Positions 1-64,000 of a stretch of DNA of 64,000 nucleotides are shown piece by piece. The stretch's first letter is position 1; the number at the start of each line of letters is the position of its first letter. The stretch lies in NCBI GenBank assembly GCA_030123625.1, contig CP126121.1:2334179-2398178 (forward strand), in the 5' to 3' direction. The translations under genes and the position numbers were made by a program. Under the pieces are notes generated by a model. The model ran no database searches. It saw only the letters and a list, made by a program, of their open reading frames with translations, and was not told the origin of the DNA. This DNA is from Nitrospira sp. (GTDB lineage: Bacteria > Nitrospirota > Nitrospiria > Nitrospirales > Nitrospiraceae).

Positions 1-691
1 TCCGCACGGGCCTCGTCTTCCAGCACGACACGTGTCTTGATCAGACCTCGCGACCGCGCACCTCGAAGCACGACGGTTTCCTTGAGGGCGATCCGATCGG
101 TCTTGTGGGCGAAGATCTTCGCGGTGAGTTCGGCGATGCCGTCTTCCTCCACCTCGACGAGATAATCGATGCCGAGGTCGCCCACGGAACCGGACAACAG
201 TGAAAAGTCGGAAAAGTACCGCGCGCCTTTTTCGATTCTGATCGACGCATGGGGAAGTACCTGCATCCCACCGTGTGGGCCGTGGTAATGGCCTTCGGTG
301 TAGGTCAGCGACGCGCCGGATCCGATCGTGATCGTGGCCTGCATGCGATGTTGTGCCGCGGTGGCGATGGGAAAGAGACAGTGGGAAAGCACGCGTGCAG
401 CTGCCCCCTCTTCCATGACAACGTCGATGCGGATATTCTGAATGCCGGTCGGATGGGCCAGGCCGAAGCACATGTGGATCGGTTGCTCAATGGTCACGCC
501 CGCGCGAATGGTCATCTTTCCGACGATGGCTTCTGAGGTTTCTTCCAGATCCAGTTGGAGACCGGGTACAGACCGGCGGCTTAGGATGTGATGGCCTTGT
601 CCGACGACATGAGCGATCTTCTTATCATCGAGGATCGTCGGCTCCCTCCGACCATCGGCAACACACGGATGAGTTCTTCAAGCTCGGACAT
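1..691 (-). pseudogene. SufB/SufD-family Fe-S assembly protein, partial, with an apparent frameshift
   Basis: Reading the minus strand from position 644 down to 3 gives an open, SufB/D-like sequence: VPGLQLDLEET, then MCFGLAHPTG and an H-Y-H-G-PHGG stretch. It runs off the window start, so the C-terminus is missing. The only plausible start, ATG at 691 (MSELEELIRVLPMVG), lies in a different frame. That frame stops at 581, and the SufB/D frame has no start codon after its upstream stop. A one-base shift near 644-650, in a run of G on the coding strand, would join the two. The start overlaps the end of the upstream sufC-like gene by 14 bp, which suggests translational coupling. SufB/D proteins form the scaffold of the SufBCD Fe-S assembly complex. 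Whether the shift is decay or sequencing error cannot be decided here. Confidence 0.72.
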
Positions 692-1410
692 ACCCACAGA
701 CCTCTCCATCGCACCGGACGCACGTGCGGCCGCGAAAGTGTTCGATGACATGGGCTGGATTGCCGGAAAAGATGATCCGACCGTTACACAGTTGGGATGC
801 CGAATCAGCGATCGCCGCGACCTCTTCCTGATGGGTGATGAGCAAGATCGCTCCGCCGTTTTCCTTGAGCGCGCGGATGACGTTGTTGATGATGTGAGTA
901 ATCGACAACATGTCGATCCCGGCTGCCAGCTCATCGAGAATCGCCAGCGTCGGTTTCATCGACAGCACGGACGCCAACTCGATGCGATGACGTTCACCCC
1001 CGCTCAGAGCTTTATCGACTCGCCGATTCAGGTAACGGTCAGGGTCCAGGCCGACTTGCATCAGCACCGGTTCGGGATTGAACTCGGACCGGCCTAACGT
1101 CAGGTATTCGAGAACCGTGACACCTTCGAAACGAGCCGGTTCTTGCCAGGCTAGGGTCACGCCCAACTTCGCCCGTTCGTGCATTTTGAGCGGGAGCAGG
1201 TCGACACCCCGCGAACCGGATGGTTCCCTGAGTCGGGAGATACCGGTCACAACCCATAAGGAGGTAGGCCAGCGTGGTCTTGCCGGAGCCATTCGCCCCC
1301 AGGAGAGCATGGATTTCTCTCGGATGGATCGTCAGATTGAGTTGATCGAGGATCTTCTGATCGCCCACCGCGAAGGTAAGATTGCGAATGTCTAAGAGGG
1401 GAAGGGGCAC
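678..1410 (-). pseudogene. SufC-like Fe-S assembly ATPase, with an apparent frameshift
   Basis: The first part from ATG 1410 carries the Walker A motif GANGSGKTT. The rest is in another frame and carries TLAWQEPARFEG, the ABC signature LSGGERHR, Walker B LAILDE and the switch histidine in LLITHQEE. The frames meet near 1205-1210, in a run of four C on the plus strand, where one extra base explains the break (TIRFAG joined to VDLLPLKMHERAKLG). SufC is the cytosolic ATPase that drives the SufB/D scaffold, and the SufB/D-like gene follows directly with a 14-bp overlap. The C-terminus has three cysteines (TCVRCDGEVCGYVRA), which classical SufC lacks. The protein could also be a SufC paralogue; the family assignment is firm. 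Confidence 0.78.
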
Positions 1411-1698
1411 AGTGCGTAACGCGCCTCTTGAGGACTGAGTCAGGCGGCATCGTGCGTGCCATGAGGCGGCGCATTCAGCGGGTCGCTTCTTCTAGGGAGG
1501 CAGACAATCGCACCGTAGCGTTCTGCGGCAAAAGCGCAAACCCGTGTGGGGAATTAGTCCACACTGTCTCGCTATCCAGGAATGTTTCATCGTAACTCGT
1601 GAGTGTCCTTCAGCTTGAAGGATCAATGACTTTCGATGTTCACGTGCATGGCATTGCCATTGCTGTAAAGGAATGCAGACGGGCTTGCTCGACGAGTC

Positions 1699-2439
1699 AT
1701 GAAGACGACGGCTGCATTAGAACGGGATCGGGTTCTGAAAGAAGTACGCGCTGCCCTCGAGCGTGAGCCGCGCATCAACCTGCATAAGTTTCCGGTCGAG
1801 ATTGAATTTGGCGATGGGGTTCTCACTCTGGAAGGCGAGGTCGAACATATTGCGGCGAAAAAACTGAGCCTCGAGTCGGCGATCGCCGTCCAAGGTGTCA
1901 GCGGCATTGTCGACCGCCTCCGTGTGACTCCGGCAACACGCATGGGAGACGGGGCCATCTTGGACGCGGTACGCGATGCGTTGCTTCAGGAAAGCATCCT
2001 CATGAATTGTTCCATCCGGGTGATCCGCAAGGGGCAGCTTGAAACTGTTCGAGATCTTCCCGAGGAGCCCCATGGGTCGATACGAGTTTCCGTAAACGAT
2101 GGAGTCGTACTACTTGACGACCATGTGACCGGACTCACGCAGAAGCGGTTGGCCGGAGTATTGGCCTGGTGGGTCCCTGGGAGTCGTGACGTCATCAATG
2201 GGATGGCGGTCGTCCCGGAGCAGCCGGACTCGGATGAAGAGATGGCGAAGGCCGTGCGAATCGTCTTGAAGAAAGATCCATTTGTAAACGAAGAACGAAT
2301 CCGCGTAGCAGTTCGGCAATCCGTGGTGATGCTGGACGGCGATCTGCCTTCCATTCCGCAGAGGGAGATGGCCGAGTTCGATGCCTGGTATGTCTTCGGC
2401 GTCGACAAGGTTGTGAATTGTGTTGAAGTTCGTCCATGA
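1699..2439 (+). CDS. Triple BON-domain protein
   Basis: This 246-residue protein has three BON-like units at about residues 8-78, 85-165 and 172-246. Each has a strand-rich pattern of the GVVLLDDHVTG / GVLTLEGEVEH / SVVMLDGDLPS type and ends in a conserved G/D-V-V/I-N segment. BON domains occur in OsmY-like stress proteins and are thought to bind phospholipid or act as small scaffolds. There is no signal peptide or membrane segment, so it is probably cytoplasmic. The hsp20 and dnaJ genes that follow suggest a stress-response setting. No good ribosome-binding site is visible before the ATG, so the exact start is uncertain. Confidence 0.85.
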   Translation: MKTTAALERDRVLKEVRAALEREPRINLHKFPVEIEFGDGVLTLEGEVEHIAAKKLSLESAIAVQGVSGIVDRLRVTPATRMGDGAILDAVRDALLQESILMNCSIRVIRKGQLETVRDLPEEPHGSIRVSVNDGVVLLDDHVTGLTQKRLAGVLAWWVPGSRDVINGMAVVPEQPDSDEEMAKAVRIVLKKDPFVNEERIRVAVRQSVVMLDGDLPSIPQREMAEFDAWYVFGVDKVVNCVEVRP

Positions 2440-2526
2440 AGGATGCGTGCTGCTCATGTAAGAGAAAGCAGCGTGACGACCGCGTGAGTAGACAATGTCC
2501 ATCAATCATCCACAAGGAGGAGTGCC

Positions 2527-3030
2527 ATGGCCAAAGCCGCTGAAGAAGAAAAAGCTGTTACGACAAAGAAACCGAGTGAGATCGTGTCGAGGGGAGAGGA
2601 GTTGGAGCATTGGATGGAGCGCTTCATGGACGACTTTTGGCGGCGCCCGTTCCCGAGCCTCTTCGGGCGGGACCGCTGGTTGCCTATCCGACCGCTCTCG
2701 ATCCGCATCCCCTCGCTCGATGTCTATGAGGAAAAAGATTCTGTGGTGGTCAAGGCTGAGCTTCCCGGGATGAAAAAAGAAGATGTCGAGGTCAACCTTG
2801 CAGGGGAAACTTTGACGATCAAAGGCGAGAAGAAAGAGGACAAAGAAGTGAAAGAGGATGATTACTATCGCCGCGAGCGGTCCTATGGCTCGTTCCTGCG
2901 GAGCGTGGGTCTCCCTTGCGAAGTGAAGAGCGACGAAATCAAGGCGTCCTTCAAGGACGGTGTGCTGGAAATCCGAATGCCGAAGACGGAGGAAGCGAAG
3001 AAGAAATCCATCTCGGTGAAGATCGACTAG
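2527..3030 (+). CDS. Small heat-shock protein, Hsp20/alpha-crystallin family
   Basis: This 167-residue protein has an alpha-crystallin domain at about residues 60-165. It shows the typical ELPGMKKEDVEV and LTIKGEKK strands, the Y/F-G-S-F-x-R segment, and the closing AxxxxGVL box (ASFKDGVLEIRMPK). An N-terminal arm carries the WMERFMDDFWRRPF segment seen in bacterial class A Hsp20 proteins. Hsp20 oligomers hold unfolding proteins in the cytoplasm for later refolding by DnaK/DnaJ, and a dnaJ-like gene lies 440 bp downstream. The start is well supported by AAGGAGGA six bases before the ATG. The C-terminal I-x-I motif is weak (ISVKID). Confidence 0.95.
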   Translation: MAKAAEEEKAVTTKKPSEIVSRGEELEHWMERFMDDFWRRPFPSLFGRDRWLPIRPLSIRIPSLDVYEEKDSVVVKAELPGMKKEDVEVNLAGETLTIKGEKKEDKEVKEDDYYRRERSYGSFLRSVGLPCEVKSDEIKASFKDGVLEIRMPKTEEAKKKSISVKID

Positions 3031-3043
3031 CCGCTATCGGAGG

Positions 3044-3283
3044 ATGGAGCGCATGAGTCTTCGATTCACGATTGGGTTGTGCGCCATTATCATCGGGGTA
3101 GGTAGTGTGACGCTTTGTCAGCCACCGAGACCCAGAATCGCGAGAGTCGAAGTTTCCCCATCCGTGACGACCCACAACGCTGAGGCGAAGGGTTGCTTCA
3201 GCGGCTATAGTCAGGCTGAGCGGGTCATCCAGGTACCTGATCAGGATGACCCGCTCTCCGATTTCTCGAAACGCTCTCGCTAA
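3044..3283 (+). CDS. Small hypothetical protein, possibly exported
   Basis: This ORF of up to 79 codons lies 13 bp after hsp20. The second ATG at 3053 is the more likely start because GGAGGA lies 6-8 bases before it. The N-terminus (MSLRFTIGLCAIIIGVGSVT) is hydrophobic and resembles a signal peptide; the rest is short and polar. No family is recognised. Position and spacing fit co-transcription with hsp20, but codon evidence is thin and it may not be translated. Confidence 0.35.
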   Translation: MERMSLRFTIGLCAIIIGVGSVTLCQPPRPRIARVEVSPSVTTHNAEAKGCFSGYSQAERVIQVPDQDDPLSDFSKRSR

Positions 3284-3467
3284 TACGAGCTCAGGCACTC
3301 GGCATTGCGGAGACCAAGGGCGTCACACCTCCGTGCTCGTCTTTCGGCATTCGTCTTGCTGAACACCTTCGTATGGCCTTTCAAGGTTATAGTGCATCGC
3401 TTGCCTGAGAGAAGCCGTCAATCGCCATCGCGGGATTCGTCATCTGGCTCGAAAGGGGGAGCCGCCG

Positions 3468-4616
3468 GTGCCAAGTACCGACACCAAGAGAGACTATTAT
3501 GAAGTCCTCGGAATCGATCGAACCGCCACCCGCGATCAGATTAAGCATGCCTACCGACAGTTGGCGCTGAAGTACCATCCGGATAAGAGTCGAGATCCTG
3601 ACGCGGCGGCGAAGTTCCGAGAACTCGCGGAAGCCTACGCCGTCCTCTCCGACGATATAAAACGAAAAGAATACGATACAACCGGCCACGCCGGCGTGAG
3701 CGAACGGTGGTCGGCGGACGACCTCATGAGAGATTTCCAGTTTGGAGATTTCTTCGGTGGGCGTTTCGGCGATTTGTCCGGGATTTTTGGAGATCTGTTT
3801 GGCCGGCGTATGAGGCCTGGAGCCGATGCCGCGAGAGGTGTGAATCTTCGCTACGACATCGATCTGACACTGGAGGAAGCCGCTCGTGGAGGAGAGAAAG
3901 AGATACATCTCACGAGGTCTGAGAAATGTACAGATTGTAAGGGAAGCGGGGCCAGGGCCGGGACGAAACCCTTGTCCTGTCCCGATTGTCGAGGAAGCGG
4001 ACAGAAACAAGACATGAAGATGAGGAATGATGTACGGCTCGTCACAGTGACCACGTGTGAACGTTGCCAGGGACGGGGACAAATCATCGAATCTCCCTGT
4101 CAACTCTGTCAGGGCAGCGGCTATCGATTTCTCCCGCACACCTTGAAGGTGAATGTTCCCTCGGGAATCGATGACGGCATGGTCATTCGGTTGCCTGGGC
4201 AGGGGGAGGCGAATGCCGACGGCGGTCCACCAGGAGATCTTCTCATTCGTGCTCATGTTCGGCGACATCCGACGTTCGAGCGTCATGGCGACGATCTCTA
4301 TATGGTTCAAGCCATAACGTTCCCGGATGCGGCATTGGGCAGGAAATTGCGCGTGACGGGGTTATGGGGAGAGGCGCTCCAAGTCTCGATTCCCGCCGGA
4401 ACTCAGGGCGGCACGGCGCTGCGGCTGGCCGGGAAAGGGACGCCGAAAGTCGGAGGGAAAGGGAAGGGCGATCTCTTTGTGGTGGTGGAGGTGCGGACGC
4501 CGACCGACCTATCGGATCGTGAACGGGTCCTGTTGCAGGAACTGGCGAAATTGCAGCAATCGCAGGTACGCAACGACATTCACAAAGAGCAGAAGCTTGG
4601 ATCCCGCGACGTATAA
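3468..4616 (+). CDS. dnaJ: DnaJ-family co-chaperone
   Basis: This 382-residue protein has full DnaJ architecture. The J-domain (residues 8-75) carries YHPDK with the HPD motif that stimulates DnaK. A Gly/Phe-rich linker follows ([18 protein letters not shown]). The zinc domain at about residues 140-215 has four CxxCxGxG-type repeats ([32 protein letters not shown]). The C-terminal substrate-binding domain follows. The start is GTG at 3468, with AAAGGGGGAG placed correctly before it. No dnaK or grpE is nearby, so this is probably a stress paralogue, grouped with hsp20. Genomes of this group usually carry several DnaJ copies, so the symbol marks the family rather than the housekeeping copy. Confidence 0.93.
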
Positions 4617-4915
4617 GGTGGAAGGAAGGCATGGCAATTTATTGGATCGTGACAACATATGCGCCAGGACTGCGTCGGAGAAATGTCAGACAAGGTCGTA
4701 GAAGCCGAACCGGAAAAGAAGCATAATAAGTTCGCGTGGGAAGTCGAGGTCGTCACGGCAGAGAACAGGTGATGGAGGTCCACCATCCTCGACGCTGATG
4801 GAGATGCCGTGATCGACGTGGAGAAGACAAGGCGAAGCTGAAGAAGACATGCAAACAAGAATGAAATCCCACGCACAGGCCTAGGAAAAGCCTCCGAGAG
4901 TGAACGTGGATTCCC

Positions 4916-6067
4916 ATGATGTCGATGGTATCTGAAAGACACGGCGTCCTCGCAAAGGAGAACCTGCAACGCTTGCTCGATACCTTGAGCGCGAAGGGAT
5001 ATCGAATTGTCGGGCCCATCGTGCGTGATGGGTCGGTCGTGTGGGAAACCATACAGTCCGTGTCGGAACTGCCGACCGGCTGGCGTGATCATCAAGAACC
5101 GGCACGCTATCGATTGGAACAGACCCGTTCCGGCGAAATCTTCGGTGTCGTCCATGGACCGCAATCGCTGAAGCCTTTCGTCTTCGTGCCGCGTGAGCCG
5201 CTCTTGCAGATCGAGCGGACAAAGGATGGGTTTGCCGCGCGTCAGATGATTCCGCAACTGGAGAAGGTGGCGGTCATTGGAGCGCGCGCCTGCGATCTCG
5301 CCGGCCTGACGATTCAAGACCGGATTTTTCTGAACGATGCCTATCGCGATCCTTACTACGCGGCTCGCCGCGAAGGACTTTTCGTGATCGCGGTGAATTG
5401 CGCCAGGGCATTGAGCACTTGTTTTTGCGCATCAATGGAGACCGGCCCTCGCGCTAAAACCGGTTTCGATCTTGCTTTGACCGAAGTGGACGACCGGCTG
5501 TTGATCGAGGCGGGCAGCGAGGCCGGGTTCGATCTTCTTGCCGATCTCTCTTTGTCTCCTGCTCCGCAAAAATTACTCGATGAAGCAGCGACACGTGTGG
5601 ATGCTTGCGGGCATAGCCAGGTGCGACGGCTCGAGCGATCGCGCTTGCCGCAAGCTCTCTACGATGCCCATGAGCATCCACGATGGGACGATGTGGCGGG
5701 GCGTTGCCTCGCCTGCACGAATTGCACGATGGTCTGCCCGACGTGCTTCTGCCATGCGGTCGAGGAGACACCGACCCTCGATCATCAACAAACTGCGCAC
5801 GTGAGATTGTGGGATTCGTGTTTCACGCAAGAGCACGGATACATCCATGGCAAGAACATTCGCCCGACGATTAAAGATCGATACCGAATGTGGCTGACGC
5901 ACAAGCTCGCCTCGTGGATCGATCAGTTCGGCATGTCCGGCTGCGTCGGTTGCGGCCGATGCATTACCTGGTGTCCGGTCGGAATCGATTTGACCGAGGA
6001 ATTACCGGCGTTGATGATGCCGGGCGGCCGGTCGTCGGTCATTGGCCAACAGGGAGAAAGCACATAG
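4916..6067 (+). CDS. hydB: Group 3b [NiFe] hydrogenase (sulfhydrogenase) beta subunit, 4Fe-4S protein
   Basis: This 383-residue protein matches the HydB/HyhB beta subunit of archaeal and bacterial sulfhydrogenases. The middle contains [10 protein letters not shown] and a cysteine-rich section. Two ferredoxin-type clusters lie near the C-terminus: [16 protein letters not shown] (about residue 263) and [17 protein letters not shown] (about 343). In this enzyme class beta passes electrons between the flavin-bearing gamma subunit and the hydrogenase dimer. It is the first gene of a beta-gamma-delta-alpha operon on the plus strand. A nearby second Met (4922) is an alternative start; neither has a clear ribosome-binding site. 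Confidence 0.92.
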
Positions 6068-6089
6068 CCGAGGTGTAGAGGCTGATTCA

Positions 6090-6923
6090 ATGGTCAATGC
6101 ATATGCCATCCATCCGGCGACCATTGTCGAGAAGATCCGGGAAGCCGAAGACATCAATACCTACCGCTTACGGCTTATCGATGAGCAGGCGCGGCAACAA
6201 TTTCGCTTCCAGGCAGGCCAGTTCAATATGGTGTACCTGTTCGGGGTCGGCGAGGTGGCGATTTCCATCGTTTCGGACCCGGATGAGCCGGAATTGCTGG
6301 ACCATACCATCCGAGCCGTCGGTCGGATCACGAAGGCGATCGCGGATCTTCGGACGAGCGACGTTTTGGGAATCCGAGGGCCGTTCGGACAAGGGTGGCC
6401 GCTGGAAGAGGCGCGCGGACGCAACGTCGTGATCGTCACAGGCGGCTTGGGATGTGCTCCGGTGGTTGGGGCTATCGAGTATATCTTCCGACGGCGAGAG
6501 CAATATGGTTCGATCAAAATCCTCCACGGCGTCAAAACGCCGCACGATCTTCTTTATCGCGAGCGATTCGATTCGTGGCGGCGCTTTCCTGATACAGAAG
6601 TATTGCTGACCAGCGACCAGCCGGACAAAAGTTGGAACTATCACGTCGGCGTCGTGACGGAACTGTTCGAGCTGGTATCGATCGACCGGCTGAAAAGCAT
6701 CGTGCTGATGTGCGGACCCGAGATCATGATGCGTTTGGGTGTGCCGATTCTTATCCGCCGCGGCATTCCTGCGGCGGCCATCTATGTCTCGCTGGAACGG
6801 CACATGGAGTGCGGGATCGGCCTGTGCGGCCATTGTCAGATGGGTCCGTACTTTGTGTGCAAAGACGGGCCGGTCATGCGTTATGACCGTGTGGCCCAGT
6901 GGCTGGGCCGGGTGGGAGTGTGA
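6090..6923 (+). CDS. hydG: Group 3b [NiFe] hydrogenase gamma subunit, FAD/NAD(P)H oxidoreductase
   Basis: This 277-residue protein belongs to the ferredoxin-NADP reductase-like family. An FAD-binding barrel ([20 protein letters not shown]) is followed by a nucleotide-binding domain ([14 protein letters not shown], and MCGPEIMM). A C-terminal 2Fe-2S site reads [12 protein letters not shown] followed by VCKDGPV. It is the NAD(P)H-facing subunit of the cytosolic bidirectional enzyme. The ATG at 6090 is preferred over an upstream TTG at 6042 because GAGG precedes it and homologues start near here. A heptamer repeat separates it from the delta-subunit gene. Confidence 0.92.
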
Positions 6924-6973
6924 AGCTGCAAGAGTAGATGGTTTATGGCAAATGGTCGATGAGGCTTGCCTCT

Positions 6974-7007
6974 GAGCTGTCAGCTATCGGCTATCAGTCA
7001 TCAGCTC
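6974..7007 (+). repeat. Heptanucleotide repeat, GCTATCA type
   Basis: Between the gamma and delta subunit genes the sequence reads as four consecutive 7-bp units: gctgtca, gctatcg, gctatca, gtcatca. A partial unit follows. The gap is only 105 bp and lies inside an operon. This array shares its 7-bp period, but not its unit, with the ACTCAGG-type arrays elsewhere in the window. Confidence 0.7.
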
Positions 7008-7028
7008 CTTGCGCATCCGTGAGGCGAG

Positions 7029-7853
7029 ATGTCCAAACCTGAGGGAGAGTCTCAAAGGCTAAAGCTGGGCGTCTTCAAGTTTGCTTCGTGCGACGGGTGC
7101 CAGCTCAGCATCTTGAATCTGGAAGAGGACCTGCTTGCCTTAGGCCAGGCGCTGGACATCGCCTATTTCCCGGAAGCTTCCAGCGACATGGAACCGGGCC
7201 CGTATGATATCGCGTTGGTGGAAGGGTCGATCACGACGGCGGAGGATGCCCATCGCATTCTCTCCGTACGGCAACAGACGAAGGTCTTGATCACGATCGG
7301 GGCCTGCGCGACAGCCGGCGGCATTCAAGCGTTGCGCAACTGGGCCGATGTCGAAGCGTTCAAGCAAGCGGTCTATCCCAGTCCGGAATATATTCAGAGC
7401 CTCAATACCTCCACGCCTATCTCGGAGCATGTCCATGTGGACTTCGAGCTGTGGGGCTGTCCGATCGATAAGGGCCAACTCCTGCGTGTCATCACGGATC
7501 TGATCGCGGGGGTCCAGCCTCGCCTTCCGGCTGACAGTGTATGTCTGGAGTGCAAGCGACGAGGAATTGTCTGCGTGCTGGTCGCGAAGGGGCTGCCTTG
7601 CCTCGGACCGGTCACGCGGACCGGCTGCGGGGCGATCTGTCCGGGCATGGGTCGTGACTGTTACGGCTGTTTCGGACCCAGCGAAGGAGCGCGCAAAGGA
7701 CCAGGGCTTCCACCCAACACCGCCTCGCTCGCGAGGCATTTCCACGGCGGACTGCAACTGATCCCGATCGAGGTCATGCGGCGGTTCCGGGGCATCAACG
7801 GTTACGTGTCATCCTTTCGCGCAGAGAGTGATACATGGGAGAAGAAAACGTGA
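7029..7853 (+). CDS. hydD: Group 3b [NiFe] hydrogenase delta (small) subunit
   Basis: This 274-residue [NiFe]-hydrogenase small subunit starts with the proximal-cluster motif CDGCQLS (about residue 19). It continues with GACATAGG, the WGCPIDKG segment, and later cysteines in CLECKRRG and TGCGAICPGMGRDCYGCFGP, which bind further 4Fe-4S clusters. It has no Tat signal peptide, so the enzyme is cytoplasmic, as expected for group 3b. GAGGCGAG lies before the ATG. The alpha-subunit gene follows after 36 bp. Confidence 0.95.
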   Translation: MSKPEGESQRLKLGVFKFASCDGCQLSILNLEEDLLALGQALDIAYFPEASSDMEPGPYDIALVEGSITTAEDAHRILSVRQQTKVLITIGACATAGGIQALRNWADVEAFKQAVYPSPEYIQSLNTSTPISEHVHVDFELWGCPIDKGQLLRVITDLIAGVQPRLPADSVCLECKRRGIVCVLVAKGLPCLGPVTRTGCGAICPGMGRDCYGCFGPSEGARKGPGLPPNTASLARHFHGGLQLIPIEVMRRFRGINGYVSSFRAESDTWEKKT

Positions 7854-7889
7854 AGCGCGAAGATCTCACGCGTGTGAGTCGGAGCTGCA

Positions 7890-9200
7890 ATGTCTGAAGG
7901 GCCGGACCAAATAAGGACGATTGCTGTCGACATGGTGGCGCGTGTGGAAGGTGAAGGGGCTCTCCGTGTGACGGTAAAGGACGGCACTGTCCGGGACGTG
8001 GAACTCAAGATTTTCGAGCCGCCGAGGTTCTTCGAAGCCTTCTTGCAGGGACGACATTACGAAGAGGTGCCGGACATCGTCGCGCGCATTTGCGGCATCT
8101 GTCCGATCGCGTACCAGATGAGCGCGGTTCATGCGCTGGAGCAAATTTTCGGCCTGCGCGTTGAGGGGGCGTTGCGCGACCTGCGACGGCTCATTTACTG
8201 CGGGGAATGGATCGAGAGTCACGCGCTGCACGTCTATCTGTTGCAGGCGCCGGATTTTCTCGGTTACGACAGCGCCATTGCGATGGCGAAGGATCATGCA
8301 GCCGTCGTGACGAGGGGTCTACGTCTCAAGAAGGCAGGCAATGCCATCATGACGTTGCTGGGAGGCCGCTCCGTGCATCCGGTCTCCGTGAAGGTCGGCG
8401 GGTTCTCTCGTGTGCCGTTGCGGCGCGAACTTGCAGCGTTGAAGGATGAGCTGTTATGGGCGCGCGATGCGGCCGTGGAAACTGTGCGCTGGGTCGCATC
8501 GTTCGAGGTCCCGAATTTGGACATGGACTATAATTGCGTCGCGCTTCGTCATCCGGACGAGTATCCGCTCAATGAGGGACAGATTGCAGCCGCCGCCGGC
8601 TTGCAGGTTTCGGCGCACGAGTTCGAACACCACTTCACCGAGCACCAAGTCCCCTATTCCAACGCCCTCCACTGCACCTTACAAGGCTCGCCCTATGTGG
8701 TCGGCCCGCTGGCTCGACTGAACTGGAATCACGAGCATCTGACACCGCTGGCGAAACAGGCCCTGGCTGACAACAACATCGCGCTGCCGTTGCGCAACCC
8801 GTTTTACGGCATCGTCGCCCGTTCGATCGAAATTCTTTACGCGCTGGAGGAATCCTTGCGGCTCGTCGAGCGGTATGAGCCTCCGCCCTTATCGGCGGCG
8901 CCAATCACTGTGCGATCAGGTATCGGTATGGCCTGTACGGAAGCGCCACGAGGAATTCTCTATCATCGGTACGAGGTGGACGGCGACGGCGTGATTCGTG
9001 AAGCCAAGATCGTTCCGCCGACCTCTCAGAACCAGTCCAGCATCGAACAGGACTTGCGCCGGTTCATGCCGCGTCTCTTGCATCTCCCCGATAAGGAAGC
9101 GGCGCTCGCCTGTGAACGGGTCATTCGTTGCTACGATCCTTGTATATCTTGCGCGACACATTTTTTGAATCTGGAGATCAGGCGGGAGGGCCGCGCGTGA
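7890..9200 (+). CDS. hydA: Group 3b [NiFe] hydrogenase alpha (large) subunit
   Basis: This 436-residue catalytic subunit carries the two nickel-binding cysteine pairs: RICGICP (L1, about residue 66) and [11 protein letters not shown] (L2, about residue 419). A residual tail of about 12 residues follows CATH; maturation proteases normally cut such a tail after Ni insertion. The subunit binds the NiFe(CN)2CO centre, where H2 is oxidised or protons are reduced. In comammox Nitrospira and hyperthermophilic archaea this enzyme class links H2 to NAD(P)H, with possible sulfur reduction. GGAGC precedes the ATG. The stop codon overlaps the GTG start of the maturation protease gene. Confidence 0.96.
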
Positions 9201-9676
9201 AGCATGACGGTTCCCGCTCCTCCGTTCGAATCATCGGCCTCGGCAATGAGCTACGAGGCGATGATGCAGCCGGTCTTCTGGCGGCCCGTCGACTTCGGCA
9301 CACAGTGGGCACCCACGCTGAAGTGATTGAAGCGGAGATGGCGGGCGTGGACCTCATCGAATTGATGGAAGGGGCGCGCGTCGTGATTCTTATCGATGCG
9401 GCCAGGAGCGGGAAGAATCCCGGAATGATTCATCGCCTCGATGTCTCGAATAGCCCGATCGGTGTGCGGACGCTTCTTCGCTCAAGTCATGCCCTCGGTA
9501 TATCGGATGCACTGGAGTTGGCGCGCACGATCGGAGTCCTTCCCGCTAGAGTGATCGTCTACGGGATCGAAGCAGGTCATACAGAGGCAGGCCGGGCATT
9601 GTCGTCTCCCGTGGCCAGGGCATTGGACGAAATTGTAAGGCGGGTCATCCAGGAATGTGACGTGTGCCATGCATGA
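9197..9676 (+). CDS. Hydrogenase maturation protease, HycI/HyaD family
   Basis: This 159-residue protein carries the family's [16 protein letters not shown] start, which includes the Ni-sensing Glu and Asp, then the D-A-A-R-S-G strand and a late G-I-E-A-G-H segment with the conserved His. It probably removes the C-terminal tail of the alpha subunit encoded just upstream. GTG at 9197 is chosen as the start: it overlaps the alpha-subunit stop (GTGA), has GGGAGGG in front, and begins the conserved strand at the usual distance. It overlaps hypA by 8 bp at its end. Confidence 0.92.
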
Positions 9677-10019
9677 ACTCCATCTCATGACTCAAGTCGT
9701 CAAGGCCGTGGAAACAAAGTTGGGTGAAATCGGGGACGGTAAGCTAGCCGCAGTGCGACTGAAAGTCGGCGCGTTGTCTCACCTATCGACTCATGATCAG
9801 TCTGCGCTACAGACGGCATTCAAGTTGGCCACCCATGGCACAAAAGCCGAAGGTGCGACATTGGAAATTATCTCTGTCCCCGGTGATGCCTGGTGTCCGC
9901 AATGCCGGAGAAGTGTTTCGGTCACACACTCACAGGAGGTTTGTTCTATCTGTGGAGGACTGGTCGTGGGATCGGCGGAGCCGGAGGCGGTGATCCATGA
10001 ATTGGTGGTAAAGAAATGA
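9669..10019 (+). CDS. hypA: Hydrogenase nickel insertion protein HypA
   Basis: This 116-residue HypA starts with MHELHL, whose His2 is the family's nickel ligand. ATG 9669 is therefore used and not the in-frame GTG at 9657. A zinc-binding pair of CxxC motifs (CPQC and CSIC) lies near residues 73 and 90. HypA delivers Ni to the large subunit, normally with the GTPase HypB, which is not found in this window. The start overlaps the protease gene and the end overlaps hypF (ATGA), so the genes look translationally coupled. Confidence 0.95.
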   Translation: MHELHLMTQVVKAVETKLGEIGDGKLAAVRLKVGALSHLSTHDQSALQTAFKLATHGTKAEGATLEIISVPGDAWCPQCRRSVSVTHSQEVCSICGGLVVGSAEPEAVIHELVVKK

Positions 10020-12394
10020 GCGGGACGCTTGCCCGGCGTCTACGTGTCGAGGTGGAAGGAACAGTACAGGGTGTGGGGTTTCGCCCGTTCATCTACAGGC
10101 TGGCATCCGAGTTGGGATTGACTGGATGGGTGAAGAACACGTGCACCGGCGTGGTGATCGAAGTAGAAGGAGCGGTACCGGTTGTGAAGACTTTTCTTGA
10201 AAGGATGCGCACCGACGTACCGTCTTCGGCTTCTGTAGAGGCGATGAATACGAGTGTTGTTCCAGTGCTCGACGACACCGGTTTTTCGATAGAACAGAGC
10301 GCTGAATCCGGTCAACACACCCTTACTATTCCGCCGGATGTGGCCACCTGCGCCGACTGTCTGCGTGAGATGACTGATCCAACCGATCGTCGTTTTCGAT
10401 ATCCGTTTCTCACCTGTACCCAATGCGGTCCCCGCTATAGCCTGCTCACGGCGGTTCCATACGAGCGGTCCAATACCACCATGGCGGGTTTCGAACTTTG
10501 CGTGGCTTGTCGCGCCGAGTATGCCACCGAATCGGATCGACGCTTCCATGCGGAACCGATCGCCTGTCCATCCTGCGGCCCACGGCTGTGTTTATGGGAT
10601 GAGCAGGGCCGGGAAATATCGAGCGGTGAGGAGGCCTTGCGGCAAGCTGAGGTTATGCTCAGTCAAGGGCTCATTGTCGCCGTGAAAGGACTGGGCGGAT
10701 TTCAGTTCTGGGTCGATGCGACATCGAAAGAGGCGGTCCAGCGCTTACGAGATCGAAAACGAAGGCCCGAGAAGCCGTTTGCGGTGATATTCCCATCCAT
10801 CGAGGCGGTGAAAAACCATTGCTTGTTGTCTTCAGACGAGGAAGAGTTGCTCGGCTCGCCGCGAGCGCCGATCGTCTTGGTTCGAAAGCGAGCAGATGCG
10901 GTTCTTGCCGATACCGTAGCCCCCGGCAATCCTTACCTCGGTGTGATGCTGCCGCCGACGCCGCTTCATCATCTTTTGATGGAGTCACTTCGGCGGCCAA
11001 TGGTGGCTACCAGCGGTAATCGATCCGAAGAACCGATCGTGATCGATGAATGGGAGGCATTGGTTCGACTTAAAGGCATTGCCGATGCGCTGCTGGTGCA
11101 TGACAGGCCGATCGAAAGGCCCATCGATGATTCGGTGGTGTTGGTGGTGCCCAAAGAATTCGGGATGAAAGATACCGAGCAAGCAGAAAAATCAAAAGGT
11201 GAGGTGGTCATCGTTCGTCGAGCGAGAGGTTATGCGCCTCAAGCTATCTGCTGGACGGATGGCCCTGCGAATGGAGCTCAGGGGCCGGTATTGGCCGTGG
11301 GTGGACATCTCAAAAACACCGTGGCCGTTCTTACCGGCAATCGTGTCGTGTTGAGCCAGCATCTCGGGAATTTATCTACTCTGGAAGCGGACAGAGCGTT
11401 TCGGCAAGCGGTCGATGATCTCCAGCGACTGCTCCAAGTCATACCACGGACCATTGCCTGTGATCTCCACCCAGACTATCGCTCCACCAATTTCGCGCGA
11501 GAACTGGCTAGGAACCTGTCTGTTCCATTGATTCCCGTGCAGCACCACCATGCTCACGTGGCCTCGTGTATGGCAGAGCACAGGCTCGACGGTGAAGTGT
11601 TGGGTATAGCTTGGGACGGAGCCGGCTATGGAGGAGACGGCCAGGTGTGGGGCGGCGAATTCTTGATCGCGAACTACCGGGAGTTCACTCGGTACGCCTC
11701 TCTCAAACCTTTTCGGTTGTTGGGCGGAGAAGCGGCGATGAAGGAGCCGAGCCGATCTGCCGCAGCCCTGTTGTGGGAACTCATGGGAGAGGAGATGCCG
11801 ACCTATTCAGTTCCTTCTTGGAAGGTGACGCAAGATCAACGTGAGAAGTTTGCGGTCCTGCTCCGGTCCGGCATCGCGTCACCTTGGACCACGAGCATAG
11901 GGCGCCTGTTCGATGCTGTCGCATCGCTTACCGGCTTGTGTCACAAGGCGTCTTTTGAAGGACAAGCCGCCATGGCGGTCCAGTTTGCCGCGGAGCAAGA
12001 GTATGAAGACGGAATGAGGATAGAAGGATATCCGATGGATTTGGTGCCGAGCCGGAGTCCTCATACCAAGTGGGTTGTCGATTGGCATTCCATGATGAGT
12101 GCTATGTTGGATGATCTCCGCAGAGGGTGTCGTGTTGAAAAGATTGCCGTGCGGTTCCATGCGGCTCTTGCCGAAGCGGCTGTGTGTGTCGCCCAAGAAG
12201 CCGGCTTGCCTCGTGTCGTCCTGAGCGGCGGCTGTTTTCAAAATCGGCTTCTTCTCTTACTTGTAAGACAACATTTAGAGCATGCAGGATTCACTGTGTA
12301 TAGCCATGCGCTGGTTCCTCCCAATGACGGCGGACTGTCGCTGGGACAGGCGGTGGTTGCTGCGTGCCGATTGGGCGAGAAAGGTAACGCATAA
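10016..12394 (+). CDS. hypF: Carbamoyltransferase HypF
   Basis: This 792-residue protein has the full HypF layout. An acylphosphatase domain (VQGVGFRPFIYRLA, about residue 18) is followed by two zinc fingers (CADC, CTQCGPRYS, CVAC, CPSCGP; about residues 109-185). A YrdC-like domain (LIVAVKGLGGFQF) and a Kae1-like carbamoyltransferase domain with the metal-binding HHHAHVASC motif complete it. HypF activates carbamoyl phosphate and transfers the carbamoyl group to HypE for synthesis of the cyanide ligands of the NiFe centre. It overlaps hypA by 4 bp and is followed at once by hypC. Confidence 0.97.
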   Translation: MSGTLARRLRVEVEGTVQGVGFRPFIYRLASELGLTGWVKNTCTGVVIEVEGAVPVVKTFLERMRTDVPSSASVEAMNTSVVPVLDDTGFSIEQSAESGQHTLTIPPDVATCADCLREMTDPTDRRFRYPFLTCTQCGPRYSLLTAVPYERSNTTMAGFELCVACRAEYATESDRRFHAEPIACPSCGPRLCLWDEQGREISSGEEALRQAEVMLSQGLIVAVKGLGGFQFWVDATSKEAVQRLRDRKRRPEKPFAVIFPSIEAVKNHCLLSSDEEELLGSPRAPIVLVRKRADAVLADTVAPGNPYLGVMLPPTPLHHLLMESLRRPMVATSGNRSEEPIVIDEWEALVRLKGIADALLVHDRPIERPIDDSVVLVVPKEFGMKDTEQAEKSKGEVVIVRRARGYAPQAICWTDGPANGAQGPVLAVGGHLKNTVAVLTGNRVVLSQHLGNLSTLEADRAFRQAVDDLQRLLQVIPRTIACDLHPDYRSTNFARELARNLSVPLIPVQHHHAHVASCMAEHRLDGEVLGIAWDGAGYGGDGQVWGGEFLIANYREFTRYASLKPFRLLGGEAAMKEPSRSAAALLWELMGEEMPTYSVPSWKVTQDQREKFAVLLRSGIASPWTTSIGRLFDAVASLTGLCHKASFEGQAAMAVQFAAEQEYEDGMRIEGYPMDLVPSRSPHTKWVVDWHSMMSAMLDDLRRGCRVEKIAVRFHAALAEAAVCVAQEAGLPRVVLSGGCFQNRLLLLLVRQHLEHAGFTVYSHALVPPNDGGLSLGQAVVAACRLGEKGNA

Positions 12395-12395
12395 A

Positions 12396-12644
12396 ATGTG
12401 TCTTGCAGTCCCAGGGCAAGTCCTGAACATCGAAGAGGACGCGCTTCGCACCGCAACCGTGTCGTTCGGCGGAGTCACGAAATCCGTCTCATTAGCGCTG
12501 GTGCCGGAAACCAAAGTCGGCGACTATGTCATCGTCCATGTCGGTTTTGCGATCAGCAAACTGGATGAGGAAGCGGCCCAGCGAACGTTGGAGACCTACG
12601 CGGAGTTGGCAGCTTCAAGCTCGCCGAATGCGACTGATGGTTGA
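12396..12644 (+). CDS. hypC: Hydrogenase assembly chaperone HypC
   Basis: This 82-residue HypC/HybG-family protein begins MCLAVPGQV. The N-terminal Cys2 carries the Fe(CN)2CO moiety on its way from HypD to the large subunit. The start at 12396 is fixed by this motif and lies one base after the hypF stop. The usual downstream partner hypD is displaced by 2.6 kb; a membrane protein, an unknown gene, a toxin-antitoxin pair and a gene cassette lie between. Confidence 0.96.
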   Translation: MCLAVPGQVLNIEEDALRTATVSFGGVTKSVSLALVPETKVGDYVIVHVGFAISKLDEEAAQRTLETYAELAASSSPNATDG

Positions 12645-12689
12645 ACGCTCACGAAGTATATCCGGCTCTCATGCGGATCAGCTCACGCA

Positions 12690-13331
12690 TTGTTATATGA
12701 ACTGATACACGAGTTCAGTCCGCAAACGACGAGTGACGATGCCGTGACGTATCCTATTCTCAAATTTCTTCACCTGCTCGGTCTCACGCTGATAGGGGCA
12801 GGTTTGATCGGAGTCTGGTACGCGGATCTCCGCTCTCGACAGGTCCAGGAGTTGCTCATGTTCGCCGAGGCTGTCCGAACCATCGCGGTACTGTACGATG
12901 GCCTTGTCGTCCCCGGCGCTCTCCTGCTGCTCGGTTCTGGAACGTGGTTGATCGTCATGGTATATGGAGGATGGGCATTTCTTGGGATGCCGTGGCTGAC
13001 CGGAATGGTTGCGCTTTTCACATTCGAGTTCATCGAGGGCAACACGATCACGCGGCTTTATTTTATGCGACTTCGCCGTCTTGCAAAAGAAGCGGTCCAG
13101 CAGGGGAGGGTGACGGTGGAGTTGAAGGAAGCCCGACGCCGGCACGTGCCCACCTTTACCCACTTCCTCGATATTCCTATTCTCTTCGTTATCGTGGCAC
13201 TGGGAGCGATGCGGCCGAACAGCTGGGCTCCATTTGTCATCGGGACAGGGCTGGCGCTCGTCGCAGCGGCGATCTTGACCTTCGCGATTCCTCGTCTGTA
13301 TCCCTTCGAGCTTGGCGAGAACCGGCGTTGA
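12690..13331 (+). CDS. DUF2269-like integral membrane protein
   Basis: This protein of about 213 residues has five or so hydrophobic segments: HLLGLTLIGAGLIGVW, VVPGALLLLGSGTWLIVMVY, MPWLTGMVALFTFEF, LDIPILFVIVALGAM and a last segment near residue 185. The pattern of an N-terminal K-F-L-H helix and a later E-x-x-R-L-x-F helix resembles the DUF2269 family of small inner-membrane proteins of unknown role. The start used is TTG; no strong ribosome-binding site is seen, so the N-terminus is uncertain. It follows hypC by 45 bp and may be in the same transcript. Confidence 0.75.
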   Translation: MLYELIHEFSPQTTSDDAVTYPILKFLHLLGLTLIGAGLIGVWYADLRSRQVQELLMFAEAVRTIAVLYDGLVVPGALLLLGSGTWLIVMVYGGWAFLGMPWLTGMVALFTFEFIEGNTITRLYFMRLRRLAKEAVQQGRVTVELKEARRRHVPTFTHFLDIPILFVIVALGAMRPNSWAPFVIGTGLALVAAAILTFAIPRLYPFELGENRR

Positions 13332-13426
13332 AGCGCGGTGTATAACAACAGGATCACCATGATGGTGCTTCCGCCGCATCATATCCTGAGCATTGAGACG
13401 GCATCCGACACACAAGGAGATTCGAT

Positions 13427-13440
13427 AAATAGATCTATTT
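13427..13440. promoter_or_regulatory. Perfect 14-bp palindrome, candidate operator
   Basis: The sequence AAATAGATCTATTT is a perfect inverted repeat in an AT-rich patch of an otherwise GC-rich region. It lies 64 bp upstream of the small gene at 13504. A dimeric regulator could bind here, possibly over a promoter; no regulator is identified. Confidence 0.4.
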
Positions 13441-13503
13441 ACAATGGCCAACTGTCAAGATAGGGAAGCCCGAGCGACATATGATCCACGAGGAGAATAC
13501 ATT

Positions 13504-13821
13504 ATGAATGACAGCGACGGGATGTTGTTTGTAGCTCATTGGACGCACACGCCTGAGAATTGCCCAGGAAGAAGTAAAGAGGGAGCCACGATGCTCAATG
13601 AGTTCTGGGCTAAGCGTGACCTTGCCGCCAAGAAAGGAGTGAAGATTCTGAGTGCCTATGTCGCCGCCACGGAACATACCTACTACATCACCGTTCAGGC
13701 CAAGAATTATCAGTCTCTCTTGGAATTTTTCGAACCGTTGGCGCCGACCCAAACCGGCGCCATTCATCCGGTTACGACGATGGATGAATGGACGAAGCAC
13801 ATTGATCCGAAGAGAACGTGA
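13504..13821 (+). CDS. Small hypothetical protein, possible DUF3303-like
   Basis: This 105-residue soluble protein starts at ATG 13504, supported by GAGGAG about 10 bases upstream. It has the pattern MLFVAHWTHTPENCPGRS followed by alternating helices and strands, and ends in a W-x-K-H segment. It looks like a small ferredoxin-like alpha/beta fold with a single cysteine. A DUF3303-like relation is possible but not certain. A palindrome lies in its upstream region and the toxin-antitoxin pair follows. Confidence 0.65.
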   Translation: MNDSDGMLFVAHWTHTPENCPGRSKEGATMLNEFWAKRDLAAKKGVKILSAYVAATEHTYYITVQAKNYQSLLEFFEPLAPTQTGAIHPVTTMDEWTKHIDPKRT

Positions 13822-13905
13822 TGAATAGCTCTTCTTGAGTCGCACTCCATGAATCACCTCCTTCAACTTTGAAACGGCACCGTTGTTGGCTATAATCTGG
13901 CCAGA

Positions 13906-14199
13906 ATGCGTTTTGAGATTGTTCTGGCCCCTGAGGCAATCGAAGACTTTCGAGCCTTGAAGCCAAGTGTTCGGTCTGTCGTCCGGGATGCGCTTGAGAT
14001 GCATCTTCGTCATGAACCGATGAAAACGAGCCGAAGCCGTATTAAACGGCTGCGAGGTCTTGCCCGACCTCAATATCGGCTTCGTGTCGGCGGGATTCGA
14101 GTCTTCTACGATGTATCAGCCGAGTCCGTCGAGGTCTTATCCATTGTTCCAAAATCGGAGGCTGCGATATGGCTGGAGCAGTTCGGAAATCCAGAATAA
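13906..14199 (+). CDS. RelE/ParE-family toxin
   Basis: This 97-residue protein has the RelE/ParE fold signature. The N-terminal strand is FEIVLAPEAIEDFRAL, the central part is IKRLRGLARPQYRLRVGGIRVFYDV, with the basic R-x-R-x-G-x-R-V patch, and a C-terminal strand follows. Toxins of this family cut mRNA on ribosomes or block gyrase; subtype cannot be told here. The antitoxin gene follows and overlaps by 31 bp, so the order is toxin then antitoxin, the reverse of most type II modules. Confidence 0.88.
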   Translation: MRFEIVLAPEAIEDFRALKPSVRSVVRDALEMHLRHEPMKTSRSRIKRLRGLARPQYRLRVGGIRVFYDVSAESVEVLSIVPKSEAAIWLEQFGNPE

Positions 14200-14441
14200 G
14201 AGAAGTCCCGTTATCCGAGATCAAGGATGACCTGTCCAGATTTTTGCACGAGGCTGAGAAGCAGGAGATCGTCATCACTCGACATGGAAAGCCCGCCGGT
14301 GTCCTGATCGGATTCGAGTCGGAGGACGATTGGTTTGAGTACAAGCTCGAAAACGACCCTCGCTTTCTACGGCGCATCGAACAAGCCCGCAAGAGCCTGA
14401 AGGCCGGTCGGGTTACTCGTTTGGAAGATATGGCGGAGTAA
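14169..14441 (+). CDS. Phd/YefM-family antitoxin
   Basis: This 90-residue protein has the Phd/YefM pattern: VPLSEIKDDLSRFLHEAE, then IVITRHGKPAGVLIGF, a DNA-binding N-terminal domain. A charged C-terminal part (DDWFEYKLENDPRFLRRIEQ) probably wraps the toxin. It overlaps the toxin gene by 31 bp, so translation is coupled. Such antitoxins usually repress their own operon. Confidence 0.88.
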   Translation: MAGAVRKSRIREVPLSEIKDDLSRFLHEAEKQEIVITRHGKPAGVLIGFESEDDWFEYKLENDPRFLRRIEQARKSLKAGRVTRLEDMAE

Positions 14442-14637
14442 CAAGCTCCTCTCACGATGCGTTTGCACATGAATAAGGGCATGAGAGAATGATTTCATTG
14501 TTGACCTCTATTCGCTGCTCAAGAAGAAATTGGCAGCCGTGTAGGCCGACTGTTGAAAGAGGAATGCGCTGGCATCTGAACGGATTGCCCCTCGGAAATT
14601 ACAGTCTGATCCCAATTGACCGCATTGTTAGGCCACA

Positions 14638-15027
14638 ATGGAAAGATCCCTAGAGATTGTAGAGTTGCTCATTGCGATCAGTCGCCTACCCGAGGATCGT
14701 CGTCACCGCACCTCTGCGTGGTACGAGAGCCAGAAAGAACACTGGGTGGGGTGGTTGTTCCATTACAATAGCCCGGGCGCCTATGACAGAAAGGTAACTA
14801 ACGGGCGAGATGCCCGGTTTGTCTACAACCACGTGGTCTGTCCCGGTCTCTTGGCATATCTGGCTGATGCGTCGGGGGTCTCTCGGAGACTTGTCCGCGA
14901 GGCGAAACTAATCGCTGCTTCCAAAGGAGCGGAAATGCAGCGTGCAGGAGCGATTCGTCGCATTATTCCTTGGGAAACGGTACAAGCCGCACTCATTGAG
15001 CGTGGTTATGCACGCTTTGTGGGCTAA
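14638..15027 (+). CDS. Cassette-encoded hypothetical protein
   Basis: This 129-residue soluble protein contains RTSAWYESQKEHWVGWLFHY, YDRKVTNGRDARFVYNHVVC and a C-terminal IRRIIPWETVQAALIERG. No catalytic motif is recognised. The start lies four bases after the recombination core GTTAGGC, and the stop TAA is part of the attC R''-like box (GGCTAAC). This arrangement is typical of integron gene cassettes. Function unknown. Confidence 0.72.
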   Translation: MERSLEIVELLIAISRLPEDRRHRTSAWYESQKEHWVGWLFHYNSPGAYDRKVTNGRDARFVYNHVVCPGLLAYLADASGVSRRLVREAKLIAASKGAEMQRAGAIRRIIPWETVQAALIERGYARFVG

Positions 15028-15125
15028 CAATTCATTTGACCCGACATTGCCTTGTGGCTCGGTTTGGGGTTTTCTAACCCCGTTCACGCGCCCCTTAGCC
15101 GCGTGAGTTAATTCAGACGTTCGAC
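15022..15125 (+). other. attC-like recombination site
   Basis: The left end reads GGCTAACAATTCATTTGACC and the right end GAGTTAATTCAGACGTTCG. These resemble the classical attC ends CTAACAATTCGTTCAAGCC and GGCTTAACTCAAGCGTTAG. Both core boxes deviate at one position from RYYYAAC and GTTRRRY. The centre contains a hairpin (GGGGTTTTCTAACCCC), as expected for the variable terminal structure of a site of about 104 bp. Confidence 0.65.
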
Positions 15126-15244
15126 GGATATAAAGGAGGAGGCATTGTTGAGATTCGCTACGGCTCTGAATCACCGTTTTAGTCCTTTCTGGCTTATCGA
15201 GGTCAGTCGGATGCCGAGCAACGGAGTTGCAGAGGATTACAGCC

Positions 15245-16354
15245 ATGAAGTACGTGGATGAATTTCGCAATCGTGAAGTCGCGACGGCGCTGGCGGAGCG
15301 GATCAAGAAGACAGTGCGTCGGCCTTGGACCATCATGGAAGTCTGCGGGGGGCAGACTCACGCGATCGTACGGTTCGGGCTCGACAGTCTGTTGCCACCA
15401 AATCTTACGCTGGTTCATGGACCAGGTTGCCCGGTTTGTGTGACATCGGTGTCGCTCATCGATCAGGCAGTCTGCATTGCATCATTGCCGGGAGTGATCT
15501 TCTGTTCGTTCGGCGACATGTTGCGTGTCCCTGGTTCCCGTGGGGATCTGTTCGGAGTGAAGGCGGCAGGCGGGGACGTTCGCATCATCTATTCGCCGTT
15601 GGACGCACTTGAGCTGGCCCGTAAAAATCCGGATCGCGAAGTCGCTTGTTTCGCTGTGGGATTTGAAACGACTGCGCCGGCCTGGGCGATGGCGGTCTCG
15701 CAGGCGAAACAGTCGGGCATCACCAATTTCAGTCTGCTGATCGCCCATGTGCTGGTGCCGCCGGCGATGGAAGCGATCCTGTCGTCGCCGCAAAATCGGA
15801 TCCAGGGCTTTCTCGCCGCAGGCCACGTCTGCACTGTGATGGGTTATGAGGAGTACGAAGCCATCGCACAGCGGTATCGCGTCCCAATCGTCGTGACTGG
15901 GTTTGAGCCGCTCGATGTGCTCGAAGGGGTGGCCATGTTGGTCAGTCAGTTGGAGGAGGGACGGGTCGAGGTCGAAAATCAGTATGCGCGATCGGTCAGT
16001 CGGGAAGGGAACAAGCAGGCAAAAACCATCGTCGACGAGGTCTTTGAACCGGCAGCTCGTGCTTGGCGAGGCATCGGCGAGATTCAAGCAAGTGGTCTGC
16101 GTCTCAAGTCAGCCTACTATGCCTACGACGCTGGGTTGAAATTCCAGCGGGAGCTTGCGCAACTCGCTGAAGGAAAGGAAGATCCAGAATGCCAAAGTGG
16201 GCTGGTTCTCCAGGGTTTGCTCAAGCCGCCTGACTGCCCAGCCTTCGGAATTCGCTGCACACCGGAGCAACCGTTGGGTGCGCCGATGGTGTCGAGCGAA
16301 GGAACCTGCGCCGCTTATTATCGATACCGAAACCACGCGACTCGTGAAGCGTGA
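15245..16354 (+). CDS. hypD: Hydrogenase formation protein HypD
   Basis: This 369-residue HypD has its main motifs: [10 protein letters not shown] (about residue 35), [10 protein letters not shown] (about 63), [10 protein letters not shown] (about 137) and the C-terminal cysteines that hold a 4Fe-4S cluster. It is the scaffold on which the Fe(CN)2CO unit is built, with HypC and HypE. ATG 15245 has GAGGA about 11 bases upstream. hypE follows after 108 bp, a gap that contains a heptamer-type repeat. Confidence 0.96.
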
Positions 16355-16370
16355 AACGCCGGAGGAGCCA

Positions 16371-16431
16371 TTGGTCAATGGTCACTTGTCGCTGGTGAAG
16401 CAAATGACCAAATGACTAATGACCAGTGACC
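16371..16431 (+). repeat. Imperfect inverted GGTCATT-type repeat between hypD and hypE
   Basis: The gap contains ggtcaatggtcact on the left and aatgaccagtgacc on the right. The reverse complement of the right arm (ggtcactggtcatt) pairs with the left arm apart from two bases. The units are near-copies of GGTCAYT with a 7-bp period, like other arrays of this window. In RNA it would form a hairpin between two operon genes. Confidence 0.6.
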
Positions 16432-16462
16432 GGCCGTTCTTCTCCAAATGTAAGAAAACACT

Positions 16463-17518
16463 ATGATCGACAACAGATCCTTCGAGCCAAGCTGCCCGTT
16501 GCCGATCTCGGCCCAAAGAACCGTGCAACTGGCGCATGGCGGAGGTGGTCGGCTCATGCAGGAGCTGATTCACGACGTATTCGTGCGGGCTTTTCAGAAC
16601 CCGATGCTGGCGCCCCTCCACGACGGCGCAACGTGGCCGGTTGAAAAAGGGATGCTCGCCTTCACCACCGATTCTTATGTGGTACGCCCGCTGTTCTTCC
16701 CCGGCGGCGACATCGGGAGTTTGGCAGTGAACGGTACGATTAACGATCTGGCCATGTGCGGCGCCAAGCCGCTCTATTTAAGTGTGGGATTCATCCTGGA
16801 AGAGGGACTCAGCCTGGACGTGCTGCGGCGAGTCGTGAGCTCGATGGCCGAAGCCGCACGGGCGGCGGGAGTGCCGATCGTGACCGGCGATACCAAGGTC
16901 GTGGATCGCGGCAAGGGCGATGGAATCTTCATCACTACGTCCGGCGTTGGTCTGGTGCCAGATGGTATCCGTGTGTTGCCGGCATTGATTGAGCCCGGTG
17001 ATGCGATCCTTGTGAGCGGCGATCTTGGCTCCCATGGCGTGGCCGTCCTCAGCGTACGAGAAGGACTGACGTTCGACGGCCATGTCGAAAGCGATTCAGC
17101 ACCGTTGCATCACATCGTGAGTGAGCTGATCGACAACGGCATTGAGATCCATTGCCTGCGCGACCTCACCCGCGGCGGACTGGCCAGTATATTAAACGAA
17201 CTGGCTGCGGCAGCAAAAGTCGGCATGGTGGTGGAGGAGCCCGCCGTTCCTGTGAGCGAACCGGTACGTGGAGCCTGTGAGCTGCTAGGACTCGATCCAT
17301 TGTACGTGGCGAACGAGGGACGATTCGTCGCGATGGTGCCGGATTCGCATGCAGAAGCTGCGCTCGCTGTCATGCGCCGGCACGAAGCGGCGAGGCAGGC
17401 GGCTCACATCGGCATGGTGACGGATCGGGATCCTCCAACGGTCGTCCTACGGACTGTTATCGGCACCCATCGTGTACTTGACTTGCTATCCGGCGAGCAA
17501 CTGCCGCGAATCTGCTAA
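16463..17518 (+). CDS. hypE: Hydrogenase expression/formation protein HypE
   Basis: This 351-residue protein of the PurM/AIR-synthase-like family contains AHGGGGRLMQELI near residue 25, FTTDSYVV, and NGTINDLAMCGAKP near residue 93. The C-terminus ends PRIC, with the cysteine that is carbamoylated by HypF and dehydrated to thiocyanate. It completes the set HypA, C, D, E and F in this locus. No clear ribosome-binding site is seen before the ATG. Confidence 0.96.
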   Translation: MIDNRSFEPSCPLPISAQRTVQLAHGGGGRLMQELIHDVFVRAFQNPMLAPLHDGATWPVEKGMLAFTTDSYVVRPLFFPGGDIGSLAVNGTINDLAMCGAKPLYLSVGFILEEGLSLDVLRRVVSSMAEAARAAGVPIVTGDTKVVDRGKGDGIFITTSGVGLVPDGIRVLPALIEPGDAILVSGDLGSHGVAVLSVREGLTFDGHVESDSAPLHHIVSELIDNGIEIHCLRDLTRGGLASILNELAAAAKVGMVVEEPAVPVSEPVRGACELLGLDPLYVANEGRFVAMVPDSHAEAALAVMRRHEAARQAAHIGMVTDRDPPTVVLRTVIGTHRVLDLLSGEQLPRIC

Positions 17519-17665
17519 GGGCATGCGGGTTGCCATGGTATCGCGCCCTCAGCTGTAGCATTCCGCAACAGCGACCAGCAAACGCTGGTGGGACGTTGAG
17601 GATGTCTTCAGCACCGCGCTTGCGTCCAGCGTGGATCACACCAGTGTCACGCGATTGGAAGTCTC

Positions 17666-18352
17666 GTGCGCTCGATCGGCCATGTCATAGCGGTCGGGGC
17701 GATCACTCTGTCGGCAATCTTAATGCTTTCGGCCTGCGTCTCGCCGGTCGAAAGCCTGTGGCCGCCGGCTCGGGACTTGTCTGCTCGGACCATCGTTGTC
17801 TCGCTCGATACCTGGCATGCGATGATCGCGTTCCCGATTCAGCAAGAAGATAGTGATCAACCATCAGTATTCAGTTCCGAGGAAGGTGTCTCCATTCAGC
17901 ACTCACCGCTCAGGACTCCGCACTCGTATGAGGAATGGGGCTACGCCGAGCGCGCCTGGTACTTGGAGGGAAAGACCGGCTTCATCGGGATCGTGCGGGC
18001 TCTGTTCTGGCCGACAGAAGGCGTTGTCGAAGTCGGTCACCATGATCGTGTGTGGGCGGACCGTACGCCGCAACCGCCCGCCGGGCGGTTCGAGTTTCGC
18101 GTGAGCGACGAGGGCTATCGGCGATTGCGCCTACATCTGCGTTCAACTCTATTGATGGAAGAACCAGTGGTCACCTTCGGGCAATCAGCGTTCTATCCGG
18201 CGAAGCGTTCGTACCATCTCTTTCACACCTGCCACCAGTATGCGGCGCAGGCGCTACGCGAGGCCGGCTTGCCGATCTCAGCGTTCGGAGCTTTCAATCG
18301 GACAAGCCTCGTTTGGCAGCTGCGGCGTGCCGTGCAGATTGCCGAGAAATAG
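17666..18352 (+). CDS. DUF2459-family lipoprotein with an internal repeat insertion
   Basis: This 228-residue protein starts at GTG and has a lipoprotein signal (LMLSACVSP). The DUF2459 pattern follows: TIVVSLDTWHAMIAFP, SYEEWGYAERAWYLEG and a C-terminal YHLFHTCHQYAAQALREAG, whose Cys-His might be catalytic or metal-binding. Between the first two conserved blocks (about residues 66-87) lies a low-complexity stretch SIQHSPLRTPHS, encoded by a heptamer repeat element. DUF2459 proteins are of unknown role, probably envelope enzymes of papain-like fold. There is no clear operon partner. Confidence 0.8.
   Translation: MRSIGHVIAVGAITLSAILMLSACVSPVESLWPPARDLSARTIVVSLDTWHAMIAFPIQQEDSDQPSVFSSEEGVSIQHSPLRTPHSYEEWGYAERAWYLEGKTGFIGIVRALFWPTEGVVEVGHHDRVWADRTPQPPAGRFEFRVSDEGYRRLRLHLRSTLLMEEPVVTFGQSAFYPAKRSYHLFHTCHQYAAQALREAGLPISAFGAFNRTSLVWQLRRAVQIAEK
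17861..17927 (+). repeat. ACTCAGG-type heptamer element inside the DUF2459 gene
   Basis: The coding strand reads catcagtattcagttccg, then attcagcactcaccgctc and aggactccgcactc. These are variants of the ACTCAGG/ATTCAGC unit seen in the ATPase gene and the pyruvate dehydrogenase operon. The reading frame stays open through it and yields the peptide SIQHSPLRTPHS. Confidence 0.65.
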
Positions 18353-18381
18353 TCAATGAAGGACCAGCCTTGGAACCTGCG

Positions 18382-19044
18382 TCAAGGTTTGTTCTTTGTT
18401 TCCGACGAGAGAGATCGTTCGCGCAGTTTATTGACCAGCTCCTCAAAAGAACTCTCGCGAATGATTTTCTGAAACTGGCTCCGATAGTTGCTCACCAAAC
18501 TTACGCCGTCTATGATGATGTCGTAAGCCGACCACCGACCATCTCTCATCAAGAGGCGGTAATCCATCGGAAGCGTTGTTTTGTCCGACCGCAATTCGGT
18601 TCTCACTTCCGCATACGACCCTTCGATCCGTTCCGACAGGTAACCCACATCCTGTTTTCGTCCGCTATAATCCTCAATCTTTCCCGCGTACCGATCGGAG
18701 AGAAAACCCTTGTACACCTCGACGAACTCCTTCCTCTGAGTCTCGGTCAGCGGCTTCCAATAACTCCCCAACACTCGCTTCGACATTTCTGCGTAGTCGA
18801 ATCTGCCGGCGGCGATCTCTTCGAGCATATGCCGACGCTGCGCGTGCTTGGTCGGGTTTTTCAGGGAAGGGTCATCGAGGATGCGGAGGACCTGGGTGAT
18901 CGTCTCGCGCACCGCCTCTATCGGGGTTTCTGCACCTTGCAGGAAAGCGGTGTCGGCAAAACACCAAAGAAAAGCCCACGCAAAGGCCGCAGGCCACACT
19001 GAAGGCCTTGCAGCTCGTCGGCCCCTTCCTTGCCGCTGAAGCAT
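18382..19044 (-). CDS. MlaC/Ttg2D-family phospholipid-binding protein
   Basis: This 220-residue protein has an N-terminal hydrophobic export segment (PAAFAWAFLWCFADTAFLQG). The MlaC fold pattern follows: PIEAVRETITQVLRIL, FDYAEMSKRVLGSYWKPLT, FVEVYKGFLSDRYAGKI and the closing DGVSLVSNYRSQFQKII. MlaC carries phospholipids across the periplasm in the Mla system. An MlaA-like gene lies 1.5 kb further along on the same strand, but no mlaBDEF genes are in the window. It could also serve a hopanoid or toluene-tolerance transport set. Confidence 0.9.
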   Translation of the reverse strand: MLQRQGRGRRAARPSVWPAAFAWAFLWCFADTAFLQGAETPIEAVRETITQVLRILDDPSLKNPTKHAQRRHMLEEIAAGRFDYAEMSKRVLGSYWKPLTETQRKEFVEVYKGFLSDRYAGKIEDYSGRKQDVGYLSERIEGSYAEVRTELRSDKTTLPMDYRLLMRDGRWSAYDIIIDGVSLVSNYRSQFQKIIRESSFEELVNKLRERSLSSETKNKP

Positions 19045-19068
19045 GAAGTGTAGATTCTTCTTATCTCT

Positions 19069-19269
19069 TCAATCCAAAACGAACGTCACCTTGAGATCTA
19101 CACGATACAAAGCGACTTTTCCGTTTTCAACGACGACCTGTTGCTCCTTCACCCAAGCCGATTTGATGCCGTGGACGGTCTTAGAGGCTTTGGCTATTCC
19201 CTGGACGACGGCATCTTCAAAACTCGTGGGAGATTCGGAACTGATCTCAATGATCTTAGCGACCGACAT
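19069..19269 (-). CDS. Dodecin, flavin-binding protein
   Basis: This 66-residue protein matches dodecin in length and pattern: KIIEISSESPTSFEDAVVQG, GIKSAWVKEQQVVVENGKV and YRVDLKVTFVLD. The Trp that sandwiches flavin is present. Dodecins form dodecamers that store or buffer flavins in the cytoplasm. AAGGAGGGG lies at the right distance before the ATG. The mlaC-like gene starts 24 bp downstream, so the two may be co-transcribed. Confidence 0.95.
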   Translation of the reverse strand: MSVAKIIEISSESPTSFEDAVVQGIAKASKTVHGIKSAWVKEQQVVVENGKVALYRVDLKVTFVLD

Positions 19270-19563
19270 GATTCCCCTCCTTTTGGATGTTGACTATTGA
19301 ATGTCGATTGATGCGGAGCAAGGCCGACGCCAGGACGCATCGTCATCGGTGGTTCGGCACGTATACGATATCTCAGTGAAAATTGATAGGGCAGGAAATG
19401 AAAGGCGGGAGAAATGGGGAAATCTGCTACAAGTCGTGGTCAAGATCTGTAGCAAAAGAGGCGTACAGATCTCTCGACATTTGAGCGAAACGGAAATCTG
19501 GACGACTTCGCCTCGTTTACCAAAGCAGTCGTTTCTGGGTACCCATAATCCCATTTTAGCTTT

Positions 19564-19579
19564 CTAGGGTATTTCCTAG
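19564..19579. promoter_or_regulatory. Inverted repeat CTAGG-N6-CCTAG, candidate operator
   Basis: CTAGGGTATTTCCTAG is a perfect inverted repeat of five-base arms around six bases. It lies 77 bp upstream of the small winged-helix gene. It loosely resembles the CTAGGGG...CCAGG core of the motifs at 45249 and 47181. No binding protein is known. Confidence 0.3.
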
Positions 19580-19655
19580 TTCACAAGATCCATCCTGCCC
19601 GTCAACATAAATGAAAATGCCTAGTAAGTTTGATCTCTCTTTGGGGGAGAACTTC

Positions 19656-19916
19656 ATGCAAGTTTCAGCGATGATAGACCGCGTCTATGATGCCTTAGAG
19701 CAATTTGGTACCACTTGCTCAATGGAAGAAGTGGTTGGTCTCTGTCCAGACCTGACCTGGAACCAGGTGTATTTGGCAATTGACTATTTGAACAAGACCG
19801 GAAAAGTCTCTGTGGCCCTAGATCCAGATAGGACGTACACAGTCAAGGTTTATCCATCAGCCGGCGAGGGATCTCAATACTCATCCAGACAAGATCATAT
19901 TCACAGTACCGTCTAG
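19656..19916 (+). CDS. Small winged-helix-like protein
   Basis: This 86-residue protein starts at ATG 19656, chosen because GGGGGAG lies 8 bases upstream; an earlier in-frame ATG at 19611 has no such site. The sequence MIDRVYDALEQFGTTCSMEEVVGLCPDLTWNQVYLAIDYLNKTGKV fits a helix-turn-helix with a short wing (VSVALDPDRTYTVKVYPS). It is probably a small DNA-binding regulator. No operon partner is seen. Confidence 0.7.
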   Translation: MQVSAMIDRVYDALEQFGTTCSMEEVVGLCPDLTWNQVYLAIDYLNKTGKVSVALDPDRTYTVKVYPSAGEGSQYSSRQDHIHSTV

Positions 19917-20208
19917 CCACATTACAAATCATACCCCTTATACTTCCCGCATTCTTCGTATGGTGATCGTTTAATTTTCTCAATACATCTTGTCCAAGCC
20001 ACTTGACAGCATATTGGGTCAGGAATAAATTTAGCGGGTCGTCGGTTCCCATAGGTGCCAGGGGCCGAGTGGTTGTCTGACATCAAACCCGGTGGTGTCA
20101 TTCGTCGCAGCTTTGTCCGGGGAATGGTGTCTATTCGGTCTCATCCTTGGGAGGTGTGCTGTGGTGTTCCACTTCGTTGCGTGACGGGTCCGAACGAAAG
20201 GAGTAACC

Positions 20209-20292
20209 ATGGATAGTACCTTTTTAATCTTTGCCGGTGTCATGCTCGCAATCTTCATCGGCGGCATCATCGTGTACAAGAAGAGCGTCTAA
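20209..20292 (+). CDS. Single-span membrane microprotein, copy 1 (27 residues)
   Basis: An ORF of 27 codons starts MDSTFLIFAGVM, has one hydrophobic helix and ends GGIIVYKKSV. AAGGAG lies six bases before the ATG. A homologous ORF on the minus strand at 22779-22859 ends GGIIVYKKSA and has its own AAAGGAG site. The shared sequence, size and ribosome-binding sites argue that both are translated. The topology predicts a transmembrane peptide with a positively charged C-terminal tail. No known subunit family (CydX, KdpF or CcoQ type) is recognised with confidence. Confidence 0.72.
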   Translation: MDSTFLIFAGVMLAIFIGGIIVYKKSV

Positions 20293-20545
20293 TCCTCGCT
20301 CTACCATCTACTTATCTTGTCAGATGGCTCGGCAGGTGGTGAGCCACTAAAGAGAAATCATCACGTGTGTCGAGCGAGAGGGTCTCAGTCTGACTTCTGC
20401 CGAGTGGCTCCGCGTTCTCATGAGAACCTCCGTACTTCTAATAGGTTATCTTCACCGAGCGTCATTGAGCCGTTCGCGGACCGGAGCTGCGGAGACATCA
20501 ACCACTGATGGCATAGGCGAATGAAACTCATACGAAGCCGATGGG

Positions 20546-21472
20546 CTATTCTCGAATCGCCTTGGCTCGCTTCTGTAGGTAGGCATTACGGACCGCGGCA
20601 TAAAGATCCACCGTAGATTCTTCCACACCCTGAAACTTTTCCAAATTCAACGATCGCTCGTTCACGACTTCGGTCGCACGCGCGGCAATCGTGATGAGAT
20701 AAATTGCCAGCCGCTCGTCTATAGACACCACAGTCGGAATGGCATCTATATTATGCATAGTGGGTAGGACCAGCCAGTAAATCGGATTAAGAGCTATATC
20801 TCCTGCATACCCGGCAAGATCTCGAACCGTGTACGGTCCCAGAAGCGGCACCATGATATAGGGCCCGGGTTTGATTCCATAAAATCCCAATGTCTGCCCC
20901 GTATCTTCTTCCGGTGTCGTGAGATTGAACCGCTGAGCCACATCGAAGAATCCGCCGATCCCGACGGTCGTATTAATGAGGAACCGCCCGGCCTCGATCC
21001 CGGCTCCTTTGAATTTTCCCTGAAATAGATTGTTCAGGAATCGCGGGGTCACTCGACTATTGTAAAAGATATTGCTGATGCCGATCTGGACGACATTCGG
21101 AACGACGACGTTGTATCCTTTGGCGACCGGCTTCAGCACCCACCGGTCCAGCTGGCGGTTGAATTCAAAAAATTTGGTATTGAGTGGTTCCCAGGGATCA
21201 TACTCCTCGACCGCTTCTTCACCGGGTTTGGCGAACGGATCGAACGGCTCTTCGGAAGAGACGTCAGGAGCCGGTTCGACAGAAGGGACGGTCTTGTGAG
21301 AGACGTCTGCAAGAAGAACCGGTTGAGCATTCTGTTCGATCTGGGAAGTGAGAGGGGTAGTGGAGCCTTTTTGAACGGCACAACCGGAAAGGAAGATCAA
21401 TAAGATGGTAAGGATTTGTCCATATGCTCTTCCACTGAAGCAGACCGGCCTACACCCAGCTTTGGTCTTCAT
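20546..21472 (-). CDS. MlaA/VacJ-family outer-membrane lipoprotein
   Basis: This 308-residue protein has a lipoprotein signal (ILLIFLSGCAVQKG). An acidic Pro-rich linker precedes the MlaA domain: YDPWEPLNTKFFEFNRQLDRWVLKPVAKGY, VTPRFLNNLFQGKFKGAG, TTPEEDTGQTLGFYGIKPGPYIMVPLLGP. MlaA removes misplaced phospholipids from the outer leaflet of the outer membrane and hands them to MlaC. The linker of about 65 residues between lipobox and domain is longer than in E. coli MlaA. An MlaC-like gene is encoded nearby on the same strand. Confidence 0.94.
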   Translation of the reverse strand: MKTKAGCRPVCFSGRAYGQILTILLIFLSGCAVQKGSTTPLTSQIEQNAQPVLLADVSHKTVPSVEPAPDVSSEEPFDPFAKPGEEAVEEYDPWEPLNTKFFEFNRQLDRWVLKPVAKGYNVVVPNVVQIGISNIFYNSRVTPRFLNNLFQGKFKGAGIEAGRFLINTTVGIGGFFDVAQRFNLTTPEEDTGQTLGFYGIKPGPYIMVPLLGPYTVRDLAGYAGDIALNPIYWLVLPTMHNIDAIPTVVSIDERLAIYLITIAARATEVVNERSLNLEKFQGVEESTVDLYAAVRNAYLQKRAKAIRE

Positions 21473-21743
21473 TCTTAAGATAACCTCTTGAGATTAATGA
21501 AGCGAGCATCGACAATGGGCCCCGCAATGTACCAAAAGTCGAGTCACCCGCCAATCATTTATTTCTGAAACGTTCTCTAGAAGATGGAGCTGAAGGACAA
21601 CGGCCTCGTAATTGTGGTATTAACGTGCGTCACTCGTATCCGTGAGAGGCCATAGTGGACGTCCCGCACAATGCCGGAGCTGCTGACATAGACCGAGTCA
21701 GTATATTGGTTCAGAGAATTCTCTAGTGCCAGGGAGGAGGCCG

Positions 21744-22589
21744 ATGAAAGCCGTCATAGGAGTGGATGGGTCGAAGTATTCGCAATGGGCCTTGGACTGG
21801 CTCGGCAAGATACCGTTTCGGACGGCACCGCGCGTGACCGCAATTCATGCCATGGATCCGCAATCCGTGCGAGCCTCATTCGTCACACAACCGTCCGTCA
21901 GCGGGTACGAGCCGGACAACGGGGAAGCCGTTCATCTCTTAGAGTCTCGAGCCAAGCAGGTAGAAGCGGAGACGAAGCGACGTTTGGCGGAGTTTGGACT
22001 CAAGGGCACAGTGCACGTGGTGCAGGACAAGATTGCACAAGCGCTTATCAAACAGGCGGGGCATAAGGGATTGATCGTGGTCGGGAGCCGCGGGTTAGAT
22101 GCTATTGATCGTTTTGTGCTGGGCAGCGTTTCGACAACGGTCACACTCCATGCATCCTGTTCGGTCTTAATCGTGAAAGAGCCTCCACAAACCCTTCGGC
22201 GGATGTTAGTCGCGACAGACGGTTCTCCATCATCCCAAAAAGCGCTCCAATTCATCGTCAAACAGCTCACGAACAAATCTGACGCCAAACCGCTGATGAT
22301 TTTGCTGGTCCACGTCATGCCGTTTCTGCGCTACACGGTGGTGAAGGAAGCGGGAGAACGATTGCTCGCGCAGGAGTCGGCAAAGCTTGAAAAAGTCGGA
22401 TATCGCGTCCGACAGTTTCCGTGCGTGGGGCCGGCCGCCGAGGAGATCATGAAAGTGGTGAATCGCGAACAGCCGGACCTGATCGTCACGGGAGCAAAAG
22501 GACAAAGCGCCGTCGCGCGCTTTCTCCAGGGTAGCGTCTCAACGAAATTGGTGCACCAAAGCGCCTGTTCCGTTCTTGTCGTCAGATAA
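21744..22589 (+). CDS. Tandem universal stress protein (UspA)
   Basis: This 281-residue protein has two Usp domains, about residues 1-141 and 146-281. Each carries the ATP-binding G-x2-G-x9-G-S motif (GSRGLDAIDRFVLGS and GAKGQSAVARFLQGS). The family binds ATP and modulates stress tolerance by routes that remain unclear. ATG 21744 is preceded by GGGAGGAGG; an upstream GTG at 21726 is less likely. It stands alone, followed by the convergent microprotein gene. Confidence 0.95.
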   Translation: MKAVIGVDGSKYSQWALDWLGKIPFRTAPRVTAIHAMDPQSVRASFVTQPSVSGYEPDNGEAVHLLESRAKQVEAETKRRLAEFGLKGTVHVVQDKIAQALIKQAGHKGLIVVGSRGLDAIDRFVLGSVSTTVTLHASCSVLIVKEPPQTLRRMLVATDGSPSSQKALQFIVKQLTNKSDAKPLMILLVHVMPFLRYTVVKEAGERLLAQESAKLEKVGYRVRQFPCVGPAAEEIMKVVNREQPDLIVTGAKGQSAVARFLQGSVSTKLVHQSACSVLVVR

Positions 22590-22778
22590 GCTCATCATTT
22601 TTGGCAGCACATACCTTTAGCCGAGTCGTTCCTCGCCCCCATAGTGGAGGCGAGGAAGATACAGTTGGAAGGAGGCGCTCGACGAATCGACCGTACCACG
22701 GGGAAGGTTCCAGACCACTAAGGATCCTCCTTCCTCGGCGCACCGTTAGGCCACGGATACTGATTCCTAGACGGAAGG

Positions 22779-22859
22779 CTACGCGCTCTTCTTGTAGACA
22801 ATTATCCCGCCAAGAAGGAGTGCACCCATCACAGTTGCGAATAACCACATCATATCCAT
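22779..22859 (-). CDS. Single-span membrane microprotein, copy 2 (26 residues)
   Basis: The ORF starts MDMMWLFATVMG and ends LLLGGIIVYKKSA. AAAGGAG lies 6-7 bases before the ATG. It is homologous to the 27-residue ORF at 20209-20292, with an identical GGIIVYKKS tail. It lies alone in an intergenic region, convergent with the universal stress gene. Function unknown. Confidence 0.72.
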   Translation of the reverse strand: MDMMWLFATVMGALLLGGIIVYKKSA

Positions 22860-23099
22860 AACAGCTCCTTTCATGAAGACCAACATGAACTCTTGTCATT
22901 GAAATGAGCAACTCTTGTGCTCGATATCGTCCGAAGAAAATCGTCTCGAAAAACGAGGCAGAATGGGAAGTTTCGATGCCCGCTTGTTTCACGGATCAGT
23001 AGAGATGGGGGAAATAACCTCAAGACTGTCTACGTGCGTAGACATTTTGATGCGGAAGCATCGAATGAGACGTATATGGCTGTGAGGAAAACGATGCCG

Positions 23100-24044
23100 T
23101 TAGGCCAACCAGTCACGGGCATGGGGCGTCGACAAGTCTTGATCGGGGCCGATCGGGACGATACGGGTCGGATTGATATCGTCGTGCGTGATGTAGTAAT
23201 GCCGCTTGATATGGTCGAAATTCACGGTCTCGGCGATACCGTCGGTCTGGTAGAGATCTCTCAGATACCCGAAGAGATGCGGATAATCGATGATTCGTCG
23301 GACGTTGCATTTAAAATGTCCATGGTATACCGCATCGAACCGCACCAACGTGACAAAAAGGCGCCAGTCGGTTTCCACGAATTCCGGTCCGAATAAGTAA
23401 CGGCGGGTTGCGAGTCGCGCCTCGAGTTGATCCAGCGCCGTAAACAATCGCCGTGCCGCCCGTTCATACGCCTGCTGCGATGTGGCGAATCCTGCTCGAT
23501 AGACCCCGTCGTTCACGTTTTCGTAAATGAAGGTGTTGAGCTCGTCGATCTCTTGCCGCAGGCCATCCGGGTACAAATCGAGCGGGCTTTCGGTGAATCG
23601 ATTGAATTCGCCGTTGAAGATCCTCATCAGATCATCATCCGAGTTGGTGACGATCCGTTTGGTCGCGCAATCCCACAGGACCGGGACCGTCATGCGTCCG
23701 ATATAGTTCGGGTCGGTCGCTTTATACGCTTCGCGGAGAAACTGAAAGCCGTTGATCCGGTCGAGAGAATGTCCCGAACCTTCGCGAAATGCCCATCCTC
23801 GTTCGTCACGAATAGGATCCACGACCGTCATGCCGATCACATCCTCAAGCTGTTTCAACTTGCGCACGATGATGGCGCGATGGGCCCAAGGACAGGCCCA
23901 TGATACGTAGAGATGGTACCGGCCGGGGGCGGAGGGATAGCCCGAACTGCCGTCTGCTGTGACCCATTTCCTGAATGCGTCCGGTTGGCGCATGAACTCG
24001 CCGGCCGGCGATTGTTCGTCTGGAAATTGGGCTTGCACTTTCAT
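23100..24044 (-). CDS. Glutathionyl-hydroquinone reductase, Xi-class GST (YqjG/ECM4 family)
   Basis: This 314-residue protein carries the Xi-class active site SWACPWAHRAIIVRKLK with the catalytic cysteine of CPWA, then VPVLWDCATKRIVTNSDDDL in the thioredoxin-like domain. The helical domain ends in RHYYITHDDINPTRIVPIGP. These enzymes reduce glutathionyl-hydroquinones in the cytoplasm. The start at ATG 24044 (MKVQAQFPDE) is preferred over the upstream in-frame ATG at 24128 because homologues begin near here and AGGGGAG precedes it. Confidence 0.94.
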   Translation of the reverse strand: MKVQAQFPDEQSPAGEFMRQPDAFRKWVTADGSSGYPSAPGRYHLYVSWACPWAHRAIIVRKLKQLEDVIGMTVVDPIRDERGWAFREGSGHSLDRINGFQFLREAYKATDPNYIGRMTVPVLWDCATKRIVTNSDDDLMRIFNGEFNRFTESPLDLYPDGLRQEIDELNTFIYENVNDGVYRAGFATSQQAYERAARRLFTALDQLEARLATRRYLFGPEFVETDWRLFVTLVRFDAVYHGHFKCNVRRIIDYPHLFGYLRDLYQTDGIAETVNFDHIKRHYYITHDDINPTRIVPIGPDQDLSTPHARDWLA

Positions 24045-24280
24045 ACAAGGTCGCTCCCCTTTTTGAATCAGTATCTCATATCCCCGATCAATGGTGTGTT
24101 GGAAAGGCTCAGAGCACGACTGTCGCATTTCGCCACGACGTCACACGCGCGTGGTGGCAAAAGGCAACCAATATCCGGTTTGAACCGAACAAAACAACGT
24201 GTTTGGAGGGCATGCCCCATGCGAGAAGCTCAAAAGCGGTGGATGAATAGATCCAAGGTCGAAGAGCGACCCCAGGAGTC

Positions 24281-25480
24281 GTGATCGTGACTCAGACCGC
24301 AACCTCATTTCTTCAGTGGGCCATCCATCATCTGGCGGTTTGTGTGATCCTCGCAGGAGGGATTTCCTGCGAGAACAAACCGGCGGATACCACCCGAGTC
24401 AAACCGGACTCGTCTTCACGACCAGGATTCTTGCACCTGACGTCGGAAGAGTTATCGAGGATGCAGCTGGAGCTTGTGCCGGTGGCACAGGGACAGATTC
24501 TTTCGCATCGTGAGTTTCCCGCAACCGTTCAAGCCAACCAAAACGAATTGGCGGAGGTCACTACTCTGGTTCGTGGCCGGGTTGTGAAGGTCCATGTCGA
24601 TGTCGGGCAGGATGTGAAAAAAGGCGCTCTTTTGGCGATGCTCCATAGCGTGGATCTCGGCGTCGCTGAAGGAGACTATCTCAAGGCCGGTGCAAGGCTT
24701 CATGAAGCGGAGCTGGCACAGCTTCGCGCCAAGGATTTGTACGAAAACAAGGCCATCAGCCTGGCGGAATTGCAACGACGCGAGGCTGCTATGAAGACGG
24801 CGCGAGCCGAACTGCGGGAGGCAAAAAACCGTCTCGAACTGCTTGGTGTCCCACCGGAGGAAATCGACAGGCTTGAGCGGGAATTGACGATCAAAGCCAA
24901 CGTGGCCTTGCGTGCGCCGTTCGATGGGCGGGTTATCACACGAAACCTCACGAGAGGAGAAGTGGTCGAAACGGAACAGAAGCTCTTTACCGTCGCGGAT
25001 CTCACGGATGTGTGGGTGATCGGCAACGTGCCGGAGAAGGACGTGCAATTCATCCGCAAGGGTCAGAAAGTCAACGTGGTGCTGGCGGCCTATCCCCATG
25101 CGATCATCAGCGGAATCATCACCTATATCGGAGACATGCTTGATCCGGCAACCCGCACCATGAGCTTCCGGGTGACGATTCCCAACCCGGATCGTCTGTT
25201 GAAACCGGAAATGTTCGCGATCGTCAGTGTGTATATCGCATCGAGCGAGGATGCGTTGAGCGTGCCTCTCTCGGCCATCCAAGACGGGCCTATCGGTAAG
25301 ATGGTGTTTGTTCAACGGGAGGTCGGTGTTTTTGAGGCGCGGGCAGTAAAGTTGGGCAACGAAGAAGGAGACGTGATCAGGGTGCTGGAGGGAGTGAAGG
25401 CCGGCGAGCAGGTCGTGTCGAAGGGGTCCTTCGCCCTGAAGTCCGAAATGGAACGGCACAAGATCGAGCCCTCGCTATGA
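24281..25480 (+). CDS. RND efflux periplasmic adaptor, CusB/CzcB family
   Basis: This 399-residue protein starts with a hydrophobic segment and a possible lipobox (LAGGISC). The membrane-fusion pattern follows: VRGRVVKVHVDVGQDVKKGALLAML (half lipoyl domain), a coiled-coil hairpin about residues 140-195, LRAPFDGRVI (second half) and a beta-barrel domain (FTVADLTDVWVIGNVPEKD). It links the inner-membrane pump to an outer-membrane channel and, in Cus/Czc systems, binds metal. The start is GTG with AGGAG before it. The pump gene overlaps its stop by 4 bp. No CusC-like channel gene follows. Confidence 0.93.
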   Translation: MIVTQTATSFLQWAIHHLAVCVILAGGISCENKPADTTRVKPDSSSRPGFLHLTSEELSRMQLELVPVAQGQILSHREFPATVQANQNELAEVTTLVRGRVVKVHVDVGQDVKKGALLAMLHSVDLGVAEGDYLKAGARLHEAELAQLRAKDLYENKAISLAELQRREAAMKTARAELREAKNRLELLGVPPEEIDRLERELTIKANVALRAPFDGRVITRNLTRGEVVETEQKLFTVADLTDVWVIGNVPEKDVQFIRKGQKVNVVLAAYPHAIISGIITYIGDMLDPATRTMSFRVTIPNPDRLLKPEMFAIVSVYIASSEDALSVPLSAIQDGPIGKMVFVQREVGVFEARAVKLGNEEGDVIRVLEGVKAGEQVVSKGSFALKSEMERHKIEPSL

Positions 25481-28400
25481 TTGTCTCGCTTCTAGAATTT
25501 TCATTACGGCAGCGGATACTGATTTTGGGCCTGGCGTGTCTGTTGTCCGTCGGCGGTGTCTTGGCCTTCCGATCTATTCCCATCGATGCCTATCCCGACG
25601 TGACCAATATCCAAGTGCAGGTGCTGACGGAGGCGGGAGGACTCTCGCCGGTCGAAGTGGAGCGATTCATCACGTATCCGCTTGAACTCCAGATGACGGG
25701 CCTACCCGGTCTTGCGGAAATCCGTTCGCTCTCGAAATTCGCGCTTTCCCAAATCACGGTCGTGTTCAACGACGATGTGGATATCTATTTTGCCCGCCAG
25801 TTGGTGCTGGAGCGGATTATGGCGGCGAAAGAGCGGTTGCCGGACGGCCTTGAACCGGTGATGGCTCCTGTCACCACAGGGCTGGGAGAGGTCTATCACT
25901 ATTATCTCCAAGGGCCTCATGCGACGGCGACCGATGCGAAGGTCGTCGAGGCGGAGTTGACGGATCAGCGAACGCTGCAGGAATGGGTCCTGCGACCGCT
26001 GCTCAAGGGCGTGCCGGGGGTGATCGATGTGAACGGCATGGGCGGCTTCGTCAAACAATATCAAGTCCTCATCGATCCGGCCAAACTGCGCAAGTTCGAC
26101 TTGACGCTCCACCAGATCTATGGGGCGGTGGTGAAAAACAACGCCAATGCCGGGGGCAACGTGATGGAGCGTCATGCCGAGCGGGCGATCGTCCGAGGGC
26201 TGGGTCTGATCACGAGCGTGAGCGATATCGAGTCGATCATCGTAAAGGAATCGGGGGGCACGCCGGTGTTCGTGCGCGACGTCGCCGAGGTCCGCATCGG
26301 CCACGCCGTCCGCCATGGCGCAGTTGTGCTCAATGGGGAGCGGGAAGTGGTGATAGGAACCGTGCTCATGCTTCGAGGAGGCAATGCCCGCCGGGTGGTT
26401 GAGTCGGTCAAGAACAAGATAGAGGATCTGCAACAGAGCAATGTCCTGCCTGCCGGCACGAAACTAATCTCCTTCTATGATCGCATCGAGTTGGTGAATG
26501 CCGCCATTGCCACGGTACGTGATGCATTGATCGAGGGGATTGTGCTGGTGATCTTCGTCTTCTTTTTCTTCCTGGGCCATGTCCGCAGCGCCGTCATCGT
26601 GACGGTGACGTTGATCGTCACTCCGCTGGTGACCTTTATCGCGATGGAGTGGGTCGGGCTCTCGGCCAACTTGATGACGCTTGGAGGGCTGGCGATCGCC
26701 ATCGGTGAGATCGCCGATGGGTCTCTGGTCGTGGTGGAAAACGCCTATCGGCATCTCGCCCAACACAGCGGCGCATCGCCGGAAAGCAGACTCGGCATTA
26801 TTCTTCAGGCGACGAAGGAGGTAGGCCGCCCCATCCTGTTCGGCATTCTGATCATCAGCGTCGTCTTCCTGCCGCTCATGGCGCTGCAAGGGATGGAAGG
26901 CAAGATGTTCGCGCCCCTGGCCTATACCCTCGTCATCGCGTTGCTGGCCTCCGTGATCGTCACGCTGACCCTGTCACCGGCGCTCGCATCGCTGCTGCTG
27001 CACGGCGACCATCCGCAGGAAACGGGTCTCACACTGTGGATGAAGCGGCGGTACGTGCCGGTGTTGCAATGGACGCTCCGGCGCCGAGGCCTCGTCTTGG
27101 CGATTTCAACAGCGATCGTGCTGGGCAGCCTGATCCTCGTTCCATCGGTGGGGCGGGAATTCATTCCACTCCTTGAGGAAGGGTCTCTCACTCCCCAAGT
27201 CGTAAAGCTGCCGAGCGTGTCGCTCGCCGAGTCCATCGAATTGGAGAAGCAGACTCAACAGGTCATGTTGGAATTTCCTGAAGTGAAGACGGCGGTGAGC
27301 AGGATCGGCCGAGCGGAGATTCCCTACCACCCGGAAGATCTCTATGAGAGCGACCCGATCGTCTCACTCCACGACCGAAGCACCTGGAAAACGGCGAAGA
27401 CTCAATCGGGATTGACGGACGCCATTCGGAGCAAACTCGCCGAGATTCCCGGCATCTCCGTCCTCATGAGTCAGCCGATCCAGGAACGGGTGGACGAGCT
27501 GATCTCCGGCATTAGGACTGAATGCGCCATCAAGCTGTTCGGAGACGATCTCGACGTGCTGCGCGACAAGGCGGAGGAGATTGCCGCCTTGATCCAGCCA
27601 ATTACCGGCGTCAAGGATATCAAGGTCGAGCAGGTTGCCGGGCAACCCTACCTCATTATTGACATCGACCGGCAAAAGATCGCCCGGTTCGGCATCAATG
27701 TGAGCGACGTACAGGAAATCATCACCACCGCGATCGGCGGAAGATCGGCGACGGAGATCTATGAGGGCGAGCGCCGGTTTCAGCTCACCCTGAGATTTCC
27801 GGAACCCTACCGAAACAGCGTTGCGGCCGTCGGAGAGATCCGCGTGAAAACCGCCACCGGCGCCTTCATTCCCATGAGCGACCTGGCCAAGATTGAAATG
27901 CGCGAAGGTCCGGCACGCATCAGTCGCGAGCATGTCAAGCGGCGCATCTACATCGGCTTCAACGTCGTGGGCAGGGACATCGGCGGGGTGGTGGATGAAG
28001 GGCGCGCGAAACTGGCCGCGCAACTCCACTTGCCGGAAGGGTATACCGTCGTGTGGGGCGGGGCGTTCGAAAATATGGAACGAGCCAACGCCCGGTTGAT
28101 GGTCGTCGTGCCGGTCACGCTGGGCCTCGTGTTTTTTCTGTTGTTTTGGGCCTTTCATTCTTTTCGCTATGCCGCGTTGATTATCCTGAATCTGCCCTTT
28201 GCTTTGATCGGCGGCGTCGTGTCGCTGTGGCTGAGCGGTCAGTACCTGAGCGTGCCGGCCTCTATCGGGTTTATCGAGCTGTTCGGACTCGCGGTGGGTA
28301 ATGGGATCGTGCTGGTTTCCTATATCAACCAGCTGCGCCACGAGGGGCGGCAGATCGATGAAGCGATCCTGACCGGCTGCAGTTTGCGTCTTCGCCCGGT

Positions 28401-28608
28401 CGTGATGACGATGATGACGACGTTGCTGGGTCTCCTCCCGTTGGCGCTGGCACAAGGGATCGGAGCGGAGGTCCAACGCCCGCTCGCCAGCGTTGTGATC
28501 GGCGGACTCTTCACGGCGACGGCGTTGACGCTGGTCGTACTCCCCGCGCTCTACAGCCTGTGTGCAGGGCCTACAATAGGGAAAGAAGAGGCGCCGGAAT
28601 GGGTGTGA
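25477..28608 (+). CDS. Heavy-metal efflux RND transporter, CusA/CzcA family
   Basis: This 1043-residue HME-RND pump has 12 membrane segments in two halves with large periplasmic loops. The N-terminus IPIDAYPDVTNIQVQVLTEA and the TM4 segment with acidic residues (GLAIAIGEIADGSLVVVENAY) are diagnostic of the CusA/CzcA group, which exports Cu/Ag or Co/Zn/Cd by proton antiport. The substrate cannot be fixed from sequence alone. Overlap with the adaptor gene (ATGA) indicates coupled translation. Size is normal for the family. Confidence 0.95.
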   Translation: MIVSLLEFSLRQRILILGLACLLSVGGVLAFRSIPIDAYPDVTNIQVQVLTEAGGLSPVEVERFITYPLELQMTGLPGLAEIRSLSKFALSQITVVFNDDVDIYFARQLVLERIMAAKERLPDGLEPVMAPVTTGLGEVYHYYLQGPHATATDAKVVEAELTDQRTLQEWVLRPLLKGVPGVIDVNGMGGFVKQYQVLIDPAKLRKFDLTLHQIYGAVVKNNANAGGNVMERHAERAIVRGLGLITSVSDIESIIVKESGGTPVFVRDVAEVRIGHAVRHGAVVLNGEREVVIGTVLMLRGGNARRVVESVKNKIEDLQQSNVLPAGTKLISFYDRIELVNAAIATVRDALIEGIVLVIFVFFFFLGHVRSAVIVTVTLIVTPLVTFIAMEWVGLSANLMTLGGLAIAIGEIADGSLVVVENAYRHLAQHSGASPESRLGIILQATKEVGRPILFGILIISVVFLPLMALQGMEGKMFAPLAYTLVIALLASVIVTLTLSPALASLLLHGDHPQETGLTLWMKRRYVPVLQWTLRRRGLVLAISTAIVLGSLILVPSVGREFIPLLEEGSLTPQVVKLPSVSLAESIELEKQTQQVMLEFPEVKTAVSRIGRAEIPYHPEDLYESDPIVSLHDRSTWKTAKTQSGLTDAIRSKLAEIPGISVLMSQPIQERVDELISGIRTECAIKLFGDDLDVLRDKAEEIAALIQPITGVKDIKVEQVAGQPYLIIDIDRQKIARFGINVSDVQEIITTAIGGRSATEIYEGERRFQLTLRFPEPYRNSVAAVGEIRVKTATGAFIPMSDLAKIEMREGPARISREHVKRRIYIGFNVVGRDIGGVVDEGRAKLAAQLHLPEGYTVVWGGAFENMERANARLMVVVPVTLGLVFFLLFWAFHSFRYAALIILNLPFALIGGVVSLWLSGQYLSVPASIGFIELFGLAVGNGIVLVSYINQLRHEGRQIDEAILTGCSLRLRPVVMTMMTTLLGLLPLALAQGIGAEVQRPLASVVIGGLFTATALTLVVLPALYSLCAGPTIGKEEAPEWV

Positions 28609-28929
28609 GGGGAATGGGGCGGGAAGGCAACCATTGCAGGCGTCTGAAGCGCCGAATGATGTTGACCCACCGGACAGCCATATGGATGCCGCGTGCTCCT
28701 GTAAGGCTTCGCCAAATGACGGATGCCGTCGCACGCTACAGGTGCCGGCGATTGACACTAAGGTGCCACGCCGCCACCGAAACGCTCAGCCTTCCCGCCC
28801 GCCTACGGCATGGGCACTAATCTTGTATGAGTTTTTGGTGAGCTTGCCGGGCCGGCATGGCAGGGATCCTAGCTTGGAGACGAGGCTGACTCCAGGGTGC
28901 AATCACAATCAATCGGGAGGGATCTTTCC
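28609..28929. other. Intergenic region without a convincing gene
   Basis: The 321 bp between the RND pump and the TPR/FGE gene hold no ORF with a ribosome-binding site and no strong terminator or repeat. The promoter of the next gene presumably lies here. Confidence 0.5.
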
Positions 28930-30213
28930 ATGGACGGGATATTGGTGAAGGCGACTTTGCTGGGCTTCTTCCTGAGTTCCGGGATAAGCGCACCATCCAC
29001 AGCCGTTTATGCGGCCGGCTCCGGCGAGCAGGATTTTACCAAAGGGGAGATTCTATTGAAAAGTAAACAGTATGCCGAGGCGCGCGCATCGTTGGAAGCC
29101 GGAATACAGAAGGACCCGTCGAATGTGCAAGCTCATTTGGGCCTGGCGGAATCCTGCCGAAGTTTAGAGGATTGGGCTTGCGCGGAGGACCATTACGAGA
29201 CGGCGTTGCACCTGGACGCCAAGTCCGGGGCCATGGGGTCGACACAACCGCGTTTGCGCAAAGCGATCGTGTGGCGGTCGCTCGAAGAAGTGACGGCATG
29301 GCGGTTGCTGAACGATGCAAAAGGGCTGGTGAGCAATGGGAAAGTTTCTCCTGAAAAGGTGAGGCAAGTGGAGGAGGCCTTGGACAGTGCCAATGAGTTA
29401 GGTCTCAACAATGACCAACTGGCCCTCTATCAACAGCTACAGATGAAACTGCCACGGCAGCGGACCGTTGCGGTATCGAACAAATTACCGTCGGGCGGGT
29501 CGTCCGTCGCAGTAGTGCCGGCCGAAACGCAAGTTATGCCCATGGTGCTGGTGCCGGCAGGGGAGTTCACGATGGGAAGCAATCTCGGAGATGACGAAAA
29601 GCCCGTGCGCCGCGTGTACCTGAATGCCTTCCATATCGATAAATTTGAGGTCACAGTCGGACAGTATGCCAGGTACCTGGAGGTGACGGACATGGAGGAA
29701 CCTCCGGACTGGAATATGATGAATCAACCTCAGCATCAGAGACGGCCGGTCGTCAATGTCAATTGGGAGGATGCCGTTAACTACTGCAAATGGGCCGGCA
29801 AGCGCCTGCCGACGGAAGCCGAGTGGGAAAAGGCGGCTCGGGGAACGGATGGGCGGATTTATCCCTGGGGCAATGAAGCGCCGACCAGGCTCCACGCGAA
29901 CTACGGAAGAAAAGAATGGGACAACCATCAGGCCTTAACCCCCGTGGGATCGTTTGAAGAGGGAAAGAGTCCCTATGGGATCTATGACATGGCCGGCAAT
30001 GCTTGGGAATGGGTCTTCGATTGGTACGACCATGACTATTACAAGAAAGGTCCGAAAAGGAATCCGATCGGGCCGGCAAAGGGTGATGGGAAAGTGGTGC
30101 GGGGCGGGTCATGGCTCTACGTTCCTGAGTTCCTGCGTTCCGCGCATCGGTTCGATGCGCAACCGACGAACCGGCTCTTTGGGTACGGGTTCCGTTGCGC
30201 AAAGACGCCGTAG
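28930..30213 (+). CDS. Exported TPR protein with formylglycine-generating-enzyme-like domain
   Basis: This 427-residue protein has a signal peptide (MDGILVKATLLGFFLSSGIS to about residue 30). Two TPR-like repeats follow (KGEILLKSKQYAEARASLEA, VQAHLGLAESCRSLEDWACA). A C-terminal FGE-sulfatase/SUMF1-like domain from about residue 205 carries FTMGSNLGDDEKPVRRV, FHIDKFEVTVGQYARYL, KRLPTEAEWEKAARG, YPWGNEAP, DMAGNAWEWVFDWY and VVRGGSW. The domain is used by formylglycine-generating enzymes and by many non-catalytic paralogues. The cysteine pair of true FGEs is not evident, so a binding or structural role is likely. The start is supported by GGGAGGG. Confidence 0.88.
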   Translation: MDGILVKATLLGFFLSSGISAPSTAVYAAGSGEQDFTKGEILLKSKQYAEARASLEAGIQKDPSNVQAHLGLAESCRSLEDWACAEDHYETALHLDAKSGAMGSTQPRLRKAIVWRSLEEVTAWRLLNDAKGLVSNGKVSPEKVRQVEEALDSANELGLNNDQLALYQQLQMKLPRQRTVAVSNKLPSGGSSVAVVPAETQVMPMVLVPAGEFTMGSNLGDDEKPVRRVYLNAFHIDKFEVTVGQYARYLEVTDMEEPPDWNMMNQPQHQRRPVVNVNWEDAVNYCKWAGKRLPTEAEWEKAARGTDGRIYPWGNEAPTRLHANYGRKEWDNHQALTPVGSFEEGKSPYGIYDMAGNAWEWVFDWYDHDYYKKGPKRNPIGPAKGDGKVVRGGSWLYVPEFLRSAHRFDAQPTNRLFGYGFRCAKTP

Positions 30214-30234
30214 TGCCGATGCCGTAGGCAGTAG

Positions 30235-30798
30235 TCAGAGCGGAGACAGTGATGGCTCGGCTGAGCGATACTTGGCGAAGCAAATAAGGTCCAGATGGTC
30301 GTAATGATCGGGGAGAATCGTTTCGGCTTTGTAGCCGAGACTCATGAAGAACCGAATATTTCTCGCCGTGCGCAGCATGGTGCAGGCATAAAATTTGTGG
30401 GCATCGGTGGTCGCATGTTCAATCTCGCGGATCAGGGTTTGTCCCACTCCTTGACGCTGATGAGCGGGGCTTACGGAGAGCAATCGAATCACGCAGACAC
30501 CGGCCACGGTCCAGAAGCGCACGGAACCGATGATCGTGTTTCCTTCTTCCGCCACGAAAATATGTTTCTCTCTCGCATCCTCTTTCAGGCTCTCAAGAGT
30601 TTCCGTGGTCCAGCCACTGACTTTGTAGACGCCGGCATACTCACCGAACGCGAGCTGTTGCACCTGAAGGAGGACTGGAAAATCAGCCTCCGTCGCTGGT
30701 CGAATGTAAGCCACGGCGTGGACCCCGAGTCGGAAAAAAAGTGACCCTCCTTCATAACGGAAGGGTGTCACATTCGCAAGGGCGATTGTCTCCCGCAT
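30235..30798 (-). CDS. GNAT-family N-acetyltransferase
   Basis: This protein of up to 187 residues has the GNAT fold starting at AYIRPATEADFPVLLQVQQ. The acetyl-CoA-binding signature VIRLLSVSPAHQRQGVGQTLIREIEH contains the Q-R-Q-G-V-G loop. The protein ends in a helix-strand pair after FMSLGYKAE. The substrate is unknown. The ATG at 30798 gives about 28 residues before the domain; a GTG at 30714 would start directly at the domain and is an alternative. It is convergent with the FGE-domain gene. Confidence 0.85.
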   Translation of the reverse strand: MRETIALANVTPFRYEGGSLFFRLGVHAVAYIRPATEADFPVLLQVQQLAFGEYAGVYKVSGWTTETLESLKEDAREKHIFVAEEGNTIIGSVRFWTVAGVCVIRLLSVSPAHQRQGVGQTLIREIEHATTDAHKFYACTMLRTARNIRFFMSLGYKAETILPDHYDHLDLICFAKYRSAEPSLSPL

Positions 30799-30868
30799 GG
30801 AAGACCGCGCGAGACGACAGACCGTGTGAGACCATGCCGTACCGATTCATACACTCATTGGAGGATCT

Positions 30869-31066
30869 ATGTTGAAAGAAGTAGCGGGAGATATGTTACG
30901 GACAACGGCCGAAATGATCGCGCACGGTGTGGCTCCGAATGACGGCTCTGCGAAGTTCCGTCACCGTGAACAAAGCCGCATCGGTGTCGGCCGGCATGTG
31001 CTGCCGTTACGCGGCCTGACGGCCGTACCGGCGGCGTTCGGATCTGTCCGACATCCTCTGCCGTGA
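30869..31066 (+). pseudogene. Truncated macro-domain-like remnant
   Basis: The first 25 residues (MLKEVAGDMLRTTAEMIAHG, then VAPND) match the N-terminus of small bacterial macro-domain proteins, which bind ADP-ribose. After Asp25 the likeness stops and the ORF ends at codon 65. GGAGG precedes the ATG correctly. The remainder overlaps the convergent small zinc-ribbon gene. It is probably a decayed gene whose translation start is kept. Confidence 0.45.
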
Positions 31067-31213
31067 GATCACCTGCCGATTCTTATTGATGACATCGTCG
31101 CCGATCATCCCGCAATTGATACAGCGCCACCCATGAAAGTCCGATGTCGAACCAGTCTGCACCGAGAAGCTGTCGTCGCTGACGGTGAGGCCGTTGCATC
31201 GTAGGCAATTCAT
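31007..31213 (-). CDS. Small two-CxxC zinc-ribbon-like protein
   Basis: This 68-residue protein has two cysteine pairs: MNCLRCNGLTV at the start and WRCINCGMIGDDVINKNR in the middle. The pattern fits a small zinc ribbon, common in Nitrospira and deltaproteobacterial genomes and often without assigned role. TAGGAGATG lies before the ATG. It is downstream of the hypothetical gene at 31224 on the same strand, separated by 10 bp, and may be its operon partner. Confidence 0.75.
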   Translation of the reverse strand: MNCLRCNGLTVSDDSFSVQTGSTSDFHGWRCINCGMIGDDVINKNRQVISRQRMSDRSERRRYGRQAA

Positions 31214-31223
31214 CGGTCATCTC

Positions 31224-31529
31224 CTAATAGACGTCACTTCCCACCCGAGACGGTTGTGGAGTCTCCGATGTGGCGGCGACGTGAATCATGCGCTGCACTC
31301 GCGCGGTTCGCAGCAACGCCGTCCCATCCTGGAATCCCAACACATACCGCCGAAGGATGTCGGGAGGACACAGGCGATAGTTGTCGGTGTGGTCAGTATC
31401 CATCAGAGCATCTTGCAGTCCGTCTGCTTCTGCGCGCCATCCATCCCCCTCCGGCTCGGTGGGTGCTTCCGCAGATTGTTTTCGACACCACTCAATCCGA
31501 ACATTGATGGAGTTCGTTGTGTGTTTCAT
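31224..31529 (-). CDS. Hypothetical protein
   Basis: This 101-residue soluble protein starts MKHTTNSINVRIEWCRKQS, with AAGAGGTGA before the ATG. It contains no recognised motif. The middle is acidic and Asp-rich, and the end (LLRTARVQRMIHVAA) may form an amphipathic helix. Tight spacing to the zinc-ribbon gene suggests a two-gene operon. Confidence 0.5.
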   Translation of the reverse strand: MKHTTNSINVRIEWCRKQSAEAPTEPEGDGWRAEADGLQDALMDTDHTDNYRLCPPDILRRYVLGFQDGTALLRTARVQRMIHVAATSETPQPSRVGSDVY

Positions 31530-31821
31530 GCTTCACCTCTTGTAATTCAAGTATATGCAACAGCAAGTTGAATGCCACGAGGGAATGCGAGCCGTCGTAT
31601 CGTGATTCTTTTCAATCGAAACTTTAGTATTCATGTATTTCCGATGACTTACAGCAATAGGCACTATCATTACATCCGAACAGTGTGGATAGCAGAGCAT
31701 TGACGAGCTGGAGAATGTGAAGGATATAAAGTCTACTGTTTCATCATCATACTGGGAACATCCCTAGGAGAAATGTCCGGGGCCTGAGGAGGTATCGATC
31801 TCTCTCGTTGAAGGTGCGCGA

Positions 31822-32736
31822 TCAGCCCAACAACATCGTAGCCAGTCGAGGCAACCAGGGAAGCGTGACGACAGCGAGGCAAATGGAGAGGGCCACAATG
31901 GAAGCGACCAGTTCCTCATCGAGTCGCGTTTCAGCGGCGAAGATCACGGAGCTGACCGCCGCCGGCATCGCCGCTACAAGGACCACGACGGCTCGTTCTA
32001 TTCCCGTCAATCCAAGCAACCATACCGCCGACAAGCCGAGCACAAGCCCGCCACCCATTCGAACGGCCACACCCAGTATGGCCAATCGCGCGGTCCGCCG
32101 GACCGCTGAGAAACTGATCGACAGTCCGAGCACGAAACTGGCGAGCGGCGTCGTGGTGACGTGCAATGGCGTGAGGACTTCATGCAGCCAGGGAGGGAGA
32201 TGATGCCCGGAAAACTTCACGAAGAGGATGCAAACCAGGGCCCATAACGGCGGCGATGACAGGAAGCGGATTACAGTTGACCCGGGTGTAGCGGACGGTG
32301 TGCCGTGCCAGACGGCGAGCCCGTAAAGAACGGTCAGAGTCAGCAGGGTTTGTCCAAGGTCAAAGAGCACCGCCTGAGTCAATCCTTCTTCGCCGAACGT
32401 GGCGAGGATGACGGGAAACGCAAAATACACGGAATTGATCGAACCGGTGGTCAGTACGAAGCCGCCTTGCGTCCGACGTGGAAGCTGCAGCAGGCGGGCA
32501 AGTTGCCAAGAGCCGACGACGATCGGGAGTGTGATGAGGCAAGCGGCCAACGGAAGTTTCCACGCCGTCGATGTAAGGGGCACCCGATCGAGAGAAACGA
32601 GAATCGTCGCGGGCAGACTGACGGTAAAGACGAACGTCGCCAACCGTTCAGCATGAGTTTGAGTCACCACGGCAAGGGCTCGCAGCAAGATGCCGATCAC
32701 GAAGATGGCGATGAAGATTTGAAGGGAAGAGGGCAT
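31822..32736 (-). CDS. AEC-family transporter (auxin efflux carrier family)
   Basis: This 304-residue membrane protein has about ten hydrophobic helices in two halves of five. Family features include an early P-A-T-I-L segment (FVFTVSLPATILVSL), GSINSVYFAFPVILATFGEEGL, and a late MPAAVSSVIFAAETRLDEELVAS near residue 260. AEC transporters move small organic anions or related solutes; substrate unknown. It is transcribed away from the L7/L12-CTD-like gene at 32906, and the 170 bp between them should hold promoters for both. Confidence 0.92.
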   Translation of the reverse strand: MPSSLQIFIAIFVIGILLRALAVVTQTHAERLATFVFTVSLPATILVSLDRVPLTSTAWKLPLAACLITLPIVVGSWQLARLLQLPRRTQGGFVLTTGSINSVYFAFPVILATFGEEGLTQAVLFDLGQTLLTLTVLYGLAVWHGTPSATPGSTVIRFLSSPPLWALVCILFVKFSGHHLPPWLHEVLTPLHVTTTPLASFVLGLSISFSAVRRTARLAILGVAVRMGGGLVLGLSAVWLLGLTGIERAVVVLVAAMPAAVSSVIFAAETRLDEELVASIVALSICLAVVTLPWLPRLATMLLG

Positions 32737-32905
32737 GGCGGCTGAGGGATCGGAAGAGCATGATGCCTTGCTCCGGACACAGATACAACTGTCTCAGCGG
32801 ATAGGCCTAGGTGGAGACCATGTGTTGCCTCCTCTATGCGTAGCGGTTATAAACGACACAACGACACATGGTACAGGGTTCTTCCGCTCAGGCATTGTCC
32901 TAAGC

Positions 32906-33187
32906 ATGAGAAACAAACCACGGCATTCTTCTGATTTTCCCAAAGCGGCAGTGGAGGCCCTGCGGCACGGCAATGTGATCGAAGCGATCAGGGTGGTTCG
33001 CCATGAGCGGAATATCGGTCTGAAAGAGGCGAAGGGTGTGATCGATGTCTATATCGCCTCCCAGCCCACCCTCAAGAAAAAGATTGATCGGGTGCTTGCC
33101 ACGGCGCAACAGAGATTTATTCGTTGGCTGATCGGATTTCTGGTGCTTGCAGCCGGGGTCGCGTATCTCGTGATGCGTGGACCGTGA
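32906..33187 (+). CDS. L7/L12 C-terminal-domain-like protein with a membrane anchor, copy 1
   Basis: This 93-residue protein has the segment PKAAVEALRHGNVIEAIRVVRHERNIGLKEAKGVID. Its alpha-beta pattern (EAI..VR.ERNIGLKEAK) is close to the ribosomal L7/L12 C-terminal domain. A C-terminal transmembrane helix follows (WLIGFLVLAAGVAYLVM). A paralogue lies at 34035-34304 with the same order. ATG 32906 is chosen; an upstream in-frame start at 32735 would extend into the divergent promoter region. Function unknown. Confidence 0.8.
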   Translation: MRNKPRHSSDFPKAAVEALRHGNVIEAIRVVRHERNIGLKEAKGVIDVYIASQPTLKKKIDRVLATAQQRFIRWLIGFLVLAAGVAYLVMRGP

Positions 33188-33323
33188 CTCCGTATCGAGC
33201 CACGGCTCAAATGGCGAGCGAATCACGATATGTACGACATCATCGGTCTGATGATCAGTCCAAGCGCGAAGCAGGGCGAGAGGTTGAGTAGACGAGAGCG
33301 GCCTGGTGACTGAGGAGACCGAC

Positions 33324-33905
33324 ATGAAACGAGATCAAAAGGCGGCTGCATTCCTTGTATTGAGTGTGGTCATATCCTGTGCCTTCGTGCCCGTTCCGGT
33401 GTGGGCCACGGTGCAAGTGTTGCCCGAGACGACTCTATTGATGGAACAGAAGAAGGTCACCGGACAAAGCGGGCTCCTGCGTCATCCGGTTGTGACAGGC
33501 TTGCTGGCGGCGTTCGAACGTGCGGAGTCGGCATTGAAAAAAGAGGATATCGATGCGCTCATGCGGTTTTATGCGCCATCGTATGACTACCATGGGTTGA
33601 AAGAGGACGACGTGCGTCGAGTATGGACCGAGGTGTTCGAACACTACAAGGCCGTGGAATCACTCCATTTATTTTCCGATATCAAGGTCTCAACGATGAA
33701 CAATGGGTTTCGTGCGGAAGTGACCTGTACGGGAGGATTGTACGGCATCGACGAACATTCGGGAGATCGAGTCACCTTGGACAGCTGGTTTCGGGAAGTC
33801 CACTACCTGGTGAAGGAGGGCGATGCCTGGCGGTTTCTTGGCAATGCCGGGAATGTGCCGGCGGTTGCTCCCTTTGCCTCGGCTCCGCACCATCCGCTGT
33901 TTTGA
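33324..33905 (+). CDS. Exported NTF2-like (SnoaL/DUF4440-type) protein
   Basis: This 193-residue protein has a signal peptide (FLVLSVVISCAFVPVPVWA). A cone-shaped NTF2-like domain follows: FERAESALKKEDIDALMRFY, YDYHGLKEDDVRRVWTEVFE, and two strands ending in WRFLGNAG. Such domains bind small ligands or act as non-catalytic scaffolds; no active site is visible. GAGGAG lies before ATG 33324. It sits between the two L7/L12-CTD-like paralogues on the same strand. Confidence 0.8.
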   Translation: MKRDQKAAAFLVLSVVISCAFVPVPVWATVQVLPETTLLMEQKKVTGQSGLLRHPVVTGLLAAFERAESALKKEDIDALMRFYAPSYDYHGLKEDDVRRVWTEVFEHYKAVESLHLFSDIKVSTMNNGFRAEVTCTGGLYGIDEHSGDRVTLDSWFREVHYLVKEGDAWRFLGNAGNVPAVAPFASAPHHPLF

Positions 33906-34034
33906 TCCGCGTGCAAAAGCCCGCAAGACGCCCGTAGAGCCGGTGAAGGCAAACGGAGTCACCGTGGAAATCAGGAAGACGGCCAACGGTCTTTTCTGGT
34001 AAACTCCACCGGTCACCATGACGGAGGAATCACA

Positions 34035-34304
34035 GTGGAATACGAACTCCCCAAGAAAGCCCTGGAGGCGCTGTCGCAAGGCGATAGAAACGAAGCGATT
34101 GAACAGGTTCGGCTTGAGCGAAACATCAGTCGGGAGGAAGCCAGGGAACTGGTCGCGTCTTTTATCCTTGCGCAACCTTCTCTGCATCGGAGAATGAAAG
34201 ACAGCCAGTCGGAAACACAATGGGGTCTCATGCGCTGGTTGATCCTGTTCCAAGCCATCGCCGTCGCGATCGGCTACTTCCTCTTTTTCCGAGATCAATG
34301 GTGA
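34035..34304 (+). CDS. L7/L12 C-terminal-domain-like protein with a membrane anchor, copy 2
   Basis: This 89-residue protein starts at GTG with GGAGG about nine bases upstream. The pattern LPKKALEALSQGDRNEAIEQVRLERNISREEARELV repeats that of the gene at 32906. It too ends in a hydrophobic helix (MRWLILFQAIAVAIGYFLF). The pair arose by duplication and now flanks an exported NTF2-like gene. The role is unknown; ribosome-like or ClpS-like protein binding at the membrane is conceivable but unsupported. Confidence 0.8.
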   Translation: MEYELPKKALEALSQGDRNEAIEQVRLERNISREEARELVASFILAQPSLHRRMKDSQSETQWGLMRWLILFQAIAVAIGYFLFFRDQW

Positions 34305-34594
34305 CTACGGAATATCTCTGCCGTCAAGTGACATGATGCGGCGGACATGGTTCATGCCCATTGAGTCGATGGATTCGCTATACGGCAAACTGCCGAACGG
34401 ATCTCATCTCAAACACGATCTTGACTCCTGTGGAGAACGGCTGAGCCGTCTCCTCCGCGATGAGCAGAAGAGATACCTGCATTCCAGCAGATCCCACCCT
34501 CATCTACACGCATCGGGAAGCCTCATACACAACTGATAATCGGTTGCCATGCTCCTAGACTCCGCAGGGCATTCATGAGAAGGCCAAGACTGGG

Positions 34595-35491
34595 ATGACA
34601 AAAAAATCCCGCAGGAGAAGGGATCAGCGAATCAGACGGCGATACGGAGCAGGCGAACTCTTTGGGATGGCTGTTTCTGCATTGACTCCTGACGAGCTGC
34701 AAAGATTTTCCGCAGCGGGATTGAAAATCCCGTGCCCGCATAAAGCTAGTGGGGCGAATTGTCATAAAAAGGGAGGTATTTGTTCACTCATTTCTTTTGA
34801 AGACAAGGATGGGCAGGTTACGGTCATCGGATCTCCAATTACGACCTGTCCAAGTCGATTTCTGGAGAACAACTTAGTTTTTGAATGGGTAGGTCAAACT
34901 GTTCTTGGCATGAGTAATCCAACCATTGTATCCGAAGTTTCATTTTTAATGGGAAAAGAACAGAAAGAATCCGAACCTGAAGACGAGGTTGGGAGGATCG
35001 ATAAGGTCTTGGTTGATGTAAGAGAGCAAGACCTGAAATGGTGTGCGCTTGAAATGCAGGCGGTGTATTTTTCCGGGCAGAAAATGGAAAGCGACTTTGC
35101 CTTGATGCGAGAATGGAAAGGTCCCGGCCTGCCTTTTCCATCAAGAATTCGCCGTCCTGACTTTCGGTCGTCTGGCCCAAAACGATTGATGCCACAGCTT
35201 CAGATCAAAGTCCCCACGCTCCGGCGATGGGGCAAGAAAATGGCAGTCGTTGTAGACAAAGCATTCGCCGAATCTCTATGGCCAATGAGAAGAGTCGGCC
35301 ATATTTCGAACGCAGATATTATTTGGTTTATAGTGACCTATGGTGATGTTCAGGAAGGGAGACATTCACTCCAAAAACATGATCTTCTGATGACCACGTT
35401 GGAAGACGCAGTGGAGGGTCTTACAGGGGGAGTGCCTGTAACGCTTGACGCGTTCGAGACGTCGATTCGCGAAAAGCTATCGCGCTTGTAA
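34595..35491 (+). CDS. NotI-family type II restriction endonuclease
   Basis: This 298-residue protein resembles R.NotI. An N-terminal cysteine set at residues 47, 56, 63 and 85 (CPHKASGANC, GGIC, TTC) fits the Fe-Cys4 site of NotI. The catalytic core follows: IVSEVSF, RIDKVLVD with Asp136, then WCALEMQAVY with Glu153 and Gln155, the E-x-Q form of the PD-(D/E)XK motif found in NotI. The cytoplasmic enzyme would cut unmodified foreign DNA at a fixed site. Its 3' end overlaps the convergent methyltransferase gene by 71 bp. GC is lower than in the neighbours, pointing to horizontal transfer. The recognition site cannot be read from sequence. Confidence 0.85.
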   Translation: MTKKSRRRRDQRIRRRYGAGELFGMAVSALTPDELQRFSAAGLKIPCPHKASGANCHKKGGICSLISFEDKDGQVTVIGSPITTCPSRFLENNLVFEWVGQTVLGMSNPTIVSEVSFLMGKEQKESEPEDEVGRIDKVLVDVREQDLKWCALEMQAVYFSGQKMESDFALMREWKGPGLPFPSRIRRPDFRSSGPKRLMPQLQIKVPTLRRWGKKMAVVVDKAFAESLWPMRRVGHISNADIIWFIVTYGDVQEGRHSLQKHDLLMTTLEDAVEGLTGGVPVTLDAFETSIREKLSRL

Positions 35492-36494
35492 GCCAGCTTA
35501 GATCCTTGCCTACCAGCAATTCCGTCATCCTGGCATGATGAGTGTTCTTCATCGTGACGGCTCTCGTCTCAAAATCGAATTCCGTGGCGAGCTGTTCGAT
35601 CTCTACCGTGTGATCATACGTCAGCAGGACTTCACCTTTTACCTCGCGGAGCAGGCCGAACAACTTTCGATGGTCAATTTGCCAGTGAGAGTAGAGTCGT
35701 CTTGCGGCCTTGGTATACGGCGGATCAACAAAAAAGACAGCTTCCTCATCATCCATATAAGCTTCTATCAGCTCAAGGCCGTCACGGTGGGAAAAGCTGA
35801 ATCGTTCTCTATGTTCCGCTATGTCGCGGATGCGTCTTGCCAAGGTTCCTGGATACCATCGCGAGCGTAGTCCACGACCATTTTCGCCGCTTTTCACGAG
35901 ACCGGCTCCTGGAGCCATGATTCCACCCCGTTGAACTCGATTTCTAAGAATGGTCGAAAATGCCTTCTCGCGTTGCGTCAATGGTTGTCTGCCGAGCACA
36001 GCCAATACGTTTTGCTGAGTCAACTTAAAATTTTCAATAGAATTCGCTAACCATTCGGCTTGTCCGTAGAGAACGGCACTCCATACGGATGCTATCTGAT
36101 CATCTTTTTCGCCTAAGACGACATGTTTAGCGAGTTCTTCAAAGCCGACCGTAAGTCCGATGATCCCTCCACCTGCAAACGGTTCAACGAGGACGTTTGG
36201 CTTACGAGGTAGTTTTGATAGCCAAGTTCTCACACACGGTACGAGCCATGTTTTTCCACCTGGATATCGAAAGGGGGATCTCTGTGGAATAGAAGCAACG
36301 TTGATAGGGGTATCGAGCGGGGTGTTCTCAGCAGTCCTATAAGTGGCCTGAGTTTCTTTCTGGGAATAATCTTCTAGTTTATCGAGGGCAATGGCATAGC
36401 TGATGACTTTCTTCGACAATACCGCTGGGATTCGAATAACAGTTGTCCTCCCTTTTCTCCATTTATTGGAAAATGTTGTAGAGGAACGGGCCAC
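35421..36494 (-). CDS. D12-class DNA adenine-N6 methyltransferase
   Basis: The protein has about 357 residues from a GTG start at 36494. The Dam/D12-family core begins at SPFRYPGGKTWLV, with motif I VEPFAGGGIIGL, motif IV FFVDPPYTKAARRLY and a closing VLLTYDHTVEIEQLA. A basic N-terminal extension of about 70 residues (KGRTTVIRIPAVLSKKV) precedes it. It probably protects the host from the convergently encoded NotI-like nuclease. A longer ORF reaches 36530, but a sigma-70-type promoter overlaps that part, so GTG 36494 fits better, possibly as a leaderless start. D12 enzymes methylate adenine, so the shared site should contain an A. Confidence 0.85.
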   Translation of the reverse strand: MARSSTTFSNKWRKGRTTVIRIPAVLSKKVISYAIALDKLEDYSQKETQATYRTAENTPLDTPINVASIPQRSPFRYPGGKTWLVPCVRTWLSKLPRKPNVLVEPFAGGGIIGLTVGFEELAKHVVLGEKDDQIASVWSAVLYGQAEWLANSIENFKLTQQNVLAVLGRQPLTQREKAFSTILRNRVQRGGIMAPGAGLVKSGENGRGLRSRWYPGTLARRIRDIAEHRERFSFSHRDGLELIEAYMDDEEAVFFVDPPYTKAARRLYSHWQIDHRKLFGLLREVKGEVLLTYDHTVEIEQLATEFDFETRAVTMKNTHHARMTELLVGKDLSWLTSAIAFRESTSRTRQALQALPL

Positions 36495-36501
36495 GGCCCC
36501 G

Positions 36502-36530
36502 TATATATAGCGAGTTAAGTACCAAGTCAA
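36502..36530 (-). promoter_or_regulatory. Sigma-70-type promoter of the methyltransferase gene
   Basis: On the minus strand TTGACT (36530-36525) is followed after 17 bases by TATATA (36507-36502). The predicted transcription start, about 7 bases on, coincides with GTG at 36494. Consensus boxes with ideal spacing are rare in this GC-rich window. Confidence 0.65.
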
Positions 36531-36572
36531 GCCCTTGTTACACGGGATCGACCTAGAGGATCGTTTTTACAA

Positions 36573-39452
36573 ATGGAGAAAATAGAGAAAGGAATCCCAG
36601 CGTCTCGTGAAATGAAGGCGACAAAGGCTTGGCACGCCCTGTCCCCACAAATCCTGGCTGATGAACTTCTGACCGACCTCGATATGGGTTTGAATGTCGA
36701 TGAAGCTGCCCGTCGGCAAGCACAGGAAGGGCCCAATGAACTGCCCGAGTCTCCTCCTCCCTCGCCGCTGAAACTCTTTCTCTCGCAGTTCTCGAGTCTT
36801 CTCGTGTGGGTGTTGATCGGGGCGGCCGTTGTGTCCGGTTTGTTGGAAGACTGGATCGATGCGGCGGCGATTCTGGCGATCGTGTTTCTCAACGGCGTGC
36901 TGGGATTTGTGCAGGAATTCCGGGCGGAGCAATCGCTGGCGGCGCTGCGCAAGATGTCGGTCGCGATGGCCCGCGTCATTCGCGCGGGCACGCTGCAGTC
37001 CATTCCGGCACGAGAACTGGTCAGAGGGGATGTGATTGCCCTCGAGGCGGGCGACCGTATTCCGGCCGATTCACGCTTGCTCTATGCCACGAATTTCCAA
37101 GCTCAAGAAGCTTCACTCACCGGCGAATCGACACCTGTACGAAAACAGGCGGAGCTGCTCGATACCGAGCGACCGCTTGCGGATCAATGCAACATGGTCT
37201 TCATGGGCACCGAGGCCGTCTCCGGCAAGGCCCGTGGGCTGGTAGTGGCGACAGGCCTTGGAACGGAACTGGGCAAGATCGCCGCCATGATCCGAAAGGC
37301 CGCTGAAGCGGAGCGTGCCGAAACACCGCTGCAACGACGGTTGGAACAATTCAGCTATACACTCCTGTGGCTGGCGCTCGGTGTGGTCACGGTCGTGTTC
37401 GCTCTCGGGTATCTCAGGGGAGAACCGCTGGTGGAGATGTTCCTCATATCGGTGAGCCTCGCTGTGGCGACTGTGCCCGAGGGCCTTCCCGCCGTCGTCA
37501 CGATTACATTGGCTTTGGGCGTGACCAGGATGGCCAAGCGGCATGCGTTGATTCGTAAGCTGCCCGCAGTCGAAACGCTGGGTTCGGCCACCGTGATCTG
37601 CACCGACAAGACCGGCACCTTGACGAAGAATGAGATGACGGTGACCCATGTGATCATGGGTGACTCTCACTTCGAGGTGACCGGCGAGGGATATGAGCCG
37701 TCTGGGGAGATCCGCGAAGTCTGTGCTGAGTCAAAAGTCCTGAGTGCTGAGTTTTCAAGTCAAGGATTCGATCGTTACTCTGATAACTCAGAACTCAAGA
37801 CTCAGCACTCAGGACTCAGGACTCAGGACTCAGCATTCAGGACTGAGCATTCAGCACCCAGCACCCAGCACTCAGGACTTCCCCCTGGGCTGCGCGATCT
37901 TCTCACCGCCGCCGTGCTGTGCAACGGCGCGACATTGCGACAAGAGAACGGGACTTGGCGGATCATCGGCGATCCGACGGAAGCCGCGCTGCTCGTGGCG
38001 GCGGCGAAGGTCGGTCTCACGAAGACGGAGTTGGAGCGTCGGGCGCCGCTGGACAGAGAAGTTCCGTTCGATGCGGAGCGGAAAATGATGACGATCGTTC
38101 GCCGAACGGAGCAAGGCCGCATCGCTTACTGCAAAGGAGCGCCCGATGTCTTGCTGGAACGTTGCGCTGCGCGTCTCACGCTGGATGGCCGGACCGAAGC
38201 ACTGGATGACGAGCAGAGGCGACTGATCGGCGAAGCCGACGCGTCTTTGGCACAACGAGCCCTCCGCGTGCTGGCCGTCGCGTATAAGCCCGTCGGCCGA
38301 CCGGCGAGCGCGGACGAAGAGGTGGAGCGGGATTTGATCTTTCTCGGCCTCTTCGCAATGAAGGATCCCTTGCGATCCGAAGCAGTAGAGGCGGTGCGCC
38401 TCTGTCGGGACGCGGGCATCCGTACCGCCATGATCACGGGGGATCACAAGGAGACGGCGATCGCGATTGCCCGTGAATTAGGCCTGCATCGCGACGGCGG
38501 GATGGCGTTGTCCGGGGCGGAGCTGGACGGCTTGACCGACGAGGAATTAACGCAGCGTGTAGAGCGAATCAGTGTATACGCCCGCGTGTCGGCCGAGCAC
38601 AAGCTTCGGATCGTCCAAGCGTGGAAGCGGAACGGGGCCATTGTCGCCATGACCGGTGACGGGGTCAACGACGCGCCGGCCATCAAGGCGGCGGACATCG
38701 GTGTGGCGATGGGGATGGCCGGCACCGACGTGACAAAAGAGGCTTCGGATATCGTGGTGACGGACGACAACTTCGCCTCGATCGCCGCCGCGGTTGAGGA
38801 GGGCAGAGGCATCTTCGACAACATCAGGAAGGCGGTGCATTTCCTCCTGTCGTGCAACATCGGCGAAGTGTTGGTCATGCTCTTTGCCGCATTGCTCGGC
38901 TTGCCGCTGCCGCTCCTGCCGATTCAAATTCTGTGGATGAATCTCGTAACCGACGGCTTTCCCGCCCTCGCCCTGGCGGTCGATCCGAAAGCGCCGGATC
39001 TGATGCGGCAGCCGCCGCGACAGACCCGGGCGCGCTTACTGGAGGGGAGAAGGCTGTGGATCGTGGCCGGCGAAGGCATGATGCTGGCGGCCATTGCCTT
39101 GAGCGTGTTTTCGTACAGCTTGTTTGTCTGGCAACAGCCGATCGATCAGGCTCGGACGGTGACGTTCAGCGTGATGGTCGCCGCTCAGTTGGTGCATGCC
39201 TTTAATTGCAGAAGCGATCGTTGGTCGCTGTTTCAGGTGGGAGTGACGACGAATCGCTCGCTCATTTGGGCTGTCCTCGTGTCTCTTGCCCTGCAAATCG
39301 CCATTCTCGCGACCCCGGTCATGCAACCGATCTTCAAGGTCGCGCCCTTGCCGCTGGAAGATTGGGAACTGCTGGCGGCCATGACGTTTCTTCCATTGGT
39401 GATCGTAGAAACGATCAAATGGCTTCGAAGGCGGCCGGTCCTCAGCGTTTAG
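36573..39452 (+). CDS. P-type cation-transporting ATPase (P2A-like) with an in-frame repeat insertion
   Basis: This 959-residue pump has the N-terminal cation-ATPase domain ([20 protein letters not shown]), the actuator motif TGESTPVRK, membrane helix 4 with PEGLPAVVT and the phosphorylation site [16 protein letters not shown]. The hinge [21 protein letters not shown] and six C-terminal helices complete it. PEGL and [12 protein letters not shown] suggest a Ca2+/Mg2+-type P2 pump. Residues about 384-436 ([10 protein letters not shown] to QHSGL) are an insertion encoded by a heptamer array, placed between the phosphorylation region and the nucleotide-binding domain; this explains the extra length over a usual 890-900 residues. 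The start is 79 bp from the divergent methyltransferase start and has no clear ribosome-binding site. Confidence 0.93.
37723..37880 (+). repeat. ACTCAGG heptamer element inside the ATPase gene
   Basis: A left arm in reverse orientation (tgctgagtc, then agtcctgagtgctgag) is followed by a spacer beginning ttttcaag. The right arm consists of 13 consecutive 7-bp units from 37786 to 37876 (actcaga, actcaag, actcagc, actcagg three times, then variants). The reading frame stays open. The right arm encodes a heptapeptide repeat of the S-x-L-R-T-Q-H type. Confidence 0.85.
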
Positions 39453-40854
39453 ACGGATGGAAGTGCGTCGCTTGTCCCTGAAAAAGTTCCGCCGCTTCCA
39501 TGACCGTCTCGCTTAATGTCGGATGCGGATGGATTGAGGCAGCCAAGTCTTCGGCGACAGCTCCCATCTCCACAGCCAAAACACCCTCGGAAATCAGCTC
39601 TCCTGCCCCTACTCCGCAAATCCCCACACCGAGGATTCGCCCCGACTCGGCATCGCACACCAATTTGGTCAGACCGTCGTTGCGGCCCAGGGTGGCGGCT
39701 CGACCTGAAGCCGCCCAGGGAAAGCGCGTCACCTTGACGGCTTGTCCTGCAGCTGCGGCGGCTTCTTCCGTCAGGCCGCACCAGGCGATTTCGGGATCAG
39801 TGAAGACGACGGCTGGGATAGCGGCAGGATCGAATACCGCCTGTTTGCCCGCAATCACTCCGGCCGCGACCAATCCTTCGTGCGCGGCCTTATGCGCGAG
39901 CATCGGTTCTCCTACGACGTCGCCGATCGCCAAGATGGTCGGCTCGGCCGTACGTAATTGACGATCGACCTGCACGAACCCTTTCTCAGAGACCGCCACT
40001 TTGGTGTGTTCGAGTCCGAGGCGCTCCGTGTTCGCTCGGCGTCCCACCGCGATGAGCAGCCGATCGAAGGTCTCTGTGCCGGTTCCCTCAGGGCCCGTCA
40101 GCGTCGCCGCGATACCGTCTTGGCGCGGTTCCAGTTTTTCCACCTTCGTGTTCAGTCTGATCGCCTTGAACCGCCGCTGCAGGCGCTGCTGCAACGGCCT
40201 CACGAGATCCGGATCGGCGCCGTTGAGCAGGCGCGGCAGCATCTCTACGACCGTCACCTCGGATCCGAGAGCCTCATAGACGGTGCCCAATTCCAGTCCG
40301 ATGTATCCACCGCCCACGACGAGCAAGCGGGCGGGAACGTCGGGCAAGTCGAGCGCACCGGTGGAATCCATCACTCGGGGATCATCGAGCTTGAGCGACT
40401 CCGGAACGACCGGGCGCGAGCCGGTGGCAAGGATCGTATGGGCACAGGAAAGCGTGCTCGTGCCGTCTGGAGCGGATAATGTCAGTGTGGTGGGATTCGT
40501 GAACGTCGCCCGCGCTTGGAACACATCCACCTTGCGACTGTTCGCCAGCGTCCGCACGCCTTTGGTCAGTTTGCCGATGACGTCCTTCGTCCGCTCACGG
40601 AGCGTGCCGAGATCGATCGTGGGTTTCCCAAAACGAATCCCCCAGCCTTCCGCGTCTGCTGCGTCGGTGACCAGTTTGGCTGCATGGAGCAACGCTTTCG
40701 AGGGAATACACCCACGCAGAAGACAGACGCCTCCAAGTTGCGGTTCTTGGTCGATCAACGCGGTGCGCAGGCCGAGATCCGCTGCATGGAAGGCGGCGGC
40801 ATAGCCGCCTGGGCCCGCGCCGATGACCGCCACGTCGTACTGTGATTCAGTCAT
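39442..40854 (-). CDS. lpdA: Dihydrolipoyl dehydrogenase (E3)
   Basis: This 470-residue flavoprotein starts with the FAD motif DVAVIGAGPGGYAAA. The redox-active disulfide is GGVCLLRGCIPSKALL. NAD binding is shown by LLVVGGGYIGLELG, and the C-terminal HPHPTLSE carries the catalytic His-Glu pair. It reoxidises the lipoyl groups of the pyruvate dehydrogenase complex. It is the last gene of aceE-aceF-lpd on the minus strand. The 3' end overlaps the convergent ATPase gene by 11 bp. A long hairpin-forming repeat separates it from aceF. Confidence 0.95.
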   Translation of the reverse strand: MTESQYDVAVIGAGPGGYAAAFHAADLGLRTALIDQEPQLGGVCLLRGCIPSKALLHAAKLVTDAADAEGWGIRFGKPTIDLGTLRERTKDVIGKLTKGVRTLANSRKVDVFQARATFTNPTTLTLSAPDGTSTLSCAHTILATGSRPVVPESLKLDDPRVMDSTGALDLPDVPARLLVVGGGYIGLELGTVYEALGSEVTVVEMLPRLLNGADPDLVRPLQQRLQRRFKAIRLNTKVEKLEPRQDGIAATLTGPEGTGTETFDRLLIAVGRRANTERLGLEHTKVAVSEKGFVQVDRQLRTAEPTILAIGDVVGEPMLAHKAAHEGLVAAGVIAGKQAVFDPAAIPAVVFTDPEIAWCGLTEEAAAAAGQAVKVTRFPWAASGRAATLGRNDGLTKLVCDAESGRILGVGICGVGAGELISEGVLAVEMGAVAEDLAASIHPHPTLSETVMEAAELFQGQATHFHPSKR

Positions 40855-40885
40855 GGAGTCCTCGCTTATCGTTCGTTGTCACTTA

Positions 40886-40995
40886 CAGTGCTGAGTGCTG
40901 AGTCCTGAGTGCTGAGTATTCAAGCTGGCGTTTATCGCTTTCCCCGCAGACTTTGTTATTCATCACTCAGGACTTAGGACTCAGCACTCAGCACT
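40886..40995. repeat. Inverted heptamer element between aceF and lpdA
   Basis: The left arm agtgctgagtgctgagtcct is repeated as an exact 20-base inverted copy on the right (40976-40995). The spacer starts tattcaag, like the ttttcaag spacer of the ATPase element. It fills almost the whole gap between aceF and lpdA and could fold into a strong RNA hairpin inside the operon transcript. Confidence 0.85.
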
Positions 40996-40997
40996 TT

Positions 40998-42347
40998 CTA
41001 GAGTCCCAAAAACATCGCCTGAAAGTCTTCCAGCGCTTTGGCGATTTCATTGGTGAAGCGCGCGCCGACCGCTCCATCCACCAGCCGATGATCGTAGGCC
41101 ACGCACAATTGCAAGACCCGGCGCGGCACGAATTGGCCGTCGCGATACACCGGCATCAGGCGGGCCTTCCCGACGCCCAAGATGCCGACTTGTGGCGCAT
41201 TGATGATCGGAGTGAACGGACCGGAGCCGAGCCCGCCCATGTTGCTTACGGTAAACGTGGCGCCGCGCAACTCTTCCAGCTTCACCTGGCGTTGACGCGT
41301 GCGTTCAGCCAGATCTGCAAGCTCGACGGAAATTTGAAACAGGTCTTTGTGATCCACGTCATGAACCACCGGCACGATCAATCCCGCCGGCGTATCCACG
41401 GCGACGCCGATGTTGTAATAGTCCTTATAGATCACTTCGCCGCCGGTGAGGTCGAGGGTGGCGTTCAACTGCGGATACCGCTTCAGAGCGTGGACGACGG
41501 CTTTGATGACGAGGCTGGTGAGCGTCAGCGTCGCGCCTTTCTTCTTGAAGTCGAGCGCGTAACGTTTGTGCAGCTCCATCAGATCGGTAATGTCGGCATC
41601 CTGGAATTGATGAACGTGAGGAATGGTCGTCCAAGACTGCGTCATGTTCGCCGCAATCTTCCGTCGCAGTGACGGGAGGGGCTCGCGACGCTCCGTGCCG
41701 TACGTCGTGCTAAAGACACCGCCCGATTCGGATGGCCCCGCGGCGGAAGCCCCGCCGCTGCGCCTGGTTCGTTCACGAACAAAAGTTTTGACATCCTCGG
41801 CTGTAATCCGGCCTCCGGCTTCAGAGCCTTTCACCTGTGTCAGATCCACGCCCAATTCGCGGGCAAGCCGGCGCACGGACGGAGGCGCAGGGATGGCGGC
41901 TCCGGCGGAGGAGGAAGGCGCCGCAGCAATCTTGTCCTCAGGCAATGAGGGCGACGGCTTTTCCGTCTCCTGTGAAGCGGTTATGGATGGTTCGGTCGGC
42001 GGCGCCTCCGGTCCTTCCACGGCGTCCGCAGGAGCCGATGCGGCGACAGCCGGCCGTTGCGGGGCTGGAGCAACGGCCGGCTTCTGCGGCGTCGTGGCCG
42101 ACTGACTTGCGCGCTCTGCGCCGTCCAGTTCGACGAGCGCTTGCCCAACCTTCACGTGATCCCCCTCGCGGACCAGCAAGCGCACAACTTTTCCGGCCGC
42201 CGGTGCCGGTACCGGAATCGTGGCCTTGTCGGTCTCCAGCTCGATCAACGCTTGGCCTTCGCTGACCTGATCGCCTTCGTGGATCAGGACCATGACGACA
42301 TCGCCGCCTTCGATTCCTTCAGCGAGAAACGGTAGTTCCACTTTCAT
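40998..42347 (-). CDS. aceF: Pyruvate dehydrogenase E2, dihydrolipoamide acetyltransferase
   Basis: This protein of about 449 residues has one lipoyl domain (LIELETDKATIPVPAPAAG with the lipoylated Lys). A long Ala/Pro linker and a peripheral-subunit-binding domain (PSVRRLARELGVDLTQVKG) follow, then the catalytic acetyltransferase domain ending in the active site YDHRLVDGAVGARF. E. coli AceF has three lipoyl domains, so this is a compact E2. The start MKVELPFLAEG at 42347 is conserved in the family; an in-frame ATG at 42386 would add 13 residues. It lies between aceE and lpdA, with repeat elements on both sides. Confidence 0.94.
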   Translation of the reverse strand: MKVELPFLAEGIEGGDVVMVLIHEGDQVSEGQALIELETDKATIPVPAPAAGKVVRLLVREGDHVKVGQALVELDGAERASQSATTPQKPAVAPAPQRPAVAASAPADAVEGPEAPPTEPSITASQETEKPSPSLPEDKIAAAPSSSAGAAIPAPPSVRRLARELGVDLTQVKGSEAGGRITAEDVKTFVRERTRRSGGASAAGPSESGGVFSTTYGTERREPLPSLRRKIAANMTQSWTTIPHVHQFQDADITDLMELHKRYALDFKKKGATLTLTSLVIKAVVHALKRYPQLNATLDLTGGEVIYKDYYNIGVAVDTPAGLIVPVVHDVDHKDLFQISVELADLAERTRQRQVKLEELRGATFTVSNMGGLGSGPFTPIINAPQVGILGVGKARLMPVYRDGQFVPRRVLQLCVAYDHRLVDGAVGARFTNEIAKALEDFQAMFLGL

Positions 42348-42384
42348 GGTTTCTTCTTTTCCGGGGCGCGCACTCGCCCCCATC

Positions 42385-42457
42385 ATTCACTCCCATTCAC
42401 TCAGCGCTCCGCGCTCCGCACTCAGTCCTCCGCACTCAGTCCTCAGCACTCACTACT
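42385..42457. repeat. CACTCAG heptamer array between aceE and aceF
   Basis: Units such as cactcag, cgctccg, cactcag, tcctccg, cactcag, tcctcag and cactcac follow each other at a 7-bp period directly behind the aceE stop. This is a second copy of the ACTCAGG family in the same operon. Confidence 0.75.
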
Positions 42458-45145
42458 CTAATGCTGCCAGGGTGCCTGGTCAGGTGTTCGGATATCAAGA
42501 TCTTTCGCGGCTTGGCGAACGGTCTGCGCGTTCACGGCTCCGTCTCGGCGATGGAGAGCGTAGAGTGTCGCCACGACGAGATGCTCGGCATCAATCTCGA
42601 AGAACCGGCGCAGGGCCTTGCGGGTATCGCTCCGGCCGAATCCATCGGTACCGAGTGTCAGCAGGCCTCCCGACACCCATGGAGCGATCTGCTGGGGAAC
42701 CATGCGAACATAGTCGCTCACCGCCACGCTGGGACCCTCGAATGTGTCAACAATTCGCTGTAGATGGCTTTGACGTGACGGCTCGTTCGGATGCCACATG
42801 TTCCACCGCTCGGCTTCAAGCGTCCGCATCCGCAACATCTTATAGCTCGTCACGCTCCACACGTCCGCCGCCACGCCGTAGCGTTCCAGCAACCAATTTT
42901 GTGCCTTGAGCGCTTCGTTGACGAGCGGTCCGCTCGCCAACAACTGGACTTTGTGCTTGGCCTCTTTGGGTGCCGGACGGAAACGGTACATACCTTCGAG
43001 TATTCCCTCTTCTGTGTCGGGCGGCATGGCCGGCATGGGATAGGATTCGTTGTAGAGCGTGATGTAATACAACCGATCCTCCTGATTCTGATACATCCGC
43101 TTGAGGCCGTCCTGCAGAATGACGGCGAGCTCGAACATAAATGCCGGATCATAGGCGGCGATCGTCGGATAAGCATGAGCCAGTAAATGGCTGTGCCCGT
43201 CCTGATGTTGCAAACCTTCGCCCTCCAGCGTCGTACGCCCCGCTGTGGCGCCGAGCAGAAAGCCGCGGGCGCGCATGTCCGAGGCGGCCCATATCAAGTC
43301 CCCGATTCGCTGAAACCCGAACATCGAGTAAAAGATGTACAGGGGAATCGTGTTGAGCCCATGTGTCGCATAGGCTGTGGCGGCAGCGATGAAGGAAGAC
43401 ATCGCGCCGGCTTCGGTGATGCCTTCTTCAAGGATCTGACCGTTCGTGGATTCGAAGTAATAGAGCAAGGAACTTTTGTCCGCCGGTTCATAGAGCTGAC
43501 CCAGATGAGAATAGATGCCATATTGACGAAACAGCGCCTCGAGCCCGAACGTACGCGCTTCATCGGGAATAATGGGCACGAGATGTTTGCCGAACGGCTT
43601 ATGGCCCAACAGGCGGCCCAACATGCGGGCGAAGCCCATCGTCGTGGAGGCGGCACGGTCTCCCGATCCTTCGAGAAACTCCTTGAACTGGTCGAGGGCC
43701 GGCGTCTCCAGCGGCTCGACCCTCACCTGCCGCTTCGGAAGGGAGCCACCCATGGCCTTGACCCGCTCGGCGAGGTAGGTCGCTTCCGGACTGTCGGCAG
43801 GCGGACGGAAAAACGGCGTCGAAGCGAGTTGCTCATCCGAGACGGGCACGCTGAATCGCGTGCGGAATTCGCGCAACTCTCCCTCATTCATCTTTTTCTG
43901 CTGATGGGTGATGTTGCGGCCTTCTCCGGCCTCTCCCAAGCCGTAACCTTTGATCGTCTTCGCGAGAATCGCGGTCGGTTGACCTCGGTGTTCCACGGCG
44001 GCCTTATAGGCGGCGTAGACTTTCCGGGGATCGTGACCGCCGCGCAGCAATTTGTGGATTTGTTCGTCGGAATAGGAGGCTACCATTTGAAGCAGACGGG
44101 GATCGGCGCCGAAGAAATGTTTCCGAGCGAAGGCGCCGCCTTCCACCGTATATTTCTGATACCAGCCGTCGACGACCTCGCCCATCCGTCTCACCAGCAG
44201 ACCCTCGTCGTCCTGTGCCAACAACGGGTCCCAATCGCTTCCCCACACCACCTTGATGACATTCCAACCGGCGCCTCGGAAGATGGATTCGAGTTCCTGG
44301 ATGATCTTGCCGTTGCCACGGACCGGGCCGTCCAGGCGCTGAAGATTGCAGTTGACGACCCATATCAGATTATCCAGCTGCTCGCGGGCAGCGAGCGTCA
44401 GCGCAGCCAGGCTTTCCGGCTCATCCATTTCACCGTCGCCGACGAAGGCCCATACGCGCTGTTGGCCGGTATCTTTCAGCCCGCGATCCCGTAGGTATCG
44501 GTTGAAACGCGCCTGATAGATCGACATGATAGGGCCCAGGCCCATCGAGACGGTCGGAAATTCCCAGTAGTCCGGCATCAGCCAAGGATGCGGATAGGAG
44601 GGCAAGCCCTTGCCCTCGCTCGTGATCTCACGCCGGAAGTGATGCAGCATCTCTTCTGAAAGTCGGCCCTCGACATAGCCACGCGCGTAGATTCCAGGAC
44701 TGGCATGTCCTTGGACATAGAGGAGGTCGCCGCCTTGGGGGGAATCTTTGCCGTGTAGAAAATGATTGAAGGCCACCTCGTACAAGGTGGCCGCCGACGC
44801 GTACGTCGAAATATGCCCGCCGATGCCGGAATGTTCTTTATTCGCCTTGACGACCATCGCCAGGGCGTTCCACCGGACGAGACTTCGGATGCGACGCTCG
44901 AGCTCGAGGTTGCCGGGATAGGCCGGTTCCCGCTCGGCAGGAATCGTATTGATATACGGCGTGTTGGAAGAGCCGGAAACCCGCGCTCCTCGTTCCCCAA
45001 GCCGATCGCGAAGACGATCGAAGAGATAGGTCGCCCGCTCGATCCCTTTCGCCTGTAGCACGTACTCCAAGGAATCGAGCCACTCGCTGGTTTCCTGGGG
45101 GTCGGCATCAGACTGTGGTTGCCGGTTGCGATGGTCGTCGCTCAC
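42458..45145 (-). CDS. aceE: Pyruvate dehydrogenase E1, homodimeric AceE type
   Basis: This protein of about 895 residues is the single-chain E1. The thiamine-diphosphate motif is [14 protein letters not shown] to [13 protein letters not shown]. Other conserved parts are [18 protein letters not shown] and [17 protein letters not shown]. It decarboxylates pyruvate and reductively acetylates the E2 lipoyl group in the cytoplasm. GTG at 45145 is preferred because GGAGG lies six bases upstream; a further GTG at 45151 overlaps that site. It is the first gene of aceE-aceF-lpdA. Confidence 0.96.
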
Positions 45146-45529
45146 TATCACCCTCCTTCCCCTTTCTTGAATATTGGAAAATCGTTCGAATGTGCTTGGC
45201 CTGCATGGCTGTCGAAGCCACGCTGCCGTTTTCCTAACTCATACATTCTAGTCCTCCTACTAGGGGACTCTCCAGGCTCTTTCTATCAGCGGTTTATCCG
45301 GATTGATTGTGACGCGATCGGATGTCACGAGATCGAACGATATTGTGATGATCCCGGATTCTGCAGTTGAATGATCACGATCACGAACGAGTTCGTCAGA
45401 AAGCTTCGCAAGATAGGAATATGACGCGGTCTCAGTGAAGAAATGTCATGCACGCGGAGTCCTTCCCGTCGCAAAGAAACTCAGTACTGTAGAAGCCACA
45501 CGCGGCTACGCTTGTCTGCGCCATAATGA
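45146..45529. other. Intergenic region upstream of aceE
   Basis: The 384 bp between aceE and the end of the FAD oxidoreductase gene contain the spaced motif at 45249-45277. No ORF with a usable ribosome-binding site is seen. It should carry the pyruvate dehydrogenase promoter. Confidence 0.5.
45249..45277. promoter_or_regulatory. Spaced motif CTAGT-N6-ACTAGGGG-N2-TC-N-CCAGG, copy 1
   Basis: The sequence CTAGTCCTCCTACTAGGGG followed by ACTCTCCAGG lies about 105 bp upstream of aceE. A copy with identical spacing and 21 of 29 matching bases is found at 47181. CTAGT/ACTAG and the GGGG...CC pair give partial dyad symmetry. It is probably a regulator binding site or promoter element shared by the two loci. 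Confidence 0.45.
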
Positions 45530-46867
45530 CTACTGTGCTCCCATCACGATCGATGCAGCTCTTTGGCCTGATACCACGGCCCCTTCCATGGTTTGTAAAT
45601 ACGGCTGTTTTGTATAGTCTCCGGCCAGAGCAAGAGACGGAATAGAGGTAGATTGCGCCGGACGCTTATGTTCCGTGCCTGGTTCGAAGGAATAGAAGTC
45701 CGCCGTATGTCGAATGACCCGAACGTCCGATATATGGTTCTGTAGCTCGATCCCAAGACGACGCGCATCGTGTTTAGTGAGTTGCAAGAGATCATCATCG
45801 GAACGTGTGATCAGCTCATCAGGGGCGGCTAAAATCGTGGAGAGCCGGCCAGGAACATGGCGAAAGGTGGTTCGTGACTGTTCGGAAAAAGTGGCAATGG
45901 CGCTCCCCGGTCCGAAGATCGTCCGATCCTGCGGCGTGGCAGGGCGGTCAAGCTCGTATTGCACGGTAATGGCCGGCATGGATGGGAGGCTAAAGAACGT
46001 AGCCAGGTCGGGATGCGTCGCGAAATCCTTTTTGAGGATGGCTTGCGCGGCATTCAAGGACGTCGCCACCACAACCGTGTCGGCCGTCATTCGTTCACCG
46101 GACGCCAGTTCCACTCCACACACCCGGTCGTTGCGGACGTCTAATCGTGATACTGCTGCATCGGCTCGTACCTGACCGCCTCGCCGCATAATGGCCCGTG
46201 CAAAGGGTCCGCACATCACGTCCGTCATCCCCCCACGAAAGGCGCCTACACGGAAATGCAAAAGCCGACGAAGAAAGGGGCCGACATGTCCGAAAAAGGC
46301 ATAGGCTGAATAGCGGTCCGGGGGAAGAAAAAACAGCCCCGCAGTCAAGGCCGTCAGAACTGTGCCGATCAGACGATCAGGTATTCCATAAGCGCGCGCA
46401 TATTGCTCGACGGTCTGCTCATCGAGCTCCAGTGGCCGTCGGAAATAGTCCTGCAGCCCTGCCGTAATGAAGCGTGCCATGCGCATTTTTTGAAGCGGGG
46501 GGATCAAGTCATTATTGCCGACAAGGCCCGCCATGGTGTGAAAGGGCTTATGAAGCGGCGCCGCCCCAAAGCGGGCACGTGGCCCGTTGTCTGGTACCCA
46601 GATCTCAAACTCGTCTTCCCACACGACCATGGCATCAAGGTCCAGGCCTGCACGTTTCAGGATGGTCGGCATTGCCTCGTAAAATCCCAAGACACGATGA
46701 AGGCCGGACTCAACAAGCATGCCACCCTGTTGCCAGGAGGCTGTACGTCCCCCTACATATGGCTTCGCTTCCAGGATCAACGGCCGCCATCCGCGCTCAG
46801 CCAGCTCAAAGCCGCACGATAAGCCGGCGAGTCCTGCCCCCACGATGATGCAATCAGAATGTGGCAT
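45530..46867 (-). CDS. FAD-dependent amine-oxidase/phytoene-desaturase-like oxidoreductase
   Basis: This 445-residue flavoprotein has an N-terminal dinucleotide-binding motif CIIVGAGLAGLSCGFELAERGW with the following Glu (LEAKPYVGGRTASW). The C-terminal FAD motif is SLALAGDYTKQPYLQTMEGAVVSGQRAA. The family includes phytoene desaturases, hydroxysqualene dehydroxylase and protoporphyrinogen oxidase; the substrate is not clear here. The start lies four bases after a 19-codon ORF with a very strong ribosome-binding site, so its translation is probably coupled to that ORF. Confidence 0.88.
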   Translation of the reverse strand: MPHSDCIIVGAGLAGLSCGFELAERGWRPLILEAKPYVGGRTASWQQGGMLVESGLHRVLGFYEAMPTILKRAGLDLDAMVVWEDEFEIWVPDNGPRARFGAAPLHKPFHTMAGLVGNNDLIPPLQKMRMARFITAGLQDYFRRPLELDEQTVEQYARAYGIPDRLIGTVLTALTAGLFFLPPDRYSAYAFFGHVGPFLRRLLHFRVGAFRGGMTDVMCGPFARAIMRRGGQVRADAAVSRLDVRNDRVCGVELASGERMTADTVVVATSLNAAQAILKKDFATHPDLATFFSLPSMPAITVQYELDRPATPQDRTIFGPGSAIATFSEQSRTTFRHVPGRLSTILAAPDELITRSDDDLLQLTKHDARRLGIELQNHISDVRVIRHTADFYSFEPGTEHKRPAQSTSIPSLALAGDYTKQPYLQTMEGAVVSGQRAASIVMGAQ

Positions 46868-46870
46868 GTG

Positions 46871-46930
46871 TTAACGGCCGGTGTGATGAAGCCGATGAAT
46901 GAAGACGTCTTCAATCGGTGCGATTGCCAT
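46871..46930 (-). CDS. 19-residue leader peptide or microprotein ORF
   Basis: AAGGAGGTTGCC directly precedes the ATG, the strongest ribosome-binding site in the window. The peptide MAIAPIEDVFIHRLHHTGR ends in TAA, followed by three bases and then the ATG of the FAD oxidoreductase. That downstream gene has no ribosome-binding site of its own, so it probably depends on re-initiation after this ORF. The peptide has no recognised family. Confidence 0.65.
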   Translation of the reverse strand: MAIAPIEDVFIHRLHHTGR

Positions 46931-47362
46931 GGCAACCTCCTTAGGTACGTACGATGCTTATTGTAGGAAGTGATGTACTGATATGAGCCTAGTCAACACC
47001 CCCATGGGTTCTGTAGCGTGAGAATCTCCGTCAGCCTTCGGAAGCGGGCCTCAACCAGGTGAACACGCGCTCCAAAGGGAGGCTATGGGCGTCTCGGGCA
47101 TGTTTGAGCAACTCTTAAGTCCATCGGGATGGCGACTATTGCCAACATCTCACTCACCCAACGGTTTCCGCAGCACTCTTCTAGTTCCCAGACTAGGGGG
47201 ATCACCAGGTCTCTCATTTTCGTTTAATCCCTAGAGTGACAACGTCTCGTAATGGTTCGTATTCCGATAGAGGTTCCGCGCTTACAAACAGGTGCCTTAT
47301 GGCGGGGGAACAAATGTCGTCCGTCATCCATCATTTCCGTAACGGTCGAGGGTCATGGTGCT
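46931..47362. other. Divergent intergenic region
   Basis: The 432 bp between the leader-FAD unit and the signalling block hold the motif copy at 47181-47209. No further convincing gene is seen. Promoters for both directions should lie here. Confidence 0.5.
47181..47209. promoter_or_regulatory. Spaced motif CTAGT-N6-ACTAGGGG-N2-TC-N-CCAGG, copy 2
   Basis: CTAGTTCCCAGACTAGGGG followed by GATCACCAGG has the same blocks and spacing as the motif upstream of aceE. It lies between two divergent units, 251 bp from the leader ORF and 154 bp from the zinc-ribbon gene start. Confidence 0.45.
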
Positions 47363-47755
47363 ATGAAAACGAAAAGATCCCATGCACGGACCATCGTATC
47401 TCCTCCGTCGGCGACTCGTGAATCCAATTTGGTGCCCCTGTCCTGCCCCGATTGTTTCGGTGTGCTACGGTTCGAGCGAGAAGGGCCGAGAGGGCATCTC
47501 GTCTACTGCTGCCAGGTGGACCATCGCTATAGCCCGAGCAGTTTGCTCTATGCCAAGGAAGCGCACTTGGAACGGACCCTGTGGTCGGCCGTGCTGTTGT
47601 TGAAACAGATGGCGTATGCCTACCAGGATCTTCTCGAAGAGATGAACAGGATAAAGGGCGCCGAACGAACCAGGGTGCGCCGACGCATCAACGAAGTGAG
47701 GAAGCAGTGCCTCGCGATCCGAGCGATGATCGAGGCGACCCATGCCCTCCAGTAA
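47363..47755 (+). CDS. Zinc-ribbon protein linked to CheB
   Basis: This 130-residue protein contains LSCPDCFGVLRFEREGPRGH and VYCCQVDHRYSPSSLLYAKE. This is the CPDC...C-x-V-x-H pattern that is often fused to the C-terminus of CheB-type methylesterases. A helical tail follows (EEMNRIKGAERTRVRRRINEV). Here it is a separate gene overlapping cheB by 14 bp, so the two products probably work together. ATG 47363 is chosen; an earlier start at 47252 has less support. Confidence 0.75.
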   Translation: MKTKRSHARTIVSPPSATRESNLVPLSCPDCFGVLRFEREGPRGHLVYCCQVDHRYSPSSLLYAKEAHLERTLWSAVLLLKQMAYAYQDLLEEMNRIKGAERTRVRRRINEVRKQCLAIRAMIEATHALQ

Positions 47756-48404
47756 GCGCACAGACTCCGGTCGATATACGATCGGGCGTTCCGCCATGAA
47801 TGCCGAACGGATCAAGAGGGATATCATTGTGATCGGTGCGTCCGCCGGCGGAGTCGAGACATTGATGGAACTCTTCGCCTCATTTCCGCCTCGTATGGCG
47901 GCCGTCGTCTGCGTCGTCCTCCATCGCTCTCCCGAGAGGGGAGAGCTGGCGCACGTGCTGAGTCGCCGCTCGGCCTTGCCGGTGATCGAACCGGAGAGGC
48001 AAACCGCCCTCAACGCCGGCCGCATTTATCTGGCTCCGCCGGACCATCATGTCTTGTTGACCTCGCGCGGAATCTCGATTCAACGCGGTCCGAAGGAGCA
48101 CAGTACCAGGCCGGCAATCGATGTCTTGTTCCGTACCGCAGCAACGGCCTATGGGACACGAGTGGTCGGGGTGCTCTTGACGGGCGCCGGAGAAGACGGT
48201 GTCAGCGGACTCATCGCCATATCCAAGGCGTCCGGCGTCACGTTGACTCAAGATCCCGACGAAGCCTACATGCCCTACATGCCGCTCAATGCCTTGAAGA
48301 TGGATGATGTGGACGGTGTCTTACGCATCAAGGAGATGGCGCCGACCCTGACGGCGTTGGCGGCCGGCGAACCAGTCATCGTGGCATCGAGGAAACCAGG
48401 GTGA
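47742..48404 (+). CDS. CheB-type protein-glutamate methylesterase, catalytic domain only
   Basis: This 220-residue protein has the CheB catalytic triad: Ser in [12 protein letters not shown], His in [13 protein letters not shown] and Asp in [13 protein letters not shown]. There is no receiver domain, so it is a stand-alone esterase. ATG 47742 is supported by GAGG eight bases upstream and lies inside the end of the zinc-ribbon gene. It is followed after 7 bp by the CheB/CheR/PAS hybrid. Confidence 0.9.
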
Positions 48405-48411
48405 GACGGCG

Positions 48412-51400
48412 ATGCAGTCAATGGCGCCCATCCTCGGCGGCATTCATCGGAATTACGTATCTCAGATTTCTTGCCTCTTGTTCCATAGGGACGAACGGCC
48501 TACAATCCCCCTCACAATCGGCCCTACAATCGCTCTTCTCAAACCGATTGCCATGGCACCGCGCACCCGACCTAAAGAGAAAGCTTCGCCGCGCATCGCG
48601 CGGCGTCGCACAGGATCGGAGCCTGCCAAAAGCACCCACTCGGCCAAACAGAAGCGTCCCGCGTATATCGTGGGCATGGGTGGCTCAGCCGGGGCCCTGG
48701 AAGCCTTTGAGCAATTCTTTACCCATATGCCGTCCGACAGCGGATTGGCGTTCGTGCTGATCCCTCACCTCGATCCCACCCATAAGGGCATGATGCCGGA
48801 TCTCTTGGGCCGCTGCACGACCATGAAAGTCGTCCAAGCGGAAGACGGCATGCCCGTCCTCCCCAACCGCCTCCACATCATTCCGCCGAATAAGGATATG
48901 TCGATCTTTCACGGCATCCTCCATCTCCACGAGCCCACGTCTCCACGCGGCGCCAGGGCGCCGATCGACCTGTTCCTGCGCCATCTGGCCGAAGATCAAA
49001 AGGAGCGGGCCATCGCCGTCATCCTGTCCGGTATGGGAAGCGACGGGACGTTGGGCCTCCAGGCGATCAAGGAGCATCTGGGCCTGGTGGTCGTGCAGGA
49101 GGCCGCATCGGCCAAATACGACAGCATGCCGAAGAACGCGATCGGAACCGGGCTCGTGGATTACATCGCCCCCGCGCAAGCCCTGCCCGAGAAGCTGCTG
49201 GCCTACGTCAAACACTCGGCCAAGCTGCCGAAAGAAACGCTGATGCAAGAGCGGACCATGTCCGGCGCGATGGTCAAGATCTTCTCTCTGCTGCGCAGCC
49301 ATACCGGCCACGATTTCTCTTTCTACAAGAAGAACACCATCTACCGCCGGATCGAGCGCCGGATGAACGTTCATCAGATCCGACAGTTTGGGAAGTACGC
49401 CACGTTTCTTCAGGAGAATCCCGGCGAGCTGGATCTGCTTTTGCGCGAATTGCTCATCGGCGTGACGAGTTTTTTTCGCGACCCGGAGGCGTTCAAGGCA
49501 TTGAAGGAGGTGTTGCCGCCGCTCTTGAAGAGCAAGCCGCGGGACGGCACGGTGCGCGTGTGGATTCCAGGCTGTTCCACGGGTGAAGAGGCCTATTCGG
49601 TCGCGATCGTCATCGCAGAATGTTTGGCACAGTTGAAGCTCGATGGAATACTGAAAGTGCAGATCTTTGCGAGCGACATCGATAAAGAGGCGGTCAACCG
49701 GGCACGGCAAGGCAGCTTCCTGCCCACCATCGCCACCGATGTATCTCCCGCGCGATTGCAGCGGTTTTTCAACAAGGAGGATCACGGATACCGGGTCGCC
49801 AAACCGATCCGGGAAATGATCGTCTTTGCGCCGCAGAATATTCTCATGGATCCGCCGTTTACGAAACTGGATCTCCTGTGTTGCCGCAATCTGCTGATCT
49901 ATTTCACGGCGGAGCTGCAGCGAAAAATTATCCCCATGTTTCATTACACGCTGAACTCCGGCGGCATCCTGTTTCTCGGTTCCAGCGAAACGATCGGCAC
50001 GTTCCACGATCTGTTCGCCGTCGTGGACAACAAGTGGAAGATCTTCCGGCGCAAGGAAAACCGTACCGGTGCCGTCACATACGCCGACCTCCCGAGCACG
50101 TTGTTGCCCCGCGAGACGGGCAGAACCCCGACCGCTCGGAAGCAGAACGTGGAGGCTGACGTGCCGCTGGCCGAGGTCTCACGCCACATCCTCCTGGAAC
50201 GGTTCGCGCCGCCGTCGGTCCTGGTCAATGAGAGCGGGGATATTTTGTACATCCAAGGCCGAACGGGCAAGTATCTGGAACCGGCGTCCGGCGAAGCGGC
50301 CATGAACATCTTTACGATGGCCCGTGAAGGTTTGCGGCTGGAACTGGGCAGTCTTATCCGCAAAGCCATCCTGCATCACCGGGAGATCAAGGAGGACGGG
50401 ATCCGAGTCCAGACGAACGGCGGATATCAAACGGTGTCCGTGATCGTGAAGCCCGTCACCGACCAGGCGAGGGTACGCGGCTTGGTCCTCGTGGCGTTTG
50501 AGGAAAGGCATCCCGTCGCGGCACAACCGTCGAGGCGGCTGAAAGCGGGACCCGGGAGGCGCAGCAAGGAAGTGGAGGCGCTGGCCAAGGAGCTTCAACA
50601 TACGAAGGAACAACTCCAGGTCACGATCGAAGAAATGGACACTTCGCAGGAAGAATTGAAGTCCGCCAACGAAGAGTTGCAGTCGACGAACGAAGAACTG
50701 CAGAGCACCAATGAGGAACTGACGACGTCCAAGGAAGAGATGCAATCTCTGAATGAGGAACTGATAACGGTGAATTCGGAGCTGCAGCAGAAGATGGACG
50801 ACGTATCGCGGACCAACAGCGACATGAAGAACCTGCTGAACAGCACGGACATTGCGACCATTTTCGTGGACAACGAGCTGCGCATTCAGCGGTTCACACC
50901 GCAAGCGGCGTCGGTGATCAACCTGATCCCGACCGATGTGGGCCGTCCTTTGAGCGATATCGCGACGAATCTGAAGTACGAGGGGTTGATCGACGACCTG
51001 CACCAGGTGCTCGACACACTCGTCTACAAGGAGATGCAAATCGAGACGAAGAGAGGCGAGTGGTATCTGCTGCGCATTATGCCCTATCGGACGATGGAAA
51101 ACGTGATCGACGGCGGCGTGCTCACCTTCACGAATATCGGGATGGTCAAAAAACTCGAGGAATCGCTGTGTGAGAGCGAACAACGCCTGCAACGGCTGTT
51201 CGAAAACATGCCGGTCATGATCGCCGCATTCGACGAGCAGAAGCGGATCGTGGCATGGAATCGCGAGTGCGAGCGCGTCACCGGCTATCGGGCTGATGAG
51301 ATGATCGGACAGCCCGATTCGCTGAAATTGTTGTATCCCGCCGAAGCCGACCGCGCCCGTATGGTCCGTGAGGGTGCCGGGCACACCGGCGACTCGGGAG

Positions 51401-51909
51401 ATTGGGAGTGGTCGTTTACCGCCAAAGACGGCATCCTGAAGAGAGTCATTTGGCTGAATTTGGCGTCTCAGGTGCCCATCTCCGGGTGGGCCGAATGGGG
51501 CATCGGATTGGACGTGACGACGCGCCGTGAGGCGGAGGGACGCCTCTCGGCGCTGTTCCAGTCCTCTGCGGATGCCATGGCGTTCGCGAAGGTGGACGGA
51601 ATGCTGCTCGACGTCAATGAGGCTTTTATCCGACTGACCGGATATGCCCGAGAGGATGTCGTCAATCGGATGCGGTACCAAGACATCACGCCTTCGGAAT
51701 ATCACCAGGCGAATCAGAAGATGGTGGAAGACCTGTTCAGAACCGGGATGTCTCAAGAATTCGACAACGAGCTGATCCACAAGGATGGTTCCTCGGTGCC
51801 GGTTCACATGAAAACCTTCGTTGTCCGTGCTCCTGGCGGACCGACGATCGGCATGGGAGCCATCATGAAAGAGCCGTTGAACATGACGGGCGAGAAGAGC
51901 GGAAAGTAG
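48412..51909 (+). CDS. CheB/CheR/PAS hybrid signalling protein
   Basis: This 1165-residue protein has several domains in order. CheB methylesterase ([32 protein letters not shown]; about residues 84-275) is followed by CheR methyltransferase (SAM motif [17 protein letters not shown]; about 285-550). A long coiled coil with the N-E-E-L-Q-S-T repeat lies at about 715-800. Three PAS-like domains follow ([58 protein letters not shown]). No kinase domain is present; the histidine kinase gene follows after 5 bp. This suggests methylation-adapted sensing passed to the next gene's product. ATG 48553 is an alternative start. Confidence 0.94.
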
Positions 51910-51914
51910 GTGAG

Positions 51915-53189
51915 ATGCCTGTGACACAGTTCGGCGATCAAACGAAGCTGACGGAGTTGCGTAGGAAAGCGGAACGCCAGTTGGGTCGGCTGTTCGAACG
52001 ATTCACGCCAAGCCAGGCGCCGGAAAACGTAACGGCTCTCGTCCATGAGCTACAGGTCCATCAGATCGAGCTCGAAATGCAATGTCATGAGCTGCAGCGG
52101 GCACAAGAAGAGGCGGAGGAAAGTCGCGATCGTTACCGAGAGTTGTATGAATCGATTCCGGTCGGATACGTGACGATCGACGACGCCGGTCGAATCTACG
52201 ATATGAACCCGGCCAGTACCCGGCTGTTGAAGATTGAGGCGCAAACGCGGCAGTCCAACAAGCACTTTTTCGTCTTTTTTCAGGATGGCGATGTGAATGC
52301 GATCACGCTCTTCTGTCGAAAGCTTCTGGCTCACCAAGAACCGGACATGGGCGAATTCGGCATGAAAAAAGCGGACGGCTCGACGTTTACAGCGGCACTG
52401 CAGGGGGTACCCGTCGCAATCGGCGAGGGGAAAGGACAGCGGCTGCGGGTTTCTTTTCAGGACATCACCGTCAGGAAAGAAGCCGAAGAACAACTGCGCC
52501 GGCAGCAAACCCAACTGGAGGTGAACGAGGCCAAACTTCGAGAACTGACGAGTAGGCTGTTTGCCGCCCAGGAAGAGGAGCGCAGGCGGATCGCCAGAGA
52601 GCTTCATGATGACCATTGCCAGCGAGTGACGGCCTTGATCTTGGAAGCCAATATGCTGACGAAGGTCTGTAAAACGCGACTGCCGGATATCGCCCCACGA
52701 CTCACCGCGATGAGTCAAAAACTGACCGACCTTCTGAGTGATTTTCGGTCACTCTCTCATGAGCTCCTTCCACGGAATCTCGACGATAAGTCCTTGATCG
52801 CTCCGATCCGCGCTTTGATCGGCGAATTCAGCGGGAAAGCGGGCTTCGAGGTGACGTTTGTCGAGCCCCACGTCGTGCCGATAGTTCCAGGGCCGATCAT
52901 GACGGCTCTCTTTCGCCTGTTGCAGGAAAGCCTGAGCAATGTCGCAAAACACGCGAATGCGAAGCGCGTCACCGTGACATTGGCGGAGGCAAACCAAACC
53001 GTCCAACTTCACGTGATGGATGACGGTGTCGGGTTTGATCCCGGATTGTTGCCGACCAAGCGAGAAGCGATGGGAATCGTCGGAATGCGGGAACGAGTGC
53101 GCCCTTTCGGAGGGACCGTTCACATCATCAGCCGTCCGGGTCAAGGCACGACAGTGACTTGCTCAGTCCCATTGCCGGAATCGATGTGA
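51915..53189 (+). CDS. PAS-containing sensor histidine kinase, NarX/DegS (HisKA_3) type
   Basis: This 424-residue cytoplasmic kinase has a helical N-terminus (VHELQVHQIELEMQCHELQ) and a PAS domain (ESIPVGYVTIDDAGRIYDMN). The HisKA_3 dimerisation box ERRRIARELHDDHCQRVTAL carries the phospho-accepting His, and the ATPase domain has MDDGVGFDP and GMRERV. No transmembrane helix is present. It directly follows the CheB/CheR/PAS gene. A LuxR-type response regulator would be the usual partner but is not next to it. Confidence 0.94.
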   Translation: MPVTQFGDQTKLTELRRKAERQLGRLFERFTPSQAPENVTALVHELQVHQIELEMQCHELQRAQEEAEESRDRYRELYESIPVGYVTIDDAGRIYDMNPASTRLLKIEAQTRQSNKHFFVFFQDGDVNAITLFCRKLLAHQEPDMGEFGMKKADGSTFTAALQGVPVAIGEGKGQRLRVSFQDITVRKEAEEQLRRQQTQLEVNEAKLRELTSRLFAAQEEERRRIARELHDDHCQRVTALILEANMLTKVCKTRLPDIAPRLTAMSQKLTDLLSDFRSLSHELLPRNLDDKSLIAPIRALIGEFSGKAGFEVTFVEPHVVPIVPGPIMTALFRLLQESLSNVAKHANAKRVTVTLAEANQTVQLHVMDDGVGFDPGLLPTKREAMGIVGMRERVRPFGGTVHIISRPGQGTTVTCSVPLPESM

Positions 53190-53517
53190 GGTACGCCTCT
53201 CGACCAGGCTTTTGATGCCGACCCGGTGTTCAGAACCGGCCTTCACCCTTGCATTCAAAGCACTGGCAATTACCCAGGGAAATCTGGTTAATTAATGGGT
53301 CGGTCGTATCGTCTGGACTGAATGAGACGGATCTCTGTTTCACGGGGGGTGCCGATCGCAAAGCAGTAAACCCTGTACTGCATATCAAGGTTGCACTGAT
53401 CGAACAACGGACAAAATTCGCGAATACGAAGAGAGATTTGTCCAATGCCGTCACGGTGTCCATGGAGGCACAATGCAGCTGACAAGAATGCAGAATACGC
53501 TCGGTAAGAGCCAGGCG
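53190..53517. other. Intergenic region without a convincing gene
   Basis: The 328 bp after the histidine kinase hold only short ORFs without ribosome-binding sites. The promoter of the next gene is expected here; no strong consensus box was seen. Confidence 0.5.
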
Positions 53518-54354
53518 ATGTCTGATCGTACGGCAACGGTAAGCCGCCTCGAAGAGGTGGTATCGACGTCGGAAGAGTTCGATCGGATCGTCTCACAGGC
53601 GCTGCCGATGCTGTTGGATCGAGCGACGAGCTATACAAAACGATTTTTGCGTGAAACCGGCCAGTGGAATGATGATATCGAGCATGAAAAGTTCGCGCTG
53701 CGCTGGGGTTCCGAATACCTCGAGCGGTTTCTTGTCTGTGGACGCAGTGAAGTGCCGTGCCGCCCGTTGTTTCTGTTCGATTCGTTAGTGGCCAAACAGC
53801 ACAGCAAACCGGAACCGTTTTGTTATCATCCGGACTTGCTGAGGCCGCTCGGTCGATTTCTCGACGGACTCGTGGCGCGGGCGGTCGTCAGCCGTGACGC
53901 GCTGATCGCGCTCTATTACCACTCCTATGGATGGGGTCCGGGAGACGTGATCGCGGTGACCGGACTCAATGGATTGGAGAGCCAGCGCATCTATAAGAAT
54001 TTTCGCCGGTGGCGCGACACCGGTTGGCAGCGCACGATGGATGAAATGGGCGTGACGAAGGCGGAGCTCGCGGAGCTGGGGAATCAGCAGCAGCGCCATC
54101 GACAACGATTCAACAGCGAGGCTGAGCGGCTCATCCGGGTAGCGCATGCCCATTACCGAAAAAGCGAGCCGGACCATTATCCCTGTCTCTCGCGGTCTCA
54201 ATGGGGGGAGATGTTTACCCAAGGCTATGGCTGCGATTACCGAATTTGGCATTTGGCGCTCTGTCTCGATTGTATGCAAACTGCGTGGGGGCTGGGATCC
54301 AACGGATCAGCAGTCGGCGAAAAACCGCGCCTGGAATTGCAGGTGCGGCCCTAA
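53518..54354 (+). CDS. Hypothetical protein with sigma-region-4-like helix-turn-helix
   Basis: This 278-residue soluble protein starts at ATG 53518 or at an ATG 45 bases earlier. The middle (ALIALYYHSYGWGPGDVIAV followed by TGLNGLESQRIYKNFRRWR) resembles sigma-70 region 4, with a helix-turn-helix and basic recognition helix. The N-terminal half is helical (SEEFDRIVSQALPMLLDRAT) and could be region-2-like, but this is weaker. It may be an alternative sigma-like regulator. Close Nitrospira homologues would be expected to be annotated as hypothetical. A hairpin overlaps its stop codon. Confidence 0.65.
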   Translation: MSDRTATVSRLEEVVSTSEEFDRIVSQALPMLLDRATSYTKRFLRETGQWNDDIEHEKFALRWGSEYLERFLVCGRSEVPCRPLFLFDSLVAKQHSKPEPFCYHPDLLRPLGRFLDGLVARAVVSRDALIALYYHSYGWGPGDVIAVTGLNGLESQRIYKNFRRWRDTGWQRTMDEMGVTKAELAELGNQQQRHRQRFNSEAERLIRVAHAHYRKSEPDHYPCLSRSQWGEMFTQGYGCDYRIWHLALCLDCMQTAWGLGSNGSAVGEKPRLELQVRP

Positions 54355-54361
54355 GGGGCCG
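54346..54361 (+). terminator. Hairpin over the stop codon
   Basis: CGGCCC-TAAG-GGGCCG places the TAA stop codon in the loop of a 6-bp GC-only stem. There is no T-run, so it is at best a weak terminator or a stability hairpin. Confidence 0.35.
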
Positions 54362-54415
54362 AGCCGTTTCGAAGCAGCGCAGAGAATCGAAAAGTCCGAG
54401 GCTTACAAAAGCATG

Positions 54416-54581
54416 CAGGCTGTTCAAAAAGACCGTCGTTCTCACCCGCCCACCCCGGCGCGCCAAAACGCGCCGTTCCGCGGGCAAGGCCGCAAGTGAG
54501 GAGGCGAAACGTACTTAGAGCCGTACGTTGAGTCTCTAAACGATGCGAGAACGCCGGTGGCGGACTTTTTCAACAGCCCTG
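54416..54581 (+). mobile_element. MITE-like element, copy 1 (166 bp)
   Basis: The left end CAGGCTGTTCAAAAAGACCG and the reverse complement of the right end (CAGGGCTGTTGAAAAAGTCC) form imperfect terminal inverted repeats. No ORF is inside. The right end (gagaacgccggtggcggac, then tttttcaacagccctg) matches that of the element at 61272-61591. The element ends 13 bp before the next start codon. Confidence 0.7.
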
Positions 54582-54594
54582 GGAGGGAGGATAT

Positions 54595-55854
54595 ATGGGT
54601 CAGGAAGAAGAAGATCTGGAACTCTATCGGTCGCGACTCCTTGAATCATTGAATGGCCGATCCAGCCGCTCTCTCAGGGGCGCATCGGATCCCATTCAGG
54701 TGTATATCAACGAGCGCCGCGTGGGAGAGCTTGAAGGAACGGGAATCGGCGCGATGTTGCAGGTTCAGTGCATCGATCACATCGACACGGTGCAGCTTCG
54801 TACCGAAGAAGGCACTCTCTTGGGGGGACTTGCCGCTCCCGAGCATGGATTTAGAACGGACCGTCTCCGGCTGTCCGCCGATACGATCGAGCTCTGTGTC
54901 CACAATACCGCGCAAGGGGGAACGCTCAGCGCGCTGTTCAATCCTGCGCCCGGTTTCTGGGGTCGCTTCCGGAAGAGCATCGCTGATATGACCGACAAGT
55001 TGACGGCCCGCCGTCCGGATACAGCGATCGCATACGGCGCGTATGGAATGCGCACGGTCGCCTTCACACAAGCGCTTTTGGCGATTGCCGTCGTGGGATT
55101 GGTCGCCGACCGTGCGACGACATGGATGACGCCCGAGCCCACGCCCTCTCCGGTCGTCCAAACAGCGAGTCTTCCCGCATCTCCGCCGGCGGAAACGGCA
55201 AGACTTGAACAGCAGCTGGATGAGGTGGCACGGATGCAGGCGAAGATAGGAGATGCCCTTGCGTCTCAACAGAACGGCATCGTGCAGCTCCATCAAGCCG
55301 TGGCCAAATTATCATCGACTCAGGAATCTGTGGCGTCCAGCGTGGTGATGGTCAAGGAAGAAGTCAAGGAAGAACTTGAGAAACGGCTGGAAGCAGTCGG
55401 TCGCGAGACCGACCGCACGGCGCGACACGTCGCGAGCAAAGGGCGAATTGAGCAGGAACAGCTGGAAGCCGCGATCCATAGTCTCACCGCGGATAATGAT
55501 CGGTTGTCGAAAGAAGTGGCCGGCCTGGAAGAGAACAACCGGAGTCTGAAGGAAAAATTGCAGCCAGCGGTGGCGAGTGTCCCGAAAGCCGCCGATCCCA
55601 GCCCGGAACGTCTCTTGAAAATGGCCGACAGCATGCAGGGCAACCAGCAGCCTTTCCTGTTCTGGGTGACGTTCAGCGAAGGAACGAGTCAGGAAAGCAT
55701 CGATCAATGGGTCAATGGAATGAAGGGTCATAAGGGAGCGCTGAACGAAGGTTGGCAGGAAGTACGGATTATTCCGCCACCGGTCCCGCCCGATCGCTTC
55801 TTGGAGCAGATCAGAGGAGAAAAAATCATCAAGGCTGCGCGGATCAATCAGTAG
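54595..55854 (+). CDS. Membrane-anchored coiled-coil protein of unknown function
   Basis: This 419-residue protein has a folded N-terminal domain of about 130 residues (PIQVYINERRVGELEG, then HIDTVQLRTEEGTLLGGLA). One transmembrane helix lies near residue 155-175 (TVAFTQALLAIAVVGLVADR). A Pro-rich stretch and a long coiled coil follow (about 195-335: EQQLDEVARMQAKIGDALA, EEVKEELEKRLEAVGRETD), then a C-terminal domain. The order suggests that a cytoplasmic domain is tied to a periplasmic rod. GGGAGGGAGG before the ATG begins directly at the end of the MITE-like element. Its neighbour upstream is the sigma-like gene. Confidence 0.75.
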   Translation: MGQEEEDLELYRSRLLESLNGRSSRSLRGASDPIQVYINERRVGELEGTGIGAMLQVQCIDHIDTVQLRTEEGTLLGGLAAPEHGFRTDRLRLSADTIELCVHNTAQGGTLSALFNPAPGFWGRFRKSIADMTDKLTARRPDTAIAYGAYGMRTVAFTQALLAIAVVGLVADRATTWMTPEPTPSPVVQTASLPASPPAETARLEQQLDEVARMQAKIGDALASQQNGIVQLHQAVAKLSSTQESVASSVVMVKEEVKEELEKRLEAVGRETDRTARHVASKGRIEQEQLEAAIHSLTADNDRLSKEVAGLEENNRSLKEKLQPAVASVPKAADPSPERLLKMADSMQGNQQPFLFWVTFSEGTSQESIDQWVNGMKGHKGALNEGWQEVRIIPPPVPPDRFLEQIRGEKIIKAARINQ

Positions 55855-56366
55855 GAGCATGACCCAGGACCCAGGAGAGAGTTCTTACCCCGCATCGTCG
55901 TTCGCATCGAGAGGTCTTGAAATCCAGACGAGCAGCGGCTTTCGATGATCGTTCATCCGAGAGGACATCCTGACGTTCGTCGACGCAAAACGTTCGGGTC
56001 ATGTCGAAGCAGCTGAAGCAGCTATGGGGGCGGGTCATTTGTGGGAGTCATTTTGTCGATGGGGCAATCATGAGGCTCACTATCCGGTCAAGCGCCTCGA
56101 CTGGACATATTCCGGCCCGATCACAGACGTTTTGTCCGTTGAGCCACGTGAGATGGAATCAGTAGCATGCATCATAAGCGAGGGAAGAAACCGGCATACG
56201 GGCAGCCAAGAGATAGCAAGATGTCATCACTGGATAACGTCCCACCGATCAACCGGCAATTGCTTTCGAACCGGCCCCTATTAGAATAGAACAACTAGAA
56301 CAACACACAAATCAAGTCGGCGATTGAACCAAGCCATCACGCTGCAAGGAAGAGAAAGGAAGATCC
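55855..56366. other. Long intergenic region
   Basis: The 512 bp contain a short direct repeat (gaagcagct twice near 56004-56021) and only ORFs without ribosome-binding sites. The glycosyltransferase promoter must lie here; AAAGGAAGA precedes its ATG. Confidence 0.5.
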
Positions 56367-57452
56367 ATGAGAATCGCACAAGTGGCCCCATTGTGGGAGA
56401 GCGTCCCGCCGAAACTCTACGGGGGAACCGAACGCATCGTTTCGTACATTACGGAGGAGTTGGTCGCGCAGGGACATGATGTCACGCTGTTTGCCAGCGG
56501 CGATTCAGAGACCACGGCGCGGCTTGAGGCAATCTGCCCGCAGGCGCTCCGATTGAATACCGGGATCTTTAATCGGGACGCTCCCATGATGATGCTTCAG
56601 GAGCGAGGCCTTGGAGCGGCGAGGGGCTTCGACATCATCCATTCACACCTGGATTTCATCGGATTCCCACTGGCACGACGGAACACCATTCCGGTTGTGA
56701 CGACCCTGCACGGGCGTCAGGATCTTCCGGAATTGGAGCCGGTGTTCCGTGAATTTTCTGAAATGCCCTTGGTGTCCATTTCGGACGCCCAGCGTAAGCC
56801 GTTGCCTTGGGCGAATTGGGCGGGAACCGTCCACCATGGTCTTCCTCGCAACCTCTACACGTTTCATCCTGAATCTCAAGGCTATCTGGCCTTTCTGGGC
56901 CGCATCTCCCCGGAAAAGCGTCCGGACCAAGCGATAGAAATCGCCAAACGGGCAGGCCTCCCCTTGCGGATTGCGGCAAAAGTGGATCCAGCCGATCAGA
57001 ACTACTTCGAAGCCGAAATCGAACCGTTGCTCAACCATCCACTGATTGAATTCATCGGAGAGATTTCCGATGCCGAGAAAGACGAGTTTCTCGGCAATGC
57101 AATGGCATTGGTATGCCCCTATGATTGGCCGGAGCCCTTTGGGTTGGTGTTGATCGAAGCCTTGGCCTGCGGAACTCCGGTGTTGGCCTACCGACGGGGG
57201 TCGATTCCGGAAATCCTCGATCATGGCGTCACCGGGTTTATTTGCGAGACCGTGTCCGAATTGGTGGACGCAGTCGGACAGGTCTCGCTCATCGATCGGC
57301 GGCACTGCCGGGCTGCCTTTGATGAGCGGTTTACCGCGGACCGGATGGCACGCGACTATGTGGCACTGTATGAGCGTCTTCTCGAAGATGAAGCCACACA
57401 GGCTTTCGCCTCCGAGGAGCATAAGGTTCTCGGGCGAGGCCGACATGTCTGA
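56367..57452 (+). CDS. GT4-type glycosyltransferase
   Basis: This 361-residue cytosolic enzyme of GT-B fold starts MRIAQVAPLWESVPPKLYGG, the N-terminal glycine loop. It carries GFDIIHSHLDF, the linker FLGRISPEKRPDQAIEIA and the C-terminal E-x7-E motif EPFGLVLIEALACGTPVLA. Enzymes of this family make glycans or glycogen-like and trehalose-type products from nucleotide sugars. A glycogen-debranching gene lies 4 kb further on, so a role in storage glycan is possible. It overlaps the MFS gene by 8 bp. Confidence 0.93.
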   Translation: MRIAQVAPLWESVPPKLYGGTERIVSYITEELVAQGHDVTLFASGDSETTARLEAICPQALRLNTGIFNRDAPMMMLQERGLGAARGFDIIHSHLDFIGFPLARRNTIPVVTTLHGRQDLPELEPVFREFSEMPLVSISDAQRKPLPWANWAGTVHHGLPRNLYTFHPESQGYLAFLGRISPEKRPDQAIEIAKRAGLPLRIAAKVDPADQNYFEAEIEPLLNHPLIEFIGEISDAEKDEFLGNAMALVCPYDWPEPFGLVLIEALACGTPVLAYRRGSIPEILDHGVTGFICETVSELVDAVGQVSLIDRRHCRAAFDERFTADRMARDYVALYERLLEDEATQAFASEEHKVLGRGRHV

Positions 57453-58764
57453 CATACTTGCCGATGCGAAAGAGACCGGTTCCGTTCCGAGTCGTGCTCG
57501 CGGTTGGGAGTTGGTGAAAACCAGAGACTTCGGCTTTTTGTTCGCCGGCCAGACGATCTCTCAGATCGGAGACAGCCTCAACAAGGTGGCGCTTTTGTGG
57601 TTCGTCTATGAAATGACCGGGTCGGCGCTCAAGATGACGGTGGTCGGACTGCTTCAAACGCTTCCCCCATTGTTGTTCGGTCCGCTGATCGGTGTCTTTC
57701 TGGACCGCGTTCGAAAGAAACCGGTCATGATTTGGGTCGATCTTCTTCGGACCATGATGGTTCTTCTGATTCCGTTGCTCTATGCCGCGGGCGAATTGAC
57801 TCTCGATCGGCTTTACGTCCTTGTCTTTGCCACCGCAATTTTTTCCACGGTGTTCGGACCCGCCTTAACATCCGCGGTTCCTCTCATTGTGCCCAAGGAG
57901 CGGCTTATCGCCGCCAATGCGCTCTTGCAGACGACGACCAACGTCGGGCTTCTTGTCGGGCCTGCCGTCAGCGGTCTCGGTATCGCGCTCATTGGAGCGC
58001 AAAACGTCCTCTATGCCGACGCGGCGACCTTTTTTATCTCCGCCCTGTGTCTGTTCCCTATTCGTATGCATGAAACTGCCGACCGCCGGCGTACGGCAAG
58101 TCAAGGATTGACGGAAGACTTCACCGCCGACTTGCTGGCGGGTTTTCGCTTCGTCTTCGTCGAGCAGAAGACCGTCTTGCTCCTCATGTTGACGGCCACT
58201 CTCTATAGCGTCGGCATCAGCGCCTTCATCTTTTTGCTGCCGGTCTTCGCGAAAGACGTGCTGGGAGTGGGCCCGATTCAGCTCGGATGGCTATGGTCGG
58301 CGCTCGGCGTCGGAATGTTGCTCGCCTCCCTTAGTCTGACATCGATTACGCAGGGAGACGTATCTTGGCGTTTGCGGTTCATCTCCGGGGCATTAGCCGT
58401 CGGCGGTCTGGCCGTCGCGGCGCTCGGTTTCCTCGAAGCTCCTGTCGTGGCCGGTGCTTTGATCGCGGTGATCGGAGGAAGCACCGCCATGTTTACGCCG
58501 TTGGTGTGGACGATGCTCCAAGAATTGACGCCGGCGCATCTCTTGGGCCGGGTCTTTACGAGCTTCGCCACGGGAGGAATGGCGTCATCCATGGCCGGTA
58601 TGGCTGGTTTTGGATGGGCTGCCGATACAATCGGTCCCGCCGCCAGCCTGGGAGGCATCAGCCTCATTCTTCTCATGACGGCTGCTACCGCATGGCTGTT
58701 CAGTTTTTACAAGTCGCACACGGGGGCCTTGGCCGTTTCTACGCCCGGCCCCTTGGTTTCTTAA
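57445..58764 (+). CDS. MFS transporter, EntS/DHA3-like, copy 1
   Basis: This 439-residue protein has 12 predicted helices. Family features are FLFAGQTISQIGDSLNKVALLWFVY in TM1, GVFLDRVRKKPVMIW in the loop between TM2 and TM3, and FGPALTSAVPLIVPKERLIAANAL. Members export siderophores or drugs; the substrate is unknown. ATG 57445 overlaps the glycosyltransferase stop and has GCGAGG before it. A paralogue with the same motifs lies at 59909. A hairpin at 58845-58871 may end the transcript. Confidence 0.92.
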   Translation: MSDILADAKETGSVPSRARGWELVKTRDFGFLFAGQTISQIGDSLNKVALLWFVYEMTGSALKMTVVGLLQTLPPLLFGPLIGVFLDRVRKKPVMIWVDLLRTMMVLLIPLLYAAGELTLDRLYVLVFATAIFSTVFGPALTSAVPLIVPKERLIAANALLQTTTNVGLLVGPAVSGLGIALIGAQNVLYADAATFFISALCLFPIRMHETADRRRTASQGLTEDFTADLLAGFRFVFVEQKTVLLLMLTATLYSVGISAFIFLLPVFAKDVLGVGPIQLGWLWSALGVGMLLASLSLTSITQGDVSWRLRFISGALAVGGLAVAALGFLEAPVVAGALIAVIGGSTAMFTPLVWTMLQELTPAHLLGRVFTSFATGGMASSMAGMAGFGWAADTIGPAASLGGISLILLMTAATAWLFSFYKSHTGALAVSTPGPLVS

Positions 58765-58844
58765 TCCACCGTCCAATCGTAGATCCGCATTGGACGCGTG
58801 TTCGCACACCGTCCTGAAGTTTCATCAACAGACGCATCACTCGG

Positions 58845-58871
58845 ACGGCCTCTGAGATACGAAGAGGCCGT
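58845..58871 (+). terminator. Candidate hairpin terminator
   Basis: ACGGCCTC and GAGGCCGT form an 8-bp perfect stem with an 11-base loop, 80 bp after the MFS stop. No T-run follows, so factor-independent termination is uncertain. Confidence 0.4.
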
Positions 58872-58964
58872 CTCACTCGGGGAAGAGATGACACGGAAGC
58901 CGTTGCGAGTTAGAATGGCCCCGGTGAATTCTCGGGAACATCGTTTACGAGGAGGGCTCTCGCG

Positions 58965-59909
58965 ATGACCATGTCGCCACGAGCGCTGATCATACTGAGC
59001 ATGAGCTTGCTCCTGCCGGGACCTATAGATCCCGCGTTCTCCGATACCCATGACAAAGAAAGTTCAACGGAAGCGCCTGCTCCGCGCCCACAACGTCCTC
59101 CCCCTGCCTCCGACGGTCAGCCGGCACCGACTAAGCCACCGACGGACGTGAAGCCTCAGTCCTCACCCGCTCCGACGAAGACGGACACATCAACTGATCA
59201 CAAAGAAGTCGCGCCGGAGAAGCCCGCGCCGCCCAAGCCATCGACGGACGCGAAGCCGCAGTCCCCACCCAGTCCTCCGACGAAATCGGACTCGACCGAT
59301 CACAAAGAAGTCACGCCGGAGAAACATGCGCCGACTAAGCCACCGACGGAAGGGAAGGCGCAATCCGCACCCGCTCCGGCAACGAAGGCGGACTCACAAC
59401 CGGCTGAATCTGAGAGTAAGGAAAAAGAAAAAGAAAAAGAACAGACCGCCAAAAGGCCCCTAGGTTCACTGATTTTGTCGGTCAAGCTTGCGCTGATGGG
59501 GGATCCACGACTGTTCCGCTACGAGATTGAAGTGGGAGACGACCAGCAAACCGTGACCCTGGCAGGACGTGTCTCGACCGAAGAAGAAAAAACGGCTGCG
59601 ACAGAAATCGCGCAAGCCGTCCCGGGTGTCAAGGCCGTGGTCAACCAGCTTGCCGTCGAGAAAGACCTTGCGAAGACGCTGTTGAAGAAACAAGATGAAA
59701 CCCTCACGACCTTGATCAAAGAACGTTTCTCCAAAAGCGCGACCCTGAAAGCAGCCAACTTCGAAGTGAAGACTGAGGACGGTGTCGTTCAGCTCAACGG
59801 AACGGTGCGTTTCCAGGTCACGGCTCTCGAAGCCGCTGAGACGGCCCGTCAAGTGCCCGGTGTCCGAGCAGTGAACACCGAAAAGATACGGCTGGAGGGC
59901 GAGAGCTGA
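58965..59909 (+). CDS. Exported BON-domain protein with Pro-rich tandem repeats
   Basis: This 314-residue protein has a signal peptide (IILSMSLLLPGPIDPAFS). A low-complexity region at about residues 35-150 contains three copies of a unit of roughly 35 residues with the pattern KPPTD-VKPQS-SP...TDHKEV-PEK. Two BON domains follow, about residues 165-232 and 240-312 (ILSVKLALMGDPRLFRYEIE, then VQLNGTVRFQVTA). BON domains may bind membranes. The Pro/Lys linker could span the periplasm or cell wall, as in TonB-like linkers. GGAGGG lies before the ATG. The MFS gene overlaps its stop by one base. Confidence 0.85.
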   Translation: MTMSPRALIILSMSLLLPGPIDPAFSDTHDKESSTEAPAPRPQRPPPASDGQPAPTKPPTDVKPQSSPAPTKTDTSTDHKEVAPEKPAPPKPSTDAKPQSPPSPPTKSDSTDHKEVTPEKHAPTKPPTEGKAQSAPAPATKADSQPAESESKEKEKEKEQTAKRPLGSLILSVKLALMGDPRLFRYEIEVGDDQQTVTLAGRVSTEEEKTAATEIAQAVPGVKAVVNQLAVEKDLAKTLLKKQDETLTTLIKERFSKSATLKAANFEVKTEDGVVQLNGTVRFQVTALEAAETARQVPGVRAVNTEKIRLEGES

Positions 59910-61198
59910 TGCAAGGCCGCTTCGGCCCCTTGCCCTACTCTCCCCCTATGGTGCAGAACGCAGACAGCATCTCAACCCAGGATCGTCCACTGCTCCTGAC
60001 CCGTGATTTCGGACTTGTCTGGTCCGGACAATTTATCTCACAGATAGGAGACGGCATCTCAAGACTGGCGCTCCTGTGGTTTGTCTATGCCGTCACCGGG
60101 TCGCCCATCAAAACGTCCGTCATCGGCCTGCTGCAGACGATCCCTCCGATTGTGTTGGGTCCGATCATCGGCGTGTACGTCGATCGGCTTCCGAAAAAGG
60201 TGCTGCTCATCACCAGCGATATACTGCGCGCGTTGTTGATCGGGTTGATTCCCTGCCTCATTCCCGTGGAATCCTTTACGGTATCCGTGCTCTATATCTT
60301 GGTCCTCTTGCACGCCATTGCGACGGCGGTGTTCGGTCCGGCTCTCACCGCCGCCATACCTTCGTTGGTTCCTAAAACCCAATTCACGGCCGGCAATGCG
60401 CTTCTCCAAAGCACGACCAGCCTCGGCATTATTTTCGGTCCCGCGCTGAGCGGCTTAGGCATTGCCGCGTACGGATCACAAGAGGTCCTATGCCTCAACG
60501 CCGCCACGTACATGATTTCTGCCGCGTGCCTCACGTTGGTCCGCTTCAAGAACTCTGCGCCACAGGTTCCGTCACGGGCTGCGCGACCGACGATGCTGCA
60601 AGATCTGGTTGAAGGATTTCGCTATAGTGTCGTCATCCAACCGACGATCTTACTCTTGACCGGCACCGCCGCTCTCTATACGTTCGGCACCAGCGCGTTG
60701 ACCGCGCTCTTCCCTGTGTTCGCACGGAAAATGCTGGGACTGGGCCCGGTAGAGATCGGGTATTTATGGTCCGCGGTCGGCGTCGGGCTTTTCATCACAT
60801 CGATCGGGCTCTTGTGGGCGACCGACTGGATGATCAAGGATCGAATGCGTCTGATCATGGGTACCAGTGTGTTGAGCGCGGCTGCCCTTTGCGTGTTGAC
60901 CAGAACGACTGATCTTTATACGGCCGGTCTCCTCATGGGTTTGATCGGCTGTGGGATGGGAGCCTTTACCCCGATTGCGTGGGGCATCATTCAAGAACTC
61001 GCACCGAGGCGGATGATCGGACGAGTCTTGGGATTCTATGGAACAGGCGCGATGACGGCCGCCATCGGGGGAATTTCTGCATTCGGATGGATCATGGAAC
61101 AACAGAGTGTGGAAACCGGCGTATACGGGCTCGGCCTCGTGATGTTGGTGACGAGTCTGGTCGCCGCGCGCATGAGCCGATCCAGCGCCGTGCATTAA
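59909..61198 (+). CDS. MFS transporter, EntS/DHA3-like, copy 2
   Basis: This 429-residue protein with 12 predicted helices is a clear paralogue of the MFS protein at 57445. It carries LVWSGQFISQIGDGISRLALLWFVY, GVYVDRLPKKVLLI and FGPALTAAIPSLVPKTQFTAGNAL. ATG 59909 shares a base with the BON gene stop (TGATG), so translation is coupled; the ATG at 59948 is an alternative start. The MFS-BON-MFS order suggests one operon. Confidence 0.92.
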   Translation: MQGRFGPLPYSPPMVQNADSISTQDRPLLLTRDFGLVWSGQFISQIGDGISRLALLWFVYAVTGSPIKTSVIGLLQTIPPIVLGPIIGVYVDRLPKKVLLITSDILRALLIGLIPCLIPVESFTVSVLYILVLLHAIATAVFGPALTAAIPSLVPKTQFTAGNALLQSTTSLGIIFGPALSGLGIAAYGSQEVLCLNAATYMISAACLTLVRFKNSAPQVPSRAARPTMLQDLVEGFRYSVVIQPTILLLTGTAALYTFGTSALTALFPVFARKMLGLGPVEIGYLWSAVGVGLFITSIGLLWATDWMIKDRMRLIMGTSVLSAAALCVLTRTTDLYTAGLLMGLIGCGMGAFTPIAWGIIQELAPRRMIGRVLGFYGTGAMTAAIGGISAFGWIMEQQSVETGVYGLGLVMLVTSLVAARMSRSSAVH

Positions 61199-61271
61199 CA
61201 GGCCGCGTGAAAACTCTGTTGATGCCAACATTTGGCTGATTTGCCTGTATGATGTTAACGCAGAATAACTT

Positions 61272-61591
61272 CAGGATGCTCAAAAAGGCTGTCCAGCAAG
61301 GCCGCAGCGAGGTCCGCGACGCGAAGAATAATGAGCGTCACGTCTGCGGACGGGCGCCTTCGGCTTCGCCGCGAGGCGAGCGAGTCGGTGAGCGCCCAGT
61401 GTCTTAGAGGGCGAGGCGCAATCATTTTTCACCCACCGCCCCGAGCTGCTTTGCAGCTCTTTCCCGGTGGCACGTTGAGCCCCTGAGGTTCACGCCGCGC
61501 TGAATAAAGCGCGGCACGTATGTGAACGCCGCCGAGATGGTGAGGCGGCAGTCTTGCGAGAACGCCGCTGGCGGACTTTTTCAGCATCCTG
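61272..61591 (+). mobile_element. MITE-like element, copy 2 (320 bp)
   Basis: The left end CAGGATGCTCAAAAAGGCTG and the reverse complement of the right end (CAGGATGCTGAAAAAGTCCG) are terminal inverted repeats. Inside are GC-rich hairpins (gccgcgct/agcgcggc and gagctgc/gcagctc) and no ORF. The right end (gagaacgccgctggcggac) matches copy 1. The element ends 16 bp before the ATG of the debranching gene. Confidence 0.75.
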
Positions 61592-61607
61592 TTGAAGGGA
61601 ATCATTC

Positions 61608-63776
61608 ATGAACGACGTTATCAGATTGAAGGATCAATATTATATCCTCGCATCATCCTCCTTGGCCGAAGGCCGCACGGAAGCGTTGAAGCAGGGTGAA
61701 ACCTTCGCAGTGTTCGATCGGTATGGCGATATCCATGAAGTTTTGCCGGGCCCGCAGGGTCTCTATCATGAAGGGACGCGGTTCCTCTCCCGATTCGAAC
61801 TCTCGCTCGGGGAGGAGCGTCCGATGTTGCTCAGCGCAAAGACGAAGGACGACAATGCGCTCGTTCGGATCGATCTCACCAACGCGGACATGATGCTGGA
61901 TGAGCAACGGCCGGTGCCGCGCGGCACGCTCCATCTGTGCCGTACCCGGTTTCTCTGGCAAGGGACCTGTTACGAGCGCATCCGGGTTCATAACTACGGA
62001 GTGGAAAAATTTCCCCTCCGGCTCATGGTCGCCATGGATGCGGATTTTGCCGACCTCTTCGAAGCGCGGGGTCGACAGCGGCCTCGTCGCGGATGGAAGC
62101 TGAACACCGTTCGATCGAAGACCGGACTGGTGCTTGGATATAAAGGGCTCGATGAGATCGTCCGTCGGACTTCCATCAAATGCTCTCCGACGCCGAAGCG
62201 GGTCACGTCCGATGGGTTGAAGATCGAGGCGAACATTCCTCCACACGCCGACATGGCGTGGGAGATCTCGATTTCCTGCGAAATCAAGCAACGGCGGAGT
62301 CGGACGTTTCTCTCCTACGACCGTGCCCATGGGGAAGCCTTTCGCGCGTTACAGAAAGCCAAATCCTCCGATGCTCATATCTACACGTCGAATGAACAAT
62401 TCAATCACTGGTTGAACCGGTCGATGGCCGATCTCCACATGTTGGTCTCGGAGACACCGCAGGGACTCTATCCCTATGCCGGCGTGCCCTGGTTCAGCGT
62501 CCCGTTCGGGCGAGACGGGATTATTACCGCATTGCAAATGCTGTGGATGAATCCCGCTCTCGCCCGTGGCGTTCTCGGCTTTCTGGCCGCGACTCAGGCG
62601 ACGGAGAATCGGCCGGAACAGGATGCGGAGGTCGGCAAGATTTTGCACGAGACGCGGCAGGGCGAGATGGCGGCACTCGGGGAAATTCCGTTCGGCAGAT
62701 ACTACGGGAGTGTCGACGCCACGCCGTTGTTCATCGTGCTGGCGGGCGCATATTACGAACGGAGCGGCGATCGCGGATTTCTTACGGCGCTCTGGCCGCA
62801 CATTCAGCTGGCCCTGCAGTGGATCGATCAGTACGGCGATCCGACCGGTATGGGTTTCACGACCTACGCTCGGCGGACCGACAAGGGACTGGTGCATCAA
62901 GGATGGAAGGACTCTCACGATGCCGTTTTCCATGCCGACGGGACGGCTGCCGAAGGGCCGATTGCGCTCTGCGAGGTCCAGGCGTACGTCTATCGAGCCA
63001 AACGAACGGCGGCGGACCTGGCTCGGATTTTGGGGGATTCCGATCACGCCGATCGATTGCTGAAAGAAGCGGACTCACTTCGCGATCGATTCGAGCGGGC
63101 GTTCTGGTGCAAGGAACTGGACTCGTATGCCCTTGCGTTGGACGGGAAGGGACGGCCTTGCCGCGTACGTTCCTCAAACGCCGGCCATTGTCTCTACGGC
63201 GGCATTGCCGAGAAGGAGCGCGGGGTACGTACGGCACGCGCACTGTTGAGCGAAGGGTGTTTCAGCGGATGGGGTATCCGCACGATCGCGACCTCTGAGG
63301 CACGGTACAACCCGATGTCCTACCATAACGGGTCGGTGTGGCCTCACGATAACGCCATCATCGCGGCCGGCATGGCGGCGTACGGCTATAAGCAAGGAGC
63401 GATGAAGGTCTTGACGGGTATCTTCGACGCCAGCCTCTTTATCGAACTCCATCGGCTGCCCGAATTGTTCTGTGGATTTTCTCGGCGGGCGGGGGAAAGC
63501 CCCACGCTCTATCCGACGGCCTGTTCACCGCAAGCGTGGGCGGCCGGTGCCGGCTTCCTGCTGCTCCAAGCCTGTCTGGGCTTACGAATCGACGCCCCGC
63601 ATCGTCTGGTGAGTTTCGATCGTCCCGTGTTGCCGCCTTTCCTTGAACGGGTCGAGATTCGGAATCTCTCCGTCGGAACCGCCCGTCTCGACCTCGTGCT
63701 TGACCGCCATGAGAATGAAGTCGCCTTGAGAGCGGCCCGCCGCGTCGGCGAGGTGGAAGTCGTGCTTACCATGTAA
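61608..63776 (+). CDS. Amylo-alpha-1,6-glucosidase-like glycogen debranching enzyme
   Basis: This 722-residue cytosolic protein has an N-terminal beta-sandwich domain (about residues 20-230: FAVFDRYGDIHEVLPGPQG, GTRFLSRFELSLG) and a C-terminal (alpha/alpha)6 barrel. The barrel contains VPWFSVPFGRDGIITALQML, GKILHETRQGEMAALG, GWKDSHDAVFHADG and PMSYHNGSVWPHDNAIIAAG. The acidic residues of the D-G and H-E segments are probable catalytic sites. It removes alpha-1,6 branches in glycogen. AAGGGA precedes the ATG, directly after the MITE-like element. Confidence 0.92.
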   Translation: MNDVIRLKDQYYILASSSLAEGRTEALKQGETFAVFDRYGDIHEVLPGPQGLYHEGTRFLSRFELSLGEERPMLLSAKTKDDNALVRIDLTNADMMLDEQRPVPRGTLHLCRTRFLWQGTCYERIRVHNYGVEKFPLRLMVAMDADFADLFEARGRQRPRRGWKLNTVRSKTGLVLGYKGLDEIVRRTSIKCSPTPKRVTSDGLKIEANIPPHADMAWEISISCEIKQRRSRTFLSYDRAHGEAFRALQKAKSSDAHIYTSNEQFNHWLNRSMADLHMLVSETPQGLYPYAGVPWFSVPFGRDGIITALQMLWMNPALARGVLGFLAATQATENRPEQDAEVGKILHETRQGEMAALGEIPFGRYYGSVDATPLFIVLAGAYYERSGDRGFLTALWPHIQLALQWIDQYGDPTGMGFTTYARRTDKGLVHQGWKDSHDAVFHADGTAAEGPIALCEVQAYVYRAKRTAADLARILGDSDHADRLLKEADSLRDRFERAFWCKELDSYALALDGKGRPCRVRSSNAGHCLYGGIAEKERGVRTARALLSEGCFSGWGIRTIATSEARYNPMSYHNGSVWPHDNAIIAAGMAAYGYKQGAMKVLTGIFDASLFIELHRLPELFCGFSRRAGESPTLYPTACSPQAWAAGAGFLLLQACLGLRIDAPHRLVSFDRPVLPPFLERVEIRNLSVGTARLDLVLDRHENEVALRAARRVGEVEVVLTM

Positions 63777-63834
63777 ATGGCTTCGAAATCCCGTTCGCGA
63801 TGAGTTCTTCGATGAGCTCGACAAGCTCAACGGA

Positions 63835-64000
63835 TTATCGCGGTACTTGAAGCGTAGCGGCTGGAGGTTCACGTAATCGTTCATCGCGGCATTTGACGAT
63901 CATGGCGATGAGCTCTTCCGCGGCCCATTCCTTGGACAACAGCGTCTCGGCACCCGCTGAAACCATCTCGCGTTTCATGTGCTCTTCCGTGTGGACAGAA
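63835..64000 (-). CDS. Response-regulator receiver domain, C-terminal part
   Basis: The last 54 codons of a gene that begins beyond the window read SVHTEEHMKREMVSAGAETL, followed by LSKEWAAEELIAMIVKCRDE and a short tail. The pattern H-M-K-x-E-x-x-x-A-G-A-x-x-x-L-x-K matches the last strand and helix of a CheY-like receiver, including the conserved Lys. In the full protein the receiver would lie at the C-terminus. The stop TAA is at 63835-63837. Confidence 0.65.
   Translation of the reverse strand, partial: SVHTEEHMKREMVSAGAETLLSKEWAAEELIAMIVKCRDERLREPPAATLQVPR

What the first reader, a model, noticed from the sequence alone, without database searches (positions are those of the whole stretch)
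34595..36494. NotI-family nuclease paired with an adenine methyltransferase
R.NotI reads GCGGCCGC, which contains no adenine. Here the convergent partner is a D12-class enzyme, a class that methylates adenine N6. If the two form one system, the nuclease must read a site with an A, so this would be a NotI-fold enzyme of new specificity. The module has low GC, overlapping 3' ends and its own consensus promoter, all signs of a transferred restriction-modification unit.
Basis: partly seen in the sequence, partly recalled or inferred. Interest (0 to 1): 0.62.

Follow-up and report, generated by a model that had tools for sequence, protein, structure and literature searches.

The report
NotI-like restriction pair, D12 methylase
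This is a mobile bacterial restriction system whose DNA-cutting enzyme resembles the laboratory enzyme NotI; its partner is labelled an adenine methylase, but its nearest studied relative methylates cytosine, so the cutting site need not contain an A.

Summary
Window 34595-35491 (+) is a NotI-family nuclease (PF12183, E 2.4e-56; model matches NotI at Z 17.9). 35421-36494 (-) is a D12-class methyltransferase with overlapping 3' ends. The module is 48% GC in a 57% GC window and is absent at the same gene junction in three relatives. The two genes form a real system: in 76 of 82 related loci the nuclease has a D12 partner. In the clearest cases without any methyltransferase the nuclease has lost catalytic residues.

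The inference that the site must contain an A is not supported. "D12" does not mean adenine. M.CbeI, a D12 enzyme with the same DPPY motif, makes N4-methylcytosine in GGCC (PMC3425538), and its structure (7m6b, identity inferred) is the closest solved match to this protein. D12 genes also sit beside HaeIII-family nucleases on cyanobacterial plasmids. NotI-family nucleases swap D12 for cytosine-C5 partners, once between nucleases 82% identical.

I favour a D12 enzyme protecting a GC-rich, NotI-like site by m4C (about 0.55) over m6A in an A-containing site (about 0.37). Neither is shown. The closest uncharacterised relatives are phage-type D12 enzymes of unknown base, and scans for avoided sites found nothing.

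The parts
34595..35491 (+). NotI-family (PF12183) restriction endonuclease, 298 aa; aligned active-site residues E114, D136, E153, Q155; four aligned cysteines C47, C56, C63, C85
35421..36494 (-). D12-class (alpha-class) DNA methyltransferase, 357 aa from GTG; motifs RYPGGK, EPFAGGG, DPPY (D of DPPY at 35726-35724)
35421..35491 (.). 71-bp overlap of the two convergent 3' ends; overlaps of 71 and 80 bp in the two closest homologous pairs
   Evidence: L018/L024 -71, L017/L025 -80
36502..36530 (-). near-consensus sigma-70-like promoter TTGACT-N17-TATATA directly before the GTG; the transcript may be leaderless (inferred)
   Evidence: sequence; not counted by the scan
34305..36572 (.). interval absent at the same gene junction in three relatives without the pair there (309-372 bp in its place)
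   Evidence: L199/G016, L202/G010, L206/G012
36269..36494 (-). N-terminal extension of about 75 aa before RYPGGK, seen in the convergent or divergent copies of this subclade; function unknown, modelled with low confidence

Best explanation
A mobile Type II restriction-modification system. The NotI-fold nuclease (a dimer in NotI, inferred here) cuts a palindromic site; the D12-class methyltransferase marks the same site in the host genome. Shown here by homology and comparison: the fold, the conserved active site, the conserved pairing, the insertion. Inferred: the D12 enzyme is an alpha-class N4-cytosine methyltransferase of the M.CbeI kind, and the site is GC-rich and NotI-like (possibly with a GGCC core), so no A is needed. 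Not shown: the site, the modified base, and activity.
For: Pairing: 76 of 82 loci with a NotI ORF carry a D12 relative, 72 of 76 within 20 bp or overlapping. All 86 tree rows with a D12 or C5 partner keep E114, D136, E153, Q155, K196, R197, Q201, K205 (two change one cysteine), while L019 (D136G, R197Q) and both copies in L087 (Q155H, R197S), which have no methyltransferase beside them, do not. Third-position excess between window and L024 in both genes. Fold: NotI 3c25 Z 17.9 over 261 residues. Cytosine reading: 7m6b 'Mcbe1' is the best solved match by sequence (2.1e-6; DpnM 0.62; profile 3.5e-8, no Dam entry within 1e-3) and by structure (Z 24.8; E. coli Dam 22.8). M.CbeI is D12, DPPY, m4C in GGCC (PMC3425538 passages). 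D12 plus HaeIII-family nuclease operons on Nostoc and Aulosira plasmids. The C5/D12 partner swap in the NotI family parallels HaeIII (m5C partner) and CbeI (m4C partner).
Against: The D12 proteins nearest to this family are phage and Lysinibacillus types of unknown base (profile E 2e-40 to 2e-31), nearer than the m4C group (2e-18 to 2e-12); in the tree the window family joins them at 100/99, not CbeI directly. Z 24.8 against 22.8 is a small margin. Other D12 enzymes are true m6A methyltransferases (Dam, DpnM). The partner swap fits a site with both A and C equally well. GCGGCCGC is not avoided in this genome: 185 copies against 172 of a matched palindrome.
Confidence: 0.55

Rival explanations
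1. One reading: the D12 enzyme makes N6-methyladenine and the NotI-fold nuclease reads a palindrome with at least one A (and, from the C5 swap, at least one C), a specificity different from NotI.
For: PF02086 and DPPY are typical of m6A enzymes; all 71 aligned D12 partners keep DPPY and match PF02086. The nearest D12 relatives are phage-type enzymes of unknown base. The C5 swap is compatible with a site holding both A and C.
Against: The nearest characterised relative is an m4C enzyme with the same DPPY. No palindrome containing A stands out as depleted in this genome relative to relatives.
Confidence: 0.37
2. The two genes are neighbours but not one system; the nuclease is protected by another methyltransferase of the genome.
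For: The genome has one C5 and three N6_N4 methyltransferase matches elsewhere.
Against: Conserved pairing across 76 of 82 loci and two further genomic settings within the genus (L017, L013). The genome's C5 gene lies beside a Vsr-like and a DUF1998-like gene (names by eye), as in DISARM, and is 26% identical to the NotI-linked C5. Nucleases without a linked methyltransferase are degenerate.
Confidence: 0.03
3. The pair is inactive or decaying in this genome.
For: Other copies in the genus are truncated (L010, L011: 127 and 135 aa).
Against: Both frames intact, active-site residues kept, third-codon-position excess against L024: 16/8/37 and 9/5/53 differences by codon position.
Confidence: 0.05

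Closest known systems
R.NotI (3bvq, 3c25), PF12183
   Same: Fold over 261 aligned residues, four cysteines, the D..E.Q active site, and a KR...Q...K segment aligned by profile
   Different: 15% identity; partner and site unknown here. GCGGCCGC for NotI is recalled from general knowledge and the finding; I found no source for M.NotI
M.CbeI / DmtB alpha-class N4-cytosine methyltransferases (GGCC)
   Same: D12 class, DPPY, RYPGGK; best solved structural and sequence match
   Different: about 23% identity; the target-recognition segment differs (NRVQRGGIM... against NRITFSGTV...); not the sister group in the tree
Dam/DpnM N6-adenine methyltransferases (GATC)
   Same: D12 fold, DPPY
   Different: 18% identity; the FNVPFG segment of Dam is missing; profile E 1e-4 to 2e-3 only
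NotI-family plus D12 pairs on pEST4011-type and Aeromonas plasmids
   Same: Same two families; nucleases 47-48% and methyltransferases 45-46% identical to the window's
   Different: Same-strand R then M order, conjugative or small plasmids
NotI-family plus cytosine-C5 pairs (pBN5, Sedimenticola, pESA2, pAER-a82d)
   Same: NotI-family nuclease; the pBN5 nuclease is 82% identical to pEST4011's
   Different: C5 methyltransferase in place of D12

Membership tests
PF12183 NotI nuclease family | score over the curated cut-off | tested here: met
   191.2 bits against 22
PF12183 NotI nuclease family | NotI fold | tested here: met
   3c25_A Z 17.9, rmsd 4.1, 261 aligned
PF12183 NotI nuclease family | active-site and four-cysteine residues aligned with NotI | tested here: met
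   metal binding itself not testable
NotI isoschizomers (GCGGCCGC) | cuts or protects GCGGCCGC | not testable with these tools
   no avoidance seen, which decides nothing for an 8-bp protected site
Type II restriction-modification system | nuclease and methyltransferase genes conserved together | tested here: met
   76 of 82 loci; 8 of 10 plasmid records D12, 2 of 10 C5
Type II restriction-modification system | same site for both enzymes | not testable with these tools
   needs biochemistry or long-read modification data
D12 (alpha-class) DNA methyltransferases | PF02086 match and DPPY | tested here: met
N6-adenine D12 methyltransferases | m6A product | not testable with these tools
   class alone does not decide it: M.CbeI is D12 and m4C
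M.CbeI-like N4-cytosine methyltransferases | falls inside the CbeI/HaeIII-partner clade | tested here: not met
   window family is outside it, with phage-type D12; the works-like claim rests on it being the closest characterised relative
M.CbeI-like N4-cytosine methyltransferases | m4C product | not testable with these tools
   no modification data

The most novel reading that the evidence does not exclude
A large, unrecognised family of NotI-fold rare-cutter systems (76 of 82 loci examined, 16 phyla by record label) in which an alpha-class D12 enzyme, usually annotated as an adenine methylase, is an N4-cytosine methyltransferase of long GC-rich specificity. It can be exchanged for C5 methyltransferases without changing the nuclease's site. 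If m6A instead, these are new A-containing rare cutters. Either way the specificity is undescribed in what I could search.
Probability: 0.5. Interest if true: 0.55.

Novelty: new variant of a known kind. Interest (0 to 1): 0.42.

Why it matters
Rare 8-bp cutters are useful tools and few are known. The D12 partners are annotated on public plasmid records as 'DNA adenine methylase', a label that here may name the wrong base. The D12-C5 exchange gives a natural test of which base protects a NotI-type site, and a 4-kb Aeromonas plasmid on which the pair fills two of the three annotated genes makes the question testable with existing or cheap long-read data.

Tried and rejected
Site avoidance. All 4-, 6- and 8-bp palindromes in 864 kb of this genome against 200 kb each of two relatives, 6-bp palindromes with gaps of 1-9, GGCC-core octamers and GCGATCGC: nothing specific to this genome. 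CTCGAG and CTAG are low, but also low in the relatives; CCGCGG is weakly low (z -2.5 in 64 tests); TCGA and AGCT are slightly lower than in the relatives (z -4.8 and -3.2, ratio about 0.9). GCGGCCGC against the dinucleotide-matched GCCGCGGC in 96 whole genomes: bearing genomes G000 1.08, G001 0.97, G010 1.01, G037 1.18; 30 non-bearing 0.97 with sd 0.14. That summary used 34 of the 58 same-genus rows plus 12 rows of genus g3, typed by hand; the other rows were left out without a fixed rule. In g3 the bearing genomes read 0.92, 0.56 and 0.47 and the others 0.43-0.55.

GCGATCGC as the site (NotI with an AT centre) was my own guess; no evidence.

Kuenenia methylome lead (PMC5854607, passages and section 6): only GATC among its m6A motifs is palindromic, but the one 4.4-Mb genome of the family searched has no PF12183 match and genomes there are unnamed, so the lead says nothing.

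PADLOC labels the methyltransferase PD-Lambda-5_B (9e-42) and MTase_II; the nuclease has no PADLOC match, so I did not file it as PD-Lambda-5. The ribbon-helix-helix guess for the N-terminal extension found no Pfam match in the window copy and low model confidence.

Of the solved-structure matches for the MTase, none outside the Dam/Mcbe1 group stands out. M.NotI's chemistry could not be found: the NotI structure paper is not held and the searches returned only unrelated papers.

Full report
What is there. The nuclease gene runs 34595-35491 on the plus strand (298 aa) and scores 191 bits to PF12183. The methyltransferase runs 36494-35421 on the minus strand from a GTG (357 aa) and belongs to PF02086. 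Their 3' ends overlap by 71 bp. The near-consensus promoter TTGACT-N17-TATATA ends about 7 nt before the GTG; in L024 both hexamers are unchanged while the spacer has changes. The automatic scan did not count it.

Origin. The window lies in a 4.69-Mb one-contig genome, of the genus Nitrospira by the record names of its close relatives. The module has 48.3% GC against 55.7% and 60.7% on its flanks. In G016 the upstream gene and the P-type ATPase that flank the module are 309 bp apart, in G010 372 bp, in G012 364 bp, against 2.3 kb here. G001 has the module at the same junction (93% and 95% identical). G010 has a 63% identical pair elsewhere, between an aminotransferase and a ribosomal L9 gene. 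So the unit moves.

Is it one system? PF12183 occurs in 12 of 98 related genomes. Of these, six have a D12 neighbour (G000, G001, G010, G037, G085, G093); G090 is cut by the contig end; G021 has none; G076 and G040 have an N6_N4 (SPPY) methyltransferase nearby instead; G018 and G030 are truncated. A wider scan found 264 relatives, of which the best 80 were returned, plus 4 in viral contigs. Of these 84 loci, 82 hold a NotI ORF and 76 of those a D12 relative: 69 on the same strand, 6 convergent, 1 divergent; 72 of 76 lie within 20 bp or overlap. The query alignment was built mostly from D12-paired copies (six of seven) and five of the loci repeat genomes, so this describes the clade and not all of PF12183. 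A few of the 76 nuclease genes are broken into two frames (L054, L070, L082). The tree's record labels name 16 phyla.

A natural control. Of 95 aligned nucleases, 87 match the window at 12 checked residues. The eight others are L073 and L041 (one cysteine each, D12 partner), L020 (Q155M, K196S) and L023 (R197T), both beside SPPY enzymes, and L019 (D136G, R197Q), L087, its second copy L087b and L092 (all Q155H with R197S; L087b also K196N). L019 and L087 have no methyltransferase beside them; L092 is cut 344 nt after the gene; L047, L066 and L095, also without D12, are cut by contig ends 371-725 nt after the gene and are intact. Where the partner is truly missing, the nuclease looks dead. L020 shows that a linked methyltransferase of another class does not guarantee an intact active site.

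Fold. The nuclease model (pLDDT 90.6) matches NotI bound to DNA at Z 17.9, 261 residues, 4.1 A; the best match other than NotI is 6.1. A family profile finds NotI by sequence at 1.1e-14, with the four cysteines, D, E.Q and KR...Q...K aligned.

Which base? Of solved chains, the methyltransferase is nearest to 7m6b by sequence (2.1e-6 against 0.62 for DpnM), by profile (3.5e-8, only hit within 1e-3) and by fold (Z 24.8 against 22.8 for E. coli Dam). The entry is titled 'Mcbe1'. That it is M.CbeI of Caldicellulosiruptor bescii is my inference from the name and from the 1.5e-93 match of a HaeIII-paired D12 enzyme. M.CbeI was annotated as D12 adenine-specific, has DPPY, and makes N4-methylcytosine in GGCC; DmtB of Anabaena does the same (PMC3425538, abstract and passages). 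D12 genes overlap HaeIII-family nuclease genes on Nostoc and Aulosira plasmids (PF09556 1.8e-21 and 6.6e-22). GGCC has no A.

Partner exchange. Ten plasmid records hold a match to the window nuclease. Eight have a D12 gene beside it (four opened; four by matching positions) and two a C5 methyltransferase. The pBN5 nuclease, C5-paired with a Vsr gene nearby, is 82% identical to the D12-paired pEST4011 nuclease and nests beside it (96/89). Sedimenticola (C5) is sister to a D12-paired Verrucomicrobiota copy (100/91). Six further plasmids opened from the C5 search, of 50 rows listed, all carry a NotI-family gene beside the C5 gene (in one search it is labelled hypothetical and is 97% identical to the pAER one). 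So nucleases that very likely share one site are guarded by a C5 enzyme in one place and a D12 enzyme in another. The site therefore contains C. HaeIII (m5C partner) and CbeI (m4C partner) show the same exchange on GGCC (PMC3425538).

Against this reading. The window family's nearest D12 relatives outside the family are phage, Psychrobacter, Curtobacterium, Parageobacillus and Lysinibacillus proteins of unknown base; the CbeI group is further off, though nearer than Dam and DpnM. I could not find a characterised member of the phage type. GTWWAC m6A methylation by BCAM0992 (PMC7364216, passages) shows a type-II-like adenine enzyme, but the passages seen do not give its class. No site avoidance was found, GCGGCCGC included. 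I put m4C at about 0.55 and m6A at about 0.37.

Novelty. The two parts and the general kind are known. The pairing is annotated piecemeal ('NotI family restriction endonuclease', 'DNA adenine methylase'). I found no paper on it in the searches (listings only, apart from the papers named above), in a library without most subscription journals and without REBASE. It is a new variant of a known kind, with specificity open.

Noticed in passing
window 37786-37879: A 7/14-bp tandem array (ACTCAGC-like, 13 copies) lies in frame inside the P-type ATPase gene, adding [10 protein letters not shown]-like repeats; alignments to several relatives break at about this point.
   Followed up: partly
window 32735-33187 and 34035-34304: Two short similar genes with an L7/L12 C-terminal-like motif and a hydrophobic tail flank a SnoaL-like gene (L12 match 0.0049 for the first, below cut-off; the likeness of the two is by eye).
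   Followed up: no
L182 (G000:C1 about 3563000): A C5 methyltransferase beside a Vsr-like gene and a DUF1998-like gene (names by eye), as in a DISARM-type defence system.
   Followed up: no
L087 4485-5822 and 6460-7542: A Chlorobiaceae genome carries two NotI-like genes with long N-terminal extensions, no methyltransferase and matching losses of Q155 and R197: possibly domesticated nucleases.
   Followed up: partly
L020 4256-6797: A divergent NotI-like gene with Q155M beside an HTH plus N6_N4 methyltransferase gene that weakly matches the MADS defence model MAD1.
   Followed up: no
L169 3506-3910: A Vsr (very short patch repair) gene lies beside the C5-paired NotI system of pBN5, as expected where m5C deaminates.
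   Followed up: no
window 36269-36494 and L029, L026, L025: An N-terminal extension (ARSSTTF..KW....TTVIR.P......) on the methyltransferase goes with convergent or divergent gene order; on a Sphingobium plasmid a CopG-family regulator gene precedes the C5 gene. Possibly an autoregulatory domain.
   Followed up: partly

Follow-up and report, generated by a model that had tools for sequence, protein, structure and literature searches.

How did a heptanucleotide repeat become protein sequence within an ion pump of Nitrospira, and from which kind of DNA did it come? The question arose in a window of 64,000 nucleotides from a Nitrospira sp. genome (contig CP126121.1, positions 2,334,179 to 2,398,178), in which an open reading frame of 959 aa carries an inverted repeat of ACTCAG-type units (Table 1). 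The Pfam domains of its product (Cation_ATPase_N, E1-E2_ATPase, Cation_ATPase, Hydrolase and Cation_ATPase_C) and the closest solved structures, SPCA1 and Listeria lmo0841, identified a P-type cation ATPase; the best named matches were Nitrospira species. A first-pass annotation of this DNA had described thirteen units and an inverted left arm, in frame between the phosphorylation region and the nucleotide-binding domain, and this description was confirmed. TRF counted 13.4 units in the right arm with a unit match of about 80 %, i.e., the units are imperfect, and positions 37723-37755 with the inverted left arm were 85 % complementary to positions 37797-37829. In the protein, the element follows the DKTGT phosphorylation motif and precedes the N-domain PF13246 (residues 448-532). 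With two mismatches or fewer, ACTCAGSACTCAG had 30 matches in the window, where 2.3 were expected, and none of 100 shuffles reached this number. Folded as single-stranded DNA, the element region had a z-score of -5.8.

Table 1 Features of the window that carry or concern the heptanucleotide repeat
Feature	Position	Strand	Basis
P-type cation (P2A, SPCA/SERCA-like) ATPase gene bearing the element	36573..39452	+	ORF, Pfam, closest solved structures
Left arm (TGA-type, CTGAGTS), read as AESKVLSAE	37723..37752	+	frame counted from ORF start
Inter-arm loop	37753..37785	+	
Right arm, 13 ACTCAGS-type units, heptapeptide repeat when translated	37786..37879	+	TRF, L032 comparison
Repeat-derived linker, about residues 385-434, predicted disordered	37725..37875	+	AlphaFold2
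Non-coding hairpin filling most of the E2-lpd gap, pyruvate dehydrogenase-like operon	40861..40994	.	
ACTCAG-type array in the E1-E2 gene gap	42393..42453	.	
Degenerate short array, 4 units, in a weakly scored predicted gene, read IQHSPLRTP	17894..17920	+	

The segment between the conserved blocks comprises 52 residues (381-432) in the window protein and 7-8 residues in human SPCA1. AlphaFold2, run with 18 aligned sequences, gave a pLDDT of about 26 across most of the repeat-derived residues, so the linker is predicted to be unstructured. It lies where the nucleotide-binding domain begins, in a loop that is permissive. In the left arm a TGA recurs every seven bases, and the sole unit position where it would be in frame (37734-37736) reads AAA. 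The string AAAGTG occurs at the same unit position in some intergenic copies as well, so this AAA may or may not be a mutated TGA.

The genome, a single contig of 4.69 Mb, was surveyed for ACTCAG arrays with gene calls from a home-made hexamer scorer, a simple predictor. Arrays were present at 44 places: 32 in gaps between co-directional genes, nine within genes, two in divergent gaps and one in a convergent gap. The annotation had asked for such a count of coding against intergenic copies; it stands at nine to 35, with a bias in orientation that is described below. Co-directional gaps of up to 300 nt make up 18 % of the intergenic DNA, but hold 27 of the 35 non-coding copies (p = 4e-14). At 30 of the 44 places left and right arms were paired in the order of a hairpin, at none in the opposite order. 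The copies in spacers had a higher predicted folding tendency than other gaps (median z -2.7 versus -0.2). In 24 short gaps with a median length of 87.5 nt, the arms started a median of 7 nt past the stop codon and finished a median of 11.5 nt before the next start. The usual location of the element is the stop-to-start gap between co-directional genes, where it is arranged as a hairpin. The annotation had recognised neither this location nor the presence of such linkers in histidine kinases. Intrinsic terminators at operon ends have a different appearance: inspection of the sequences revealed no T run after the right arms, and the distribution of the non-coding copies, 32 of 35 co-directional and a single one convergent, argues against this function. 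A difference in ribosome-binding sites beside the elements (6 of 24 versus 40 of 110) is not telling. The spacer hairpin may act in the mRNA and couple or protect the neighbouring cistrons.

ACTCAG is one of several units used in this way. An unbiased sample of 644 kb, the window and 29 stretches of 20 kb across the genome, was screened for period-7 tracts at a threshold of 15 matches in 21; 16 were located in co-directional gaps, one in a divergent gap and none in a convergent gap, and lags of 4, 5, 8 and 12 yielded no tracts in the same sample. The tracts belonged to the heptamer families ACTCAGS, ATTGACC, CGTGAAA, ATGGTTN, AGGTTTG and CAGCTAT. Within the window, a GGTCAAT/ATTGACC hairpin (16355-16555) and a spacer of the CAGCTAT type (6924-7028) lie in co-directional gaps. 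The same period-7 enrichment was present in sampled stretches of G012 and of N. moscoviensis, and zero tracts were obtained in those of G055, a member of another family of the order. ACTCAG arrays occurred in 24 of 34 other genomes of the genus and in none of 24 genomes from other genera of the order. A stricter hairpin pattern, applied to the phylum, added one more genus of this family to those with copies; this exact pattern was too strict and missed the genome of the window itself. An in-phase stop trinucleotide was more frequent in the period-7 tracts than in column-permuted arrays (0.66 versus 0.46; 0 of 300, with families that are not independent). That all families are built around such a stop was considered as a general rule and rejected, as it is broken by a period-9 family. 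This family, GGTTTGTCT ... AGACAAACC, has a unit free of stop codons and forms hairpins between co-directional genes, both in N. moscoviensis and in the genome of the window (L227:3981-4119, L227:14329-14479, L184:1582-1711).

Most Nitrospira orthologues of the ATPase have a linker at this site, as do most of the nearest relatives of the window protein, relative to which the addition is not new. Many of the relatives compared are metagenome bins. Period-7 DNA (at least 14 of 21 matches at lag 7) was found in 42 of 54 distinct Nitrospira linkers, compared to 2 of the 209 control segments taken from these genes; the remaining 12 linkers had no clear period of 7. Lag 7 with its multiple 14 was the one strong periodicity of the orthologous linkers, other lags remained low. 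Together with the 35 non-coding places and the reverse-complement arms, this substantiates the view that a non-coding repeat became protein sequence. The repeats differ between species: ACTCAG in some linkers, CGTGAAA in others, GTCAATG in L048, and the rest unclassed, family labels being assigned by unit counts and by eye. At this site, the linker of N. moscoviensis (L074, SPALPLEGGGEGGGEDDRGDD) looks like a palindromic repeat of another, G+C-rich kind. A quick tree of 68 ATPases, built with the linker left out, required about 17 changes of linker family; for the ACTCAG state alone there were 11 changes, at least nine of them forced by well-supported branches. Close neighbours on the tree carried unlike linkers (L089/L100, L111/L112). 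Since ACTCAG-type linkers are scattered over the Nitrospira tree among linkers of other repeats, the segment appears to be old and to have been replaced many times. Short linkers of about 14-20 residues occurred in the outgroups and in two deep Nitrospira groups. The hairpin is kept inside the ATPase gene in some orthologues and lost in others, thus a role of the hairpin within the gene is not supported, and the ATPase seems to need only a tolerated linker.

The first-pass annotation had expected an insertion with an empty site in orthologous genes. The alignment of the orthologues did not reveal this: linkers are present genus-wide, L042 retains a remnant, and a pristine empty site was absent among the close relatives compared. 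A recent clean insertion was discarded because the linkers span the genus. As a sign of origin at the protein level, the annotation had named a segment common to all orthologues and written in non-repeat codons; the segment proved widespread, but its codons are those of a repeat, often of another one.

The best-matching relative, L032, has a linker that is exactly 63 nt, or nine units and 21 residues, shorter than that of the window. The claim that the element adds about 52 residues came close in relation to human SPCA1, with a net length of about 44 residues, but fell to these 21 extra residues in relation to L032. The net gain of nine units was specific to the window sequence among those compared, and probably arose by replication slippage. 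All aligned cassette bases of the two sequences were identical, 53 of 53 before the array and 32 of 32 within, while the flanks were 87-90 % identical. L071, a Nitrospira sp. bin, has the linker of L032, whose genome is ranked in the same genus. The nearest relative on the tree, L098, shares 91 % DNA identity with the window gene, yet its loop differs. Because other identical stretches of 60 bases exist elsewhere in the ATPase gene, these comparisons are only suggestive of an exchange of the cassette between lineages.

Turnover was also evident at a non-coding site. The E2-lpd junction of the window contains an ACTCAG hairpin, while a relative with 94 % identity in Lpd has a different short-period repeat. 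A degenerate repeat was located there in G012, none in G062 and G033, and a CGTGAAA-like remnant in others. Gain, loss and replacement thus take place in spacers as well.

Among the coding copies, six array sites were in five hybrid histidine kinases of a family that is strongly expanded here (L143:3088-3146 and 6518-6600, L144, L157, L158, L159), each between the histidine-kinase ATPase domain and the receiver domain; the domains were assigned by Pfam for the L157 protein. ACTCAG repeats occupied this junction in some paralogues and relatives (L271, L296, L298, L305); L272 had an ATGGTTG/CCATTCA repeat there, and L247 and L281 showed no clear one. G010 (L291) encodes kinase and receiver in two genes, and the TGA that ends the kinase gene is part of an ACTCAG-type left arm, AAGTCCTGAGTCCTG; the two are fused in G016 (L292), with no element between them. 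With one case each, a gene fusion through the spacer is only suggested, and the split genes, a single case, were too little to serve as proof of a spacer-to-linker fusion. The repeats inside the ion-pump gene and several sensor kinases should be translated into disordered linkers.

Coding copies follow a rule of orientation that the annotation had derived from the stop codons of one strand and that could be refined. The 5' arm, which bears the TGA, had a mean of 1.7 units in the nine coding copies and of 3.0 units in co-directional spacers; for the stop-free 3' arm, the means were 5.3 and 3.5 units (p = 0.004). The TGA-bearing arm is short in genes because three successive TGA units hit all frames, and the ACTCAG strand is tolerated because it lacks stops and encodes one heptapeptide in any frame.

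We consider it very probable that the ATPase segment is a translated operon-spacer repeat which is old, was repeatedly replaced and is longer here, and that it belongs to a lineage-specific class of period-7 inverted-repeat spacers; this high confidence applies to both statements jointly. In operons, such spacers could form an mRNA hairpin that begins shortly after a stop codon and ends shortly ahead of the following start codon. As 7 is coprime to 3, a heptamer array runs through all three frames and, when free of stops, specifies one and the same peptide whatever the frame of entry. An array without an in-frame stop could stay inside a gene as an unstructured linker, and changes in its length would be tolerated only if three units (21 nt, 7 residues), or a multiple thereof, are gained or lost. 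The ATPase copy would be an early arrival; in other species, unrelated heptamer spacers would have taken its place many times, perhaps via recombination or templated repair, and in the lineage of the window slippage may have made the array nine units longer than in the best-matching relative. The kinase/receiver junction of hybrid histidine kinases would undergo the same capture. Non-coding spacer DNA would thus have a testable path to new protein sequence, and the origins of linkers would be traceable, as different repeats refill the site in related species. The hairpin spacers apparently represent an undescribed class in operons of an environmentally important nitrifier genus; an earlier description for Nitrospira was not found in the open papers searched. 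A bolder and rather unlikely variant regards the operon spacers of Nitrospira as exchangeable cassettes. Family-specific hairpins would be written into gene junctions and swapped at fixed sites, either by some unknown active process or through selection by a factor that binds heptamers; the same process would remodel protein linkers and help to fuse adjacent kinase and regulator genes.

Dispersed copies with inverted arms that also reside in frame within genes would be expected from a mobile palindromic element, a MITE or a relative of the Rickettsia palindromic elements, whose transposition products the copies would be. We regard this origin as improbable. The loops of 30 paired copies showed no clear excess of words of at least nine bases over shuffled loops, so that hardly more than the heptamer is common to them; the arm length is variable, and unrelated heptamers occupy the same site. 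The unrelated loops argue against a transposition of whole elements. Of the features of a MITE, which has terminal inverted repeats with target-site duplications and is related to a transposon, inverted arms are present. Palindromes that are translated as parts of genes are known from the Rickettsia palindromic elements (review PMC10969869), and the small palindromic repeats of Nitrospira likewise reside in frame inside unrelated genes and add a peptide. The Rickettsia families measure about 150 bp, each with a conserved peptide; a common full-length sequence or peptide was missing in the Nitrospira loops, which share the 7-nt unit only, and the Nitrospira site is refilled by unrelated families.

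The translated operon-spacer repeat has a second counterpart in the TAACTGA heptamer repeats of Beggiatoaceae, Cyanobacteria and Bacteroidetes, which are intergenic with some ORF overlaps (MacGregor 2015, PMC4679880). Both kinds form intergenic heptamer arrays just upstream of start codons, with a minority overlapping ORFs, and in both, stops fall in every frame of one orientation while the other is translatable. TAACTGA is a single sequence in almost exclusively direct repeats, whereas the Nitrospira unit is ACTCAGS, one of several families, and the repeats are mostly inverted-repeat hairpins between co-directional genes, with captured and serially replaced linkers. Unrelated loops and the repeated replacement at a fixed site set the element apart from both the Rickettsia and the TAACTGA repeats. 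The STRR heptanucleotide repeats of cyanobacteria and long simple sequence repeats are known as tandem arrays (PMC4679880, introduction). They resemble the Nitrospira arrays as heptanucleotide tandem repeats of bacterial genomes. To our knowledge, they have not been described as hairpin operon spacers captured as linkers. Repeats of the REP/ERIC type are located in co-transcribed intercistronic regions and are capable of forming mRNA hairpins. Their conserved core has tens of bases; the core in Nitrospira is a heptamer that differs between families.

Linker lengths within a family were mostly 7 residues or multiples apart (51/58/65 and 61/68/89 residues), with 69, 70 and 74 as exceptions. These lengths bear on a phase-variation switch, in which gain or loss of a single heptamer would shift the frame and turn the ATPase on or off. 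Thirteen copies of a 7-nt unit in a coding region have the design of a contingency locus, but the imperfect units reduce slippage, the frame is open in most orthologues and the lengths within families differ mostly by 7 or 21 residues, so we hold such a switch to be very improbable. Growth of a disordered linker by slippage of its own codons, with a coincidental likeness to intergenic DNA, would suit the disordered, low-complexity sequence and the nine-unit growth, but is scarcely credible in view of the inverted arm, of 35 non-coding copies with the ACTCAG unit, of a period that is 7 instead of a multiple of 3, and of the other heptamer families that occupy this site.

Two further repeats were observed within genes. 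In an Lhr-like helicase (L171:2-4384), short-period repeats of different families form a mosaic in the linker that precedes the last winged-helix domain. The window also contains a tandem repeat with a period of 102 and 2.6 copies (59119-59378) within the predicted gene 58965-59909.
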